Origin: Nitrospirales bacterium
GTDB taxonomy: Bacteria > Nitrospirota > Nitrospiria > Nitrospirales > UBA8639
DNA: 53,098 nt
Assembly (NCBI GenBank): GCA_021604105.1
Contig: BQIW01000024.1
Coordinates: 1 to 53,098, forward strand
Direction: 5' to 3'
The notes under the pieces: model-generated
The model's database searches: none
The model's input: the letters and a program-made list of their open reading frames with translations, nothing else
What the model was told of the DNA's origin: nothing
In this document: positions 1 to 53,098 of the stretch, piece by piece
Position numbering within the stretch: the first letter of the stretch is position 1
Layout: each line of letters starts with the position of its first letter
Program-made: the position numbers and the translations under genes

Positions 1-307
1 CCTTACTCGTACTCGCGCAATAGTTGGCCTTCCCAACGGGGGTAAAGCAGGCTTGCCCGTTCGGACAGTCACCATCCCCCTTACATACACACTTGCTCTG
101 TTGGCACGTGTCCGAGGCGCATTGGTTGTTCTTCGAACAACTGGCTCCCAGGGGCTTACTCGTGCTCGCACAATAGTTCGCCTTGCCAAGCGGAGTATAA
201 CAGGCTTGCCCAGTGGGACAGTCGCCGTCACTCTTACACACACATGTACCTTTTTCACATTTCCCAGACCTGCATTCCTTGTTTTTATAACACTTGTCAC
301 CGACGGC
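1..307 (-). repeat. 153-bp tandem repeat encoding 51-residue Cys-rich units
   Basis: The stretch beginning at base 2 (CTTACTCGTACTCGCGCAAT) recurs with few changes at base 155 (CTTACTCGTGCTCGCACAAT), exactly 153 bases later and in frame inside the serine hydrolase gene. Each unit encodes a CxC pair, DGDCP, GQAC, NYCASTSK and a CSKNNQC-like segment. The array may continue past the left edge. Confidence 0.8.
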
Positions 308-1735
308 GACGGTTCCCAGGAGGCCACATTTCCCAATGGGCTCTCCGTAGCACGTAAGACCAGAGCCGCAGACGCCGTTCCGACTACATGTTTCGTTACG
401 CTTCTTGCCTGACTTGCACTTGTTAATACCAATTGTCGCCACGGGACCTTTGTCGCAGTATTTGCCCTCAGCACAATCATCGTCTTCGCTACAGGTCGGT
501 TTGAGGGGTTTCCCAGTTTCAGCACTGACGCCAAACGCAATCTTAAATGCTTTGACCACCACGTCATTGAGGGTGTTTGCCCCATAGACTTCCTTATTTC
601 TTGCCCAAGTGAACTTGCCGTTGACGAGCACGACAATGCCCACCTGGTTATCCCGATGCGCATAAAAGTTCGTCGCGAATCCTTGGTGCTTGCCCCCGTG
701 GGAGAATTGAGAACCAGAAATGTCAACTCCCAGTCCATACGCGGCAGGAGGCACCTTGGTCAGCACTTCATTTATATCATCCTTCGGTATGATCTGAGTG
801 CCAGCTCTTCCATCAAGATACTCTGCTCCATCGTTCATCATCAGCGAGACTAGGCGCGCGTAGTCCACAGGATGGCAAAGCAACCCACCGGCGGCTTTGA
901 GTTTAGAAACGTTGACATCATACAGGCATACACCTCGGCTACATCCACGAGCCAGGTTGACCATGTCGGAACTGCCATCCTCATAGGTACTGTTGTTCAT
1001 GCCATAGGTCTCAAGGACATTTTGGTGCAGATAGTTTTCGAAGCGTTTGTCAGTGGCGATCTCAAGCATGGCTTCTGCCACAATGTACCCACCTCCAGAG
1101 TAGTCATACTTGGTCCCTGGTTCATGGATAGGTTTAACCGCATCATGCGCGAGATTTCGACCAAGAATGACACCTTTGAGAGGATCGCTGGAGGGGAGCC
1201 ACGGCTTATTGGCGATTCCGTGAGTGTCCAGACCTGCTGTATGGCTCAGCAAGCGTCGGGGCGTAATGTCATCAGGCCAGGTCTTGTGATCCTTGAAAAC
1301 CTTGTCGACCCACTTCGTCAAGATAGTATCGCGATGTTTCTGATTGAAACTCGTAACACTCTCGTCGAGGCTAAGTTCCCCTCGTCGCGAAGCTGCAGCA
1401 AAGCCGAATGAGGAAACCATCTTGCTCGTGGAGGCACATTGGTAGATCGTATCTGCGGTGGTGTTTTCCTTTTTCTTTTTGTTGCGATACCCATACCATT
1501 TATGAATGACTGGCTTACCATTATAAATAATGGCAAGGGACATGCCTGCCACGTCGTTTTTCTCCACGGCCTTGCTAATCGTGTAGGGATTTTTGTCGTA
1601 CAAATAAATGGATTGTTCCATCTGCTTGAAGAGAGCATCCGCCTTGTCATCTGGAACCACTTCGTAAGCAGCTGCGCCCACACTCAGAACGAGAAGTAGA
1701 CTAGTAAAAGTCAGCAGAGTCTTGAAGTATCTCAT
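1..1735 (-). CDS. Secreted serine hydrolase (beta-lactamase fold) with cysteine-rich repeat tail, partial
   Basis: An uninterrupted frame starts at ATG 1735 behind a GGGAG ribosome site and is still open at the window edge (about 578 codons seen). Residues 1-22 look like a signal peptide. The class C beta-lactamase/penicillin-binding fold is shown by STSK at 102-105 (nucleophile Ser102, Lys105), YSG at 212-214 and HGG at 346-348, with RLLSHTAGLDTHG at 161-173, typical of beta-lactamase-related esterases and D-aminopeptidases. From about residue 415 the chain changes to a tail with many cysteines containing a 51-residue unit (CVCK.DGDCP.GQAC). The catalytic domain family is clear; the substrate is not. 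The tail probably binds a surface or partner, held by disulfides. The C-terminus lies outside the window. Confidence 0.85.
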   Translation of the reverse strand, partial: MRYFKTLLTFTSLLLVLSVGAAAYEVVPDDKADALFKQMEQSIYLYDKNPYTISKAVEKNDVAGMSLAIIYNGKPVIHKWYGYRNKKKKENTTADTIYQCASTSKMVSSFGFAAASRRGELSLDESVTSFNQKHRDTILTKWVDKVFKDHKTWPDDITPRRLLSHTAGLDTHGIANKPWLPSSDPLKGVILGRNLAHDAVKPIHEPGTKYDYSGGGYIVAEAMLEIATDKRFENYLHQNVLETYGMNNSTYEDGSSDMVNLARGCSRGVCLYDVNVSKLKAAGGLLCHPVDYARLVSLMMNDGAEYLDGRAGTQIIPKDDINEVLTKVPPAAYGLGVDISGSQFSHGGKHQGFATNFYAHRDNQVGIVVLVNGKFTWARNKEVYGANTLNDVVVKAFKIAFGVSAETGKPLKPTCSEDDDCAEGKYCDKGPVATIGINKCKSGKKRNETCSRNGVCGSGLTCYGEPIGKCGLLGTVAVGDKCYKNKECRSGKCEKGTCVCKSDGDCPTGQACYTPLGKANYCASTSKPLGASCSKNNQCASDTCQQSKCVCKGDGDCPNGQACFTPVGKANYCASTSK

Positions 1736-1823
1736 GAGTCTCCCATTTTCAGCCGATCATTTCAGGGCCCCATGCAGAGGCTCGGTACAGCTTTTTTACT
1801 TTTAGCCCTTAAGAAATCTCTTT

Positions 1824-2675
1824 TTAATCGCGTATATTCCCTTCACTTGCAAGTAACGGTTCAATGATTCTTGAGAAGGCTGATAAAGGTTTAGTTCCAC
1901 TCACTTCTTGGGCATCTGTAAGATGTCCGTTTTCTACTCGTCCAATAAAAAACGTCGGAGTTCCGTTCACCCCAATCTCTTGTCCGTAAACCACGTCCGC
2001 ATCAACTTTTTGTGCTTGCTCAGGGCTGATTACACATGATTCAAACTGATCCATGTTGAGTCCCAAAGACCGGGCTAATTTTTGATATAAGCCATCCCCA
2101 AGCTCGGATTGATTGGAAAAAAGCTGATGGTTCATCTGCCAGTAGGCATCCTGTTTCCCTGCACAATTCGCAGCAATAGCCGCCCCTTTGGCATAGGCAT
2201 GAAAGTCCAACGGGAAATCTCGAAGGGCATATTGCACTTTTCCTGTATCGATATATTCTTTTTTCAGGTTTTCAAATGTTTCTGAATGATATTGAGCACA
2301 ATAGGGACATTGATAATCTGTAAACTCGACAATGGCAACTTTCGCCTGCTGACTACCAAGGATAGGATCATCTTTCTTGAGTTCAACATTGCCAAAAACC
2401 GAAGGAAGTGGGGCCGCAGCACGGGGGAGATTGGAGTTTCCCTTTAATTCGCTCACCGATTTACGAACTTCTGCAAGTTCTTTCCGGACATCCCTCAGTT
2501 CGTTTTGAATTTCGATGAGTTGTCGAAGGATAAAAACATCTGTTGTTTCAACAGAGGAAGGAATCGGAGGTTCCTGAGCAAAGAGCAGGAGAGGCAAGAG
2601 CAGAATGGATCCTAATAGCCCTCCACCCATCCGCCACGTGAAATATGTCGTGGAATTATTGCGTTGTTTTGGCAT
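1824..2675 (-). CDS. DsbA-family thiol oxidoreductase, membrane-anchored or secreted
   Basis: 283 residues from ATG 2675. A hydrophobic segment at about residues 17-33 is a signal peptide or anchor. Residues 48-80 form a heptad-like charged stretch likely to be a coiled coil. A thioredoxin-fold domain begins near residue 95 with FTDYQCPYCAQYH, giving a CPYC redox pair at 123-126, and GVNGTPTFFIG near 236 supplies the cis-proline loop. This matches the DsbA-like Thioredoxin_4 group (BdbD/ScoI-like), which oxidises or isomerises disulfides in the periplasm. The upstream coiled coil could mediate dimerisation as in DsbC/ScsC proteins. The cysteine-rich hydrolase just downstream is a plausible substrate, which is inference from proximity only. 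Confidence 0.85.
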   Translation of the reverse strand: MPKQRNNSTTYFTWRMGGGLLGSILLLPLLLFAQEPPIPSSVETTDVFILRQLIEIQNELRDVRKELAEVRKSVSELKGNSNLPRAAAPLPSVFGNVELKKDDPILGSQQAKVAIVEFTDYQCPYCAQYHSETFENLKKEYIDTGKVQYALRDFPLDFHAYAKGAAIAANCAGKQDAYWQMNHQLFSNQSELGDGLYQKLARSLGLNMDQFESCVISPEQAQKVDADVVYGQEIGVNGTPTFFIGRVENGHLTDAQEVSGTKPLSAFSRIIEPLLASEGNIRD

Positions 2676-2946
2676 CGGTCCCCACCTTTCAAGTGAGGAA
2701 CCTTACTATTCTTTTTAAAAAAAATAAAGAATATTGCAAAAATAATGGAACCCTAACCGACATTACACAGAATGAAAACAAATATTGAGTATCAATTGGC
2801 AAAATGTTGGGCTTGAGGAGGTTGTGGAAGGAGTGATCAAAACCCCTTTAACTCCATGTTCTAATCAGGACGCACCCGTCCACTAATTTCATGGAAAGAG
2901 ATTAAACTAATTAAAAAATGGGAGGGGTCGTTAAGAATGAATATGG

Positions 2947-3819
2947 CTAGGCATGCAGAACGCTTTTGACCGTTTCCCCTATTTCTGCGGGATTCTTGAC
3001 GACAGTCACACCAGCCGATTCCAGAGAGGCCATTTTATCAGCCGCTGTACCTTTTCCTCCGGTGATAATGGCCCCGGCATGGCCCATCCGTCTTCCGGGA
3101 GGTGCCGTAATTCCGGCAATGAAACTCACGACCGGCTTGGTCATCTCTTTTTGAATATAGGCTGCAGCCCGTTCTTCGGCATCGCCACCAATTTCTCCAA
3201 TCATCACGACCGCTTCGGTTTCGTCGTCCTCCTGGAACATGTGCAACAAATCGATATACCCGGTTCCAATGAGGGGATCGCCACCAATGCCGACGCAGGT
3301 CGTTTCGCCAAGGCCTAAATTGGTCAGCTGATTGACGGCTTCGTAAGTTAAGGTACCGCTTCGTGAAATCACGCCGACTCGCCCTTTTTTATGAATGAAT
3401 CCTGGCATGATCCCGATTTTACACTCCTCAGCCGTGATTATTCCTGGACAATTGGGGCCAATCAGACGCGTGGTCTTCCCATAGAGCGCCCGCTGCACCC
3501 GAACCATATCATTGACAGGAATCCCCTCGGTAATGCAAATAATCAGCCATATACCGGCATCAGCCGCTTCTAAAATTGCATCGGCGGCAAAAGGGGGTGG
3601 AACAAAGATCAACGACGTAGTGGCTTCAGTCTTCTTGACGGCTTCACGAACGGTATTAAACACCGGGATGCCCTCTACTTCCTGACCGGCTTTGCCAGGC
3701 GTCACGCCGGCCACGACTTGCGTTCCGTATGCTTTGCATTGGGTCGCGTGAAACGACCCCTCTTTGCCGGTGATTCCTTGAACGACAACCCGGGTATTTT
3801 TATTCACCAAAATGCTCAT
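2947..3819 (-). CDS. sucD: Succinyl-CoA synthetase alpha subunit
   Basis: 290 residues, normal family length, from ATG 3819. N-terminal CoA-binding Rossmann domain ([14 protein letters not shown] at about 11-24) and the phosphohistidine loop [17 protein letters not shown] with the catalytic His near 247. Interconverts succinate + CoA + ATP with succinyl-CoA; in the reductive TCA direction it makes succinyl-CoA for carboxylation to 2-oxoglutarate. It is the last gene of the block aclB-aclA-acn-frdB-frdA-sucC-sucD, 50 bases downstream of sucC. No clear intrinsic terminator follows. Confidence 0.97.
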
Positions 3820-3869
3820 GCCAGATCACCTTTCACCAATCAAGGAGAATATTTCCACAATCAGGTTAC

Positions 3870-5045
3870 CTATTTCTTTTTTCTGAGAGCGACAATACGT
3901 TGAGCGGCTTCCCAGAGGTCAGCGACTCCTTCCACTTTCAAGCCTGATTCGGCCAGAAGCTTTCGGCCTTCTTCCGCATTGGTTCCTTGAAGTCGAACAA
4001 CAACAGGGAGCTTGATGCCGACTTCCTTCGCCGCATCAATCACTCCATGGGCAATACGCTCGCAACGCACAATTCCACCGAAAATATTAATGAATATGCC
4101 CTTAACCTTTTTATCTTTCAACAGGATACGAAATCCGGCTGCGACCGTTTCTTTTGTCGCCCCACCGCCTACATCTAAAAAATTCGCCGGTTCGGATCCC
4201 GCCAACTTAATGACGTCCATGGTTGCCATCGCCAAACCCGCCCCATTGACCATGCAACCGATGTCCCCGTCAAGTTTGACATAGTTTAGATTATTGTTTC
4301 CCGCTTCAATTTCTAACGGCTCTTCTTCGTGCAGGTCTCTAAACTTTTGAATATCGGAGTGTTTAAATAACGCACTGTCATCAATTGAAACTTTTCCATC
4401 CAACGCGATCAGACGTTTATCCGTGGTGATGACCAATGGATTAATTTCCACGAGCGATGCGTTTTTTTCCATAAACAGCCGGTACAGATTTTCCAACATT
4501 TGGAAAAATGGCTTCACCACCGCCGGCTCAAGCTCTGGAAGCCCCAAGCCGAAAGCCAGATTTCTTCCATTGTACCCTTGGAATCCGACCGCCGGATCAA
4601 TGGACTCTCTCAGCAATTTATCCGGTGAATGTTCAGCAACTTCCTCAATGTCCATGCCACCTTCTGTACTGGCAATGAATGTCGGAAAGCCTGATTCCCG
4701 GTCGACCAGTAAGCTCAAATACAATTCCTTAGCAATCCCTGCACCTTCTTCGATGAGTAGGCGCCGAACTTTTCGACCCTTGGGACCGGTCTGATGTGTC
4801 ACCAGATTTTTCCCGAGAATTTCCTTGGCCAATTCAGGCACTTCAGCTCTATTTTTGGTTAATTTGACCCCGCCGGCTTTGCCACGCCCACCCGCATGGA
4901 TCTGAGCTTTCACAACAAATACCGGGGTATCAAGAACCGAGGCCCACTTTTCAGCCGCTTTGACGTTTTTGATTTCCTTGCCTTTTGGTACAGGAATCCC
5001 AAACTGTGCAAAGAGCTGCTTGGCTTGAAACTCGTGAATATTCAT
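3870..5045 (-). CDS. sucC: Succinyl-CoA synthetase beta subunit
   Basis: 391 residues from ATG 5045, with an AAGAGGA ribosome site seven bases upstream. It begins MNIHEFQAKQLFAQFGIPVP, typical of the ATP-grasp N-terminus. Further signatures are VVKAQIHAGGRGKAGGVK (about 44-61), EINPLV near 200 and the C-terminal GGIVRCERIA power-helix region. It pairs with sucD to form the heteromeric ATP- or GTP-dependent ligase. Its position directly after fumarate reductase fits the succinate to succinyl-CoA step of the reductive cycle. Confidence 0.97.
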   Translation of the reverse strand: MNIHEFQAKQLFAQFGIPVPKGKEIKNVKAAEKWASVLDTPVFVVKAQIHAGGRGKAGGVKLTKNRAEVPELAKEILGKNLVTHQTGPKGRKVRRLLIEEGAGIAKELYLSLLVDRESGFPTFIASTEGGMDIEEVAEHSPDKLLRESIDPAVGFQGYNGRNLAFGLGLPELEPAVVKPFFQMLENLYRLFMEKNASLVEINPLVITTDKRLIALDGKVSIDDSALFKHSDIQKFRDLHEEEPLEIEAGNNNLNYVKLDGDIGCMVNGAGLAMATMDVIKLAGSEPANFLDVGGGATKETVAAGFRILLKDKKVKGIFINIFGGIVRCERIAHGVIDAAKEVGIKLPVVVRLQGTNAEEGRKLLAESGLKVEGVADLWEAAQRIVALRKKK

Positions 5046-5127
5046 AAATCCTCTTCGTAGGTTCTACAGCTCAAATCGGAACATTGGGCGATGACAACAT
5101 TCCGCTTGATGATCATCGACTTGATAA

Positions 5128-6705
5128 TTATTTATTGGTGTAGGCCGGCAAGACCATGGGGGAGATAATGCCAGCAGACACATGGTGCCGTTTCGCTTCA
5201 GCTCGAAATCGCTTCAGATGTTCTAAGGTCAACGAGCTTTTGGGCAAAGATTTTGAACGCTCTGCTGCAAGAATACCCGTCCGCTTGCCAAACACCATTA
5301 GGTCCAACAACGAATTCCCCATGAGCCGGTTTCGCCCGTGTAATCCGCCGGAGGCCTCTCCCGCCACAAATAAATTGGCCACAGGCGTTTCTCCATTCAC
5401 ATCAATCTTGACGCCCCCATTTTGGTAATGCAGCGTAGGATAAATCAGCACCGGATCTTTCCGGATATCGACCTGGTAGCGTTCATACTGCCGAACCATC
5501 GCGGGAAAATGTTTGTCCAACGTTCCCGGCCCATGTTCCACATCTAACAGCGGCGTATCCAGCCAAACGCCCACTCTTCCTGATGGTGTTCGAACGCCCC
5601 GTCCTTCTTCACATTCCCGAATGATCGACGAGGACACGACATCACGGGTATCCAATTCATTCACAAAGCGCTCGCCCTTCCCATTCACCAAATGCCCGCC
5701 TTCAGACCGAATGCCTTCTGTCACCAGCGCACCGACTAATTGCTCAGGATACACGCCACCTGAAGGATGATATTGAAAGGTATCGATTTGAACGAGAGGC
5801 ACGCCGAGGCGATAGGCCAGGACCAGCGCATCCCCTGTCGCCCCGAAGTGATTGCTGGTTGGAAATCCCTGAATGTGTACCCGGCCAATTCCGCCTGTTG
5901 CCAGGATCACCGTTTTAGCCGCAACGACGATGAACCGATTGTTGTCTAAGTCCTTCAGTACCGCTCCCGTGCAAGCTCCATTGGCATCGCTTAATAATTC
6001 CACGGCAGCGACAAATTCCAACAAAGGAACCTTCTGGTTGAGGACTTCGTCTTTCAACACCCGCATGATTTCCAAACCAGTATAGTCGGAGCAGGTTAAC
6101 AGCCTGGCCTTTGAGCTTCCTCCCCCCTTTTTTACATGCAAATTTCCATCAGCATCCCGATCGAATAAGACACCCAATTCCAACAACCATTTCGCTATAG
6201 ACGGTCCTTCTTCCACCATGACTTTTAACAACTGGTGGTCATTTTTCATGTGCCCACCCTTTAAGGTGTCCAAGAAATGCTGAACAGGGGAATCGTCCGA
6301 ACCGACAGCAATTTGCATCCCGCCTTGGGCCATAACCGAGTTGGAATCCCCCAGGCGCAACTTTGTGGCCAGTAACACATTTGCTCCCTGGGCATGGGCA
6401 TGGAGCGCCGACGCGCACCCCGCTCCTCCTCCACCAACGACCAGGACATCTACGGAGTAATCAGGAGTAAGGTTAAGGTCGGCTGGAACCGGGCTCTCGC
6501 CTTCCAACAACGTCGCCACTTCGGCCACGGTTGATTGACCGGCATTCGGGCCAAAAACAATCGGCCGGTAGGCATGAGCCCGATGATCAGGATGGTATTT
6601 CTGGATAAGGGCATCCCGTTCGGCTGGAGAAAGCTTTGGATAACTTTTAGACCGACGGGCGTCTCGAGTTTGATGAACTACATTTCTCTGTTCGGTGAGT
6701 TCCAT
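5128..6705 (-). CDS. frdA: Fumarate reductase/succinate dehydrogenase flavoprotein subunit
   Basis: 525 residues. The FAD-binding dinucleotide fold VLVVGGGGAGCASALHA lies at about 88-104. The substrate/capping region QYHPSGGVYPEQL followed by TEGIRSEGG, and the C-terminal HGRNRLMGNSLLDLMVFGKR, are typical of FrdA/SdhA. The segment matching the covalent-flavin loop reads GDSNSVMAQGG, where E. coli FrdA has the flavin-linking histidine in RSHTVAAEGG; an Asn stands in its place, so FAD is probably bound non-covalently. It directly follows frdB (21 bases) and no membrane-anchor gene is nearby, so the enzyme may be soluble. Annotated start ATG 6705 has no obvious ribosome site. Confidence 0.88.
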   Translation of the reverse strand: MELTEQRNVVHQTRDARRSKSYPKLSPAERDALIQKYHPDHRAHAYRPIVFGPNAGQSTVAEVATLLEGESPVPADLNLTPDYSVDVLVVGGGGAGCASALHAHAQGANVLLATKLRLGDSNSVMAQGGMQIAVGSDDSPVQHFLDTLKGGHMKNDHQLLKVMVEEGPSIAKWLLELGVLFDRDADGNLHVKKGGGSSKARLLTCSDYTGLEIMRVLKDEVLNQKVPLLEFVAAVELLSDANGACTGAVLKDLDNNRFIVVAAKTVILATGGIGRVHIQGFPTSNHFGATGDALVLAYRLGVPLVQIDTFQYHPSGGVYPEQLVGALVTEGIRSEGGHLVNGKGERFVNELDTRDVVSSSIIRECEEGRGVRTPSGRVGVWLDTPLLDVEHGPGTLDKHFPAMVRQYERYQVDIRKDPVLIYPTLHYQNGGVKIDVNGETPVANLFVAGEASGGLHGRNRLMGNSLLDLMVFGKRTGILAAERSKSLPKSSLTLEHLKRFRAEAKRHHVSAGIISPMVLPAYTNK

Positions 6706-6726
6706 GGGAAAAGCGAGAAAAACAAT

Positions 6727-7443
6727 TTAGGTTGTGGCGGCGGAGGTGTTTTGTAATTCCTCATCGGACAACTTGAGGATACGATCCCATTCCTGCTGAA
6801 AACGTCCATCGGTAATCTCTTGAATACGTTTCGATAGGCCTTCCGGTTTCTCGGTAAAATGCACGCCTTGAGCCCGACTGGCATAGAGCGCGACCAGATT
6901 GGGAGCAATATCTGCGATACAGACTGGCGCGCACATTCCACACATGACACAATCCATGAACATTTCCGAGACCGCTTTAAAATCACCAAACACCGCTTTC
7001 CACACCCCTTCCCGCACATCAATATGTTGTGGGCAGGCTTCGGTACAGGCATTACAGTTCCGACATAAGGGGGCTTCAGGATAGAGCGAAAATAAATCCT
7101 GCTTGGGATCTTTGAGCTCAAGAAGGTTGTAGGTCGCTTTCCTCGCCGGAAACGCCGGCATAAAGGAAAAGGACATACCATCCTCGACTGCCATCGAACA
7201 GGCCAAACAAGTTTTAACCTTGGGATCGTCTTTCGTACGGTAATAGGTCGCACAGGCTCCACAAAATCCGCCCAAGCATCCAACCCCACGAATCACATCC
7301 TGCCCGACATACCACAAGGCCTTGATCAGGGTGATCCCGGCTGGAACCTGGAACGGTTTTCCTTCAATCTCCACTGTCACCATCTTGGGTTGGAGATTCT
7401 CTTCTCGATCAAGAGTGTTTTTTATATCCAATGTATCAGGCAT
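6727..7443 (-). CDS. frdB: Fumarate reductase iron-sulfur subunit
   Basis: 238 residues from ATG 7443. The N-terminal ferredoxin-like domain carries GCLGGFCGAC and, after an insertion, KTCLAC, ligands for a [2Fe-2S] cluster. The C-terminal domain has CRNCNACTEACP and CVMCGMCAPVC for two further Fe-S clusters. The domain order is that of FrdB/SdhB/TfrB proteins. It shuttles electrons to the FrdA flavin for fumarate reduction in the rTCA cycle. The spacing of the first cluster differs from the E. coli protein. There is no CCG-domain extension, so the electron donor (quinol, NADH or ferredoxin) cannot be read from the sequence. Confidence 0.87.
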   Translation of the reverse strand: MPDTLDIKNTLDREENLQPKMVTVEIEGKPFQVPAGITLIKALWYVGQDVIRGVGCLGGFCGACATYYRTKDDPKVKTCLACSMAVEDGMSFSFMPAFPARKATYNLLELKDPKQDLFSLYPEAPLCRNCNACTEACPQHIDVREGVWKAVFGDFKAVSEMFMDCVMCGMCAPVCIADIAPNLVALYASRAQGVHFTEKPEGLSKRIQEITDGRFQQEWDRILKLSDEELQNTSAATT

Positions 7444-7516
7444 AACTCAGTGATAGTACCTTATACGATTGACAAATTTCTTGCCATGGGCTTCACCCGG
7501 CGCACCTAAATGGGTA

Positions 7517-9763
7517 TTAATTTAATGCATTTAATGCGGAACCAGCCTTAAACCACGCAATCTGTTGTTCGGTCATACTATGATTGGCTTGAATGACCAC
7601 CTCCTGACCATCCTTCTTATGAAGGACGACCTGCACTGGTTGGCCTGGTGCCAGTCCACTTACCCCTTTTACACTGATCCGGTCTTCCTGTTCAATTTGG
7701 TCATAATCCTTCGGATTCGCAAACGTCAGCGGAAGAATGCCTTGCTTCTTGAGATTGGTCTCATGAATACGAGCAAAACTTTTTGTCAGAACCGCTTTGA
7801 CGCCCAAAAATCGTGGAGACATAGCCGCATGCTCACGACTGCTCCCTTCACCATAGTTTTCATCTCCCACCACAAACGACCCCAATCCTTTTTCTTTGTA
7901 CCTTCGGGCAATTTGCGCAAGAGTCAATCCTGACTCTCCGGTTAAGACATCATTGCCTTTTCCCGCCTCGTCTGAAAAGGCATTGTTGGCTCCAAGAAAC
8001 ATGTTGTCACTGATCTTGTCCAAATGTCCCCGAAATTTGAGCCACGGACCGGCGGGAGAGATATGATCAGTCGTGGTCTTCCCTTTGGTTTTAATCAATA
8101 ACGGCAACTTTTCAAAATCTTTTCCATCCCATTTTGGGAAGGGTTTTAATAATTGCAATCGCTCGCTGGTGGGTGGAATGTCCACTTGAAGCTGAGAACC
8201 ATCCTCCGCAGGTTGGACCAAACCTTCTTCCCCTTTCGCAAAACCCTTAGCCGGCAATTCGTCTCCCTGAGGTGCCGCAAACTTGAAGTCTTTCCCATCT
8301 GCGGTTTTCAATGTGCCCTTGATCGGATCAAAACCCAGATCACCTGAAAACGCATAAGCCGTGACCACTTCCGGACTGGCCAGGAACGATAACGTGTCAC
8401 TTACCCCATCATTTCGGCCGGGAAAGTTTCGATTAAACGTACTGACAATAGAGTCGGCTTTGCCTTTCACGGCATCCGCTCGTTTCCATTGGCCAATGCA
8501 AGGTCCACAGGCATTTGCTAGAACGGTTGCCCCCATACTTTCAAAGGTCTCCAAAAATCCTTCGCGCTTCATGGTATGATAAATCCGTTCTGATCCCGGG
8601 CTGACCAGGAAGGCCGTTTTGGCTTTAAGTCCAGCTTGCAGCCCTTGCTTGGCAATATGCGCCGCCCGACCGATGTCTTCATATGAAGAATTGGTACAGC
8701 TTCCAACCAACGTCGCTTTTAACTGAACGGGATACCCTTTTTCTTTGGCTTCCGCTGCCATTTTTGAGATAGGTCGCGCCAGATCAGGGGTATGGGGACC
8801 CACAACATGCGGCTCAAGAGTGGACAGATCGATTTCAACAATTTCATCAAAATATTTTTCCGGAGACTGATAGACCTCAGGATCCGCAACCAACATGTCC
8901 CGATTGGCTGCTGCCAATTTGGCAATGTCAGCCCGCTCCGTGATATTCAAGTACGCCACCATTTTTTCATCGAACGGGAATATTGAAGTGGTGGCTCCCA
9001 GCTCAGCCCCCATATTGGTAATCGTGCCTTTGCCTGTCGCACTGATGGTTTCCGCACCAGGGCCAAAGTATTCCACAATCTTATTGGTTCCACCCTTCAC
9101 AGTCAGGAGGCCACAAATATACAAAATGACATCTTTTGGCGAAGCCCAGCCATTCAGCTTTCCGGTTAACTTCACGCCAATGAGTTTAGGGTGAAGGACC
9201 TCCCATGGGAGACCCGCCATCACCTCTCCTGCATCGGCGCCACCGACACCGATCGCCAACATTCCCAACCCGCCACCGTTTGGCGTGTGTGAATCGGTTC
9301 CAATGATCAATCCGCCAGGAAATGCGTAATTTTCCAGCACCACCTGATGGATGATTCCGGCCCCCGGTTTCCAGAATCCAATCCCATATTTTTTTGCGGC
9401 CGAGGCTAAAAAATTATAGACTTCCCTGTTTTCATCACACGCGCGTAAAAGATCTTTTTCCGATCCGACTTCAGCCCGGATCAAGTGATCGCAATGAATG
9501 GTACTCGGAACAGCGACTTTATTTTTTCCCGCTTGCATAAACTGCAACATAGCCATTTGGGCTGTCGCATCCTGCATCGCAACTCTATCGGGACGAAGAG
9601 CCAACATGGCCTTTCCGCCTTCCCAGACTTGGGTATCGAAATTATCAGCATGGCTGACCAGGATTTTTTCTGTCAGGGTAAGAGGACGCCCAAATTTTTT
9701 GCGAGCTTTGTCCACAATTGCCGGCATTGAAGCATATAGTTTTTCGACCATTTCTAGGGACAT
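7517..9763 (-). CDS. acn: Aconitate hydratase
   Basis: 748 residues from ATG 9763, chosen because AGGAGAAGG sits just upstream; a TTG further out at 9802 lacks such a site. Family signatures: GTDSHTPNGGGLGMLAIGVGG, the cluster ligand Cys in GSCTNSSYEDIGR, the second ligand pair in NACGPCIGQW, and GDENYGEGSSREHAA in the swivelling C-terminal domain. Length and motifs point to the mitochondrial-type aconitase rather than the larger AcnA/IRP form. It interconverts citrate and isocitrate; here it sits between ATP-citrate lyase and fumarate reductase in one operon and would run isocitrate to citrate for the reductive cycle. Confidence 0.96.
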   Translation of the reverse strand: MSLEMVEKLYASMPAIVDKARKKFGRPLTLTEKILVSHADNFDTQVWEGGKAMLALRPDRVAMQDATAQMAMLQFMQAGKNKVAVPSTIHCDHLIRAEVGSEKDLLRACDENREVYNFLASAAKKYGIGFWKPGAGIIHQVVLENYAFPGGLIIGTDSHTPNGGGLGMLAIGVGGADAGEVMAGLPWEVLHPKLIGVKLTGKLNGWASPKDVILYICGLLTVKGGTNKIVEYFGPGAETISATGKGTITNMGAELGATTSIFPFDEKMVAYLNITERADIAKLAAANRDMLVADPEVYQSPEKYFDEIVEIDLSTLEPHVVGPHTPDLARPISKMAAEAKEKGYPVQLKATLVGSCTNSSYEDIGRAAHIAKQGLQAGLKAKTAFLVSPGSERIYHTMKREGFLETFESMGATVLANACGPCIGQWKRADAVKGKADSIVSTFNRNFPGRNDGVSDTLSFLASPEVVTAYAFSGDLGFDPIKGTLKTADGKDFKFAAPQGDELPAKGFAKGEEGLVQPAEDGSQLQVDIPPTSERLQLLKPFPKWDGKDFEKLPLLIKTKGKTTTDHISPAGPWLKFRGHLDKISDNMFLGANNAFSDEAGKGNDVLTGESGLTLAQIARRYKEKGLGSFVVGDENYGEGSSREHAAMSPRFLGVKAVLTKSFARIHETNLKKQGILPLTFANPKDYDQIEQEDRISVKGVSGLAPGQPVQVVLHKKDGQEVVIQANHSMTEQQIAWFKAGSALNALN

Positions 9764-9826
9764 AGCACCTTCTCCTGGGTTCGGTTCATGGATAAGATTC
9801 AACCAATAAGTCCACTCACATTATCA

Positions 9827-11653
9827 TTACTTTAACGGCGGCACCTCGCGACGCTTCGGGGATGCATAATTTACCAGATAGTCAAATAATCGGATGAGCC
9901 GACTCCCTTGGCGCTTTTGATCCGTCCAATGCCCAATCATTCCGATAGTTCGCGACAAAATGAAGAAACCATTGAGGCTATCAACCGGGAAACCGATATC
10001 GACTAACACCGCCGCCATGGTTCCATCGACATTGAGAATGAGATTATCTTTTTTGACAGCAGTAATTTTTTCGACTTCCAAAGCAAAATCCAAGTGCGGA
10101 GTGGCCATATTCAAACTTTTTACGTACCCAACCAACTCTTTCACCCGCTTATCCGGGTTTTTCAAGCTTTTGACACGATGACCGATTCCCGGAACCGGTC
10201 CCACATTTTTCTTCATGTAGACGAGGAAATCATCGACCGAAAGTTTGTTGTCGATCGCATATTTAAACCATCGCCCCGCGTCCGTCACAGCACCACCAAA
10301 ACGCGGGCCGATCATAATCATACCCGCCGCAACCGCCTGAGATAATCCTATTCCAGCACAAGCAGCAATAATCGTGGTCAAGGCTCCACTCACGCAAGGA
10401 CCATGATCTGCGGACAGCATGATAATTCGTTTAATGATTTCGGCTTCCTGTTTGGAGACAAGACGATTGTCCCACAGCAACCCGATAACATGAGGGATAT
10501 CATATCCGTTATTGATCAGTTCAGAAGCCGGATACCCTTGATAAAGCGGTTCATCGCCCCTGTCGTCACTGATGGTGGAACGAATCAGCGGCGTCACCAG
10601 CACTTCCCCTTCCTTCATGCTCTCTTGAACCGTTTTGGGAAGCCTTGGCATGTCCGGTGCAGCCAAATCCGGTATAGGCTTGACTTGTCCACTTTTCAGT
10701 AACTCTTCGTGGGTGGCCTTGATAGCCGGCCCCAGAGCCCCAAAGGTATCCGGCACAATCGCGCCAGATTTTTTTAAGGCTTCAGATTTTGCCCGCGCAG
10801 ATCCCTCGCCCTTCAATCCTTCTTTCGCCCCGGCATGCCCGAACTTCATTCCCTTTGGAAGACTCTCTTGACAAAAGCCTGATACGACCGCGAGTAATTT
10901 AATGCGGCGTTTCTTGGCCCCGTACCATTCGGCGGCCCGTTCTTCCAAATCTCCGCCCATTTCCCCGACAATGACGACCGCCTTGGTTTGTGGATCGTTT
11001 TCAAACATTTCCAGATAGCTGACATAGTCGGTTCCCGGATAGGCATCACCTCCAATACCGATCGCCGTGGTGATGCCGTCTGCAAATTGGGAACAAATCC
11101 AAATAATCTCGTTCGACAATCCCCCGGACTTGGTGATCACCCCGAAGGAACCAGGACGATAGAGTTTGCACGCCACCAAATTATCAAACGCTCCCCCAAT
11201 CACTCCGAGGCGACATTCTCCTGCCGACACCACCCCAATTGAGGAAGGACCATTAAAGGTCTTCCCAAGCTTACGGGCATGCTTACCCAAAAGTTTGGCA
11301 TCTTTTTCAGGCACCCCTTCGGTGATCATGGAGACAGTTTTAATATGCGGGTCATTCAAGGCTTCCATGGTACCGGCATAGGCCCGGTCTGCTCCGATAT
11401 AGACCAGACTTGTGTTAATCTCCGGGTGGTTGGCAGTCGCTTCAGCGACAGTTTTATAAATGGGGATCATTATTAACTCGGTCCCACAAATGATCTCATT
11501 GGTCTTTCCCGCATCGGGAGGATAGACAAACGCAGAGACATTTAATGGTTGCTTAATCATGTACCGGAACTCAGCCATACGACGAGCGGCATTTACCCCA
11601 GCCACCCCGCCTTGAATGACGACATGCGTGTCTTTCGTTGCAAGAATACTCAT
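9827..11653 (-). CDS. aclA: ATP-citrate lyase large subunit (AclA)
   Basis: 608 residues, matching the Chlorobium AclA size. The N-terminal half is a succinyl-CoA-synthetase-alpha-like CoA domain with the phosphohistidine motif FGHAGAKEGLKGEG. The C-terminal half is a citrate-synthase-like domain (LSADHGPCVSGALTTII, GPVPGIGHRVKSLKNPDKR). Together with AclB it cleaves citrate with ATP and CoA into acetyl-CoA and oxaloacetate, the defining step of the reductive TCA cycle. ATG 11653; 35 bases separate it from aclB. Confidence 0.97.
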   Translation of the reverse strand: MSILATKDTHVVIQGGVAGVNAARRMAEFRYMIKQPLNVSAFVYPPDAGKTNEIICGTELIMIPIYKTVAEATANHPEINTSLVYIGADRAYAGTMEALNDPHIKTVSMITEGVPEKDAKLLGKHARKLGKTFNGPSSIGVVSAGECRLGVIGGAFDNLVACKLYRPGSFGVITKSGGLSNEIIWICSQFADGITTAIGIGGDAYPGTDYVSYLEMFENDPQTKAVVIVGEMGGDLEERAAEWYGAKKRRIKLLAVVSGFCQESLPKGMKFGHAGAKEGLKGEGSARAKSEALKKSGAIVPDTFGALGPAIKATHEELLKSGQVKPIPDLAAPDMPRLPKTVQESMKEGEVLVTPLIRSTISDDRGDEPLYQGYPASELINNGYDIPHVIGLLWDNRLVSKQEAEIIKRIIMLSADHGPCVSGALTTIIAACAGIGLSQAVAAGMIMIGPRFGGAVTDAGRWFKYAIDNKLSVDDFLVYMKKNVGPVPGIGHRVKSLKNPDKRVKELVGYVKSLNMATPHLDFALEVEKITAVKKDNLILNVDGTMAAVLVDIGFPVDSLNGFFILSRTIGMIGHWTDQKRQGSRLIRLFDYLVNYASPKRREVPPLK

Positions 11654-11688
11654 CGAAACGGTCTCCTACATCTTCAAGGTCTAATATG

Positions 11689-12885
11689 TTATTTTGCGGC
11701 CATAGCCATATCGACAATGTCCGTTAACGGCGTTTTGCGGTCAAATACCTGAATATCAAAACCCTCATCCTGGAGCGCACGCATGGCCGCTAATCCCTGC
11801 AATTCGTTTGGACCACCCCGGCGCACCCAAATTTTGACACCCTCTAGCTTGCCTTCCTCTTTGGCCTTTCGAAACGCGTTGATAATGCCCCCAAAGGTCT
11901 TTTTGACATCGGTAAAATTCGCAATCGCTCCACCCACAATAATATGCTTGATACCAGGCAACGAGCAGACTTTTTCCGTCAGAACTTCCACTGCCCAGTC
12001 CGGTGGATCGCCTGAATATTCTGCATAATTTGCAAGTTTGCCACCACGGGCCACCACCGCATCTGAATAATAAACGCTAGCTCCTCCACCGGCGGGTAAC
12101 ATCGCAATATTGCCGCCGGGAATCTCAATGAGTTTAACCGAGCCTTTTACCTTGGCATCAACCGCCATGACCTCTTCTTCATTTTTGGTATAGGCACGCC
12201 CAAACTCAGCAGCAAACGGAAAGGTCCAGTCCTTATGCCGGAACTTAGCATCACCATCCAGAAGGGTCACCGCATCCAGAGCCATAAGTTCTCCCTTGAC
12301 ACTGAGCACAACCGGATTCACTTCTACGTATTGAGCATCTTCATTATCAAAACAGGCATATAATTTCTTCAAAAATTCCGCCATTTTAGCGGCCGTATCG
12401 CCGGAAAACCCGGCATCCTTTACCAGGGAGGAAAGCGCTGAATCCGACAGGGTCTCACCGGTTTCGATGGAGACATGCTTGACCTTATCCCAATTAGATT
12501 CCACTTCGATGCCACCACAGGTTGCCACCAAGAGGTCCACTCCATCGCGCGTTGATTTGGCCGCGGCATAATATTCTTCTTTGTGATCAACCGCCTCGGA
12601 AACAATCACCTGCTTAATCGTCAGGGTTTCCAGTTTTTTGCCAAGCATTTCGCGCACAGCCGCTTTTGCCGCGGCTAAATCCAATCCCACTTTGACTAAC
12701 CCCAATTTAAAACGAGAGCCAAGTGCTTCATGCGCTTTGACTACCAGTTTATTTTTTTGAAGCCAATCATTGACCTGAGATAATTGATCAAATTCCTCAC
12801 TCGAGGTCACGACAGCATAGTTGGGAGTTGAAATCCCCCATTTTCGCAATAAGCCCATTCCCGGGCCTTCAAGAACTTTTGCCAT
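11689..12885 (-). CDS. aclB: ATP-citrate lyase small subunit (AclB)
   Basis: 398 residues, the length of Chlorobium AclB. It is an ATP-grasp protein related to succinyl-CoA synthetase beta: KNKLVVKAHEALGSRFKLG near 44-62, VEVNPVVLSVKGELMALDA near 192-210 and a GGGASVYYSD turn near 269. ATG 12885 has a strong GAAGGAAGGG ribosome site. It is the first gene of the seven-gene rTCA block and carries the shared promoter described separately at 12966-12994. It forms the ATP- and citrate-binding half of the lyase with AclA. Confidence 0.96.
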   Translation of the reverse strand: MAKVLEGPGMGLLRKWGISTPNYAVVTSSEEFDQLSQVNDWLQKNKLVVKAHEALGSRFKLGLVKVGLDLAAAKAAVREMLGKKLETLTIKQVIVSEAVDHKEEYYAAAKSTRDGVDLLVATCGGIEVESNWDKVKHVSIETGETLSDSALSSLVKDAGFSGDTAAKMAEFLKKLYACFDNEDAQYVEVNPVVLSVKGELMALDAVTLLDGDAKFRHKDWTFPFAAEFGRAYTKNEEEVMAVDAKVKGSVKLIEIPGGNIAMLPAGGGASVYYSDAVVARGGKLANYAEYSGDPPDWAVEVLTEKVCSLPGIKHIIVGGAIANFTDVKKTFGGIINAFRKAKEEGKLEGVKIWVRRGGPNELQGLAAMRALQDEGFDIQVFDRKTPLTDIVDMAMAAK

Positions 12886-12965
12886 AATCCAACCCTTCCT
12901 TCAGGGACCCATCATAATGGTTAAGGACAAACGTAGCACAACCCGCCTGCCGCGCGGAACGGTGC

Positions 12966-12994
12966 ATTGTACGAATGCCCTCCTCCCGCTGCAA
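12966..12994 (-). promoter_or_regulatory. Predicted sigma-70 promoter of aclB operon
   Basis: On the minus strand TTGCAG (12989-12994) and TACAAT (12966-12971) are separated by exactly 17 bases, a near-consensus sigma-70 pair. A start near 12959 would give a leader of about 75 bases to the aclB ATG. The same boxes and spacing recur upstream of the isocitrate dehydrogenase gene. Confidence 0.75.
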
Positions 12995-13033
12995 TCAATC
13001 AAAAGACCCATGAACCCCTTTCAAAAGTCCCAG
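12995..13033 (-). promoter_or_regulatory. Tandem direct-repeat operator upstream of aclB promoter
   Basis: Two minus-strand half-sites, GGGTCTTTTGA (12999-13009) and GGGACTTTTGA (13021-13031), lie 22 bases apart, the nearer one four bases upstream of the -35 box. A closely similar pair stands at the same distance from the isocitrate dehydrogenase promoter. Placement suggests a transcription activator binding site; the protein is unknown. Confidence 0.65.
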
Positions 13034-13338
13034 TTCCCCCACGTGGAATGCCCATAGGAACACCACCACACTCTTAAGAGAAAACCTATTTAAAATTAAT
13101 TAGTTGAGATGAGAAGACCCCCATCCCTACCCTTAGCCCAGGCTTCCTTAAGTTAACCCCGCAATCGCCTACGCTCTCTCCTGCTATGAGAAAACCCCCT
13201 GCCATGCCCTAGCCATCCATCTTGTTGCTTTAAAAAGCCATGAACTTTACTCGATAAATTTTTGTATTTCGTGACAACCTTGGATTTAGGGGTCTCGTCA
13301 TCATTCATAGCACCTTCAACACCTGGAAAAAGATCTTG

Positions 13339-14013
13339 TCAGAATGCCTCCTGACTCCTGCGACTTAATTGGTAAAGAAACCCCTTCTTTTCTACTCCAG
13401 CATCTTTTCGTGGAGGCCAGTTGAGCGGGATTTCTTCTATTGCCACGATAAACTTCTCTTTGAATCCACGTTCGATGGTATCCAACCCTAGTCGATTTGG
13501 ATCACAAAAAAGGCTTTTTCCCCTTGGAGCCAGCACCTGCTCTAAAACGCGTGAAATATTCGCTAAAATCCCCTCGTCATAAAAAACCTCACTGCCCAAC
13601 ACCAAATCATAGAGTTCTTTTGGTTCTATCGTTTCCGACCAATTCAACCTGCATGTGTCAAAATTGCTGATATGATTCAAACGACAGGATTCCTTTACCG
13701 CTTCAAGGGTAATAGGCACCATATCTGAAAACATGGTGAATGCCCCGAGCCGAACAGCAACGACTCCGGCCAACCCTGTCCCACAGCCAATTTCCAGAAC
13801 CTTGACGCCTTGCAGTTTTGATGGGAAAAACCAATGAATGAGACATTCTGATATGGCCACCTCAGATGGCCAAATTCGATCCCAGTACCCCCATCCGAGG
13901 GATTCGTCATCCCCGGCATCTAATGGGGTTTCAATAGAGATGTCTCGCTTGGCCTTACAGACAATGGGAATATCTCCGATTTTTGGTAGGGTCACAACTT
14001 TCACATGACTCAC
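13339..14013 (-). CDS. Class I SAM-dependent methyltransferase, protein-lysine type
   Basis: 224 residues from GTG 14013, preceded by GGGGAAGG eight bases away. A longer reading frame to 14073 would start inside the terminator of the upstream gene, so the shorter start is preferred. The SAM-binding motif VKVLEIGCGTGLAGVVAVRLGA lies near 73-94, following WGYWDRIWPSEVAISECL. This layout resembles the Methyltransf_16 group (ETF-beta lysine methyltransferase and relatives). The substrate cannot be inferred with confidence. It lies 109 bases downstream of isocitrate dehydrogenase but is probably transcribed separately or by readthrough. Confidence 0.8.
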   Translation of the reverse strand: MSHVKVVTLPKIGDIPIVCKAKRDISIETPLDAGDDESLGWGYWDRIWPSEVAISECLIHWFFPSKLQGVKVLEIGCGTGLAGVVAVRLGAFTMFSDMVPITLEAVKESCRLNHISNFDTCRLNWSETIEPKELYDLVLGSEVFYDEGILANISRVLEQVLAPRGKSLFCDPNRLGLDTIERGFKEKFIVAIEEIPLNWPPRKDAGVEKKGFLYQLSRRSQEAF

Positions 14014-14029
14014 AGGAAATACCTTCCCC

Positions 14030-14066
14030 AAAAAAGCCGAGCCGGGCTCCGATCGGAGCCCGGCTC
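14030..14066 (-). terminator. Intrinsic terminator of isocitrate dehydrogenase gene
   Basis: A perfect 12-bp stem (14039-14050 with 14055-14066, GAGCCGGGCTCC and its complement) closes on the tetraloop GATC. On the minus strand it is followed by a short GGC and six T (14030-14035). It starts 56 bases after the stop codon of the upstream gene. Confidence 0.93.
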
Positions 14067-14122
14067 GTTGCACACATCCCCAGTATAAGAATAATACCGG
14101 AAGATCAGCCTACGTTGAGAAC

Positions 14123-16381
<2,259 letters not shown>

Positions 16382-16493
16382 CTAAGAACACGTTTTTCCT
16401 GGAACAAACTTGCCTCAAATACGCCATGGGGGAACTCTACAAGCGGTTAAGTTGAAATTTGTAAACCAATCCTCATGCCGTGACAAGAAAACC

Positions 16494-16522
16494 ATTGTAA
16501 GAATGGTGTCACCCTTCTGCAA
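16494..16522 (-). promoter_or_regulatory. Predicted sigma-70 promoter of isocitrate dehydrogenase
   Basis: Minus-strand TTGCAG (16517-16522), 17-base spacer, TACAAT (16494-16499). Boxes and spacing are identical to the aclB promoter although most of the spacer differs, as expected for a functional rather than simply duplicated element. Confidence 0.75.
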
Positions 16523-16563
16523 TCAATCAAAGGACCCATGCCGCAACGAATCAAAAGTCTCAG
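16523..16563 (-). promoter_or_regulatory. Tandem direct-repeat operator upstream of icd promoter
   Basis: Half-sites GGGTCCTTTGA (16527-16537) and GAGACTTTTGA (16551-16561) on the minus strand are 24 bases apart; the nearer is four bases from the -35 box, as at aclB. The bases between the half-sites are not conserved. Confidence 0.65.
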
Positions 16564-16717
16564 GAAAGATGCGGAAAAAGGGGAAGTTTTCGAACAATTT
16601 ATCCAAAAAAGTTCACCCTAATAGAAACATGAAGCTTGAGGAATAATTAAGAAAAACCCTTGCAAACGAATTTCATGAAATTTATCAATCGAGAAGTAGA
16701 AAAGTCTTAGAGGGACT

Positions 16718-18034
16718 CTAAAGAAGTTGTTGCCAACTGAGGGTCGCAACCGGAAGCACTCGAAGGGACGCGGCGATCGGACAGGTATCCAGAGTCATCT
16801 TCACCTCGCCATTTAGTATCTGCACTTGGTCCGCCAAGAGGGCACCCTGAATGACTGAACTCCCAATTCCACCGTCAAACGTCATTTGCCCAGTGACAAT
16901 TATGAGCCCTTCCCAATGAAAAGGCGCGGAAACGCTTAGATTTCCCTTTACCAACAGCATGCCATATCCATTGAGGTTCTGAACGGCAAAGCGGCTCGAA
17001 AATCCACCTGCAAGCGGTTCTGCATACACAATGGCAGGATGCCCAGGAGCCCCCAGGTTCACACCGATAAGATCCCCTGAAATGACCTGGGCGCTTCCTT
17101 TGAGACTATCTAAAGCCTTGACTAAATCCAGGGATGCTGTGCCCACTTGTGGAGTCGAAGGATTTCCTGTGAAAGTGGCCATTCCTGCCAACGCACCTGC
17201 AGGCCCCAACTGCACTGGAGGACGGCCTCCTGCCAGTAGCCCACAATCATCAAATCCTTGAACGGCTACGGTTCCGCCAGCGAATATGACCTGGCTCTTC
17301 GCATATACCGGTGCCAACAATGGGGGACCGGACGGGCGTGCAACCTCCACCTGAATCATGGACGTGGCACCTTCCACCTGGCCCTGGCTGATGATGATTT
17401 CAACTGGGGAATATGGTGTAGGATTGGCTGAGGTAAATGCTGTTGGGATAAGTCCGCTTTCTGATGAAAATCCATAGAAAACCAGGTTGCCTGGGTGATT
17501 TATTGAATGAGTCGCGGTTACTCCATCCCCATCTTGGTAGTGAGGGGTCAGAGGGGTATGCCCCGCCCGTTCCGCATCATGCTCGGTTTTATGACGAATT
17601 TTAGTCCAGTAAGGTAGAACAGTTTGCACACTATTTGGAAGAACAGCCGTATTCGTGAGATTTCCACTCAAAGGAAAATAGTTGGTGAAAACCCCTGAAT
17701 ATTCCGGATCATTCTGTGGTTTCCAGTCAGAGGACAACACATAGGCTGACCAATTTGCTTGCAGGATGGGAGAAGGATCGCCGAGATACCCTGAGGTTGA
17801 CAAGGAAGATCCACCTAAACGAACCACGGTTTCTGCAATGCCCGCCTCTGCGGCATAGAACGTTGTCATGGCCCTTCGGAAATTTCCACTGATTTGTAGA
17901 TCGGTAGACGTGGCAAACAGAATGGTCGCACCCATAATGGAGGAAATAGCGACCAACAACAAGGCTGCAATGAGCGCTCCACCCATGGAGTTGTGCCAAG
18001 ACCTCAATCCTGCATGGCTATGGAATCCCCTCAT
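16718..18034 (-). CDS. PilX-like type IV pilus assembly protein
   Basis: 438 residues. Near the N-terminus, GGALIAALLLVAISSIMGATILF (about 18-40) is a hydrophobic helix, followed by TDLQISGNFRRAMTTFYAAEAGI, a signature of PilX_N-type proteins. No clean class III prepilin cleavage site (G followed by F) is visible. The remainder is a long non-conserved extracellular region. It overlaps the PilW-like gene by four bases, and the order FimT-PilV-PilW-PilX is that of minor pseudopilin operons. A PilY1 adhesin gene, often next, is absent here. Confidence 0.8.
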   Translation of the reverse strand: MRGFHSHAGLRSWHNSMGGALIAALLLVAISSIMGATILFATSTDLQISGNFRRAMTTFYAAEAGIAETVVRLGGSSLSTSGYLGDPSPILQANWSAYVLSSDWKPQNDPEYSGVFTNYFPLSGNLTNTAVLPNSVQTVLPYWTKIRHKTEHDAERAGHTPLTPHYQDGDGVTATHSINHPGNLVFYGFSSESGLIPTAFTSANPTPYSPVEIIISQGQVEGATSMIQVEVARPSGPPLLAPVYAKSQVIFAGGTVAVQGFDDCGLLAGGRPPVQLGPAGALAGMATFTGNPSTPQVGTASLDLVKALDSLKGSAQVISGDLIGVNLGAPGHPAIVYAEPLAGGFSSRFAVQNLNGYGMLLVKGNLSVSAPFHWEGLIIVTGQMTFDGGIGSSVIQGALLADQVQILNGEVKMTLDTCPIAASLRVLPVATLSWQQLL

Positions 18035-18639
18035 GATTGCCTATTTCTCATCGTGATTCTTGAATGGAGAGTCACCGTTCGATATCCACCGTTTTTGGCA
18101 TACTGTGGATCGGGGCGTGACGTTCGGGCTGTCACAGAAATTCTCACTTGTCGTATAGCTTTGGAATTTGTAGTCGAGTTCCCACCCCGATCAAGATAGT
18201 CTACGACAAACGCTTCAATGTCCTCACCAAATGGTTGATTTCCTCCACCGGTATTTCGCCGCAGCACTTGGGTCTTGGCATCATAGACAAAGACAATCGA
18301 TTCATTGGCATCATTGGTGATGCCATTACCATTTATATCAGCCCTTATAGAGAGTTTTTCTGGATCATACGTAATGCCCTCAAAATCATTAGTAAGATCG
18401 GTATCACGATTCACTCCGCGAGGATCATAACCCGCCATCAGGATTTCCCGGGTTACCAAATCCACCACCACACGAGCCTGTTGCTGCATGTCCAAGATCT
18501 GCTCTCTTACGCTCTGGGCTTTGAGTTCTTGGATATACAGGGCATAGACCACATTCACTGTCAGGAGACTCAGACCCAGGGCCACCACGACCTCCACGAG
18601 TGTATACCCCTGAGAGGCCCCTATCGAAATGCGTGTCAT
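18031..18639 (-). CDS. PilW-like minor pseudopilin
   Basis: 202 residues from ATG 18639; a GTG at 18651 is an alternative, and a longer frame to 18822 overlaps the upstream gene and is unlikely. The class III prepilin motif reads GYTLVEVVVALGLSLLTVNVVYALY, with cleavage expected after the Gly near residue 10 and Glu at +5. DINGNGITNDANESIVF resembles a calcium-binding-like Asp/Asn loop often seen in PilW proteins. Likely part of the initiating minor-pilin complex. It ends with a four-base overlap onto the PilX-like gene. Confidence 0.8.
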   Translation of the reverse strand: MTRISIGASQGYTLVEVVVALGLSLLTVNVVYALYIQELKAQSVREQILDMQQQARVVVDLVTREILMAGYDPRGVNRDTDLTNDFEGITYDPEKLSIRADINGNGITNDANESIVFVYDAKTQVLRRNTGGGNQPFGEDIEAFVVDYLDRGGNSTTNSKAIRQVRISVTARTSRPDPQYAKNGGYRTVTLHSRITMRNRQS

Positions 18640-18653
18640 CTGCGTACTCACTT

Positions 18654-19070
18654 TTACTGTGTGAGAAAGGTAGTAAGTTTGGTGGTATGCGCATCCTGAT
18701 CCCATCGTACTTCGACCGTAACAGTGTGTAACCCGGGAATTGGAGTATGCGGTTGAATAGTGAGTGTTCGTTGATGATGACTTGCAGCGGCAATAGAGCC
18801 ATAGGGTTCCGTGTTGGTCCATGTACCGTTTAAGGAAACGGGCACTCCATCCCGCCGCACGTCTTCCATTTTTTCTTGGGCGAGGGTGACGGCTCTGGTC
18901 ATTTTTTCACTCGCGGTCATGCCCGTATGAGCGATAACGGAATAGCCGGCAAATCCAAGGAGCGCCAGGAAAACCACCACCAAGGCCATTAGCACTTCTA
19001 ACAAAGAAAACCCTCGTTGATCTCGAAGGCAAATCGTCAGTCTATATGGCTCATGAATCACGATGTTCAT
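18654..19070 (-). CDS. PilV-like minor pseudopilin
   Basis: 138 residues from ATG 19070. A 19-residue leader precedes RGFSLLEVLMALVVVFLALLG, a typical class III signal with cleavage between Gly and Phe and Glu at +5. A short globular part follows. The start overlaps the stop of the FimT/GspH-like gene by four bases, showing translational coupling. Family assignment rests on position and the N-terminal motif; minor pilins are too diverged to name more exactly. Confidence 0.82.
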   Translation of the reverse strand: MNIVIHEPYRLTICLRDQRGFSLLEVLMALVVVFLALLGFAGYSVIAHTGMTASEKMTRAVTLAQEKMEDVRRDGVPVSLNGTWTNTEPYGSIAAASHHQRTLTIQPHTPIPGLHTVTVEVRWDQDAHTTKLTTFLTQ

Positions 19071-19573
19071 GAAGACTTCACTTTTACCCTTCCGGTTATG
19101 CTAACCGTAATGATTCGTTTTCCGGCAGAATTGGACAGGGTAATAGAAGACAAACTGGACGCCGTTCCTCTTGGTAGAAAGGATGGATTGTTGGATGCCG
19201 TCATTTTGACGTCTCGATAGCTCTCTTGGATATCGCGAGTTACAAGATGCTCACCCAGGTCGATCTTTCCATTATTATTATCATCATCCAATAACACATA
19301 CCGGTAATTATCCTGAAAAAAGACTCGTTGCCTATTCCGCTCAACCACAGCCTTCATTTTTGCCCCTAAAAGGTCAGAAGAAACCTGCCTGGCTGCTCCA
19401 TTCAATCGCCAATGAGGTAACTGGGATACCAACCAAGTCTGAGCTAACATCAAGACTATACCGATTATGCCAAGCACAATGATCAATTCTGTGAGGGTAA
19501 ACCCTCTGGTACACAAACAGGATCTCTTCAGTCGTCTTATCCTTGTTTCAGTCACGTCTTGAAAAGATTTCAT
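19067..19573 (-). CDS. FimT/GspH-like minor pseudopilin
   Basis: 168 residues from ATG 19573 with a GAGGT ribosome site. A leader of about 24 residues ends in TRGFTLTELIIVLGIIGIVLMLAQ, a class III prepilin signal with Glu at +5. The GspH/FimT pattern continues with ARQVSSDLLGAKMKAVVERNRQRVFF. DDDNNNGKIDLGEH near 104-117 is an acidic loop. FimT-like pseudopilins help prime pilus assembly, and some bind DNA during uptake; that role here is conjecture. Confidence 0.82.
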   Translation of the reverse strand: MKSFQDVTETRIRRLKRSCLCTRGFTLTELIIVLGIIGIVLMLAQTWLVSQLPHWRLNGAARQVSSDLLGAKMKAVVERNRQRVFFQDNYRYVLLDDDNNNGKIDLGEHLVTRDIQESYRDVKMTASNNPSFLPRGTASSLSSITLSNSAGKRIITVSITGRVKVKSS

Positions 19574-19610
19574 GTGACCTCATATATGCCTTGCTGCATT
19601 CGTTGGATAC

Positions 19611-20384
19611 TTATAACAAGCCATGAAAATACCAGTTCCATAATTCTGTCCCCCATACCACCGCGATCAGGCCCCCGAGCGCTAAATACGGTCCGAAAGG
19701 AATGTATTGGCCCTTCTCAAGGACCTTCGAGGCAATCAACACAATCCCGATAACCGCTCCCACCACTGATCCCACCATCAGCGTAAGTATGGCCTGCTTC
19801 CATCCCAAAAAGGCTCCCACCATGGCCAAAAATTTAATATCGCCGCCCCCAATGCCTTCTTTTCCGAATAAAAAGGGACTGACCCACGCGAGAGCTAGTA
19901 AAACTCCTCCTCCCACCAACAGACCAAGAAGCGAGTTGACCCAGCCTGTCGGTAGCAGCAATGATGCGCACAAAAAACCAACTACAATTCCAGGTAATGT
20001 AATCACATCCGGAATGATTTTGTGGTCCCAATCAATCCACGACACTACAAGGAACACCGACACCAATCCCGCATACACGACCGTGGACCACGTGAGACCA
20101 AACCGCCAGACCACCAGGAGATAGCCCAGGCCATTTGCCAACTCAATGATGGGATATCTTTGCGGAATAGGCGCATGGCACGCTCGGCACCTCCCCAGCA
20201 GCCAAATAAAGCTCAAAAGAGGAACATTGTCATACCAGCATATCTGCCTTCCGCAATGAGGACATGCCGACCGAGGGGCCACCACAGATTGCCCCTTTGG
20301 CACTCGGTGCACACATACCGTCAAAAAACTTCCAATGATCGTTCCCAGAATAAAGACGCTCGGCCAAACAATCCAGTGAGACAT
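19611..20384 (-). CDS. pilD: Type IV prepilin peptidase / N-methyltransferase
   Basis: 257 residues from ATG 20384; a GTG at 20393 is an alternative start. The N-terminal domain has GSFLTVCVHRVPKG and the zinc-ligand pairs CPHCGRQICWYDNVPLLSF and CRACHAPIPQRYP. Several membrane helices follow. The aspartyl protease residues occur in SWIDWDHKIIPD and GIGGGDIKFLAM. It cleaves and N-methylates the class III leaders of pilins, including the four pseudopilins encoded next to it. A full two-activity PilD, judging from the cysteine domain. Confidence 0.95.
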   Translation of the reverse strand: MSHWIVWPSVFILGTIIGSFLTVCVHRVPKGQSVVAPRSACPHCGRQICWYDNVPLLSFIWLLGRCRACHAPIPQRYPIIELANGLGYLLVVWRFGLTWSTVVYAGLVSVFLVVSWIDWDHKIIPDVITLPGIVVGFLCASLLLPTGWVNSLLGLLVGGGVLLALAWVSPFLFGKEGIGGGDIKFLAMVGAFLGWKQAILTLMVGSVVGAVIGIVLIASKVLEKGQYIPFGPYLALGGLIAVVWGTELWNWYFHGLL

Positions 20385-20494
20385 AAAGATCACATATTAC
20401 GTAGTTAATTTGACTAGGGTGAGTTTACGTATTCTTTTGGTTTACAATCCTAAAATGACCTGATATTCTCCCTTAGATAATTCGCCTAGAGAAA

Positions 20495-20770
20495 ATGCCT
20501 GAGGTACCCATGACCAACCAACTGAAGCCGGATAAATTGGACATGCCACCTATTAAGCGAAAACGCCCGGAGGCCCTGACTCAACGCGAGCAAGAAATAC
20601 TGCAACTCATCTGGTCAGGATTGAAGAATAAAGAGATTGCACAACAATTAAAAATTAGCGTCAAAACGGTCGAAGCCCACCGGGCCAATATGATGAAAAA
20701 GGTTCGGGTTTCTAATGCCGCTCAACTACTCAATGCCGCAATTCAGGAAGGCCTGATTCAGATAAAATAA
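20495..20770 (+). CDS. HTH-only LuxR/NarL-type regulator
   Basis: 91 residues. Nearly the whole protein is a GerE/LuxR helix-turn-helix: LTQREQEILQLIWSGLKNKEIAQQL then ISVKTVEAHRANMMKKVRV. No receiver or ligand domain is present, as in GerE-like stand-alone proteins. It is divergent from pilD, 110 bases away, and could control the pilus genes. Starts at 20495 or 20510 are both possible; neither has a strong ribosome site. Confidence 0.85.
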   Translation: MPEVPMTNQLKPDKLDMPPIKRKRPEALTQREQEILQLIWSGLKNKEIAQQLKISVKTVEAHRANMMKKVRVSNAAQLLNAAIQEGLIQIK

Positions 20771-20784
20771 TTTCTGCGTAATTC

Positions 20785-21549
20785 TTAAGGTTTCTGAGTC
20801 CGTTGCCGAACTGCCTCAAAAAGTGTCACTGCTACAGCAACTGACAAATTCAGCGAGTTCATTTTTCCAAACATCGGTATCCTTACTTGTTGGTCGCATT
20901 TTTTCAGAACAATCGGCCGGATGCCCTCTCCTTCACTTCCAAACACCAGCGCAACAGGCTTTGTGAAGTCCACCTCTGAATAGGGTTCGACTCCTTCCAA
21001 GACTAATGCCACGGTCCTGATGTCCTGTTTCTGACATGTTTCAAGAAACTTCCCCGTATTGGCTACCCTCGCAATGGACACGTGTTCTAAAGCTCCGGCG
21101 GATGCTTTGGCTACCCCACCTGTCAGCCCAACGGACCGGTGCTTAGGGATGACGATTCCATCCCCACCCGCCGCCTCTACCGAACGGACAATTGCTCCTA
21201 AATTATGTGGATCCTGAATTTGGTCTAATACCACCAATAAAGCAGGTATCGGTCTAAGGGAAAGTTGGTCAAGCAACTCCTCTCCCTCCAGATACTCCTT
21301 GGCGGAAACCTGAGCCACCACGCCTTGATGATGTCGATCGCCAGCTAAGCGATCTAATCGCTCCCTTGATTCGACAGCCAGGGAAATACCGCGTTCCCTC
21401 GCCAATTTCACAATGGGAAAAAATCGACCATCAGCCCGAAGAATCCAAATTCGTTGGACGGGCCGAGACTGCGAGTGGAGAGATTCTAAAACCGCATGAA
21501 ACCCGTACACCGTTGCCGGAGATTCATCGTTTCCATCGTGTGGTGCCAT
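20785..21549 (-). CDS. rlmB: 23S rRNA Gm2251 2'-O-methyltransferase (SpoU family)
   Basis: 254 residues from ATG 21549. An N-terminal L30e-like substrate-binding domain (VYGFHAVLESLHS) is followed by the SpoU knotted domain with motifs QDPHNLGAIVRSVEAAGG, ALVFGSEGEGI and KMNSLNLSVAVAVTLFEA. It ribose-methylates a 23S rRNA guanosine; TrmH-type tRNA enzymes are close relatives, but the two-domain form favours RlmB. Its start overlaps the end of cysS by 26 bases, an arrangement also seen in other bacteria. Confidence 0.93.
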   Translation of the reverse strand: MAPHDGNDESPATVYGFHAVLESLHSQSRPVQRIWILRADGRFFPIVKLARERGISLAVESRERLDRLAGDRHHQGVVAQVSAKEYLEGEELLDQLSLRPIPALLVVLDQIQDPHNLGAIVRSVEAAGGDGIVIPKHRSVGLTGGVAKASAGALEHVSIARVANTGKFLETCQKQDIRTVALVLEGVEPYSEVDFTKPVALVFGSEGEGIRPIVLKKCDQQVRIPMFGKMNSLNLSVAVAVTLFEAVRQRTQKP

Positions 21550-23059
21550 CGGGTCGGTCTTCCAGGATGATGCCTTGTTCGGCTAATTCTTTTCTGATGG
21601 TATCAGCGGTAGAAAAATCTTTCTGGGCACGGGCATCATTGCGTAGGCGGATTTTTTCTTCGATCCAATCCGAACTTACGGAACGAGAAGTCTCCACAGA
21701 ACCGCCACCACTTATTATTGCAGAACCGTAAGCGGTTTTCTTTCCTTCTGCCTTTAAAGAACCGCCACCGCTTATCATTGCAGAACCGTATGCAGCAAAC
21801 GGCCATTCTTTAGGATTCAACTGGAATAACCCGAGCGGTTCGCCAAACTTTTTCAGTGCCTCTTTGACTTTTTGTTTAGCCTGGCTGGATAATCCCTTTC
21901 CCAATAATTTATTAATTTTTCCCCGGAGTTCGTGAAAAGCCCCGAGCACTTTGGGCGTATTGAAATCATCATCCATACTTTCCTGAAATTTTTTGGCAAA
22001 ATGATTCGAGACGTGCTCCCACTCTTCGTTTCCTTGACTATCCTCTTGAGTATCGAATTCCTCCAGTCTACGAATGAGTCCGTAGATGGAATCCATAGCC
22101 GATTTGGCTTCGGAAATCGATTGGTCAGAAAAATTGATATCGCTCCGGTAATGCGTGGAGAGAAGGTAATATCGAAGGCATTCCCCGGTTACGATTTCTG
22201 AATACGATGACTTCTCAAAGATTTCTCGAATCGTAAAAAAATTTCCCAATGACTTGGACATTTTCTCTTGATCAATCGTCACAAACCCGTTATGAATCCA
22301 ATACCGGGCAAACTCTTTTCCCGTGTAGGCACAGGACTGAGCCACTTCATTTTCGTGATGCGGAAAAATAAGATCCTTCCCTCCTCCATGAATATCGAAT
22401 GTTGGACCCAAGTGCTTGATCGACATGGCCGAACATTCGATATGCCAACCCGGTCGACCTTTACCCCAAGGGCTCTCCCACCCTGGCTCATCCGGCTTTG
22501 CTGATTTCCAGAGAGCAAAATCCATGGGATCTTTTTTCCGGTGATCGACTTCAACGCGAGCACCGGCCAATAATTCTTCCAGATTCCTACCGGATAATTG
22601 ACCATACTGGCTGAACTTTCTGACTTCAAAATACACGTCACCTTCCACCTCATAGGCAACGTGCTTCTCAACTAATCCGGCAATCATGTCCACGATATCC
22701 TGAATATGGTGAGTCGCCCGAGGCTCTATTGTAGGGGGAATAATTCCCAATCGCCCCATGTCCCGATAAAAGGCCTCGATATATTTTTCCGTCACCTTCG
22801 TCCAGGGAATACCTTCGTTTTGAGCTCGTTGGAGAATTTTATCGTCCACATCGGTAAAATTTCTGACATAGGTTACCTGGTACCCGCTGTATTCCAAATA
22901 TCGCCTGATGGTATCGAAAACTAACGCACTCCTGGCATGTCCAAGATGGCACTCATCGTATACCGTGACTCCGCAAACATACATTTTAACCTGATTCGGC
23001 GTCAGGGGGAGAAACAGTTCTTTCTTTTTTGTTCGGGAGTTATATAGGGTGAGAGGCAT
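21524..23059 (-). CDS. cysS: Cysteinyl-tRNA synthetase with in-frame repeat insertion
   Basis: 511 residues from ATG 23059. Class I signatures: YVCGVTVYDECHLGHARSA with the HIGH-type motif (HLGH) and KMSKSLGNFF (KMSKS). The zinc-site Cys and His appear in CGVTVYD, HIECSA and HHENE. The DALR anticodon region follows. Before the final conserved segment (WIEEKIRLRNDARAQKDFSTAD) there is an extra stretch of about 45 residues containing AYGSAMISGGGS and AYGSAIISGGGS, 20 residues apart, not typical of the family. The insertion does not interrupt the frame or touch the catalytic core. Confidence 0.95.
   Translation of the reverse strand: MPLTLYNSRTKKKELFLPLTPNQVKMYVCGVTVYDECHLGHARSALVFDTIRRYLEYSGYQVTYVRNFTDVDDKILQRAQNEGIPWTKVTEKYIEAFYRDMGRLGIIPPTIEPRATHHIQDIVDMIAGLVEKHVAYEVEGDVYFEVRKFSQYGQLSGRNLEELLAGARVEVDHRKKDPMDFALWKSAKPDEPGWESPWGKGRPGWHIECSAMSIKHLGPTFDIHGGGKDLIFPHHENEVAQSCAYTGKEFARYWIHNGFVTIDQEKMSKSLGNFFTIREIFEKSSYSEIVTGECLRYYLLSTHYRSDINFSDQSISEAKSAMDSIYGLIRRLEEFDTQEDSQGNEEWEHVSNHFAKKFQESMDDDFNTPKVLGAFHELRGKINKLLGKGLSSQAKQKVKEALKKFGEPLGLFQLNPKEWPFAAYGSAMISGGGSLKAEGKKTAYGSAIISGGGSVETSRSVSSDWIEEKIRLRNDARAQKDFSTADTIRKELAEQGIILEDRPDGTTRWKR
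21699..21790. repeat. 60-bp-period duplicated repeat inside cysS
   Basis: A 32-base unit at 21699-21730 recurs at 21759-21790 with two mismatches (GAACCGCCACC.CTTAT.ATT and GCAGAACCGTA in both). The period is 60 bases, so 20 residues are duplicated in frame. Inside the first copy's edge AACCG-TAAG-CGGTT can form a small hairpin. Confidence 0.85.
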
Positions 23060-23062
23060 GAC

Positions 23063-23674
23063 TTACTGTTCTCGAGTGGGTGTGGGATGTGTGATTTTTT
23101 TTCCATGATGTTGGACCAGCCAAAATCCAAGAACCAACATCACCACAAAAATGATGGAAAATAAATTGAAATACTTCTCTATGAGTTCTTTGACCCATGG
23201 GCCCATGAATTGGATAGCACCTGCAACGAGGAAAAATCGCCCCCCCCGACTGATGAGTGAGGCCACCATAAATGTTCTAAAGTTCACATAAAACGCGCCT
23301 GCCCCAATGGTAAAAATTTTGTACGGAATGGGTGTGAACCCTGCAATGAGAATAGCCCAGGCTTCATACCGTTGAAAATACTGATGCACCAAATCCATTC
23401 TGGCTTGCCCCATAAATTTAAGCAGAAGAGGCCGACCCCCAAACCATCCGATTCCATATCCAAAAGCTCCTCCAAGCACAGACCCCATTGTCGCAACCGT
23501 TGCGTACCACCAGCCCAGGCTTGGATTGCCAAGAGTAAGCGCAATGACTAACACATCAGGAGGTAGTGGAAAAAATGAAGATTCGGCGAAAGCGAGACAG
23601 AAAAGAGCAGGAACTCCATAGGGAGAGTCAGACCACGATAACATCCACTCGTATAATTGTTTGCCCAATTCCAT
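23063..23674 (-). CDS. DedA/YqaA-family membrane protein
   Basis: 203 residues from ATG 23674. The VTT/SNARE-associated pattern is seen: FAESSFFPLPPDVLVIALTLGNP (about 29-51), a glycine-rich GSVLGGAFGYGIGWFGG near 64-80, and GFTPIPYKIFTIGAGAF near 111-127. A last membrane helix lies at 173-187. It most resembles the YqaA subgroup. DedA proteins support membrane homeostasis and, in some cases, undecaprenyl-phosphate flipping; the role here is unassigned. It is four bases upstream of cysS. Confidence 0.87.
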   Translation of the reverse strand: MELGKQLYEWMLSWSDSPYGVPALFCLAFAESSFFPLPPDVLVIALTLGNPSLGWWYATVATMGSVLGGAFGYGIGWFGGRPLLLKFMGQARMDLVHQYFQRYEAWAILIAGFTPIPYKIFTIGAGAFYVNFRTFMVASLISRGGRFFLVAGAIQFMGPWVKELIEKYFNLFSIIFVVMLVLGFWLVQHHGKKITHPTPTREQ

Positions 23675-23722
23675 ACTTTTTAATTGAAATGGCTGGAACT
23701 CAGCTCCTCATAGACATTTTAG

Positions 23723-24559
23723 TTATATTAAAGATCGTTTACTTCTCCCAGAAACCTTGATTGGTTTTCGCAAGGATTGTTTTGAGGGAAACAGCGCGCG
23801 CTCCCAACCCTTAAGTGCCTGCATCGCAGAATAATCGGTCAGATCCAAATGAAGGGGAGAAATTGAAACCATTTGATTGGAAACGGCCTCATGATCAGAA
23901 TGCTCCCCTCTGGCCCATGATTCTCGTTGTCCTGCAATCCAAAAGTATCGATTCCCCCTAGGATCTGTCTTTTCGACCACGGGATTGAGATAACGTCGCT
24001 GGCTTAAACAAGTCAGTCGGATGCCGGCAATGTGCTCCAATCGACGACTCGGAATATTCACGTTTAATATGGTTTCTTCAGGAAGGCCGCATTCTATTAC
24101 CCGTTTCGCAATCAAAAAGGCAAAATGGCCTGCCACGGTATAGTTGCATTTTGGTAAGTCTTCCAGGGAAACAGCAATAGAAGGGATACCATGAAGCATA
24201 CCTTCAAGGGCACCGGCAACCGTTCCGGAATTAGTAACGTCATCACCCAAATTCCATCCCTTATTGATACCTGATACCACCAATTTTGGCAGGCGGTCCG
24301 GTAGAAGATGACACACAGCTAATGTCACGCAATCCGCTGGGGTCCCATTAACGGCATACCATCGTTTTTTCAAAGATCGCAATCTCAATGGTTTATGCAA
24401 TGTCATCGACCGCCCAACGGCATTTTGGGTTTTCTCTGGAGCCACAACCCAAATTTCGCCTAACGGGCGCAAAGCCTCAGCTAACACTTTGATGCCAATA
24501 GCATTTATTCCGTCATCATTGGTAATAAGAATGATTTGCCTGGAAGGAGAAACAATCAT
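23723..24559 (-). CDS. surE: 5'/3'-nucleotidase SurE
   Basis: 278 residues from ATG 24559. The N-terminal metal-binding motif ILITNDDGINAIGIKVLAEAL, followed by VVAPEKTQNAVGRSMTL, GTPADCV, SGINKGWNLGDDVTNSGTVAGALEG and LNVNIPS, is the complete SurE signature. It hydrolyses nucleoside 5'- and 3'-monophosphates, often linked to stress survival. The C-terminal end is about 20 residues longer and more basic than the minimal family. Confidence 0.95.
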   Translation of the reverse strand: MIVSPSRQIILITNDDGINAIGIKVLAEALRPLGEIWVVAPEKTQNAVGRSMTLHKPLRLRSLKKRWYAVNGTPADCVTLAVCHLLPDRLPKLVVSGINKGWNLGDDVTNSGTVAGALEGMLHGIPSIAVSLEDLPKCNYTVAGHFAFLIAKRVIECGLPEETILNVNIPSRRLEHIAGIRLTCLSQRRYLNPVVEKTDPRGNRYFWIAGQRESWARGEHSDHEAVSNQMVSISPLHLDLTDYSAMQALKGWERALFPSKQSLRKPIKVSGRSKRSLI

Positions 24560-24581
24560 TTAAACCCATTAATTTATCAGG

Positions 24582-24603
24582 AGCCTGTCCTAACTGACAG
24601 GCT
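24582..24603. other. Inverted repeat between surE and the oxidoreductase operon
   Basis: AGCCTGTC and GACAGGCT form a perfect 8-bp stem with a six-base loop. The trailing T-rich run on the plus strand is weak. It lies between the operon terminator and surE, so it could support termination or simply be a small palindrome. The string GGAGCCTGTCC also occurs at 41147. Confidence 0.5.
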
Positions 24604-24640
24604 TTCAATTTATCAATCCTTAATTTTTCCTAATGGCAAA

Positions 24641-24676
24641 GAAAAGCCCGCCCCAATTATCCTTGGGACGGGCTTT
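24641..24676 (-). terminator. Intrinsic terminator of the 2-oxoacid:ferredoxin oxidoreductase operon
   Basis: On the minus strand AAGCCCGTCCC pairs with GGGGCGGGCTT (one G-T pair) and is followed by TTCTTT. It begins about 30 bases past the stop codon of the alpha-subunit gene. Confidence 0.88.
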
Positions 24677-24706
24677 GGTTTCCCCATCTTTGCTATATTG
24701 CCAACC

Positions 24707-26059
24707 CTAAATGCTTTTCATAAATTGAGCAACCGCTGCTGGATCCACTGTTCCCATAATATGGGATTCTGGAACTGTGTTCGACTTTTTCCCGGTTAAC
24801 CCACATTCAACTTCATCCGTTATCATTTCAACTGGCATGGACATCCCTCCGTAGACATGTGGACCGGCCACAATTTTTGCGTTGGAAAACCCATAAATTG
24901 CCGTAGCCACATCTTTGGCCAGCCATCCGACATAATTAAACTCGGGAATAACAATAAGTTTGGCTTTACCACATAACTCCCTTAGTTCGTTTGTTGGGAA
25001 AGGTCGCAAGGAACGAATTTTAATTAATCCTGCCTTAATTCCTTTTTCTTTACATTGGCGGACCGCTTCGCGGGATTGTGCCGCAGCACTCCCCGAAGCA
25101 ATAAGAAGAACATCTGCGTCCTCCACATCCTGAGCCTCTAACAATCCATCCATATATTGATTAATATATTTCCGTGAACGTTCCACCCCAGCCCATACTT
25201 CCTGCTGCCATACCGCGTGAATGTTGTAGGCCATAAAATTAGATTTTTGAACTGGAGCATCACGTGACAATCGAGCTGGTGGGTTCTCCGCATCTAAAAC
25301 CGGGACCGACCCTCTGTAAGGATCTCGAGCTGGGAGCTTGAGCCCACGATCCTGCATTGCACAATATCCTCGAGCATGAGTCACAAAAAAACCATCACAA
25401 CAGACCCCTACTGGAAGGGTCACATCATTTTTTTCGCTGATAATAAAACCCTTCATAATAAAGTCGAAAAGGTCCTGTTGATTTTCTGCATGAAAGACCA
25501 ACATTCCGCTGTTCAAAAGATAGGAAATTTCAATATTGTCAGGTTGGATAGCCAATGGAGCATTGACGACTCTGCAGGTAAACATACAAACGGCGGGAAG
25601 GCGGTGACCAGCCCACGAGACGATGGGCTCAAGGCCTCGCAATGTTCCAGGACCTGCTGTGGCCGTAAAAGCTCGAACACCTGCGCGGGAGGCGCCAGCA
25701 ATTGCTGACATGACGCCATATTCTTCCTCGCCTCGATAAAACTCCTTCACATATCCTTCCCCATATAAGACTCCGATTAATTGTAACGTTTCACTTTGTG
25801 GGGTAATGGGATAGGCCACGGACATATCTACATTTGATCGCCTCACCGCCTCTTTGGCACATTCACTCCCAGTAATGAATTCCCGCTCACGAGGAGCCTC
25901 AAAAAACATATATTCCGCGGAGACTTCCCGCTGGCGTTTGGCATCTCCATGAGGATCTTTTCTTCCCTTTGCGGTATCAACGGATGGTGCAACTGGGGCA
26001 CTGGTAATTGGATCACCTTGGGGATTTGTTTTAACTTCTGATTCAAGGGCTTCGCTCAT
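24707..26059 (-). CDS. 2-oxoacid:ferredoxin oxidoreductase alpha subunit
   Basis: 450 residues from ATG 26059. After a charged extension of about 55 residues come the pyrimidine-binding POR_N motifs: GSECAKEAVRRSNVDMSVAYPITPQSE and, later, EYGVMSAIAGASRAGVRAFTATAGPG. The C-terminal domain has VLLIASGSAAAQSREAV and IKIRSLRPFPTNEL. It forms half of the thiamine diphosphate site with the beta subunit. Last gene of a B-G-D-E-A operon. Whether pyruvate or 2-oxoglutarate is the substrate cannot be told from sequence alone; either step belongs to the reductive TCA pathway. Confidence 0.92.
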   Translation of the reverse strand: MSEALESEVKTNPQGDPITSAPVAPSVDTAKGRKDPHGDAKRQREVSAEYMFFEAPREREFITGSECAKEAVRRSNVDMSVAYPITPQSETLQLIGVLYGEGYVKEFYRGEEEYGVMSAIAGASRAGVRAFTATAGPGTLRGLEPIVSWAGHRLPAVCMFTCRVVNAPLAIQPDNIEISYLLNSGMLVFHAENQQDLFDFIMKGFIISEKNDVTLPVGVCCDGFFVTHARGYCAMQDRGLKLPARDPYRGSVPVLDAENPPARLSRDAPVQKSNFMAYNIHAVWQQEVWAGVERSRKYINQYMDGLLEAQDVEDADVLLIASGSAAAQSREAVRQCKEKGIKAGLIKIRSLRPFPTNELRELCGKAKLIVIPEFNYVGWLAKDVATAIYGFSNAKIVAGPHVYGGMSMPVEMITDEVECGLTGKKSNTVPESHIMGTVDPAAVAQFMKSI

Positions 26060-26102
26060 AGTTTTACCCCCTTATGCTTAAATAAAATATCATTCGATAC
26101 AC

Positions 26103-26864
26103 TCACGCTTCTCTTTGCATATTCTCAGCTTTATGGCCAAACTGTGCTGCATTTCCATCAACGGGGCTTTCAATACTAAAATCCAAAGGATTGGTGTGTG
26201 TTGTTCCACCATGAACTTTGGATTGCAACCCGGTAAAACGAACATTATTCCCATTTTCCGGCAATTTAATCCCCATTTCCTCTCGTACCCGCTTAAAAAC
26301 TGCTGCGACCCTTCGGATCTTTGCGGCATCAGAATCTCGTACCGTGAACATGGCATCCTCATGACCTTGTTCGGCGCAAATAGCAGAAGTCCAACAATTG
26401 GTTCCAGCTCGAATCATTTTAAGAGTCAGATTGGCATAATGACAGTGCACTCCAATAAAAATACAGGCTTCAATCTTATTTCCCCATATGGTCAGATTGG
26501 GATGATTCGGATTGATCACTTCTTCCGGTTCAACCTTAGGGTACTTTGGGCGATAGTCTGGCATGGGAATGACGAGTACATCGGGTAATTGGGCCGCTAA
26601 CTCTAAAACAGCCCTAGCCTTATCGGCCGCATGATCATTCCAATTCCACAAAACCATGGGACCAGGGAAAATTGTCGCATTCTTGCGAGTCAACATCGTT
26701 CGAGCCATGGCTTCCATAGCCAGCTCTTCCCCAACAACATGGCCAAATTTCAGACCATATCCCTTGTCAGGCGTCAGTACGCCAAGTTCTGCAGCAGATG
26801 GTGGATGAAAACCTTGTGGCCCTGGAGCCACGATTGCCTCTTCTAACTCTTTCGTTAATTCCAC
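26103..26864 (-). CDS. Fifth (epsilon-type) subunit of 2-oxoacid:ferredoxin oxidoreductase
   Basis: 253 residues from GTG 26864 with GGAG six bases upstream. It resembles the extra small subunit found in five-subunit PFOR/OGOR of Hydrogenobacter and Nitrospira, often labelled as carbon monoxide dehydrogenase beta-like. Recognisable blocks: GHVVGEELAMEAMARTML, PMVLWNWNDHAADKA and HCHYANLTLKMIRAGTNCW. No cluster-binding cysteine array is evident. Its function is not established; it may stabilise the complex. Assignment rests on operon position and remembered similarity. Confidence 0.75.
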   Translation of the reverse strand: MELTKELEEAIVAPGPQGFHPPSAAELGVLTPDKGYGLKFGHVVGEELAMEAMARTMLTRKNATIFPGPMVLWNWNDHAADKARAVLELAAQLPDVLVIPMPDYRPKYPKVEPEEVINPNHPNLTIWGNKIEACIFIGVHCHYANLTLKMIRAGTNCWTSAICAEQGHEDAMFTVRDSDAAKIRRVAAVFKRVREEMGIKLPENGNNVRFTGLQSKVHGGTTHTNPLDFSIESPVDGNAAQFGHKAENMQREA

Positions 26865-26920
26865 GTTGGACTCCGATTGATGAGTATGAAATGACTGGAG
26901 AATGAAAAGACTTTACTAGA

Positions 26921-27244
26921 TTAACCTCTCAGCGGACTAGCAAGGACCGCTTTGGTATTTTTTTCCAAGTAGGAAATATTTTCAGTGAGGGCCGCATCCC
27001 CAATTTGATCGATCATTTCCATTTTAATGGCATGGTGTTTGGCCATATTATCACACACCCATACGCATTGAGCACACCCCTTACAACGATCCACGGCGAC
27101 ATAAGCCGACCCATACTTTAAACCCCTGTCCTTTCCCGCCTCCGTATCATACTGAATCGTATTGGCTTCCGGACAATATTGAGTGCACAACTTACAGCTA
27201 GTTGCAGCACAAACATCTATATCTATATTTGCAACAAGATACAT
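26921..27244 (-). CDS. Ferredoxin-like delta subunit of 2-oxoacid:ferredoxin oxidoreductase
   Basis: 107 residues from ATG 27244 behind AAAGGGGAGAGGG. Two cysteine arrays are visible: CAATSCKLCTQYCP near 12-25 and CKGCAQCVWVC near 54-64, together able to hold two [4Fe-4S] clusters that pass electrons to or from external ferredoxin. Spacing in the first array (CxxxxCxxCxxxC) is slightly unusual. It sits between the gamma and epsilon genes. Confidence 0.88.
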   Translation of the reverse strand: MYLVANIDIDVCAATSCKLCTQYCPEANTIQYDTEAGKDRGLKYGSAYVAVDRCKGCAQCVWVCDNMAKHHAIKMEMIDQIGDAALTENISYLEKNTKAVLASPLRG

Positions 27245-27276
27245 CCCTCTCCCCTTTCAATTTCCTCTTTTATTTT

Positions 27277-28011
27277 TTAGACCGAAGCCTTTGCTGCTTT
27301 ATTTGCTGCACTAGTTGTTTGGTCGGCCATTGAGGATGCTCCCAATGTCCAACCATTATCGACGGCGTAGTCCCAGCCAGCCTTTACTACTGCTAAGTTT
27401 TTCTCAATCAATTCTGCCTTTTTCTTGAACTTTCTTTCCACCACACTATCCAATGCGGCAGTTCCGCCCGACACCACAAAACCCTTTCCGAGAAATCGAT
27501 CTTTCACAGCCTCCCCGGTGGCCTCTACAGTCGTAAGTCCCGTAATTGCGCCGATGGCTCCTACCATAGCCATATTGGTAGCCAGATCGATTCCGGCCAC
27601 ATCTAGCGACATCTGGGTGGCCGGGAGGTAATATATTTTTGCACCTATGTCTTTCAATTCTGCAGCTTGATCGGGCTCAAGATTCATAGGTGTATTGCTA
27701 TTTATGAGAACAACTCCCTCTTTTTTCAACCCATAATAAAAAGGATTGGTGTAACTTTTCCCATGAGTGATGCACTGTGGATGAAAAACCATAAGGATAT
27801 GAGGAAAGGTAATTTCCCCAATTTCGTAAATCGGTTCATTCGAGACACGCACATAACTTTCTACCGGAGCCATTCGCTTTTCAGACCCATAAAACGGAAC
27901 GATGGTGCTCTCCCCTCCGGCATTAATGACTGCCGTACTAAAAATGTGTGATGCAGTCACCACACCCTGGCCACCAACGCCTGCCATACGAATGTTATAA
28001 CGAATAGCCAT
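27277..28011 (-). CDS. 2-oxoacid:ferredoxin oxidoreductase gamma subunit
   Basis: 244 residues from ATG 28011, which has an ideal AGGAGG ribosome site six bases away; a TTG two codons earlier is less likely. N-terminal RMAGVGGQGVVTASHIFSTAV is the POR gamma CoA-binding signature, followed by GSEKRMAPVESYVRVS. The Ala/Thr/Lys-rich C-terminal 25 residues look like a flexible tail. The subunit binds CoA during reversible oxidative decarboxylation of the 2-oxoacid. Confidence 0.92.
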   Translation of the reverse strand: MAIRYNIRMAGVGGQGVVTASHIFSTAVINAGGESTIVPFYGSEKRMAPVESYVRVSNEPIYEIGEITFPHILMVFHPQCITHGKSYTNPFYYGLKKEGVVLINSNTPMNLEPDQAAELKDIGAKIYYLPATQMSLDVAGIDLATNMAMVGAIGAITGLTTVEATGEAVKDRFLGKGFVVSGGTAALDSVVERKFKKKAELIEKNLAVVKAGWDYAVDNGWTLGASSMADQTTSAANKAAKASV

Positions 28012-28076
28012 TTTCAACCTCCTCCATTTTCATAAAAGCATCCAAACCAAGCACCCACTCTGTGGGGGGGAGACCA

Positions 28077-28967
28077 CTACCCTTTTGCTACTGCAGCTGC
28101 AGGCTTCGGGAGATATTCTTTGTACCCGTACAATTCCCCTAAATACTGCTTGGCTTCGTCAGTAAGATATTCAGAAAATGCATAACGATCATTCTCAACA
28201 TCTTTGGCGTCTTCCATGACTTTATCTGTTGGAATCGCGTATTCAATATTACATGAGGTATAGGCTTGGATATACGTTGGTCCCACTTCTCGTGCAATCA
28301 AAACTGCCTTTTTAATGACACTTTCCACTCTTCTTGGATTATTGGGAACCACTGTCGCCACATACGCACACCCTGCCACCTTGGCCATTCCTAACATATC
28401 CATCTTTTCAAATTTTTTCCCCAAAGGGGCCATCTTCAAAACCTGGCCCTTATTGGTCATTCCACTTTCTTGACCACCGGTATTCCCATAGACTTCGTTA
28501 TCCAACATGATGGTCGTAAATTTTTCTTTTCGAAACCAGGAATGCAAAGTTTGAGCAAAGCCAATGTCTGCCATCCCCCCATCACCTGCCATTACTACAA
28601 CATCTTTTGGGCGATCTCCAAATCTCAACCGAAGTCCACGCGACAATCCACTGGCCACCCCATTTTGATCTCCGTAATTTCCATAGACAAAAGGAATAGC
28701 TGCCTGAGAAATGGCTAATCGCCCGCAGCCTGCCGTACCAACTGTAATCGTATCTTCAGGGTTAGGGAATGCAATAATAGCCAATCTGATAAACAACGTC
28801 ATTGCACACCCTGCACACATAGGATGTTCCTCTAGGATTTCTTTAAACGTTCCTACTTGCGAAACTGAGGTCTTTTTTCCAAATGGACCATGCTCAACCA
28901 TGTCTCTATATTCTTTTGGCATGAATTTTCCGAACCCGGGCGTGAATTTTACATAATCGAGACTCAT
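28077..28967 (-). CDS. 2-oxoacid:ferredoxin oxidoreductase beta subunit (TPP-binding)
   Basis: 296 residues from ATG 28967, with AAGGAGGAGG upstream; first gene of the operon. Cysteines in HPMCAGCAMTL and TAGCGRLA can bind a proximal [4Fe-4S] cluster. The thiamine diphosphate motif is MAGDGGMADIGFAQ... with DNEVYGNTGGQESGMT. Together with alpha, gamma, delta and the fifth subunit it makes the ferredoxin-dependent reductive carboxylase of acetyl-CoA or succinyl-CoA. Confidence 0.93.
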   Translation of the reverse strand: MSLDYVKFTPGFGKFMPKEYRDMVEHGPFGKKTSVSQVGTFKEILEEHPMCAGCAMTLFIRLAIIAFPNPEDTITVGTAGCGRLAISQAAIPFVYGNYGDQNGVASGLSRGLRLRFGDRPKDVVVMAGDGGMADIGFAQTLHSWFRKEKFTTIMLDNEVYGNTGGQESGMTNKGQVLKMAPLGKKFEKMDMLGMAKVAGCAYVATVVPNNPRRVESVIKKAVLIAREVGPTYIQAYTSCNIEYAIPTDKVMEDAKDVENDRYAFSEYLTDEAKQYLGELYGYKEYLPKPAAAVAKG

Positions 28968-29391
28968 ATCGGGCCTCCTCCTTGGTTAAAAGCAAAAATA
29001 ACCACCACCATTATTGTATTTAAAACCAAATTCTGCTAGGTAAAATCCCCCAGCGGAACAAGAAACTAACAAAGAAAATAAATTATTGTCAATTTAACCG
29101 ATAAATTTAAATTACCAATTAAATTTCCTAGGATGCACTTAGCCATTTCCTAAGTATTCACAACATAACCAAATTGCTCAATGTTTATTAAGGTTAATCT
29201 AGGCAATTGTTATAGATAATTCAACAAAAAAGAAGGCCCACCCTCTATAAAAGAAGACCCAGTCTCAAACCAAACAGCTTAGGTCTTTTGTCCCAGGTTT
29301 TTCACAGGAAGATGAAAATGGAAGTGTGGAAAGGGAATGGGACGAGCAAGCCTGGCAGATGCCTAAGGATTCTCCCAAGCTTGATGGCAGG
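28968..29391. other. Intergenic leader of the oxidoreductase operon
   Basis: 424 AT-rich bases containing the strong ribosome site of the beta-subunit gene. A minus-strand TTGACA at 29088-29093 could be a -35 box, but no good -10 follows at the usual distance. The direct repeats seen at aclB and icd are not recognisable here. A weak stem AGACC/GGTCT (29255-29259 with 29282-29286) precedes T-rich sequence on the minus strand and might terminate the M23 peptidase transcript. No gene seen. Confidence 0.5.
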
Positions 29392-30393
29392 CTAATCCAA
29401 AATGTAATGGATAGGATCTACAACTTTATCATTCACAGCCACTTGATAATGAAGATGGGGCCCAGTTGAAAACTTCCCCGTGCTCCCGACCAGGCCGATA
29501 AGATCGCCTCTCTGAACTTTGTCACCATACTTCACATGGATTTTGGACAAATGTCCATAGGTCGTTTCAATGCTGTACCCGTGGTCGATGCGAATGAATT
29601 TCCCCATCCGACCATCATAGGCAGCGACAACAATTTTACCCGCTGCCGGAGATCGAACCTCGGTACCGGTAGGAGCACCGATATCAATTCCCGCATGCAA
29701 GGCTTTTTTCCCTGTAAAGGGGGAGACCCGAGGACCAAACTTTGAGGTTAGGGCACCTTTAACTGGCCAGATTGAAGGGATTGAGGCCCATTGATCAGCT
29801 TTTTGCTGAGCTGCAGCAGAAAGCTCTTCCAGAATTTGGCTTTCCAGTTTAGTTTGTTGATTTAGCCACTCTAGACCAGCCTTAATCTCCGTTATTTTTC
29901 GGTCCATGGTCGGATTTAAACCAGAACCTTCCGAGGACATCCTGGGTTTTTCCATTGAAAGCTTTAACTCCCAAGATGCTTCTTCCTGTACCCCATCATA
30001 CGGGATCTCGTCATAAGGCAATTCCTCTCCTCCCTGTCCAGGAAGACCAATAGGCAGCCCCTGAATCTCATCCGCCTCAAGACCAAACATGGTTTGAAGC
30101 TTCCGATTGAGAGTCTCTAAGGCCAACATCCGCCTTTTCATTCCATCTACTTCCGTTGAAAAATTGCTGGTTCGAGCACGTGATGTCGTTAATTCCTTTT
30201 TTATTTCTCCCAATTCACTCAGTTGGCTCCATTGGTACACATAATGCGTGATCACCCCACCCTGAACGAGCAGCAATACTAACCCCACAATAATTCCATA
30301 CTTCATAAGAGATTTTCGGAATTTTAGGCGCCAAGGATTTGAGCGGGCTCCACGAAAAATTATGACCGTCAACGTATCTTCAGACTCTTTCAT
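29392..30393 (-). CDS. M23-family (LytM-type) metallopeptidase, membrane-anchored
   Basis: 333 residues from ATG 30393. A cytoplasmic basic N-terminus precedes a transmembrane helix at about 29-50. A coiled-coil stretch (about 55-115), a linker and a second helical stretch follow. The C-terminal LytM domain has HAGIDIGAPTGTEV, YGHLSKIHVKYGDKV and GPHLHYQV, which hold the zinc ligands His, Asp and His and the catalytic His. It would cut peptidoglycan cross-links or act in divisome/elongasome activation like EnvC/MepM. All active-site residues appear present. Confidence 0.92.
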   Translation of the reverse strand: MKESEDTLTVIIFRGARSNPWRLKFRKSLMKYGIIVGLVLLLVQGGVITHYVYQWSQLSELGEIKKELTTSRARTSNFSTEVDGMKRRMLALETLNRKLQTMFGLEADEIQGLPIGLPGQGGEELPYDEIPYDGVQEEASWELKLSMEKPRMSSEGSGLNPTMDRKITEIKAGLEWLNQQTKLESQILEELSAAAQQKADQWASIPSIWPVKGALTSKFGPRVSPFTGKKALHAGIDIGAPTGTEVRSPAAGKIVVAAYDGRMGKFIRIDHGYSIETTYGHLSKIHVKYGDKVQRGDLIGLVGSTGKFSTGPHLHYQVAVNDKVVDPIHYILD

Positions 30394-30481
30394 AAATTCA
30401 CCAAAATTATAAAATGTAAGAGCATCCAGGTTTTTATTATTTCAGAGATTACGTCGAAAAAGACATTCTATTAATCTTCAG

Positions 30482-30808
30482 TCAAGCCGACTCGATCTTG
30501 GTTGAATCTCGAATCCAAGCTAAATATTCTTTGCTCCCAAGTTGAATAGGAAAGGAAATGATTTCAGGAATCTCATAACTATGGTTGGCTTTCACCATAA
30601 GCACCAATTGGTCAAACGCTTGTCTCACAGTTTTTACCAAAAGCAAATATTCCCGTTCCTCAGTAATTTGCCCATCCCATTTAAAAATTGATTGTACGCC
30701 TGGAATGACATTAACACAGGCGGCTAATCCGTTCTTAACCAATATCTTTGATAGGCTGATTGCCTCTCCTTCAGAACCCACCGTCACCATTACGACGATT
30801 TCTTCCAT
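30482..30808 (-). CDS. cutA: CutA-family divalent cation tolerance protein
   Basis: 108 residues from ATG 30808, the usual length of CutA1. The core pattern GLAACVNVIPGVQSIFKWDGQI, EYLLLVKT and HSYEIPEIISFPI is characteristic. These trimeric proteins have a ferredoxin-like fold; the historic link to copper tolerance is weak, and their biochemical role is still uncertain. It follows 88 bases downstream of the lipoprotein side and precedes the M23 gene on the same strand. Confidence 0.93.
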   Translation of the reverse strand: MEEIVVMVTVGSEGEAISLSKILVKNGLAACVNVIPGVQSIFKWDGQITEEREYLLLVKTVRQAFDQLVLMVKANHSYEIPEIISFPIQLGSKEYLAWIRDSTKIESA

Positions 30809-31028
30809 ATAAAAATAACACCAAGCGCCTGATATTTTGAATGAAAGAAAAGGATCTCATGAATTCATGAGGACCAACAGCGTATGTCCCTGGAGAATGT
30901 CAGTGTTTCCTAATCATTATCGGCCGTTTTTTTAATTCCTGAAGCTTAAAATAATCTTCTGCTTGTCAAATATCAACCACAAATTTCATTTTTTTCTCGA
31001 TTCTTCACATAACAATAATATCAATCAC

Positions 31029-31784
31029 TTAGCGTGGCAATAGCCGATTGGGGTCTTCGTTGGCCAAGCCAATCAAATCTGCAATTGCGGGCTTTAAGGC
31101 CTCTTGCATGGCCTCAGGATAACTTTCGGCAGCATTCTCAAGACCATAATACGGTCCATCAAGCTGCTTCCCTTCGAATTCCATTGTCATATTCCATAAC
31201 ACCTTTGACGGATCATTTAGGGGGGTTAATCGAAGGTCAAGCTCCAGAGCGGTGGTGGTTTCACTCATGGGAAGGCCTAACATCCAAAAAACCACTCCAA
31301 CGGGAGCGAATAGATACGAGTACAATCGCCGGCTCCAGTCGGTAGAACGCAGACGACCTCGAAAGGCCAAGTCCGCCGGTTGCTGTCCTTCATCTTTGTT
31401 ATCTTTTGCAAAATCAACCGAGGAAAAAATTTCTGCATGCTTTAATTCCGCAACGATGGACTGAGCAAGATCATTAGTCGGATCAAACTTGACCAAATCG
31501 ACCTCTTCAGGGTTGGGGACGGCCTCAGGGCGTTGATATCGTGTATCCCCATAGGGGACTAGAGGGATAGCGGCCTTCCAATATTCCTCCTTTACCTCAT
31601 TTCCCCTCAAATCTTCTAAGGGAAGAACAATAACTTTGGCCGGGATTGTCGCGGCGGCTTTTTCGTTCAGATATGACCCGGTAGAGGCCGGGGGGTATTG
31701 CCATTCCCGTTTCCCAAGACAGCCTGTTACAATAGAGAGACAGAGAAATACCAATAGTGACAGGCAAATGCGAGAGACCCTCAT
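31029..31784 (-). CDS. Hypothetical lipoprotein
   Basis: 251 residues from ATG 31784, chosen for its GGAG ribosome site seven bases upstream and because it places the signal peptide at the start; a frame extending to 31847 is less likely. The sequence LVFLCLSIVTGC ends in a lipobox with Cys23, so the product is probably lipidated and sorted to the outer membrane. The body includes KVIVLPLEDLRGNEVKEEYW and YLFAPVGVVFWMLGLPMS, the latter a hydrophobic stretch. I do not recognise a family beyond a distant resemblance to lipoproteins that assemble surface structures. Confidence 0.8.
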   Translation of the reverse strand: MRVSRICLSLLVFLCLSIVTGCLGKREWQYPPASTGSYLNEKAAATIPAKVIVLPLEDLRGNEVKEEYWKAAIPLVPYGDTRYQRPEAVPNPEEVDLVKFDPTNDLAQSIVAELKHAEIFSSVDFAKDNKDEGQQPADLAFRGRLRSTDWSRRLYSYLFAPVGVVFWMLGLPMSETTTALELDLRLTPLNDPSKVLWNMTMEFEGKQLDGPYYGLENAAESYPEAMQEALKPAIADLIGLANEDPNRLLPR

Positions 31785-32107
31785 GTCAATGCTCCTTTCA
31801 AGTTTGTCAGTGCTCTTGGCATAAAAACTCTGCAGCCAACAGTCCAAGAGGATCCATAAAAATTTTCTGGCAATTTTTTGAGAATGACATCTCTTTTAAT
31901 CAAAAAATGATTCTTCGACCCTCTTTTCCCTTTATCATCAGTACTTTTACTCAGCCCCCATAAATGCCATACCTCTAGCAAGTACGCTTTAGAAAGGCAA
32001 CACTGCTTTTCCTTAGAAAACCCTCCTTATGTCTTGGCATTAGCCAGAGGCCTCTTGAACAAAAAACATGGGGGAAGAAAATTCAAACCTGCATCAGCAT
32101 GACCATG
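31785..32107. other. Intergenic region without visible gene
   Basis: 323 bases upstream of the lipoprotein gene. Apart from its ribosome site and a ten-base palindrome AGAGGCCTCT around 32047, I see nothing that can be named. Short frames here have no ribosome site or protein-like composition. Confidence 0.5.
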
Positions 32108-32728
32108 TCAGGAAGGGAAGCCGCCTGCCCGAACAAGGTGTTTCTGGAATTCTGTATACGAACGAGCCACAGGGAATTGGGGAAATTCCTGGGTAATCGA
32201 ATCCGGAGGACAGAAAAAAAATCCTGCGTCGGCCTCCTTTAACATTGAAACATCATTATAGGAGTCTCCTCCCGCCAACACTCTAAACCCGATACCTTTC
32301 ATCGCACTGACAGCATGTCGCTTTTGATCATGTTGGCGTAAGAAATAATCCGTGATAAACCCATGGGAATCAACTCCCAACGTATGACAAAAAATCGTTG
32401 GAAATTCGAGCTTCTTCATAAGTGATCCGACAAACTCATAATAGGTATCCGACAATATAATGATTTGACATCGTTCACGCAGCCACGCAATAAAATCAGG
32501 AACTCCAGGGAGGGGCGAAATGGTACTGGCAACTTCCTGAATATCCCGAAGCGTGATGCGATGCGCTTTCAGGACTTCCAGTCGTTTTTTCATTAACACG
32601 TCATAATCCGCAACATCCCTGGTGGTCAGACGTAGCTCTTGTATGCCAACTTTATCCGCCAAAGCTAGCCAGATCTCAGGAAACAACACCCCTTCCATAT
32701 CCAAACAGGTAACAACCGGCTGCGCCAT
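32108..32728 (-). CDS. thrH: ThrH-like HAD phosphatase (phosphoserine phosphatase / homoserine phosphotransferase)
   Basis: 206 residues from ATG 32728. The HAD nucleophile motif is CLDMEGVLFPEIW, with the DxEG variant typical of ThrH rather than the DxDG of SerB. Motif II is IILSDTYYEF and motif III/IV GGDSYNDVSMLKEADAGFFF. Pseudomonas ThrH acts on phosphoserine and can transfer phosphate to homoserine; the same activity is inferred. It would complete serine biosynthesis if no serB exists. Confidence 0.88.
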   Translation of the reverse strand: MAQPVVTCLDMEGVLFPEIWLALADKVGIQELRLTTRDVADYDVLMKKRLEVLKAHRITLRDIQEVASTISPLPGVPDFIAWLRERCQIIILSDTYYEFVGSLMKKLEFPTIFCHTLGVDSHGFITDYFLRQHDQKRHAVSAMKGIGFRVLAGGDSYNDVSMLKEADAGFFFCPPDSITQEFPQFPVARSYTEFQKHLVRAGGFPS

Positions 32729-32880
32729 CAAGACCTCTACTCGTGGTATTCTTCAATAATATTCAGAGCGATCCAAAACTCAATGGATCATAAAAGAATT
32801 CCCGGGTTAGCCACAACTAAAAAAATCACAGAATGACCAGAACCCTGTTACTGGGTGCTGTCACTTCCAGAAAGTGAAGC

Positions 32881-32930
32881 TCCCCCAGCAAGCTGAAGAG
32901 ATATCCTGCGCTGTTTTTTATGAATAAGAG
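32881..32930. repeat. Dispersed ~50-bp repeat, copy A
   Basis: TCCCCCAGCAAGC and GAAGAGATATCCT then TTTTTTATGAATAAGAGG match, with small changes and one-base gaps, a segment at 45173-45222. Both copies are intergenic. No coding role seen. Confidence 0.65.
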
Positions 32931-32940
32931 GTGGAAAGAA

Positions 32941-33588
32941 TTAAAACAATCCAAGAAGATCTTTCGGATTTTCACAATAAAAGTCAGGCCGTAATGCTGC
33001 AACTTTTTCTCGATTTCCATACCCATACCCTACGGCACAAGCTCGAATTCCCGCGGCCTGGGCTGCTCGCACATCATTCGTACTATCCCCAATCATCACC
33101 GCATCAGAAGGATCGACACCCAATCCCTCAAGTGCCCGGAGTAACATCACAGGCTCTGGCTTCAATTCCATCGTATCCCGGGGAGCTTCAACATGATGAA
33201 AGAGATCCTGTGCATGTAACCCATCCACAATTGAAAGGGTATACTCTAAGGACTTGTTGGTTACAATGGCTTTTCTTCGGTCCTGATAGTGATGAAGCAC
33301 TTCCCAAACTCCAGGATAAAACCGTGTGGTTTCCACGCAATGCTCGAGATAATGTTTTCGAAAAATCTCTAAAGCTCTTTCATATTGATCAATATTTTCT
33401 TCCCCCACGGACAACCTCAATAGCCGCTTCACCCCATCACCCACAAAACCAAAGATTTCTTCCCGTGACCGTAAAGCTAAGCCCAAATCCTTTAGCGTCA
33501 GGTTTACCGACGTGGCAATATCTATTTTCGAATCGATCAATGTCCCGTCAAAGTCAAAAAACAACACTTCCGCACGCCATGTAGTCAT
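32941..33588 (-). CDS. gph: Phosphoglycolate phosphatase-like HAD hydrolase
   Basis: 215 residues from ATG 33588. HAD motif I is VLFFDFDGTLIDSKIDIA, motif II AIVTNKSLEYT, and motif IV MIGDSTNDVRAAQAAG. The cap-domain pattern (FVGDGVKRLLRLS) is that of Gph/PpaX proteins. It likely removes 2-phosphoglycolate, formed from DNA repair or oxygenation side reactions; pyrophosphatase PpaX is an alternative. The start overlaps the upstream gene by four bases, implying co-translation. Confidence 0.85.
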   Translation of the reverse strand: MTTWRAEVLFFDFDGTLIDSKIDIATSVNLTLKDLGLALRSREEIFGFVGDGVKRLLRLSVGEENIDQYERALEIFRKHYLEHCVETTRFYPGVWEVLHHYQDRRKAIVTNKSLEYTLSIVDGLHAQDLFHHVEAPRDTMELKPEPVMLLRALEGLGVDPSDAVMIGDSTNDVRAAQAAGIRACAVGYGYGNREKVAALRPDFYCENPKDLLGLF

Positions 33589-34199
33589 TTCAGAGCATCT
33601 TTCTCATTTTTAAGTTCTAATTGTTTTATTAATGAATTTAACAGAAATTTCCTTTCCGGCTCAGATTCATTTAACTCCGCCCAACGAACAAAGTCGACCA
33701 GACGTTGACGGCCCACATGTGGAGGCAATTGAGGCCCAACAATTTGCCATCGGTCCCCAACCGCTTTCAAATGAAAATGTTGTATTTCACGGTGAGGGTT
33801 GGTCACAAACGTTACGCGTTCCCAATGCATCGTACCCAACACCTCAAAGATCACGGGAATTTTAGCCTCTAGGCTGTTTAGAATTTCCCATTGCGACACA
33901 TCATCCACCATTTCAAATCGGGAAATCACGACAACCTGTCCCCAGACGGGCTCTTCCAGCCAAGCCACAAAGGGCCTTACAACCTGCCAGGTATGCGCCT
34001 CCAATCGAACGCCTTTTTTATCGAGGGATAGAAATTTCTGTAAAATTTTGGCGGGATCTTCAGTGATGTGGCCGCTTATGGCCTGAAGAGAGGTTGCTCC
34101 GAATACCACAATACCCAACACACACAGAAATACCCGAATGGGCCACGACAACAGGCTCACAATGAATTTGGGATCGGCGATTGAGCCATGACCACACAA
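33585..34199 (-). CDS. Hypothetical secreted protein
   Basis: 204 residues if read from TTG 34199; a GTG 13 codons later is also possible and neither has a clear ribosome site. A hydrophobic stretch WPIRVFLCVLGIVVFGATSLQA (about 19-40) ends in an AxA-like signal peptidase site, so export is likely. The mature part is mixed alpha/beta with VWGQVVVISRFEM and GDRWQIVGPQLPPH. I do not recognise the family. It is translationally coupled to gph and follows the membrane-tailed response regulator by 23 bases. Confidence 0.7.
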   Translation of the reverse strand: MCGHGSIADPKFIVSLLSWPIRVFLCVLGIVVFGATSLQAISGHITEDPAKILQKFLSLDKKGVRLEAHTWQVVRPFVAWLEEPVWGQVVVISRFEMVDDVSQWEILNSLEAKIPVIFEVLGTMHWERVTFVTNPHREIQHFHLKAVGDRWQIVGPQLPPHVGRQRLVDFVRWAELNESEPERKFLLNSLIKQLELKNEKDALK

Positions 34200-34222
34200 G
34201 AACCACTGGGGTAAAAAACGAC

Positions 34223-34699
34223 CTATCCTTTAAACAGGATAACCAGAATTATCCCCAATAAGAGCCAAAGAGGAATGGACAACATTAGACCCCAGGCCAA
34301 GCCTTGGGCTGTTTTTAGGCGGCCTTTTAAGGTTTGTTTTTCCAACGCCTTGGTTACCCGTAACCGGACGTCCTCAAGATGGAAGGGTTTTGTAATATAA
34401 TCATCGGCCCCACGATTAATAGCCTCCACAGCTGTCCCTATAGAGGGATGCCCGGTGATCATCAGAAAAATCACCTCATCATTTTTGGCGTCCCGGATGC
34501 GCCTCAACAACTCCATTCCATCCATATTGGGCATAATCAAGTCCGCCATTATCACGTCAAAGTCACCCTTTCGATATTGCTTTAAGGCCTCCTCACCATT
34601 TTCGGCCATCACGACGGTGTAACCCAACGATAGCAAGAACTCTGACAAGGCTTCCCGAACTCCCTTGTCGTCATCCACAACCAAGATGCGTTCAGCCAT
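34223..34699 (-). CDS. Response regulator receiver with C-terminal transmembrane helix
   Basis: 158 residues from ATG 34699. Residues 1-120 are a complete CheY-like receiver: acidic pair DDD at 9-11, phospho-acceptor Asp53 in IMADLIMPNMDG, Thr in MITGHPS and Lys in YITKPF. Instead of an output domain, the chain ends in a short linker and a single hydrophobic helix (GLMLSIPLWLLLGIILVILF, about 137-156). The protein may dock at the inner membrane and act through protein contact. No histidine kinase gene is adjacent. Confidence 0.9.
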   Translation of the reverse strand: MAERILVVDDDKGVREALSEFLLSLGYTVVMAENGEEALKQYRKGDFDVIMADLIMPNMDGMELLRRIRDAKNDEVIFLMITGHPSIGTAVEAINRGADDYITKPFHLEDVRLRVTKALEKQTLKGRLKTAQGLAWGLMLSIPLWLLLGIILVILFKG

Positions 34700-34761
34700 T
34701 TCTTTCCACCTTTTCCTTATCCGAGAACACCATCTAAAACGACGAACCTGAATATTTGGAA

Positions 34762-35445
34762 TCAGGGTAGTTCGACCACCACCACGTCCGGCGGAACATC
34801 GAAGGTTAGCTGACTGGACGACAGACCCGTATTTGCCTGAATGTTGTCAAACATCACACGGGATATATTCCCGCTCACCTCAAACAAGGTAATACCCTTA
34901 ATGAAATACGTATCAGGAAAGAGTTTGAGCACAATTTTCCTGATAGTTGGAGGGGTTTGGTCAACAGGCTTAGGGACTAGGGTGAGACTCGGGAACTGTT
35001 CGTTATCCTTCGAGCCATCTTCGGATTCCAGAATGGTAAATTGCTGGGAGAGATTTCCTACCCCCTGAAGAAGAGTTAGAGGACCCTTGGACGCGGCCAT
35101 TTTCGTAAGCGCTGCTTTGACCACCTGCTGATGCTCAGGGACATACATCATCACCTGATCACCATTCACATAAATCTGCTCTTCCGAAGGGTGCAAATAA
35201 TCCCACCGTAGCAATCCAGGTTTTTTTAAATAAAGCCGACCTGAAGATGTAAACCCTGTCGTAAATCCATCAAGAATGGTTTCCTGGACAAATTCAGCTT
35301 GCAAATCTTTGGTCTGAGCATAACGAGCATCAACCTTGGCAACGATATCCTCGGAAACCGATGCAGCCGAGGCATCGGCTATAGAGATCACAAAGCAAAC
35401 GATGGCTAAAAAGAAGGTCCCTCGTAGGAACAGAAGTGGCCTCAT
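34762..35445 (-). CDS. lolA: Outer-membrane lipoprotein carrier protein LolA
   Basis: 227 residues from ATG 35445. The signal peptide (residues 1-28) ends near ADASA. The mature chain follows the LolA pattern: VDARYAQTKDLQAEFVQET, GRLYLKKPGLLRWDYLHPSEEQIYVNGDQVMMYVPEHQQV. It ferries lipoproteins from LolCDE to the outer membrane. The ATG overlaps the ftsK stop (ATGA), and ftsK-lolA is a common bacterial pair. Confidence 0.93.
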   Translation of the reverse strand: MRPLLFLRGTFFLAIVCFVISIADASAASVSEDIVAKVDARYAQTKDLQAEFVQETILDGFTTGFTSSGRLYLKKPGLLRWDYLHPSEEQIYVNGDQVMMYVPEHQQVVKAALTKMAASKGPLTLLQGVGNLSQQFTILESEDGSKDNEQFPSLTLVPKPVDQTPPTIRKIVLKLFPDTYFIKGITLFEVSGNISRVMFDNIQANTGLSSSQLTFDVPPDVVVVELP

Positions 35446-37823
35446 CCTATCTCCGCAATTGCCGTACTTCGAGCGAGAACCTCTCGTCTCCCATCACGCC
35501 CTGGAGCACCCACCAGCCCTTCCTCCTCCATTTGCTCAATCATTCGGGCTGCTCGAGGATACCCCACACGCAAGCGACGCTGAATAAACGAGGCTGATGC
35601 TTGTCCTGTAGTCATCACCAATTCTCTGGCCCGCTCATAGGTCTCATCGCGATCCTGCTCATCCACCGATGGTTCTTGGACGGACTCTAAGGCCACCGGG
35701 TCGTAGACGGGAGCGGCTTGGGATTTCACCCATTCCACTACCTCACGCACTTCCTCATCCGAGACATAAGGACCGTGCAGCCTGTTAATTCCACCGGTGC
35801 CAGAAGATAAAAACAGCATATCACCTTTTCCCAAAAGACTTTCTGCTCCATTCGCATCCAAAATAGTCCGGGAATCAATTTTGGAAGAAACCTGATAAGC
35901 GATACGTGCAGGAAAATTAGCCTTAATCAGCCCAGTCACGACATCAACTGATGGCCTTTGAGTCGCCAAGACAAGATGAATACCTGACGCACGGGCCATC
36001 TGTGCGAGTCTGGCAATCCGATCCTCAATATCCTTAGGAGCGACCATTATCAAATCGGCAAACTCATCGATGACCACCACAATGTAGGGCAACAGAACCC
36101 GCTCTTCTTCTGTAGACTCCAGCAGGGGAGCCCCTTCCTCCACATTCATTGATTGTCCTTTGCTCAGCTTCTTCGCGGTTTGAAGTGGAGAACCTGTCTC
36201 CTGACAATCGGTAACTTTTTTATTATAGGCATCAATATTTCGAACTCCCAATTCCGCTAATACCTGGTAACGCCGCTCCATTTCTTGTACGACCCACCCA
36301 AGCCCACGAGCCGCCTCTTTGGGATTGGTAATGACTGGGCGGATGAGATGTGGAATCCCATCATACACCTGCAATTCCAACACTTTGGGATCAATTAACA
36401 GGAGCTTCACTTCATCGGGATGAGCGGTAAATAAAATATTCAATAACAGGCAGTTCAGCCCCACACTTTTTCCTGACCCCGTCGCACCCGCTACCAATAA
36501 ATGGGGCATAGTACGAAGATCCGTCACCACCGGCCGCCCAAAGATATCTTTCCCCAAGGCCAAAGCCAGCTTTGAGTGTGCCCGTGTGAAGGCCTCTGAT
36601 GTCAACATCTCTTTCAATCCAACCGTTTCCCGCTGAGGATTCGGCACTTCAATACCTACGGTGGATTTTCCTGGGAGAGGAGCCACCACTCGAACTTTTA
36701 AGGCTTTTAAGGCCATAGCCAGATCATCAGCCAAATTCACAATCCTGGCGACTTTGATGCCGGGACCGGGAGCAAACTCATACATGGTAATCACCGGTCC
36801 AGGATGCACATCTGTGACGCCCCCTTCAATCCCAAAACTTGCTAACGTGTTCACAAGAACTTCCGACTGAGATTTCAACACCGCATCGGTCTGATGGGCC
36901 GCCCGCGCAGCATGCGTATCCAGCAGGTCGGTGGGGGAAGGCATTTGATAGGACTTGGAAATTTTCTTGCGAGAGATAAAGGTGTCGTCGACTTCTTCAA
37001 TTTGTGGAAGAGGAGGCGCTATCTCGGTTGTGGCCGGCAAATTATCTCTTTTCACCTTGGATAACTTGGACTTGGGCTCCAAAGTTTCCAATACCATTGC
37101 ACCAATACCACCACGAGCAGCCAATTGACGATTAATCCGAATCGATTTATTCATTTTTGGTTGGGAGTCTGATACCCACCAATCTCGCTCCTTCACAGAT
37201 TCCACAACGGTATTTTTGAATCGCCCCATAAAATTCAAGAGAGTTCGAGCAATTTGCCCAATGGATACGGGCACAAGCAAAAGAAAGGCAATGAGTAATA
37301 GTGCCCCTAGCATGATCGTGGCGCCAGTGACCGCCAGATACGATCCGAGTCCGTCCGCTACCCATTGCCCCACGACTCCACCTTGGCTTACCCCTAAGAC
37401 ATCTATCTGGGATACTGGAAGCCCGGCTGAAAATTGAAGATGTAGCAGTGCACTGAAAGATAGAACACCAAGCAGCGATCCCAGAAGACTTCCGGAGGTA
37501 ATACGAAGTTTTTCGCCCCATAGGATGCTTAAACCCAATACGACAAGCAAGAATGGCACTACATAGGATCCCCCTCCAGCCAATGTGAGGAGGTAAAACG
37601 CGAGAGTCGCCCCAATCAGGCCTACAGCGTTTTCGGGAACAGAATGTGAAGAAGGTTGCTCAGCAAAAAGTATCGGGTCAAAAGACGAAAAGGTTGCCAG
37701 GCTGAGCAGCCCAAGAATGCCCAAAGTCGCAACTAAAATTCCTACAACTTGTGAGGTTAAGACAGAAAATCCCTTGGGTTTGTCTTTTGTTGGCTTGCTC
37801 TTTGAACTAGGGAAGATACTCAT
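35442..37823 (-). CDS. ftsK: DNA translocase FtsK/SpoIIIE
   Basis: 793 residues from ATG 37823 (AGGA eight bases upstream). The N-terminal domain carries four to five membrane helices up to about residue 185. The linker is short. The motor domain has Walker A GATGSGKSVGLN, Walker B IVVVIDEFADLIM and RIARLAQMARASGIHLVLATQRPSVDVVTG. The C-terminal winged-helix gamma domain (ASASFIQRRLRVGYPRAARM) reads KOPS-like polar sequences. It pumps chromosome termini through the septum and activates XerCD recombination. Confidence 0.97.
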   Translation of the reverse strand: MSIFPSSKSKPTKDKPKGFSVLTSQVVGILVATLGILGLLSLATFSSFDPILFAEQPSSHSVPENAVGLIGATLAFYLLTLAGGGSYVVPFLLVVLGLSILWGEKLRITSGSLLGSLLGVLSFSALLHLQFSAGLPVSQIDVLGVSQGGVVGQWVADGLGSYLAVTGATIMLGALLLIAFLLLVPVSIGQIARTLLNFMGRFKNTVVESVKERDWWVSDSQPKMNKSIRINRQLAARGGIGAMVLETLEPKSKLSKVKRDNLPATTEIAPPLPQIEEVDDTFISRKKISKSYQMPSPTDLLDTHAARAAHQTDAVLKSQSEVLVNTLASFGIEGGVTDVHPGPVITMYEFAPGPGIKVARIVNLADDLAMALKALKVRVVAPLPGKSTVGIEVPNPQRETVGLKEMLTSEAFTRAHSKLALALGKDIFGRPVVTDLRTMPHLLVAGATGSGKSVGLNCLLLNILFTAHPDEVKLLLIDPKVLELQVYDGIPHLIRPVITNPKEAARGLGWVVQEMERRYQVLAELGVRNIDAYNKKVTDCQETGSPLQTAKKLSKGQSMNVEEGAPLLESTEEERVLLPYIVVVIDEFADLIMVAPKDIEDRIARLAQMARASGIHLVLATQRPSVDVVTGLIKANFPARIAYQVSSKIDSRTILDANGAESLLGKGDMLFLSSGTGGINRLHGPYVSDEEVREVVEWVKSQAAPVYDPVALESVQEPSVDEQDRDETYERARELVMTTGQASASFIQRRLRVGYPRAARMIEQMEEEGLVGAPGRDGRREVLARSTAIAEIG

Positions 37824-37903
37824 CAAAAAATCCTACCATAAGTGTTTCTATGGAGCAAACAACCCTTACGCACATGACAAGGCTGCCCTAAATCCTGGAG
37901 GCT

Positions 37904-38719
37904 TTAAGGGGCGGAAGGAAATATTGGGGCATTGAGCGCTTCACTCAAATACTGAAATTCCCTAACCGACAGCGTTTCCGCCCGCCGAGTTAATATAATA
38001 CCTGTACCCTTTTGAGCCCTTTCTAGGCAGGCCAAAGAATAACCCGCTCCTCGTAATGCGTTGAAAAGAGTTTTTCGTCGTTTCCCAAATGCCGCCCGCA
38101 CCACCAAAGCAAACACGTCGGCTTTCTGAGCAGAATAAGGTTGATGAACACGAATATCCAATCGTACCACTCCGGAATCCACATCCGGAACGGGGCGAAA
38201 GCATGTTCGAGACACGGGGAAGCCGAAACGAACATCAGCCAAGCGTTGCGCCATGACCGATAGCACTCCATAGTCTTTAGTATTGGGTTTGGCGGTTAAC
38301 CGCTTGGCGACTTCCAGTTGCACGGTTAAAATCATACGACGGATCTTAGACCGAGCTTCTAACAATCGAAACATAATAGGCGTTGAAATATTGTAGGGCA
38401 AATTAGCCACTACCACAGCAGGTTCCGGGAGTTGATCGAAGGGATAGCGGAGCGCATCGTGTTCTTGAATATCAAGGTTCAAACATTCCGCAAATTCTTC
38501 CTTCAAGAAATCCACCATACGAGGATCAACTTCCAAGGCTAACACCTGCTTAGCCGATTGGCACAACAATCTGGTCAACGCGCCGCCGCCTGGTCCGATT
38601 TCACAGACATAATCCTCAGGCTGGATTTCCGCCAGATTGACAATTTTTCGAAGCAAATTTGGGTCAATGAGGAAATGCTGACCGAGCCGTTTGCGCGGAT
38701 AAGGAGGAAGGGGTGTCAT
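37904..38719 (-). CDS. rsmA: 16S rRNA adenine dimethyltransferase
   Basis: 271 residues from ATG 38719. RKRLGQHFLIDPNLLRKIV, the SAM motif VCEIGPGGGALTRLLC, and the catalytic VVANLPYNISTPIMFRLL mark RsmA (KsgA). PVSRTCFRPVPDVDSGVVRL and FGKRRKTLFNALRG complete the C-terminal domain. It dimethylates two adjacent adenosines at the 3' end of 16S rRNA during small-subunit maturation. It is 59 bases beyond the small unknown gene on the same strand. Confidence 0.97.
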   Translation of the reverse strand: MTPLPPYPRKRLGQHFLIDPNLLRKIVNLAEIQPEDYVCEIGPGGGALTRLLCQSAKQVLALEVDPRMVDFLKEEFAECLNLDIQEHDALRYPFDQLPEPAVVVANLPYNISTPIMFRLLEARSKIRRMILTVQLEVAKRLTAKPNTKDYGVLSVMAQRLADVRFGFPVSRTCFRPVPDVDSGVVRLDIRVHQPYSAQKADVFALVVRAAFGKRRKTLFNALRGAGYSLACLERAQKGTGIILTRRAETLSVREFQYLSEALNAPIFPSAP

Positions 38720-38778
38720 TACAGGCCGGGAGACAAATAAGAAGGGTCATGCCGGTTCTTCATAATGGGAAAGAGGGA

Positions 38779-39093
38779 TCAGGGGATGCCGGTAGTCTGA
38801 ATGTCCTTAACCAACTTCTTAAGATGCCGACGGCACATGTCCACTTCATCAGCTAATTCATCGAATACATCGCCCACAAAATAGGTGGTCTCCAGCCATT
38901 CCCTGGTAATGTGCTGAAGATAGGCCTGACTCACGTAGGGTTCTAGACCATCAACCACTTTTTTCTTCCATTTCGTGACATGGTCTTTTCCCTGCACCGC
39001 ATTGAGGGCCTTCTCGGCCTGCGAGTGAATAGTGTTGATTTCCTCTATTTGACTCTGAATATAGGCCAATAACTCTGACGTTTGATCGGTCAT
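38779..39093 (-). CDS. Small hypothetical cytosolic protein
   Basis: 104 residues from ATG 39093, supported by AAGGA seven bases upstream; a longer frame to 39162 runs near the end of fmt and is not supported. The sequence is highly helical and charged (QSQIEEINTIHSQAEKALN, ELADEVDMCRRHLKKLVKD) and lacks membrane segments or metal motifs apart from one Cys. I do not recognise a family. Placement between fmt and rsmA suggests a constitutive housekeeping transcript. Confidence 0.75.
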   Translation of the reverse strand: MTDQTSELLAYIQSQIEEINTIHSQAEKALNAVQGKDHVTKWKKKVVDGLEPYVSQAYLQHITREWLETTYFVGDVFDELADEVDMCRRHLKKLVKDIQTTGIP

Positions 39094-39180
39094 GCTTGTA
39101 TCCTTATTCCACCAAAACAGGTCATCCGAACGCGCCTGACACCAGAACTCTGTCGGTGCCACAACATGTTAACCACACGA

Positions 39181-40164
39181 TTACACCGCCAAATCGTCAT
39201 ACCTCCCCATTGAAAAGGTCATGCCGATTGTAACTCGATGCCCGGCTACATAGTCAGCAACGTGCATGCGTTTTTTATTTTCAGGTTGAATCTCCAATAG
39301 ATTCAAACTTCCCTGACCAGTTTTGACGCGGATGGCATGTTTCGTGATAGCCGTAATTGTGCCCGGGGCCTGAGAAATGTCATCGGCAATGCGCCGGATA
39401 TCTGGTTCTTGATCTTCAACTTGGGCTTTCCAAATCCCCCATCGTTCACCCTCCAGGAAAGTATACACACCCGGCCAGGGCAACAGCCCGCGAATGCGAT
39501 TGGCGAGCGTTCGCGCCGGTCGATCCCAATACATCAACCCATCTTCTTTGGTTAAAATGGGCGCCAACGTCGCGGCCGAATCATTTTGGGGCAAAGGGGA
39601 CATCGTGCCCGCGACCCATCCACGCAGAGTCCTGACCAGTAGGGCTCCCCCAACCTGAGCCATTCGTGAAGCTAACTCTCCCGAGGTTTCCTCCGGACCA
39701 ATAGCAACCTCTTCCTGTTGAAGAATGGCCCCCGTGTCCATTCCTTCGTCCATAAGCATAATGGTAACTCCGGTCTTGACCTCTCCCTGGATCACAGCCC
39801 ATTGAATGGGAGCAGCACCCCGATACTTCGGGAGGAGTGACCCATGAACATTCAGGCAACCTTTTGGGGGAAGATCGAGAATAGGTTTGGGCAAAATTCG
39901 GCCATACGCAGCAACCACCACCACTTCAGGATTCCATGCTCGAAGCGTTTCCATCAAGTGGGGATCCTTCATTTTTTCAGGCTGCACCATCGGGATATTT
40001 TGTGACAATGCCAGCGCCTTCACCGGCCCCACTTGAACTTTTTTCCCACGCCCACTCGGTCGGTCGGGCTGACACACGACACCCACGACAGAAAAATCTG
40101 TCTTCAATAACTGCTGAAGTGTAGGAACTGCAAAGGCCGGGGTTCCCATAAACACGATGCGCAT
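39181..40164 (-). CDS. fmt: Methionyl-tRNA formyltransferase
   Basis: 327 residues from ATG 40164 (MRIVFMGTPAFAVPTLQQLL); a GTG at 40182 would add six residues. The catalytic region includes LNVHGSLLPKYRGAAPIQWAVIQG and GVTIMLMDEGMDTG; the Asn-His-Asp triad of formyl transfer is present. The C-terminal oligonucleotide-binding domain carries RIRGLLPWPGVYTF. Formylates initiator Met-tRNA with 10-formyl-tetrahydrofolate. Peptide deformylase, frequently the neighbour, is not in this window. Confidence 0.96.
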   Translation of the reverse strand: MRIVFMGTPAFAVPTLQQLLKTDFSVVGVVCQPDRPSGRGKKVQVGPVKALALSQNIPMVQPEKMKDPHLMETLRAWNPEVVVVAAYGRILPKPILDLPPKGCLNVHGSLLPKYRGAAPIQWAVIQGEVKTGVTIMLMDEGMDTGAILQQEEVAIGPEETSGELASRMAQVGGALLVRTLRGWVAGTMSPLPQNDSAATLAPILTKEDGLMYWDRPARTLANRIRGLLPWPGVYTFLEGERWGIWKAQVEDQEPDIRRIADDISQAPGTITAITKHAIRVKTGQGSLNLLEIQPENKKRMHVADYVAGHRVTIGMTFSMGRYDDLAV

Positions 40165-40390
40165 AACTAATTTTCTTAACACCGGTTAAAGAGGAAAATC
40201 AATTGAACAGGATATAACTTGCGAACTTCTCAGACAACAACCTTCCACCTTGCTTGCGATTCCACACCTCTCATATGGCCATGACCACGTGCATTGACTC
40301 CCTTTCAATTACTGTGATAGAAGCCCACGCGGGGGCGCATTCTGGCATTTTCGATGCCTTATATTAATTATTAGGAAATGGATCGCGAGC

Positions 40391-41146
40391 ATGGGTGGAC
40401 ATAGTCATTGGTCAACAATTAAGCGCCACAAAGGGGCACAAGATGCCAAGCGGGGGAAAATTTTCACGCGCGTGATCCGCGAAATTTCCATTGCCGCTCG
40501 TGGCGGCGGCGATCCGGACGGCAATCCTGCCTTACGCCAAGCTATTGCTAAATCCAAAGAAGTGAATATGCCTGCCGATACGGTCAAACGGGCTATTCAG
40601 CGAGGGACAGGGGAACTTCCGGGAATGCAATTCGAAGAGTTTATGTTGGAGGGCTATGGACCAGGAGGCACAGCACTTCTCCTGGAAATTTCGACCGATA
40701 AACGTAATCGGACGGTCGCTGAAGTTCGAAATATTCTCACCAAAAATAACGGGACGATGGCCGAAGCCGGCGCGGTCGCCTGGCAATTCCAAAAAAAAGG
40801 GCTACTGGTTATCGAGAACCAGGCGGTGACTGAAGAACAACTATTCGAGCTGGCACTGGAAGCCGGAGCTGAAGACGTGAAACAAACTCCCACCGGATTT
40901 GAGGTCATTTCGGAACCAGCAGATTTTGAAGCCGTCAAGGAAGCCATACAGAAGGCTCAGATTGAAACCAGTCTGTCCGAGCTCACCTTTATCGCACAAA
41001 ACCACATTCAACTTGAAGGCAGAGATGCAGAGCAAGCCTTAAAACTCATGGATCTCCTAGACGAAAACGAAGACATAGCCAAGGTCCATGCCAACTTTGA
41101 GATATCTGATGAATTGATGGAGAAAATGGCTGCCGAAAGTGCCTAG
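40391..41146 (+). CDS. yebC: YebC/PmpR-family regulator
   Basis: 251 residues from ATG 40391. Signature start MGGHSHWSTIKRHKGAQDAKRGKIFTR, followed by GGGDPDGNPALRQAIAKSKEVNMP and the YGPGGTALLLE motif. Members of this family regulate transcription in some species, and work on homologues links them to translation of proline-rich stretches. The gene is divergent from fmt. Normally ruvC follows; here ruvA follows directly, 282 bases later. Confidence 0.95.
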   Translation: MGGHSHWSTIKRHKGAQDAKRGKIFTRVIREISIAARGGGDPDGNPALRQAIAKSKEVNMPADTVKRAIQRGTGELPGMQFEEFMLEGYGPGGTALLLEISTDKRNRTVAEVRNILTKNNGTMAEAGAVAWQFQKKGLLVIENQAVTEEQLFELALEAGAEDVKQTPTGFEVISEPADFEAVKEAIQKAQIETSLSELTFIAQNHIQLEGRDAEQALKLMDLLDENEDIAKVHANFEISDELMEKMAAESA

Positions 41147-41428
41147 GAGCCTGTCCAAAATTCGACTGATCGACTACACAGAAGCGCTGGGTTTCTCCGG
41201 ATTTTCAGATCCGTTTCCTCCAAGGGCCCAAGGATTCCCCCCAAACGCTCATAATCCCTGACTCAAACCGACAGAACCTCCTTATGATCGCTTATCTCGT
41301 GCAGGCTCTCTCCCTTCTGGGTTCTACTCCGCTCTTCCTTGGTATTTCTCTTTATAATCCCCACTCTTCCCCTTACAATATATAGAATCCCATCATTCCT
41401 TAGAAGAAAGTTTGAGTTTCACAGATTC

Positions 41429-42040
41429 ATGATCGCCTCTCTGACAGGAATCCTCTTTTCAAAAACACCACAGGACGCCGTAATTTCTGTACAGGGCGTG
41501 GGCTATCATGTTTATATTGCCCTTTCTACCTATTTCACCCTTCCTGAAATCAATTCTGCAGTGCAGGTTTCTGTCTCCACCCACTTGCGGAATGACACCA
41601 TTCAGCTTTTTGGATTTTCCACTAATGAAGAGAAACAAGCGTTTTCACTTCTTACCACCATCAGCGGCGTCGGACCGAAACTCGCCCTGAGTGCGTTATC
41701 GACCCTTTCCATCCCTGATTTGTGTACAGCCATTGAAACCGGTGATCTTGAGACCTTAGGTTCCATTCCCGGCGTTGGGAAAAAATCGGCAAGTCGAATC
41801 GTTCTGGAGTTAAAAGACAAAACCAATCGCATCATGCTTCCAGATTCCCACAAACCCTCACCTGCCCCGACCGAAACGACCAACTTACTCCAGGAAGAAG
41901 CCGCCTCTGCTCTCATTAACTTGGGATATCGCGCCCCAGAAGTCAAAAAAGCCATGAATCTCGCGACAGCTAAATTGGACGAAGCCTACGAACTCGAAGA
42001 TCTCATCCGCACGACCCTCAAAGAATTAGCCAAAGGTTAG
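41429..42040 (+). CDS. ruvA: Holliday junction DNA helicase subunit RuvA
   Basis: 203 residues from ATG 41429 (MIASLTGILFSKTPQDAVI), which matches the conserved N-terminus; a longer frame to 41339 has no support. Domain I OB-fold, then the two helix-hairpin-helix motifs TTISGVGPKLALSALS and GSIPGVGKKSASRIVLEL, then a C-terminal RuvB-contact domain (EAASALINLGYRAPEVKKA). It binds Holliday junctions and loads RuvB. Neither ruvC nor ruvB is next to it. Confidence 0.95.
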   Translation: MIASLTGILFSKTPQDAVISVQGVGYHVYIALSTYFTLPEINSAVQVSVSTHLRNDTIQLFGFSTNEEKQAFSLLTTISGVGPKLALSALSTLSIPDLCTAIETGDLETLGSIPGVGKKSASRIVLELKDKTNRIMLPDSHKPSPAPTETTNLLQEEAASALINLGYRAPEVKKAMNLATAKLDEAYELEDLIRTTLKELAKG

Positions 42041-42250
42041 TGGAATATGGAATGGGGAGAGGGAAGGAGCATTATCTGGCAACCAAGATTATCACGTTTT
42101 TCACTCAGGAATAAAAACCCAATACGCCATGGCATAATCCATAGTAGCCACACCGATGTGTGCTACCCAAAGGAACCAGGCAAAGACTCGATCAGTCCAT
42201 GAATTTTTTGAGTGGAAGAGTTGAATGTAAAGTGGATGGCGTCCGACAGC

Positions 42251-42433
42251 CTAGAGTGTTTCACGGATCTTTTGACCCTGGTAACCGCTTTCGAGAACGC
42301 GCTTAAAAAAGCGCAACACATCTGCTAAATCGAACCAAAATCCGCAATTGATACATTTTGCGTTAAATCGGCGTGACATTCGAGTGTACTGCCGTTCAAC
42401 CAACATGGTTCCTTGGCACCTGAGGCACGTCAT
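42251..42433 (-). CDS. Small zinc-ribbon-like protein
   Basis: 60 residues from ATG 42433. Two CxxC pairs, TCLRCQG at 2-8 and CINCGFW near 27-33, with an aromatic and basic segment between them, look like a rubredoxin- or zinc-ribbon-type metal site. The tail is basic (RFFKRVLESGYQGQK). I do not recognise a named family. The composition and metal ligands argue for a genuine gene. Confidence 0.65.
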   Translation of the reverse strand: MTCLRCQGTMLVERQYTRMSRRFNAKCINCGFWFDLADVLRFFKRVLESGYQGQKIRETL

Positions 42434-42576
42434 ATCGATACAGACCTACTCCTGAATGAAAGCTTATGGGTGAGCGGATGGGACTTCCGCTTTCCCTCCT
42501 TCTTTTCCCTCGTCAGTCCCAAAAACCAAGAAGATTACGGTCCCTTTCAGTATTCTTCCTCAGACATGCCAGTTAC

Positions 42577-42801
42577 CTAGCGAAGGCGATTTAAGATCAC
42601 GGCCACACAACCCGCAAGCACTCCACCTCCCAAAATAGTCAGTCCCATGGAAAGTACTCCTTCCCAGGTCCCAGAATGCGACGAACCATAAATCAGATCT
42701 CTCATGCCACCCTGAACCAACAGGACAGCTAAGGTCAATAGAGACCCCATTCCGAACCACCAGCCAAAAGTTCGCACAGTCTCCTCACAAGGCTGAATCA
42801 C
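42577..42801 (-). CDS. Small two-helix membrane protein
   Basis: 74 residues if read from GTG 42801; the GTG at codon 9 is another option. Two hydrophobic segments, WWFGMGSLLTLAVLLVQGG (about 14-32) and VLSMGLTILGGGVLAGCVAVIL (about 49-70), are separated by a short polar loop. No family is recognised. The ribosome site is poor, so the exact start is uncertain; the protein-like composition over the whole length is the reason for calling it. Confidence 0.5.
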   Translation of the reverse strand: MIQPCEETVRTFGWWFGMGSLLTLAVLLVQGGMRDLIYGSSHSGTWEGVLSMGLTILGGGVLAGCVAVILNRLR

Positions 42802-42895
42802 GCTTTGGACCGGCGTTACGCTTCTTTTCGAGAGGCAAAGTCACTGTAAACATCGCATAAATCTGGTGTCAAGAATATCCCGATGGCAGAACGAT

Positions 42896-44080
42896 TCAGG
42901 AGGGAGATGCCGAAAGTTGGCCATTCCGAATACTCAACCCATGATGTAAAAAAATGGAGACATTACTTGAAGCGTTATTCACAACCGCCAGTCCTGGCTC
43001 TTCCCCCCGACCGGTCGCAATCGATAAGGTGGTCAATGCGAAAGGGGCATGCGGAGTGGGATAATCTCTCGGAGGATAATGAAACGTCCCATCCCCCTTC
43101 CCAAATAACAACGAAATACTGCCAGATTGAATATTGGCAACGACCACATCCGGAACTTTGTCTCCGTCAAAATCCTGAGCCAATCCAAAATTTGGACCGG
43201 CATCCCCGCCTGATTCCCTTCCCTCTTGAAAAGTCCCATCCCCGTTTCCCAAAAACACGGTAATCGTGTTCATCTCGCCATTAATCACGAGAAGATCCAG
43301 GGCTTGATCAGTATTGAAGTCCGCAAAGGAAACCCCCAAGGGTCGCTTGCCAGTTCGATAGTCCGTTGGAGCTTGAAAGGTGCCATCCCCCAAACCCAGC
43401 CATATTGACACCGCGTGACTCATCGGTCCTCCATTGGTCACGGCCAAATCCAAATGGTTATCTCCATTTAAATCCTCGGTAGCCACGGAGGTAGGCGTAT
43501 CTCCATATTCATATAACGGCCCCAATCGAAACTTTCCGTTTCCCATGCCTAACAGGATTTGAATTTTGTCGTTGCGGAGGGCCACCGCTAAATCAGGAAG
43601 AAAATCTTCATTAAAATCTCCTGTGGCAATACTCACTGGCGTACGATGAACCAGGTATTGGGCCCCACGCAAAAAAGTGCCATCACCTTGTCCCAAAAAC
43701 ACGAGAGCATGATTATCCCCGGAGCACGCCACAACGAAATCCGGCACCTGGTCAAGATTAAAATCATCCACAGCCACATTCCTCGGCTCCTGACAGGCAG
43801 TAATCGTTTTTTGGTTCTGAAAACTCCCATCCCCTTTTCCCAAGAGCAGGGACAAGGAATTTCCCTGAATATTGCTGGTAATCAAATCCGTAAATCCATC
43901 ACCGTTGAAATCACTTGCTCGGATTGATGTAGGGTTTTTACCGACTGGAATATCTAAATAATGATAAATCAGATCAGGAGGATTATACTCTTCCCGCGTA
44001 GGACAACCGACCAAGGACAGCAGGCCCAAAAGGCCCAGAGGAATGAGAAGTCGAGCCCACAAAGATTGACTGGGATACAA
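42896..44080 (-). CDS. FG-GAP/VCBS repeat lipoprotein
   Basis: 394 residues from TTG 44080, with GGAGAAAGG about nine bases upstream. LLGLLSLVGC is a lipobox, so the mature protein starts at a lipidated Cys near residue 26. It contains about seven repeats with the pattern DFNGDGFTDLITSN...LLGKGDGSF, calcium-binding integrin-like FG-GAP blades that would form a beta-propeller. Likely an outer-membrane surface protein. The ligand is unknown. No catalytic domain is attached. Confidence 0.88.
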   Translation of the reverse strand: MYPSQSLWARLLIPLGLLGLLSLVGCPTREEYNPPDLIYHYLDIPVGKNPTSIRASDFNGDGFTDLITSNIQGNSLSLLLGKGDGSFQNQKTITACQEPRNVAVDDFNLDQVPDFVVACSGDNHALVFLGQGDGTFLRGAQYLVHRTPVSIATGDFNEDFLPDLAVALRNDKIQILLGMGNGKFRLGPLYEYGDTPTSVATEDLNGDNHLDLAVTNGGPMSHAVSIWLGLGDGTFQAPTDYRTGKRPLGVSFADFNTDQALDLLVINGEMNTITVFLGNGDGTFQEGRESGGDAGPNFGLAQDFDGDKVPDVVVANIQSGSISLLFGKGDGTFHYPPRDYPTPHAPFALTTLSIATGRGEEPGLAVVNNASSNVSIFLHHGLSIRNGQLSASPS

Positions 44081-44343
44081 TGTTTATTGCCTTTCTCCAG
44101 AATATGTGGGTGGAGAGGGTGCCAATATAGATGCAGGATAAACCATACCGGGCGCCTCGAGTATACGGATTTTTCCAAATGATGTAAAACCGGCTAAGCA
44201 TTGGATAAATCCCATTTTTCCACCAGCCTACAGACCTTGCCAAAGGTTATTTTGAATGGGATGACCATAGGCCACTGGATGACACAACACTCTTTATGTT
44301 ATAGAGTTCCCTTGTCTTTTTGTCTGTTTGTAAGGAGGAAATC

Positions 44344-44667
44344 ATGGCTGAGGAAAAGCAGAAAATTGATCTAAGCATGTATGGGGCGGCCGAAATCATA
44401 AAGTGGTGCATTACCCGCAACAACGGACGCATCCCAGGAACCGATACCGCAGTCTTCAAAGCACTTCAGGCAGCGGTGGCGGAGAGGCCAACCTCAGGCG
44501 ATTACTATACGCTGGATCAATTTTATAAAACACGGAAAGTCTTCGAATTTACCCAAGATGAGATAGCAGTGGTTGATCGATGTCTTTATGATCTCCCGAA
44601 TTTTGACGGCGCTCAGCTACCACAAATTCGATACAAGTTTTGGCCAGAGGCTGTCTGTTCAAAATAG
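44344..44667 (+). CDS. Hypothetical protein
   Basis: 107 residues from ATG 44344, preceded by a very strong AAGGAGG site. The start reads MAEEKQKIDLSMYGAAEIIKW. The rest is mixed and polar, with aromatic segments FYKTRKVFEFTQDEIAVVDRC and RYKFWPEAVC near the end. No signal peptide, membrane helix or known motif. Two Cys could be structural. I do not recognise it. Ribosome site strength suggests good expression. Confidence 0.75.
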   Translation: MAEEKQKIDLSMYGAAEIIKWCITRNNGRIPGTDTAVFKALQAAVAERPTSGDYYTLDQFYKTRKVFEFTQDEIAVVDRCLYDLPNFDGAQLPQIRYKFWPEAVCSK

Positions 44668-44931
44668 GATGACACCAGGCCCCATACCTCCTGAACAGTC
44701 GTAAACTCTTCGATTGCCTATCTCCAGACAATCCTTGTATTCAGGCAGAGAATGAGTGCAACAACGCTTCCCGAGGGCCAAAATCAAGCGAGGGTTGGGC
44801 GGCTCAAACCAGAAATTCGGGTATGCACCTTCACGTTGGGATTAGAGACACCTGGTAAACTTTGGGAGTAATAACCCCTAAAGGAGTCCACGCCAGACCC
44901 CACATGTGTGGATCCCTTTTTTTGTTAGAAG

Positions 44932-45051
44932 GGTCCGTTGAAAAAAGCCGCCAGCGTCGTTCTCGCCATTATCCCGTGCTCACGTACTAAGCCTACGCTC
45001 CGCGCGTAAAAACGGCTGCGGCCTTGCTGGACGGACTTTTTTGAACCGACC
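44932..45051. repeat. Imperfect 120-bp palindrome (REP/MITE-like)
   Basis: The left end GGTCCGTTGAAAAAAGCCGC has an imperfect inverted copy at the right end, where the minus strand reads GGTCGGTTCAAAAAAGTCCG. Beyond these arms both sides continue with CCAGC. The centre carries CTACGCTCCGCGCG. No open reading frame of note. Structure fits a non-autonomous or REP-like element. Confidence 0.75.
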
Positions 45052-45120
45052 CGGAGCCTTTGATGAGTAATCTCATCCTGCGCAAATTTGCCCTTGAATA
45101 ACCTTCTTATTCAACACTCC

Positions 45121-45236
45121 CGCCAGGGTTATTCCACCATACCAACCAGGAACAAGCCACCTTTCGAGTAAACTCCCCTCAGCAAGCGAAGAGATATCCT
45201 AGATCGTTTTTATGAATGAGGGAAAAACCCTGGTGA
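45121..45236. repeat. Second element with inverted ends, includes repeat copy B
   Basis: CGCCAGGGTTATTCCA at the left end is matched by CACCAGGGTTTTTCCC read on the minus strand at the right end (about 13 of 16). Inside lies CTCCCCTCAGCAAGC and GAAGAGATATCCT (45173-45222), similar to 32881-32930. It may be another small non-coding mobile or structural element. Confidence 0.5.
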
Positions 45237-45255
45237 CTCGAAGCGAAAGGGATGA

Positions 45256-46797
45256 TTACCCTTCCCCCTGAAGTAAATCCAGCGGAGAGAAATCATCCGT
45301 CAGAATCTGGCCAGGGGCTATTACGACCGGTCCCTGTGACATAAAAAATGCAAACCCTTCGGGCGGAAATCGATCACGATTCATCTGACGAGCCAGGACA
45401 TCTAAAAAGTGCGTCTCACGCATTGCGGAGACAGGTTTCCCACCAAAATAAATCAGGTTCACTGATCCTTTTTTTGTATCCAACCACTCAGGGCCTGCGA
45501 CACCGTAGGGCACCACTTCAGGAAACGCCAGTTGCATAGTGGTCAACACCGCTTGTGCACGACGAACATTCGCGGGCGAATCGGAGGACGCCAGATTAAC
45601 GGCAACCGCCCCTTCAGAGCGCACATGCTTCCGTAATTCCTCAAAGAATTCCTGAGTCGTCACATGAAACGGAATGAGATGCCTGGCAAACACATCGACC
45701 CACACCACATCATACTGAACAGGATTGTTTCGTAAAAACGTGCGGGCGTCTTGCACATAAACATGATGGTTGAGGGGTGGCGTATAACCAAAATACCGTT
45801 CCGCGGCTCGGACAACAGAAGGATCCATTTCGACCACATCTAATTCCAAATCCGGCCAGTTCTTCCCTAGCCACTTTGCCAAGGATCCTCCGCCATGGCC
45901 TAAAATCAACCCTCGTTTAGGATTCTCGACAAGTGGCAACACACCCATCATCACTTGGCTATAGGGTAAGGCAAGAGATTCCGGAGTGGCTTTCCACATC
46001 ACCGCGTGGAAGGTATTGTCCAAAATGAGAAATCGGAATAAATCATTTTCACTCACTCTCACCTGTTGATACGGGCTATCCTCCTGATAAATGGCCGGAG
46101 GCAAAATGCTGACCGGATGAAACCCCATCCAGGTCATTCCGCCTATTCCCGCAAGAAGTAGGGCCTGGAGACTGGGCTGGAGTATTCGAACTCCGAATGT
46201 CCACCATAGACCAAGACATACCTGAACCACGCCAAGGATAGCGACTAATGAGGCACTACCCAGCCAGGTTAAAAGATAAAAGGAGGTCCCCCAGGTCCCG
46301 ATGAGGCTCCCGATGGTTGAAACCGCAATCAGCCCACCGGTATGACGTCCAAGATGACCCATGTCCCCGATCGCCAGGCGTAGGAGGGCCGGGAGAACAC
46401 CACTCAATCCAAATGCCGGAACCGCCAATAGCACACTGGCTGCAAAACAGGGCCCCCAGCGAGGATCCTGAATCCATTGGGACACTCCAAAAACTACAGG
46501 CTGCCCTGCCCATGCCAATAACAGAGTCCAGGCGCCGGATAGCAACAAAAGCCCAGCCAATACCCTCTGTGGAGCATATCGATCAGCCAGCCAGCCTCCA
46601 GCCGCATACCCACTGCTCATAGCAGCCAGGACCACCCCGATCAGACCGCCCCAGACAAATAGTGAACTTCCAAAAACAGGCGCGAGAAGTCGGCTTCCTA
46701 AAATTTCCAGGGCCATCACCACTGCACCGGTCGAGAACGCGGTCGCAAAACACCACCATCGTGGCAGACTGGATTGAGTCAAGGAAGATCTTGTCAT
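45256..46797 (-). CDS. Membrane-fused spermidine-synthase-like protein
   Basis: 513 residues from ATG 46797. The first half has eight or so membrane helices in an MFS-like arrangement (SRLLAPVFGSSLFVWGGLIG, GYAAGGWLADRYAP). The C-terminal half, from about residue 255, is a methyltransferase-fold domain of the spermidine synthase type: GLILGHGGGSLAKWLGKNWP, LDVVEMDPSVVRAAERYF and YDVVWVDVF. Relatives are widespread and their substrate is generally unproven; aminopropyl transfer is only one option. The membrane half suggests an envelope substrate. Confidence 0.85.
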   Translation of the reverse strand: MTRSSLTQSSLPRWWCFATAFSTGAVVMALEILGSRLLAPVFGSSLFVWGGLIGVVLAAMSSGYAAGGWLADRYAPQRVLAGLLLLSGAWTLLLAWAGQPVVFGVSQWIQDPRWGPCFAASVLLAVPAFGLSGVLPALLRLAIGDMGHLGRHTGGLIAVSTIGSLIGTWGTSFYLLTWLGSASLVAILGVVQVCLGLWWTFGVRILQPSLQALLLAGIGGMTWMGFHPVSILPPAIYQEDSPYQQVRVSENDLFRFLILDNTFHAVMWKATPESLALPYSQVMMGVLPLVENPKRGLILGHGGGSLAKWLGKNWPDLELDVVEMDPSVVRAAERYFGYTPPLNHHVYVQDARTFLRNNPVQYDVVWVDVFARHLIPFHVTTQEFFEELRKHVRSEGAVAVNLASSDSPANVRRAQAVLTTMQLAFPEVVPYGVAGPEWLDTKKGSVNLIYFGGKPVSAMRETHFLDVLARQMNRDRFPPEGFAFFMSQGPVVIAPGQILTDDFSPLDLLQGEG

Positions 46798-46990
46798 AAT
46801 ATGGAGACCTGCTTGGACAAAAGGGAAGTGATGCTAAAGCATGATATAGAGGGTGTCAATTCAAGACCAAACGAAAAGGTTCGCGTCCAGATTCTGCGTG
46901 CGAACCCGAACCTCATTATAAGCAAGACAATCGCCCCTAATCGCTGACAGGTGAAACAACTCAACCCTATCCGGTAACATTCCAGTTTTG

Positions 46991-48610
46991 ATGTCCCAAT
47001 CAGCTCAACCCCCACCAGCCCCGTCCTCTCCTCAAGGAGAGACCCATCGTATTAGCCGTGCCGCCGGGCTGATCGGCGTAGCTACTTTCTGCAGTCGGAT
47101 TCTCGGATTTATTCGAGATGTCACCCTCGCCAATTTGTTTGGCGCCAACGCGTCGGCAGATGCCTTTTACATCGCCTATCGAATTCCCAATCTGCTGCGA
47201 GAACTTTTTGCTGAGGGGTCCATGTCTTCCGCCTTTATTCCGGTATTCACCGAATATCATTCGACTCGCTCCAGGCAGGAAACCTGGGAGTTAGCCAGCG
47301 CAGCATTCACCACGCTCCTGACGCTCGTGACCTCTGTCACCTTAATGGGCATCGTTGCCGCTCCGAGCCTCGTCTGGTTTCTTGCGCCAGGGCTCCATGA
47401 ACAGGCGAATCAACTCGCCACCACCACGCTCCTGACGCAGATCATGTTCCCCTACCTACTCTTCGTAAGCCTTGCGGCTCTGGCCATGGGAATACTCAAT
47501 TCCCTCCATTCATTCGCCGTTCCTGCCTTAGCTCCCGTCTTTTTCAATCTATGTGTCATTTTCTTTGCCGTGGCCATTTCGCCCTTATTTGATCAGGCGA
47601 TTCTCGCTGTGGCCATTGGCATTGTGGTGGGAGGGCTCGCTCAATTCTTGATGCAATTACCCAGTTTACACAAACATAATTTCCCATTGTCCTGGAATTT
47701 TCATCCCCGCCATCCCGGAGTGAAACGAATGGGCTTTCTACTCATTCCTTCCTTGTTAGGATTAGCTGTAACCCAAATCAATCTCACCATCAGCACGGTT
47801 TTAGCTTCGTATTTTCAAGGGGGCCCCACGTATCTGTTTTATGGAATGCGCCTTATTCAATTCCCATTAGGGATATTTGGTGTGGCAATGGCCACAGCTA
47901 TTTTGCCAACCTTATCCGCCCAGGCAGCTCGTGGAGCCATTCATGAATTACGGGAAACGGTAAATTTCGGGTTACGCATGGTGCTATTTATCATCCTTCC
48001 ATCAATGGTTGGGCTGATGCTATTACGCATACCCATTATTCATCTGTTTTTCGAGCATGGCGCCTTTTCGGCCATGGATACGGTTGGAACCGCTTCGGCT
48101 CTTCTCGGATTTTCAATTGGATTGTGGGCGTTCGCCAGTTACCGAATTCTGGCAACGGCATTTTATTCCCTGCAAGATACAAAAACACCCGCAATCGTGG
48201 CTGTTGTTTCCGTTGGTCTTAATATTGGGCTGTCATTATGGCTTATGCAATGGCTTCAATACACCGGATTAGCCCTGGCAGCCGCATGTGCCGCAATGGG
48301 GAACACCCTTATCTTGCTTACCATTTTAGGAAAACGACTTCAGGGTTTATTGTGGAAGACACTCGGAATATCCCTGGTCCGCACAGGAATAGCCCTTCTC
48401 CCTCTTATCGCTGTTTCTCTCTGGATTGCAGGATTCCCGATATGGCAGACAACAGGGCAGGTCCTCGAAAAATTCGCCTGGTTGACTCTGGCGCTTGCTG
48501 CAAGCACGATTGGATATTTTTCCGTTCACCACCTATTCAAGTCAGAGGAGCTCACGCACCTGAAGCTCATGGTGCGACGAAAGATACGCAAACCTTCTTC
48601 TGCAACGTAA
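46991..48610 (+). CDS. murJ: Lipid II flippase MurJ
   Basis: 539 residues from ATG 46991. It follows the MATE-like MviN pattern: GVATFCSRILGFIRDVTLANLFGAN near the start, AYRIPNLLRELFAEGSMSSAFIPVF, and GILNSLHSFAVPALAPVFFN. About 14 membrane helices are expected. The charged residues in the first cavity (Arg in SRILGFIRD and RIPNLLRE) are present. It moves lipid II across the inner membrane for peptidoglycan synthesis. dtd follows 72 bases downstream. Confidence 0.96.
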   Translation: MSQSAQPPPAPSSPQGETHRISRAAGLIGVATFCSRILGFIRDVTLANLFGANASADAFYIAYRIPNLLRELFAEGSMSSAFIPVFTEYHSTRSRQETWELASAAFTTLLTLVTSVTLMGIVAAPSLVWFLAPGLHEQANQLATTTLLTQIMFPYLLFVSLAALAMGILNSLHSFAVPALAPVFFNLCVIFFAVAISPLFDQAILAVAIGIVVGGLAQFLMQLPSLHKHNFPLSWNFHPRHPGVKRMGFLLIPSLLGLAVTQINLTISTVLASYFQGGPTYLFYGMRLIQFPLGIFGVAMATAILPTLSAQAARGAIHELRETVNFGLRMVLFIILPSMVGLMLLRIPIIHLFFEHGAFSAMDTVGTASALLGFSIGLWAFASYRILATAFYSLQDTKTPAIVAVVSVGLNIGLSLWLMQWLQYTGLALAAACAAMGNTLILLTILGKRLQGLLWKTLGISLVRTGIALLPLIAVSLWIAGFPIWQTTGQVLEKFAWLTLALAASTIGYFSVHHLFKSEELTHLKLMVRRKIRKPSSAT

Positions 48611-48682
48611 ACATGCAGACTAACAGGCATACCTCCTCATGTCCGGCTGTTTTTGAGATAGGCGATTGCACAGAAAGGTTTT

Positions 48683-49186
48683 ATGATAGCCGTTATTCAA
48701 CGCGTCAGGCAGGCTTCGGTCACGGTGGAAAGCCAAGTCATCGCCCACATCAACCGGGGGCTGGTCATTCTGTTAGGTGTGGCCCAAGGGGATACCGGAC
48801 GAGACGTGTCCTTCATGGTCCGGAAAATTCCTCGACTACGAGTTTTCCCGAACACACAAGGGAAAATGACGGAGGCGCTTCAAGACATCAATGGCGAACT
48901 CCTCCTGATTTCTCAATTTACGTTACTGGCTAATATCGAAAAAGGACGGCGCCCCAGCTTTGAATGGGCAGCACCTCCGGAAGAAGCACGCGTGCGATAT
49001 CAGGAAATACTGGAACAATTCCGAGCCCTCGATCTATCTGTACAAGCAGGAATATTTGGCAAGCCCATGCTCGTGTCATTGGATAATGACGGTCCAATGA
49101 CCCTCATCCTGGACAGCAGGGCAGGTAAAGGAGTAAATGTAAATAAGGTTAAGAACCCCATACATCAGGCCGATAGACATACATAG
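48683..49186 (+). CDS. dtd: D-aminoacyl-tRNA deacylase
   Basis: 167 residues from ATG 48683; a C-terminal tail of about 18 residues exceeds the usual 145-150. MIAVIQRVRQASVTVES, the SQFTLLA motif and, near the end, the NDGPMTLILDS segment (the usual NxGPVT form) are the two active-site signatures. It recycles D-aminoacyl-tRNAs and achiral Gly-tRNA(Ala) mischarging products. It sits between murJ and an unknown gene on one strand. Confidence 0.96.
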   Translation: MIAVIQRVRQASVTVESQVIAHINRGLVILLGVAQGDTGRDVSFMVRKIPRLRVFPNTQGKMTEALQDINGELLLISQFTLLANIEKGRRPSFEWAAPPEEARVRYQEILEQFRALDLSVQAGIFGKPMLVSLDNDGPMTLILDSRAGKGVNVNKVKNPIHQADRHT

Positions 49187-49217
49187 AAACCGACACACCC
49201 TGACGAAGGGACATTCG

Positions 49218-49805
49218 GTGGAAAGAGAGGTAAGGGCATTGATGACACAAATCCCTGAACAACATCCTCTTCGGCAGTTATTTGGCCGGCTGACAGAACG
49301 AAATTTTTCCGAAGCATTGGGGTGGCCGGATTTTCAAGTGACCGAATATGTTTCAAACCTGCTTCTCGAATTTATCCATATCGATCGACTCTCCCGTATC
49401 AAAGACCATGAGGGAGAACCCGTCGAAACTGTGGTAGAACTCCTTTACGCGGCCGAATCACACAGCCAACAGTCTTCTGCTGAAAAAGAGCGGGATATTC
49501 ATCGTCATATCGGGGACTTGACCTTGTTTCTTGCTGGCCTTTTCCCCGAATATTGCAAACGGATAAAATGCTCGGGACTCATTCACCACAAAGATTTTTT
49601 GGTGGATTATGTCAAAGCCGGCAAACGCTCCTACGGTATTGTCGCTACCCATCAAGACCCTCAGGCCAAAAATCCACCCGCGCTCTTTCAAACGCTATCA
49701 ACAAATTTTGAACTTTGTGTCGCAGGCCTTGGTTTTGTCAAATTAGACCTTGATCGTTTTCAAGATCCTAGCCTGAATCAAGCACAAAGCCACCTGTTCC
49801 ATTAA
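49218..49805 (+). CDS. Hypothetical protein
   Basis: 195 residues from GTG 49218 (GAAGGG seven bases away); ATG 49242, with AAGGG upstream, would be 187 residues. The protein is soluble and mostly helical, with LRQLFGRLTERNFSEALGW, HRHIGDLTLFLAGLFPEY and HHKDFLVDYVKAGKRSYGI. No familiar motif is evident. It follows dtd by 31 bases and is probably co-transcribed. It might be peculiar to this phylum; I cannot name it. Confidence 0.8.
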   Translation: MEREVRALMTQIPEQHPLRQLFGRLTERNFSEALGWPDFQVTEYVSNLLLEFIHIDRLSRIKDHEGEPVETVVELLYAAESHSQQSSAEKERDIHRHIGDLTLFLAGLFPEYCKRIKCSGLIHHKDFLVDYVKAGKRSYGIVATHQDPQAKNPPALFQTLSTNFELCVAGLGFVKLDLDRFQDPSLNQAQSHLFH

Positions 49806-50253
49806 GGGCTGTCCTTCCAGCCTGCCCTCTTAGCTCGTTCTTCAATATGGTGACTCACCTGGGGAAGCTTAATCTTTGCCCCGCTAGATTTATCGGGATG
49901 GCCCGTGACAACAACCACAGAATCGGCAATTCCGCAAAAAACAGCCTAGTCAACATCAATGTTACAGAACATCACAATGATCTCAAGGCCCCATGTGTTT
50001 CACTTGCATGTTCCATGATGCCGCTTCTTCGCTTCAACCGGGTCAATCAGGAGGATCCCTTCCGGATCAAGAAGAGACAATTTTCCTCTCACGGCTATTC
50101 AGATGACATGAAAATATGCCGAAACGCCTATAATTAGAAAACATCACGGATATACCCTCGTGTTCATGAACCCAGGTAATAGGTGGATTTGGAGTTCTTC
50201 CTAGGCAGAATCTCTCGAAACACTCGCGGAGGTCTTCTGACCAAGAGCCTTTT
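49806..50253. other. Intergenic region upstream of HDOD-GGDEF gene
   Basis: 448 bases. A 96-codon frame at 49847-50137 has no ribosome site and unremarkable composition, so I do not call it. A GGAGGT is found at 50228-50233 but is too far from the next ATG to be its ribosome site. No RNA gene or terminator that I can defend. Confidence 0.5.
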
Positions 50254-51777
50254 ATGACACCGGAACTTGAAAAGAAACTCCAATCCTGCCCAAGTCTTCC
50301 AAGCCCTACTCCGGTCGCAGTCCGAATCATCACTTTAGCCAATGAACCCGAAGTCGACATCGACCGTATCATCAAAATTCTGCATTGTGATCCGGCACTG
50401 GCCAGCAAAATCCTACGAACCGCGAATTCTCCCTTATACCCTTATTCCAAAAAAATCGAGAATCTTCATCAAGCGGTCATGGTCCTTGGTCTCAACGCGA
50501 CTATTTCTCTTGCCCTGTCCTTTTCGTTAATGAAATCGCTTCAGACCAATCGAAAATCTGGCTTGGACTACTCGCTGTACTGGAAACGTGCCCTCCTAGC
50601 TGGAACAGCCTGTCGTGTCCTTGGGACGACGTGTGAATTAACCGGAATAATAGAAGAGTTGTATCTTTCGAGTCTTATGCAAGATCTGGGGATGCTCGCA
50701 CTCGATCAAGTGTTCTCGGACCTCTATAAGAATCCGAAGCTGGATCAAACATGCCATGCCAGCATTATCGCCCACGAGAAGCAATGTCTGGCAGTGAATC
50801 ATGCCGCTGTGGGAAGTTGGCTCTTGACGCAGTGGAATTTTCCAGACCGCCTCCGGTTGGCTATAGCCGGGAGCGATGACTCCTCCCGCATTCCCCCACA
50901 AGATGAACGCGCGAAATTTGTCTATTGTGTATCGCTGTCAGGGAAAATTGCGGAAATATTTTTGCGCGAGTCTCATAGCGACTACCTCCAAGTTGTCAAA
51001 GAAGAGGCCCATACCTTGCTGAACCTCACTCCAGAGGCGCTTATGGAAGTGCTGGAAACGACCGAAAACCTTATTCCAGAGACGGAGAAAATCTTTCAGA
51101 CAGACCTACAGACCTGGACCGAACCTCAAGGGATTCTGGAAAAAGCCAGGGAGACACTCCTCCTCCGAAGCCTTCAGACTATTCAGGAAGTTCAGGAACT
51201 CCAAATCAACAAAGCCACGATGGAAGCCCAATTCCAAAATTTGGAGGAAATCCACCGTATTGATCCACTCACTGGGGCATTGGCAAGAGCTTACCTCGAT
51301 CAATACTTGGACTGTTCTTTTAAACAGGCACTCGTCAATGAAGAATGTTTGACCCTGGTATTTGGAGACCTTGATAAATTCAAATCGGTCAATGATAGGT
51401 ATGGACACCAGGCGGGAGATCGCATCCTTCAATCCACAGCACGTCTCCTGCTTGCACGGGTTCGCACCACCGATAAGGTCGGACGTTATGGAGGGGAAGA
51501 ATTCGTGCTTATTCTCCCGAAAACCTCATCAACGGCCGCTAAAACCGTGTGTGAAAGAATCCTCTCCGCGTTTCGTAACACAACCCATGAAATAGCCGAA
51601 AATCAAAACATTGCCGTCACCGTTTCTCTGGGAGTCGCAACACACACGCCGGATAAGCCCTACCTCAATATCACCGACCTGCTCCTTGCGGCAGACAAAG
51701 CCGTCTATCACTCTAAATCCCATGGTCGCAACCAGTGCACCTATTATGAGAAAATAAAAATCGAACAGCCAGCTTAA
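50254..51777 (+). CDS. HDOD-GGDEF signalling protein (diguanylate cyclase)
   Basis: 507 residues from ATG 50254. Residues up to about 280 form an HDOD domain (IDRIIKILHCDPALASKILRTANS, LYLSSLMQDLGMLALDQV). A coiled linker (about 290-335) leads to a GGDEF domain with DPLTGALARAYLDQYL, FGDLDKFKSVNDRYGHQAGD and the active loop GGEEF at about 413-417. RTTD five residues before the loop is a product-inhibition I-site. It should make cyclic di-GMP under feedback control. Input to HDOD is unknown. Confidence 0.94.
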   Translation: MTPELEKKLQSCPSLPSPTPVAVRIITLANEPEVDIDRIIKILHCDPALASKILRTANSPLYPYSKKIENLHQAVMVLGLNATISLALSFSLMKSLQTNRKSGLDYSLYWKRALLAGTACRVLGTTCELTGIIEELYLSSLMQDLGMLALDQVFSDLYKNPKLDQTCHASIIAHEKQCLAVNHAAVGSWLLTQWNFPDRLRLAIAGSDDSSRIPPQDERAKFVYCVSLSGKIAEIFLRESHSDYLQVVKEEAHTLLNLTPEALMEVLETTENLIPETEKIFQTDLQTWTEPQGILEKARETLLLRSLQTIQEVQELQINKATMEAQFQNLEEIHRIDPLTGALARAYLDQYLDCSFKQALVNEECLTLVFGDLDKFKSVNDRYGHQAGDRILQSTARLLLARVRTTDKVGRYGGEEFVLILPKTSSTAAKTVCERILSAFRNTTHEIAENQNIAVTVSLGVATHTPDKPYLNITDLLLAADKAVYHSKSHGRNQCTYYEKIKIEQPA

Positions 51778-51835
51778 CATTGGAAGCAGACACGACCCGT
51801 CACTTCACTCTTTTTTCCTTTAACCCTTTCATTCT

Positions 51836-52756
51836 TTGGCTAAGCACACCGTCATTCCGACTCCAAAAGTCCTGATTCATGGGGGTGCTGGCTCTCGACA
51901 ACCGACCCACAGCCAATCAGTTTGTCTGACAGAGGCACTCGTGGCTGGATATGAATGCCTCAAAACAGGGCATTCATCATTAGATGCGGTAGAAACCATG
52001 ATCCGCTACCTGGAAGAATCGGGACAGTTTAATGCCGGGAGAGGATCGCTTCGACAACTCGACGGAATTCAACGGATGGACGCGTCAATCATGGAAGGCC
52101 AAACCTTATCGGCTGGTGCCGTCGCAGGACTGGAAGGATATCTTCATCCAATCTGCGCCGCTCGACGGATCATGACCGACACCGACCATGTGCTGATAGC
52201 CGGCCCGCATGCCCATCGATTGGCTCGGCATTTTGGTCTCGCCCGGTTGATCCACCGGAAGAATTCGACTCCACTGAGGAACAAACCGATTTCAAGAAAG
52301 GCGAAAAACCCTAAATCCCTCGCCCTTTACCGTCAGTTAGGAATGTATGACACAGTCGGTGCGGTTGCTATGGACCGATCCGGCCATCTTGCCGCAGGGG
52401 CCTCAACTGGGGGAGTGGCAGTGATGTTACCTGGCCGGATTGGAGATACCCCCTTAATCGGCGCGGGAGTGTATGCCGATGATACCGCCGGTGCCATTTC
52501 CATGACGGGATTAGGAGAATCCATCATACGAACCGGCATGGCCAAACATCTAGCTATCCTCCTCGGGCTAAGCTGGACACCCGTAAGAGCTGCCAACCAT
52601 GCACTCAGGGCACTCATCAGCCGAATACAGGGTGAGGCCGGATGCCTCATCCTTGATCGCACTGGCAGGCTTGCGATTCGGCATACCACCCGATGGATGA
52701 GCGCCGGATATTGGAACGGCCGAGGTAAGCCTGTGGTCAAAAATCGTTTTCCCTAA
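51836..52756 (+). CDS. Isoaspartyl peptidase / type 2 L-asparaginase (Ntn hydrolase)
   Basis: 306 residues from TTG 51836; no ribosome site is obvious, so the start is uncertain. IHGGAG near residue 14, SSLDAVETMIRYLEESGQFNAGRGS and, before the cleavage point, the self-processing site with nucleophilic Thr in YDTVGAVAMD (about 177-186) are diagnostic. GASTGGVAVMLPGRIGDTPLIGAG is the substrate region. It autocleaves into two chains and degrades beta-aspartyl dipeptides or asparagine. Confidence 0.93.
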   Translation: MAKHTVIPTPKVLIHGGAGSRQPTHSQSVCLTEALVAGYECLKTGHSSLDAVETMIRYLEESGQFNAGRGSLRQLDGIQRMDASIMEGQTLSAGAVAGLEGYLHPICAARRIMTDTDHVLIAGPHAHRLARHFGLARLIHRKNSTPLRNKPISRKAKNPKSLALYRQLGMYDTVGAVAMDRSGHLAAGASTGGVAVMLPGRIGDTPLIGAGVYADDTAGAISMTGLGESIIRTGMAKHLAILLGLSWTPVRAANHALRALISRIQGEAGCLILDRTGRLAIRHTTRWMSAGYWNGRGKPVVKNRFP

Positions 52757-52874
52757 AGCGCGCTTAATGCCCATTGTTTATTAAAACGCTCAACCTTGGG
52801 CATCTATCGAAAAATAGCACCATATTGTCATTGATCATCCGAAATATGGGATACTACATAAAGGAATTTTTACG

Positions 52875-52967
52875 ATGTCTTCTTCCACCTTTCATCTCTC
52901 TATTCCGGTTAAGGATATCGACTCCACGAAAGAATTTTATGTTCAGGGCCTGGGATGCGGCCCATAG
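52875..52967 (+). pseudogene. Truncated glyoxalase/VOC-family gene
   Basis: The 30-codon frame from ATG 52875 (AAGGA nine bases upstream) reads MSSSTFHLSIPVKDIDSTKE then FYVQGLGCGP, the classic first beta-alpha unit of vicinal oxygen chelate proteins, then a stop. The rest of the domain (about 110 residues) is missing at the junction near 52963. The abrupt break and the unrelated sequence beyond it suggest an insertion or deletion. Confidence 0.75.
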
Positions 52968-52988
52968 CTGTTAAGCTAAGCCTTGGCC

Positions 52989-53098
52989 TTATCCCCTGTG
53001 GAGTTTCGGATCGAAGCCCGCTTCGAGCATTTCCAGCGTGGTCATCCGTGAGCGTTGGCGATGTTTGCGACAGTGCCTGAGCAAGGTCTCAAGCTCAT
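52989..53098 (-). CDS. Partial C-terminal reading frame, possibly of an inserted element
   Basis: An open frame enters at the right edge and stops at TAA (52989-52991). It encodes ELETLLRHCRKHRQRSRMTT then LEMLEAGFDPKLHRG. The basic composition and its abutment against a broken gene fit the C-terminus of a transposase, but no family can be recognised from 36 residues. Terminal repeats are not visible. Confidence 0.4.
   Translation of the reverse strand, partial: ELETLLRHCRKHRQRSRMTTLEMLEAGFDPKLHRG

Follow-up and report, generated by a model that had tools for sequence, protein, structure and literature searches.

What do the closely similar sequences upstream of aclB and of icd represent, and do they mark genes that are switched together for carbon fixation? 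The question arises in a stretch of 53,098 nucleotides (the window, meaning the whole stretch analysed) from a marine nitrite-oxidising relative of Nitrospira. Bacteria of the Nitrospira type, of major importance as nitrite oxidisers and comammox organisms, use the reductive TCA cycle, which is sensitive to oxygen, for CO2 fixation. The element found before the two genes is very likely (probability of about 0.82) the promoter and operator of a dedicated carbon-fixation regulon served by one unidentified factor; a dedicated regulon is proposed because the element is kept in nearly all genomes of the order that were searched and occurs mainly before genes of the reverse Krebs cycle and genes presumed to supply its electrons. 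The binding of a protein, the activation and the signal are inferred from sequence.

The element at aclB and icd

The element itself is a direct observation, and at both genes it has the same order of parts on the minus strand: proximal half-site, 4 nt, TTGCAG, N17, and TACAAT. As for aclB (11689-12885, minus strand), it is the first gene of the unit aclB-aclA-acn-frdB-like-frdA-like-sucC-sucD, which extends on the same strand down to 2947 and was assigned by open reading frames and family matches, with the acl subunits matching succinyl-CoA ligase/citryl-CoA lyase models. Its distal half-site, TGGGACTTTTGA, is at 13021-13032 (core GGGACTTTTGA at 13031-13021), and its proximal half-site, TGGGTCTTTTGA, at 12999-13010 (core GGGTCTTTTGA at 13009-12999); the -35 box TTGCAG is at 12989-12994 and the -10 box TACAAT at 12966-12971, and the TTG of the former and the TA...T of the latter are invariant across the order. 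Regarding icd (14123-16357, minus strand), which encodes a monomeric NADP-dependent isocitrate dehydrogenase (TIGR00178, PF03971), the distal half-site TGAGACTTTTGA is at 16551-16562 (core GAGACTTTTGA at 16561-16551), the proximal half-site TGGGTCCTTTGA at 16527-16538 (core GGGTCCTTTGA at 16537-16527), the -35 box TTGCAG at 16517-16522, and the -10 box TACAAT at 16494-16499. The spacing between half-sites is 22 nt at aclB and 24 nt at icd.

The original prediction had placed TTGCAG-17-TACAAT upstream of both genes on the minus strand, with half-sites four bases upstream of the -35 box and 22 and 24 bases apart; both claims held, and the exact coordinates were confirmed. Its further claim, that the intervening bases and the spacers differ, held only in part: the final bases of the -35/-10 spacers, CATTCG and CATTCT, are common to the two promoters and conserved.

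TTGCAG-N17-TACAAT occurs twice in the window, against 0 expected from shuffles, and its only occurrences in the 4.9-Mb genome (n = 2) are the aclB and icd promoters; GGGTCTTTTGATTGATTGCAG, even allowing up to 3 mismatches, is likewise found in that genome only at these two sites. A lone half-site was rejected as evidence, having chance frequency (185 found against 182 expected, up to 3 mismatches); the pair together with the promoter is significant, unlike the single half-site.

Other features of the locus were recorded as well. The aclB leader (12965-12886, minus strand), which includes GTCCTTAACCAT and AGTCCCTGAAGGAAGGG, is 73% conserved in 12 congeners; leader-level control is one possible reason, a mere ribosome-binding region another, and some control at this level cannot be excluded given that conservation. 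The frd-like pair (5128-7443, minus strand) is nearer to the TfrA/TfrB fumarate reductase (CoM/CoB type) than to ordinary SdhA/B, with the scores for both far under the curated cut-offs. A small methyltransferase gene (13339-14073, minus strand) lies between icd and the aclB promoter, and only some relatives share it (L170, 37% identity).

Conservation in the genus, the family and the order

The conservation of the element was observed directly. In 12 congeners, mean column identity at aclB is 32% in the upstream flank, rises to about 88% in the distal half-site and falls to 42% in the linker; it is about 96% over the proximal half-site and on to the end of the -35 box, 47% for the ten bases that open the spacer, and 91% in the spacer end with the -10 box. 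Since half-sites and promoter boxes are conserved whereas flank, linker and spacer start have diverged, the aclB element is a footprint and not a recent duplication, as the original prediction had argued from the differing spacers. The form TGGGACTTT(T)G-N-ATGGGYCTTTTGATTGATTGCAG-N10-CNTTCGTACAATGC is found at aclB in nearly all congeners; as for icd, one clade has the same form as aclB, and CTGGGTCTTTTGTCTC-N-CTGGGCCTTTCGGTTGATTG is found in the other, together with a TTAAAAT -10 box. Within the genus, the aclB or icd gene was found in 20 of 21 genomes, and the composite pattern also in 20. Absence of the motif upstream of aclB and icd orthologues in close relatives had been set as the refuting test, and it was not encountered: of the congeners in which the sequence ahead of aclB or icd was seen, nearly all carry the element. 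Twenty weak matches of the first genus-wide profile search were inspected and treated as chance, because they fall mostly within coding genes (secY, a STAS-domain gene, and others).

A sequence-only profile built from 27 sites detected the element in 48 of the 49 genomes of the family, across ten genera and mostly at exactly two sites; the family of the window is suggested to be UBA8639, lineage IV of Nitrospira (PMC12342949). In Nitrospiraceae, the element has the form TAGGCCTTTTG-N-TAGTCCCTCTGG-N5-TTGAG-N-TTAGAATCC or similar. Of 72 aclB upstream regions, 71 contain the half-site pair, against 9 of 5756 background windows of 250 bp (0.16%) and 3 of 1440 shuffles (0.2%); this contrast is somewhat flattering because the degenerate consensus was composed after those sequences had been viewed. 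Across the order, a model of 41 aclB promoters gave matches in 190/197 genomes, 148/151 high-quality genomes and 34/35 genera. All these counts are confined to Nitrospirales and inflated by the relatedness of the genomes, and the E-values of the models are rough.

There are exceptions. In family f4 of the order, three of four genomes gave no match and the fourth a weak one, and the presence of aclB there was not established; in one Nitrospiraceae locus (L196), the half-site pair is gone upstream of aclB and the -10-like TTAGAATCC is retained; and the second aclB copy of genome G003 (L021) does not match the element. At two further loci (L174 and L183), the element lies about 150-180 bp farther upstream of aclB than usual, with an insertion-like segment between. 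Second monomeric icd copies in G011 (L055) and G010 (L056) are without the element, and each is preceded by a gene whose C-terminus resembles a response-regulator receiver domain.

The placement of icd varies within the order. In the Nitrospiraceae loci inspected (L191, L195 and L210), icd follows acn within the acl operon, so that a single promoter serves acl and icd; in the family of the window, icd stands apart from the acl operon, either in tandem with aclB or divergent from it, and has its own element. The element therefore follows the gene, since the detached icd has its own copy and the embedded icd shares the acl promoter. In one genus, the interval between the icd and aclB promoters encodes a two-component system along with a small protein that looks secreted (L168:2140-4779). 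This system was set aside as a candidate regulator, because it accompanies the secreted-looking protein and was not seen in the other genera inspected.

A third element and further targets

The original prediction underestimated the extent of the phenomenon: the element is larger, it spreads across the order, and the window holds a third copy that had been missed. This copy (29263-29196, minus strand) is upstream of a 2-oxoacid:ferredoxin oxidoreductase operon of five genes (24707-28967, minus strand; beta, gamma, ferredoxin-like, PF02552 protein, and alpha); its two direct half-sites, TGGGYCTTCTTTT, are spaced by 21 nt: the distal one, TGGGTCTTCTTTT, at 29249-29261 and the proximal one, TGGGCCTTCTTTT, at 29228-29240. 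The -35 box TTGAAT follows at 29219-29224, 16 nt from the start of the proximal half-site, and the -10 box TAGATT at 29196-29201. An additional, inverted half-site, TTAGGTCTTTTG on the plus strand (29279-29290), is conserved upstream of the oxidoreductase operon in congeners. Downstream of the element there is also a second, conserved promoter-like sequence (29092-29064, minus strand; consensus TTGACA-N17-TTAGTT), with the Nitrospiraceae counterpart TTGACAGTC...CTTTGCTAGGAT; tandem promoters, one activator dependent and one constitutive, are a possibility for this operon.

In genome-wide searches, the order-wide model, trained on aclB promoters of many genera and applied to 30 genomes, matched beyond aclB and icd upstream of the gene for the beta subunit of 2-oxoacid:ferredoxin oxidoreductase. 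It also matched ahead of nuoA-nuoB operons, both in Nitrospiraceae and in a single genus of the window's family. These nuo matches belong to the "2M" complex I operon, with separate NuoC and NuoD and two NuoM, a type proposed to pass electrons in reverse to ferredoxin. The same genome has another complex I operon, in which NuoC and NuoD are apparently fused (NuoCD), and this one gave no match to the element. A third model, built on 44 sites from acl, icd, oxidoreductase and nuo, and untrained on ferredoxin or on the second oxidoreductase, matched a 4Fe-4S ferredoxin gene in 9 of 15 genomes, including the source genome (G000:C83:12816-12868), and a second 2-oxoacid:ferredoxin oxidoreductase operon in several genomes (G000:C40:8289-8339). 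The sites at ferredoxin and at the second oxidoreductase are weaker, with one clear half-site and the other degenerate or apparently inverted, and E-values from 1e-4 to 0.2. The five best matches in the source genome are acl, icd, oxidoreductase 1, 2M complex I and ferredoxin. This target set is shown by the matches; additional targets may exist, because scoring was limited to the 22-150 best candidates of each genome.

Some candidates were discarded: no gene follows the recurrent matches at G000:C62 and G002:C1:3482636 on the strand concerned, and G000:C34:10096 was found via the promoter half only and is without half-sites.

As for the claim of a common regulator of reductive TCA genes, it is supported, the extra targets being CO2-fixation functions as such a regulator predicts; the activator role and the sensed signal remain inferred.

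Anatomy of the element and promoter class

The fixed register of the proximal half-site is shown by 44 of 44 promoters from four target classes, in which its start is 16 nt from the TTG of the -35 box; the patterns used for this set required a TTG within a downstream range and not at an exact distance. The distal half-site is 20-26 nt away in the same 44 promoters, and always 21 nt at the oxidoreductase. The -35/-10 spacer is 17 or 18 nt in all but one of them, and TTG and TA...T are invariant in the 41 aclB promoters and in the 44 promoters of four classes, so that the element answers to the description of a sigma-70 promoter, in which 16-18 bp lie between TTGnnn and TAnnnT; the invariant columns are these bases plus some of the half-sites. 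The distance to the start codon is about 80 nt at aclB, 140 nt at icd, and more than 200 nt at the oxidoreductase.

The sigma-54 signature GG-N10-GC (-24/-12) does not fit, as 15 nt separate GG from GC in TGGGTCTTTTGATTGATTGC, and reading of the aclB, icd and oxidoreductase elements found no CRP/FNR dyad such as TTGA-N6-TCAA; both readings were rejected for lack of fitting symmetry or spacing. The conserved positions form direct and not inverted repeats, as against the T-N11-A of LysR-type sites, for which no dedicated matrix was used. The contiguous 11-bp repeat box of PhoB/OmpR does not fit a repeat distance that varies from 20 to 26 nt.

Closest are the class II promoters of the AraC/XylS family, which the element resembles more than it does PhoB/OmpR boxes, CRP/FNR dyads or LysR sites. 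Operators of this family (araI1-araI2 of araBAD; Pm of XylS) have non-palindromic, direct half-sites about 21 bp apart, with the proximal half abutting or overlapping the -35 box and the distal half flexibly placed and occasionally inverted. The element shares these traits, satisfying both the spacing (21 nt at the oxidoreductase, 20-26 nt elsewhere) and the fixed register at the -35 box; that its architecture is AraC/XylS-like is an inference. Unlike those operators, its spacing drifts between 20 and 26 nt among orthologues and no AraC-family gene is tied to it; to our knowledge, no AraC-family site matches the half-site TRGGNCYTTTG. Neither the window nor the immediate surroundings of any site inspected yielded a recognisable regulator gene.

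Among other systems, PhoB/OmpR boxes are also direct repeats just upstream of the -35 box that activate sigma-70 promoters, but they are contiguous with a fixed 11-bp period, whereas the repeat distance of the element varies by up to 6 bp among orthologues. CRP/FNR-family sites have been predicted in the same bacteria, Nitrospira (PMC8510549); they are palindromic, in contrast to the direct repeats described here, and the text of that study does not mention ATP-citrate lyase or the rTCA cycle. CbbR and RegA/PrrA, which act on Calvin-cycle genes of Proteobacteria, are like the proposed factor in being dedicated to autotrophic CO2 fixation and in sometimes integrating redox state; they differ in the pathway, which here is the reductive TCA cycle, and in site architecture, with CbbR, of the LysR family, using T-N11-A dyads.

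Proposed mechanism

In the proposed mechanism, a putative sigma-70-type promoter, TTGnnn-N17/18-TAnnnT, would be preceded by a tandem operator, TRGGNCYTTTG-N(9-15)-TRGGNCYTTTG, with transcription inferred to start at the predicted -10 box. The T of the proximal half-site would lie at about -51, 16 nt before the -35 TTG, and with this fixed register the bound subunit could touch sigma region 4 or the alpha C-terminal domain; a second subunit, flexibly connected, would sit on the distal half-site. The factor would most likely be an activator that turns on CO2 fixation as one unit, in response to a signal inferred to be carbon, energy or redox state. What favours an activator in contact with RNA polymerase at the -35 box is that the proximal register is fixed, the distal site mobile, the half-sites non-palindromic, and the -35 boxes keep TTG only. 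The predicted regulon would comprise acl-acn-(icd)-frd-suc, icd, the 2-oxoacid:ferredoxin oxidoreductase(s), ferredoxin, and the 2M-type complex I, which is thought to reduce ferredoxin through reverse electron transport.

Alternative explanations

The alternative that survives best, although unlikely, is that the factor is a repressor or a dual regulator that shuts off CO2 fixation, for example in the presence of organic carbon. The evidence is of sequence only, some regulators repress from upstream sites by looping, and the extra inverted half-site at the oxidoreductase operon could serve such a loop. Against this, the operator overlaps neither the -10 box nor the start, the register of the proximal half-site to the -35 box is fixed, and the -35 boxes retain only the TTG of the consensus, as in activator-dependent promoters. 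A repressor at -41 to -75 is still possible and not excluded.

It is very unlikely that the element is the promoter of a specialised sigma factor, with the half-sites as extended UP-like contacts and no separate regulator. The extreme conservation from the proximal half-site through the -35 box would suit this explanation, but the -35 TTG, the -10 TAnnnT and the N17/18 spacer are ordinary sigma-70 features, and the distal half-site is sequence specific, shifts over 20-26 nt and can invert, which a sigma factor would not tolerate.

A mere leftover of duplication is also very unlikely: icd would have taken a duplicate of the acl promoter with it on leaving that operon, and the likeness of its promoter to that of aclB would no longer matter for regulation. 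Because icd is inside the acl operon in Nitrospiraceae, the icd element could plausibly have arisen from a copied promoter; however, identity has fallen to 42-47% in linkers and spacer starts but is 88-96% in the half-sites, and the same architecture is found at unrelated operons (nuo, oxidoreductase, and ferredoxin).

Finally, a leader RNA element (riboswitch or attenuator) in place of a DNA operator finds support in the conserved aclB 5' leader, but it can be all but dismissed, as no Rfam family matched at the gathering threshold in the window, the conserved block is upstream of the -35 box, and the distance to the start codon differs greatly from target to target whereas that to the -35 box is fixed.

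Significance

The preferred reading is hence an activator binding a tandem operator, and such a factor is likely a master regulator of reductive-TCA autotrophy across most of Nitrospirales, controlling the cycle and its electron supply (2M complex I and ferredoxin) as one regulon. In the literature searched, no description of an acl or rTCA regulator in Nitrospira was found, nor any described regulator with this site, in agreement with the original prediction; if the reading is correct, both the operator and the regulator of CO2 fixation by the reductive TCA cycle would be undescribed there. The element offers a defined DNA bait for the regulator together with a predicted regulon, and it is directly testable in cultured strains, since it has few copies per genome at defined operons. 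Its presence at the 2M complex I gives independent genetic support to the proposed supply of reduced ferredoxin by this complex for CO2 fixation; if the regulon is real, this complex would be linked genetically to the reduction of ferredoxin on which that fixation draws.
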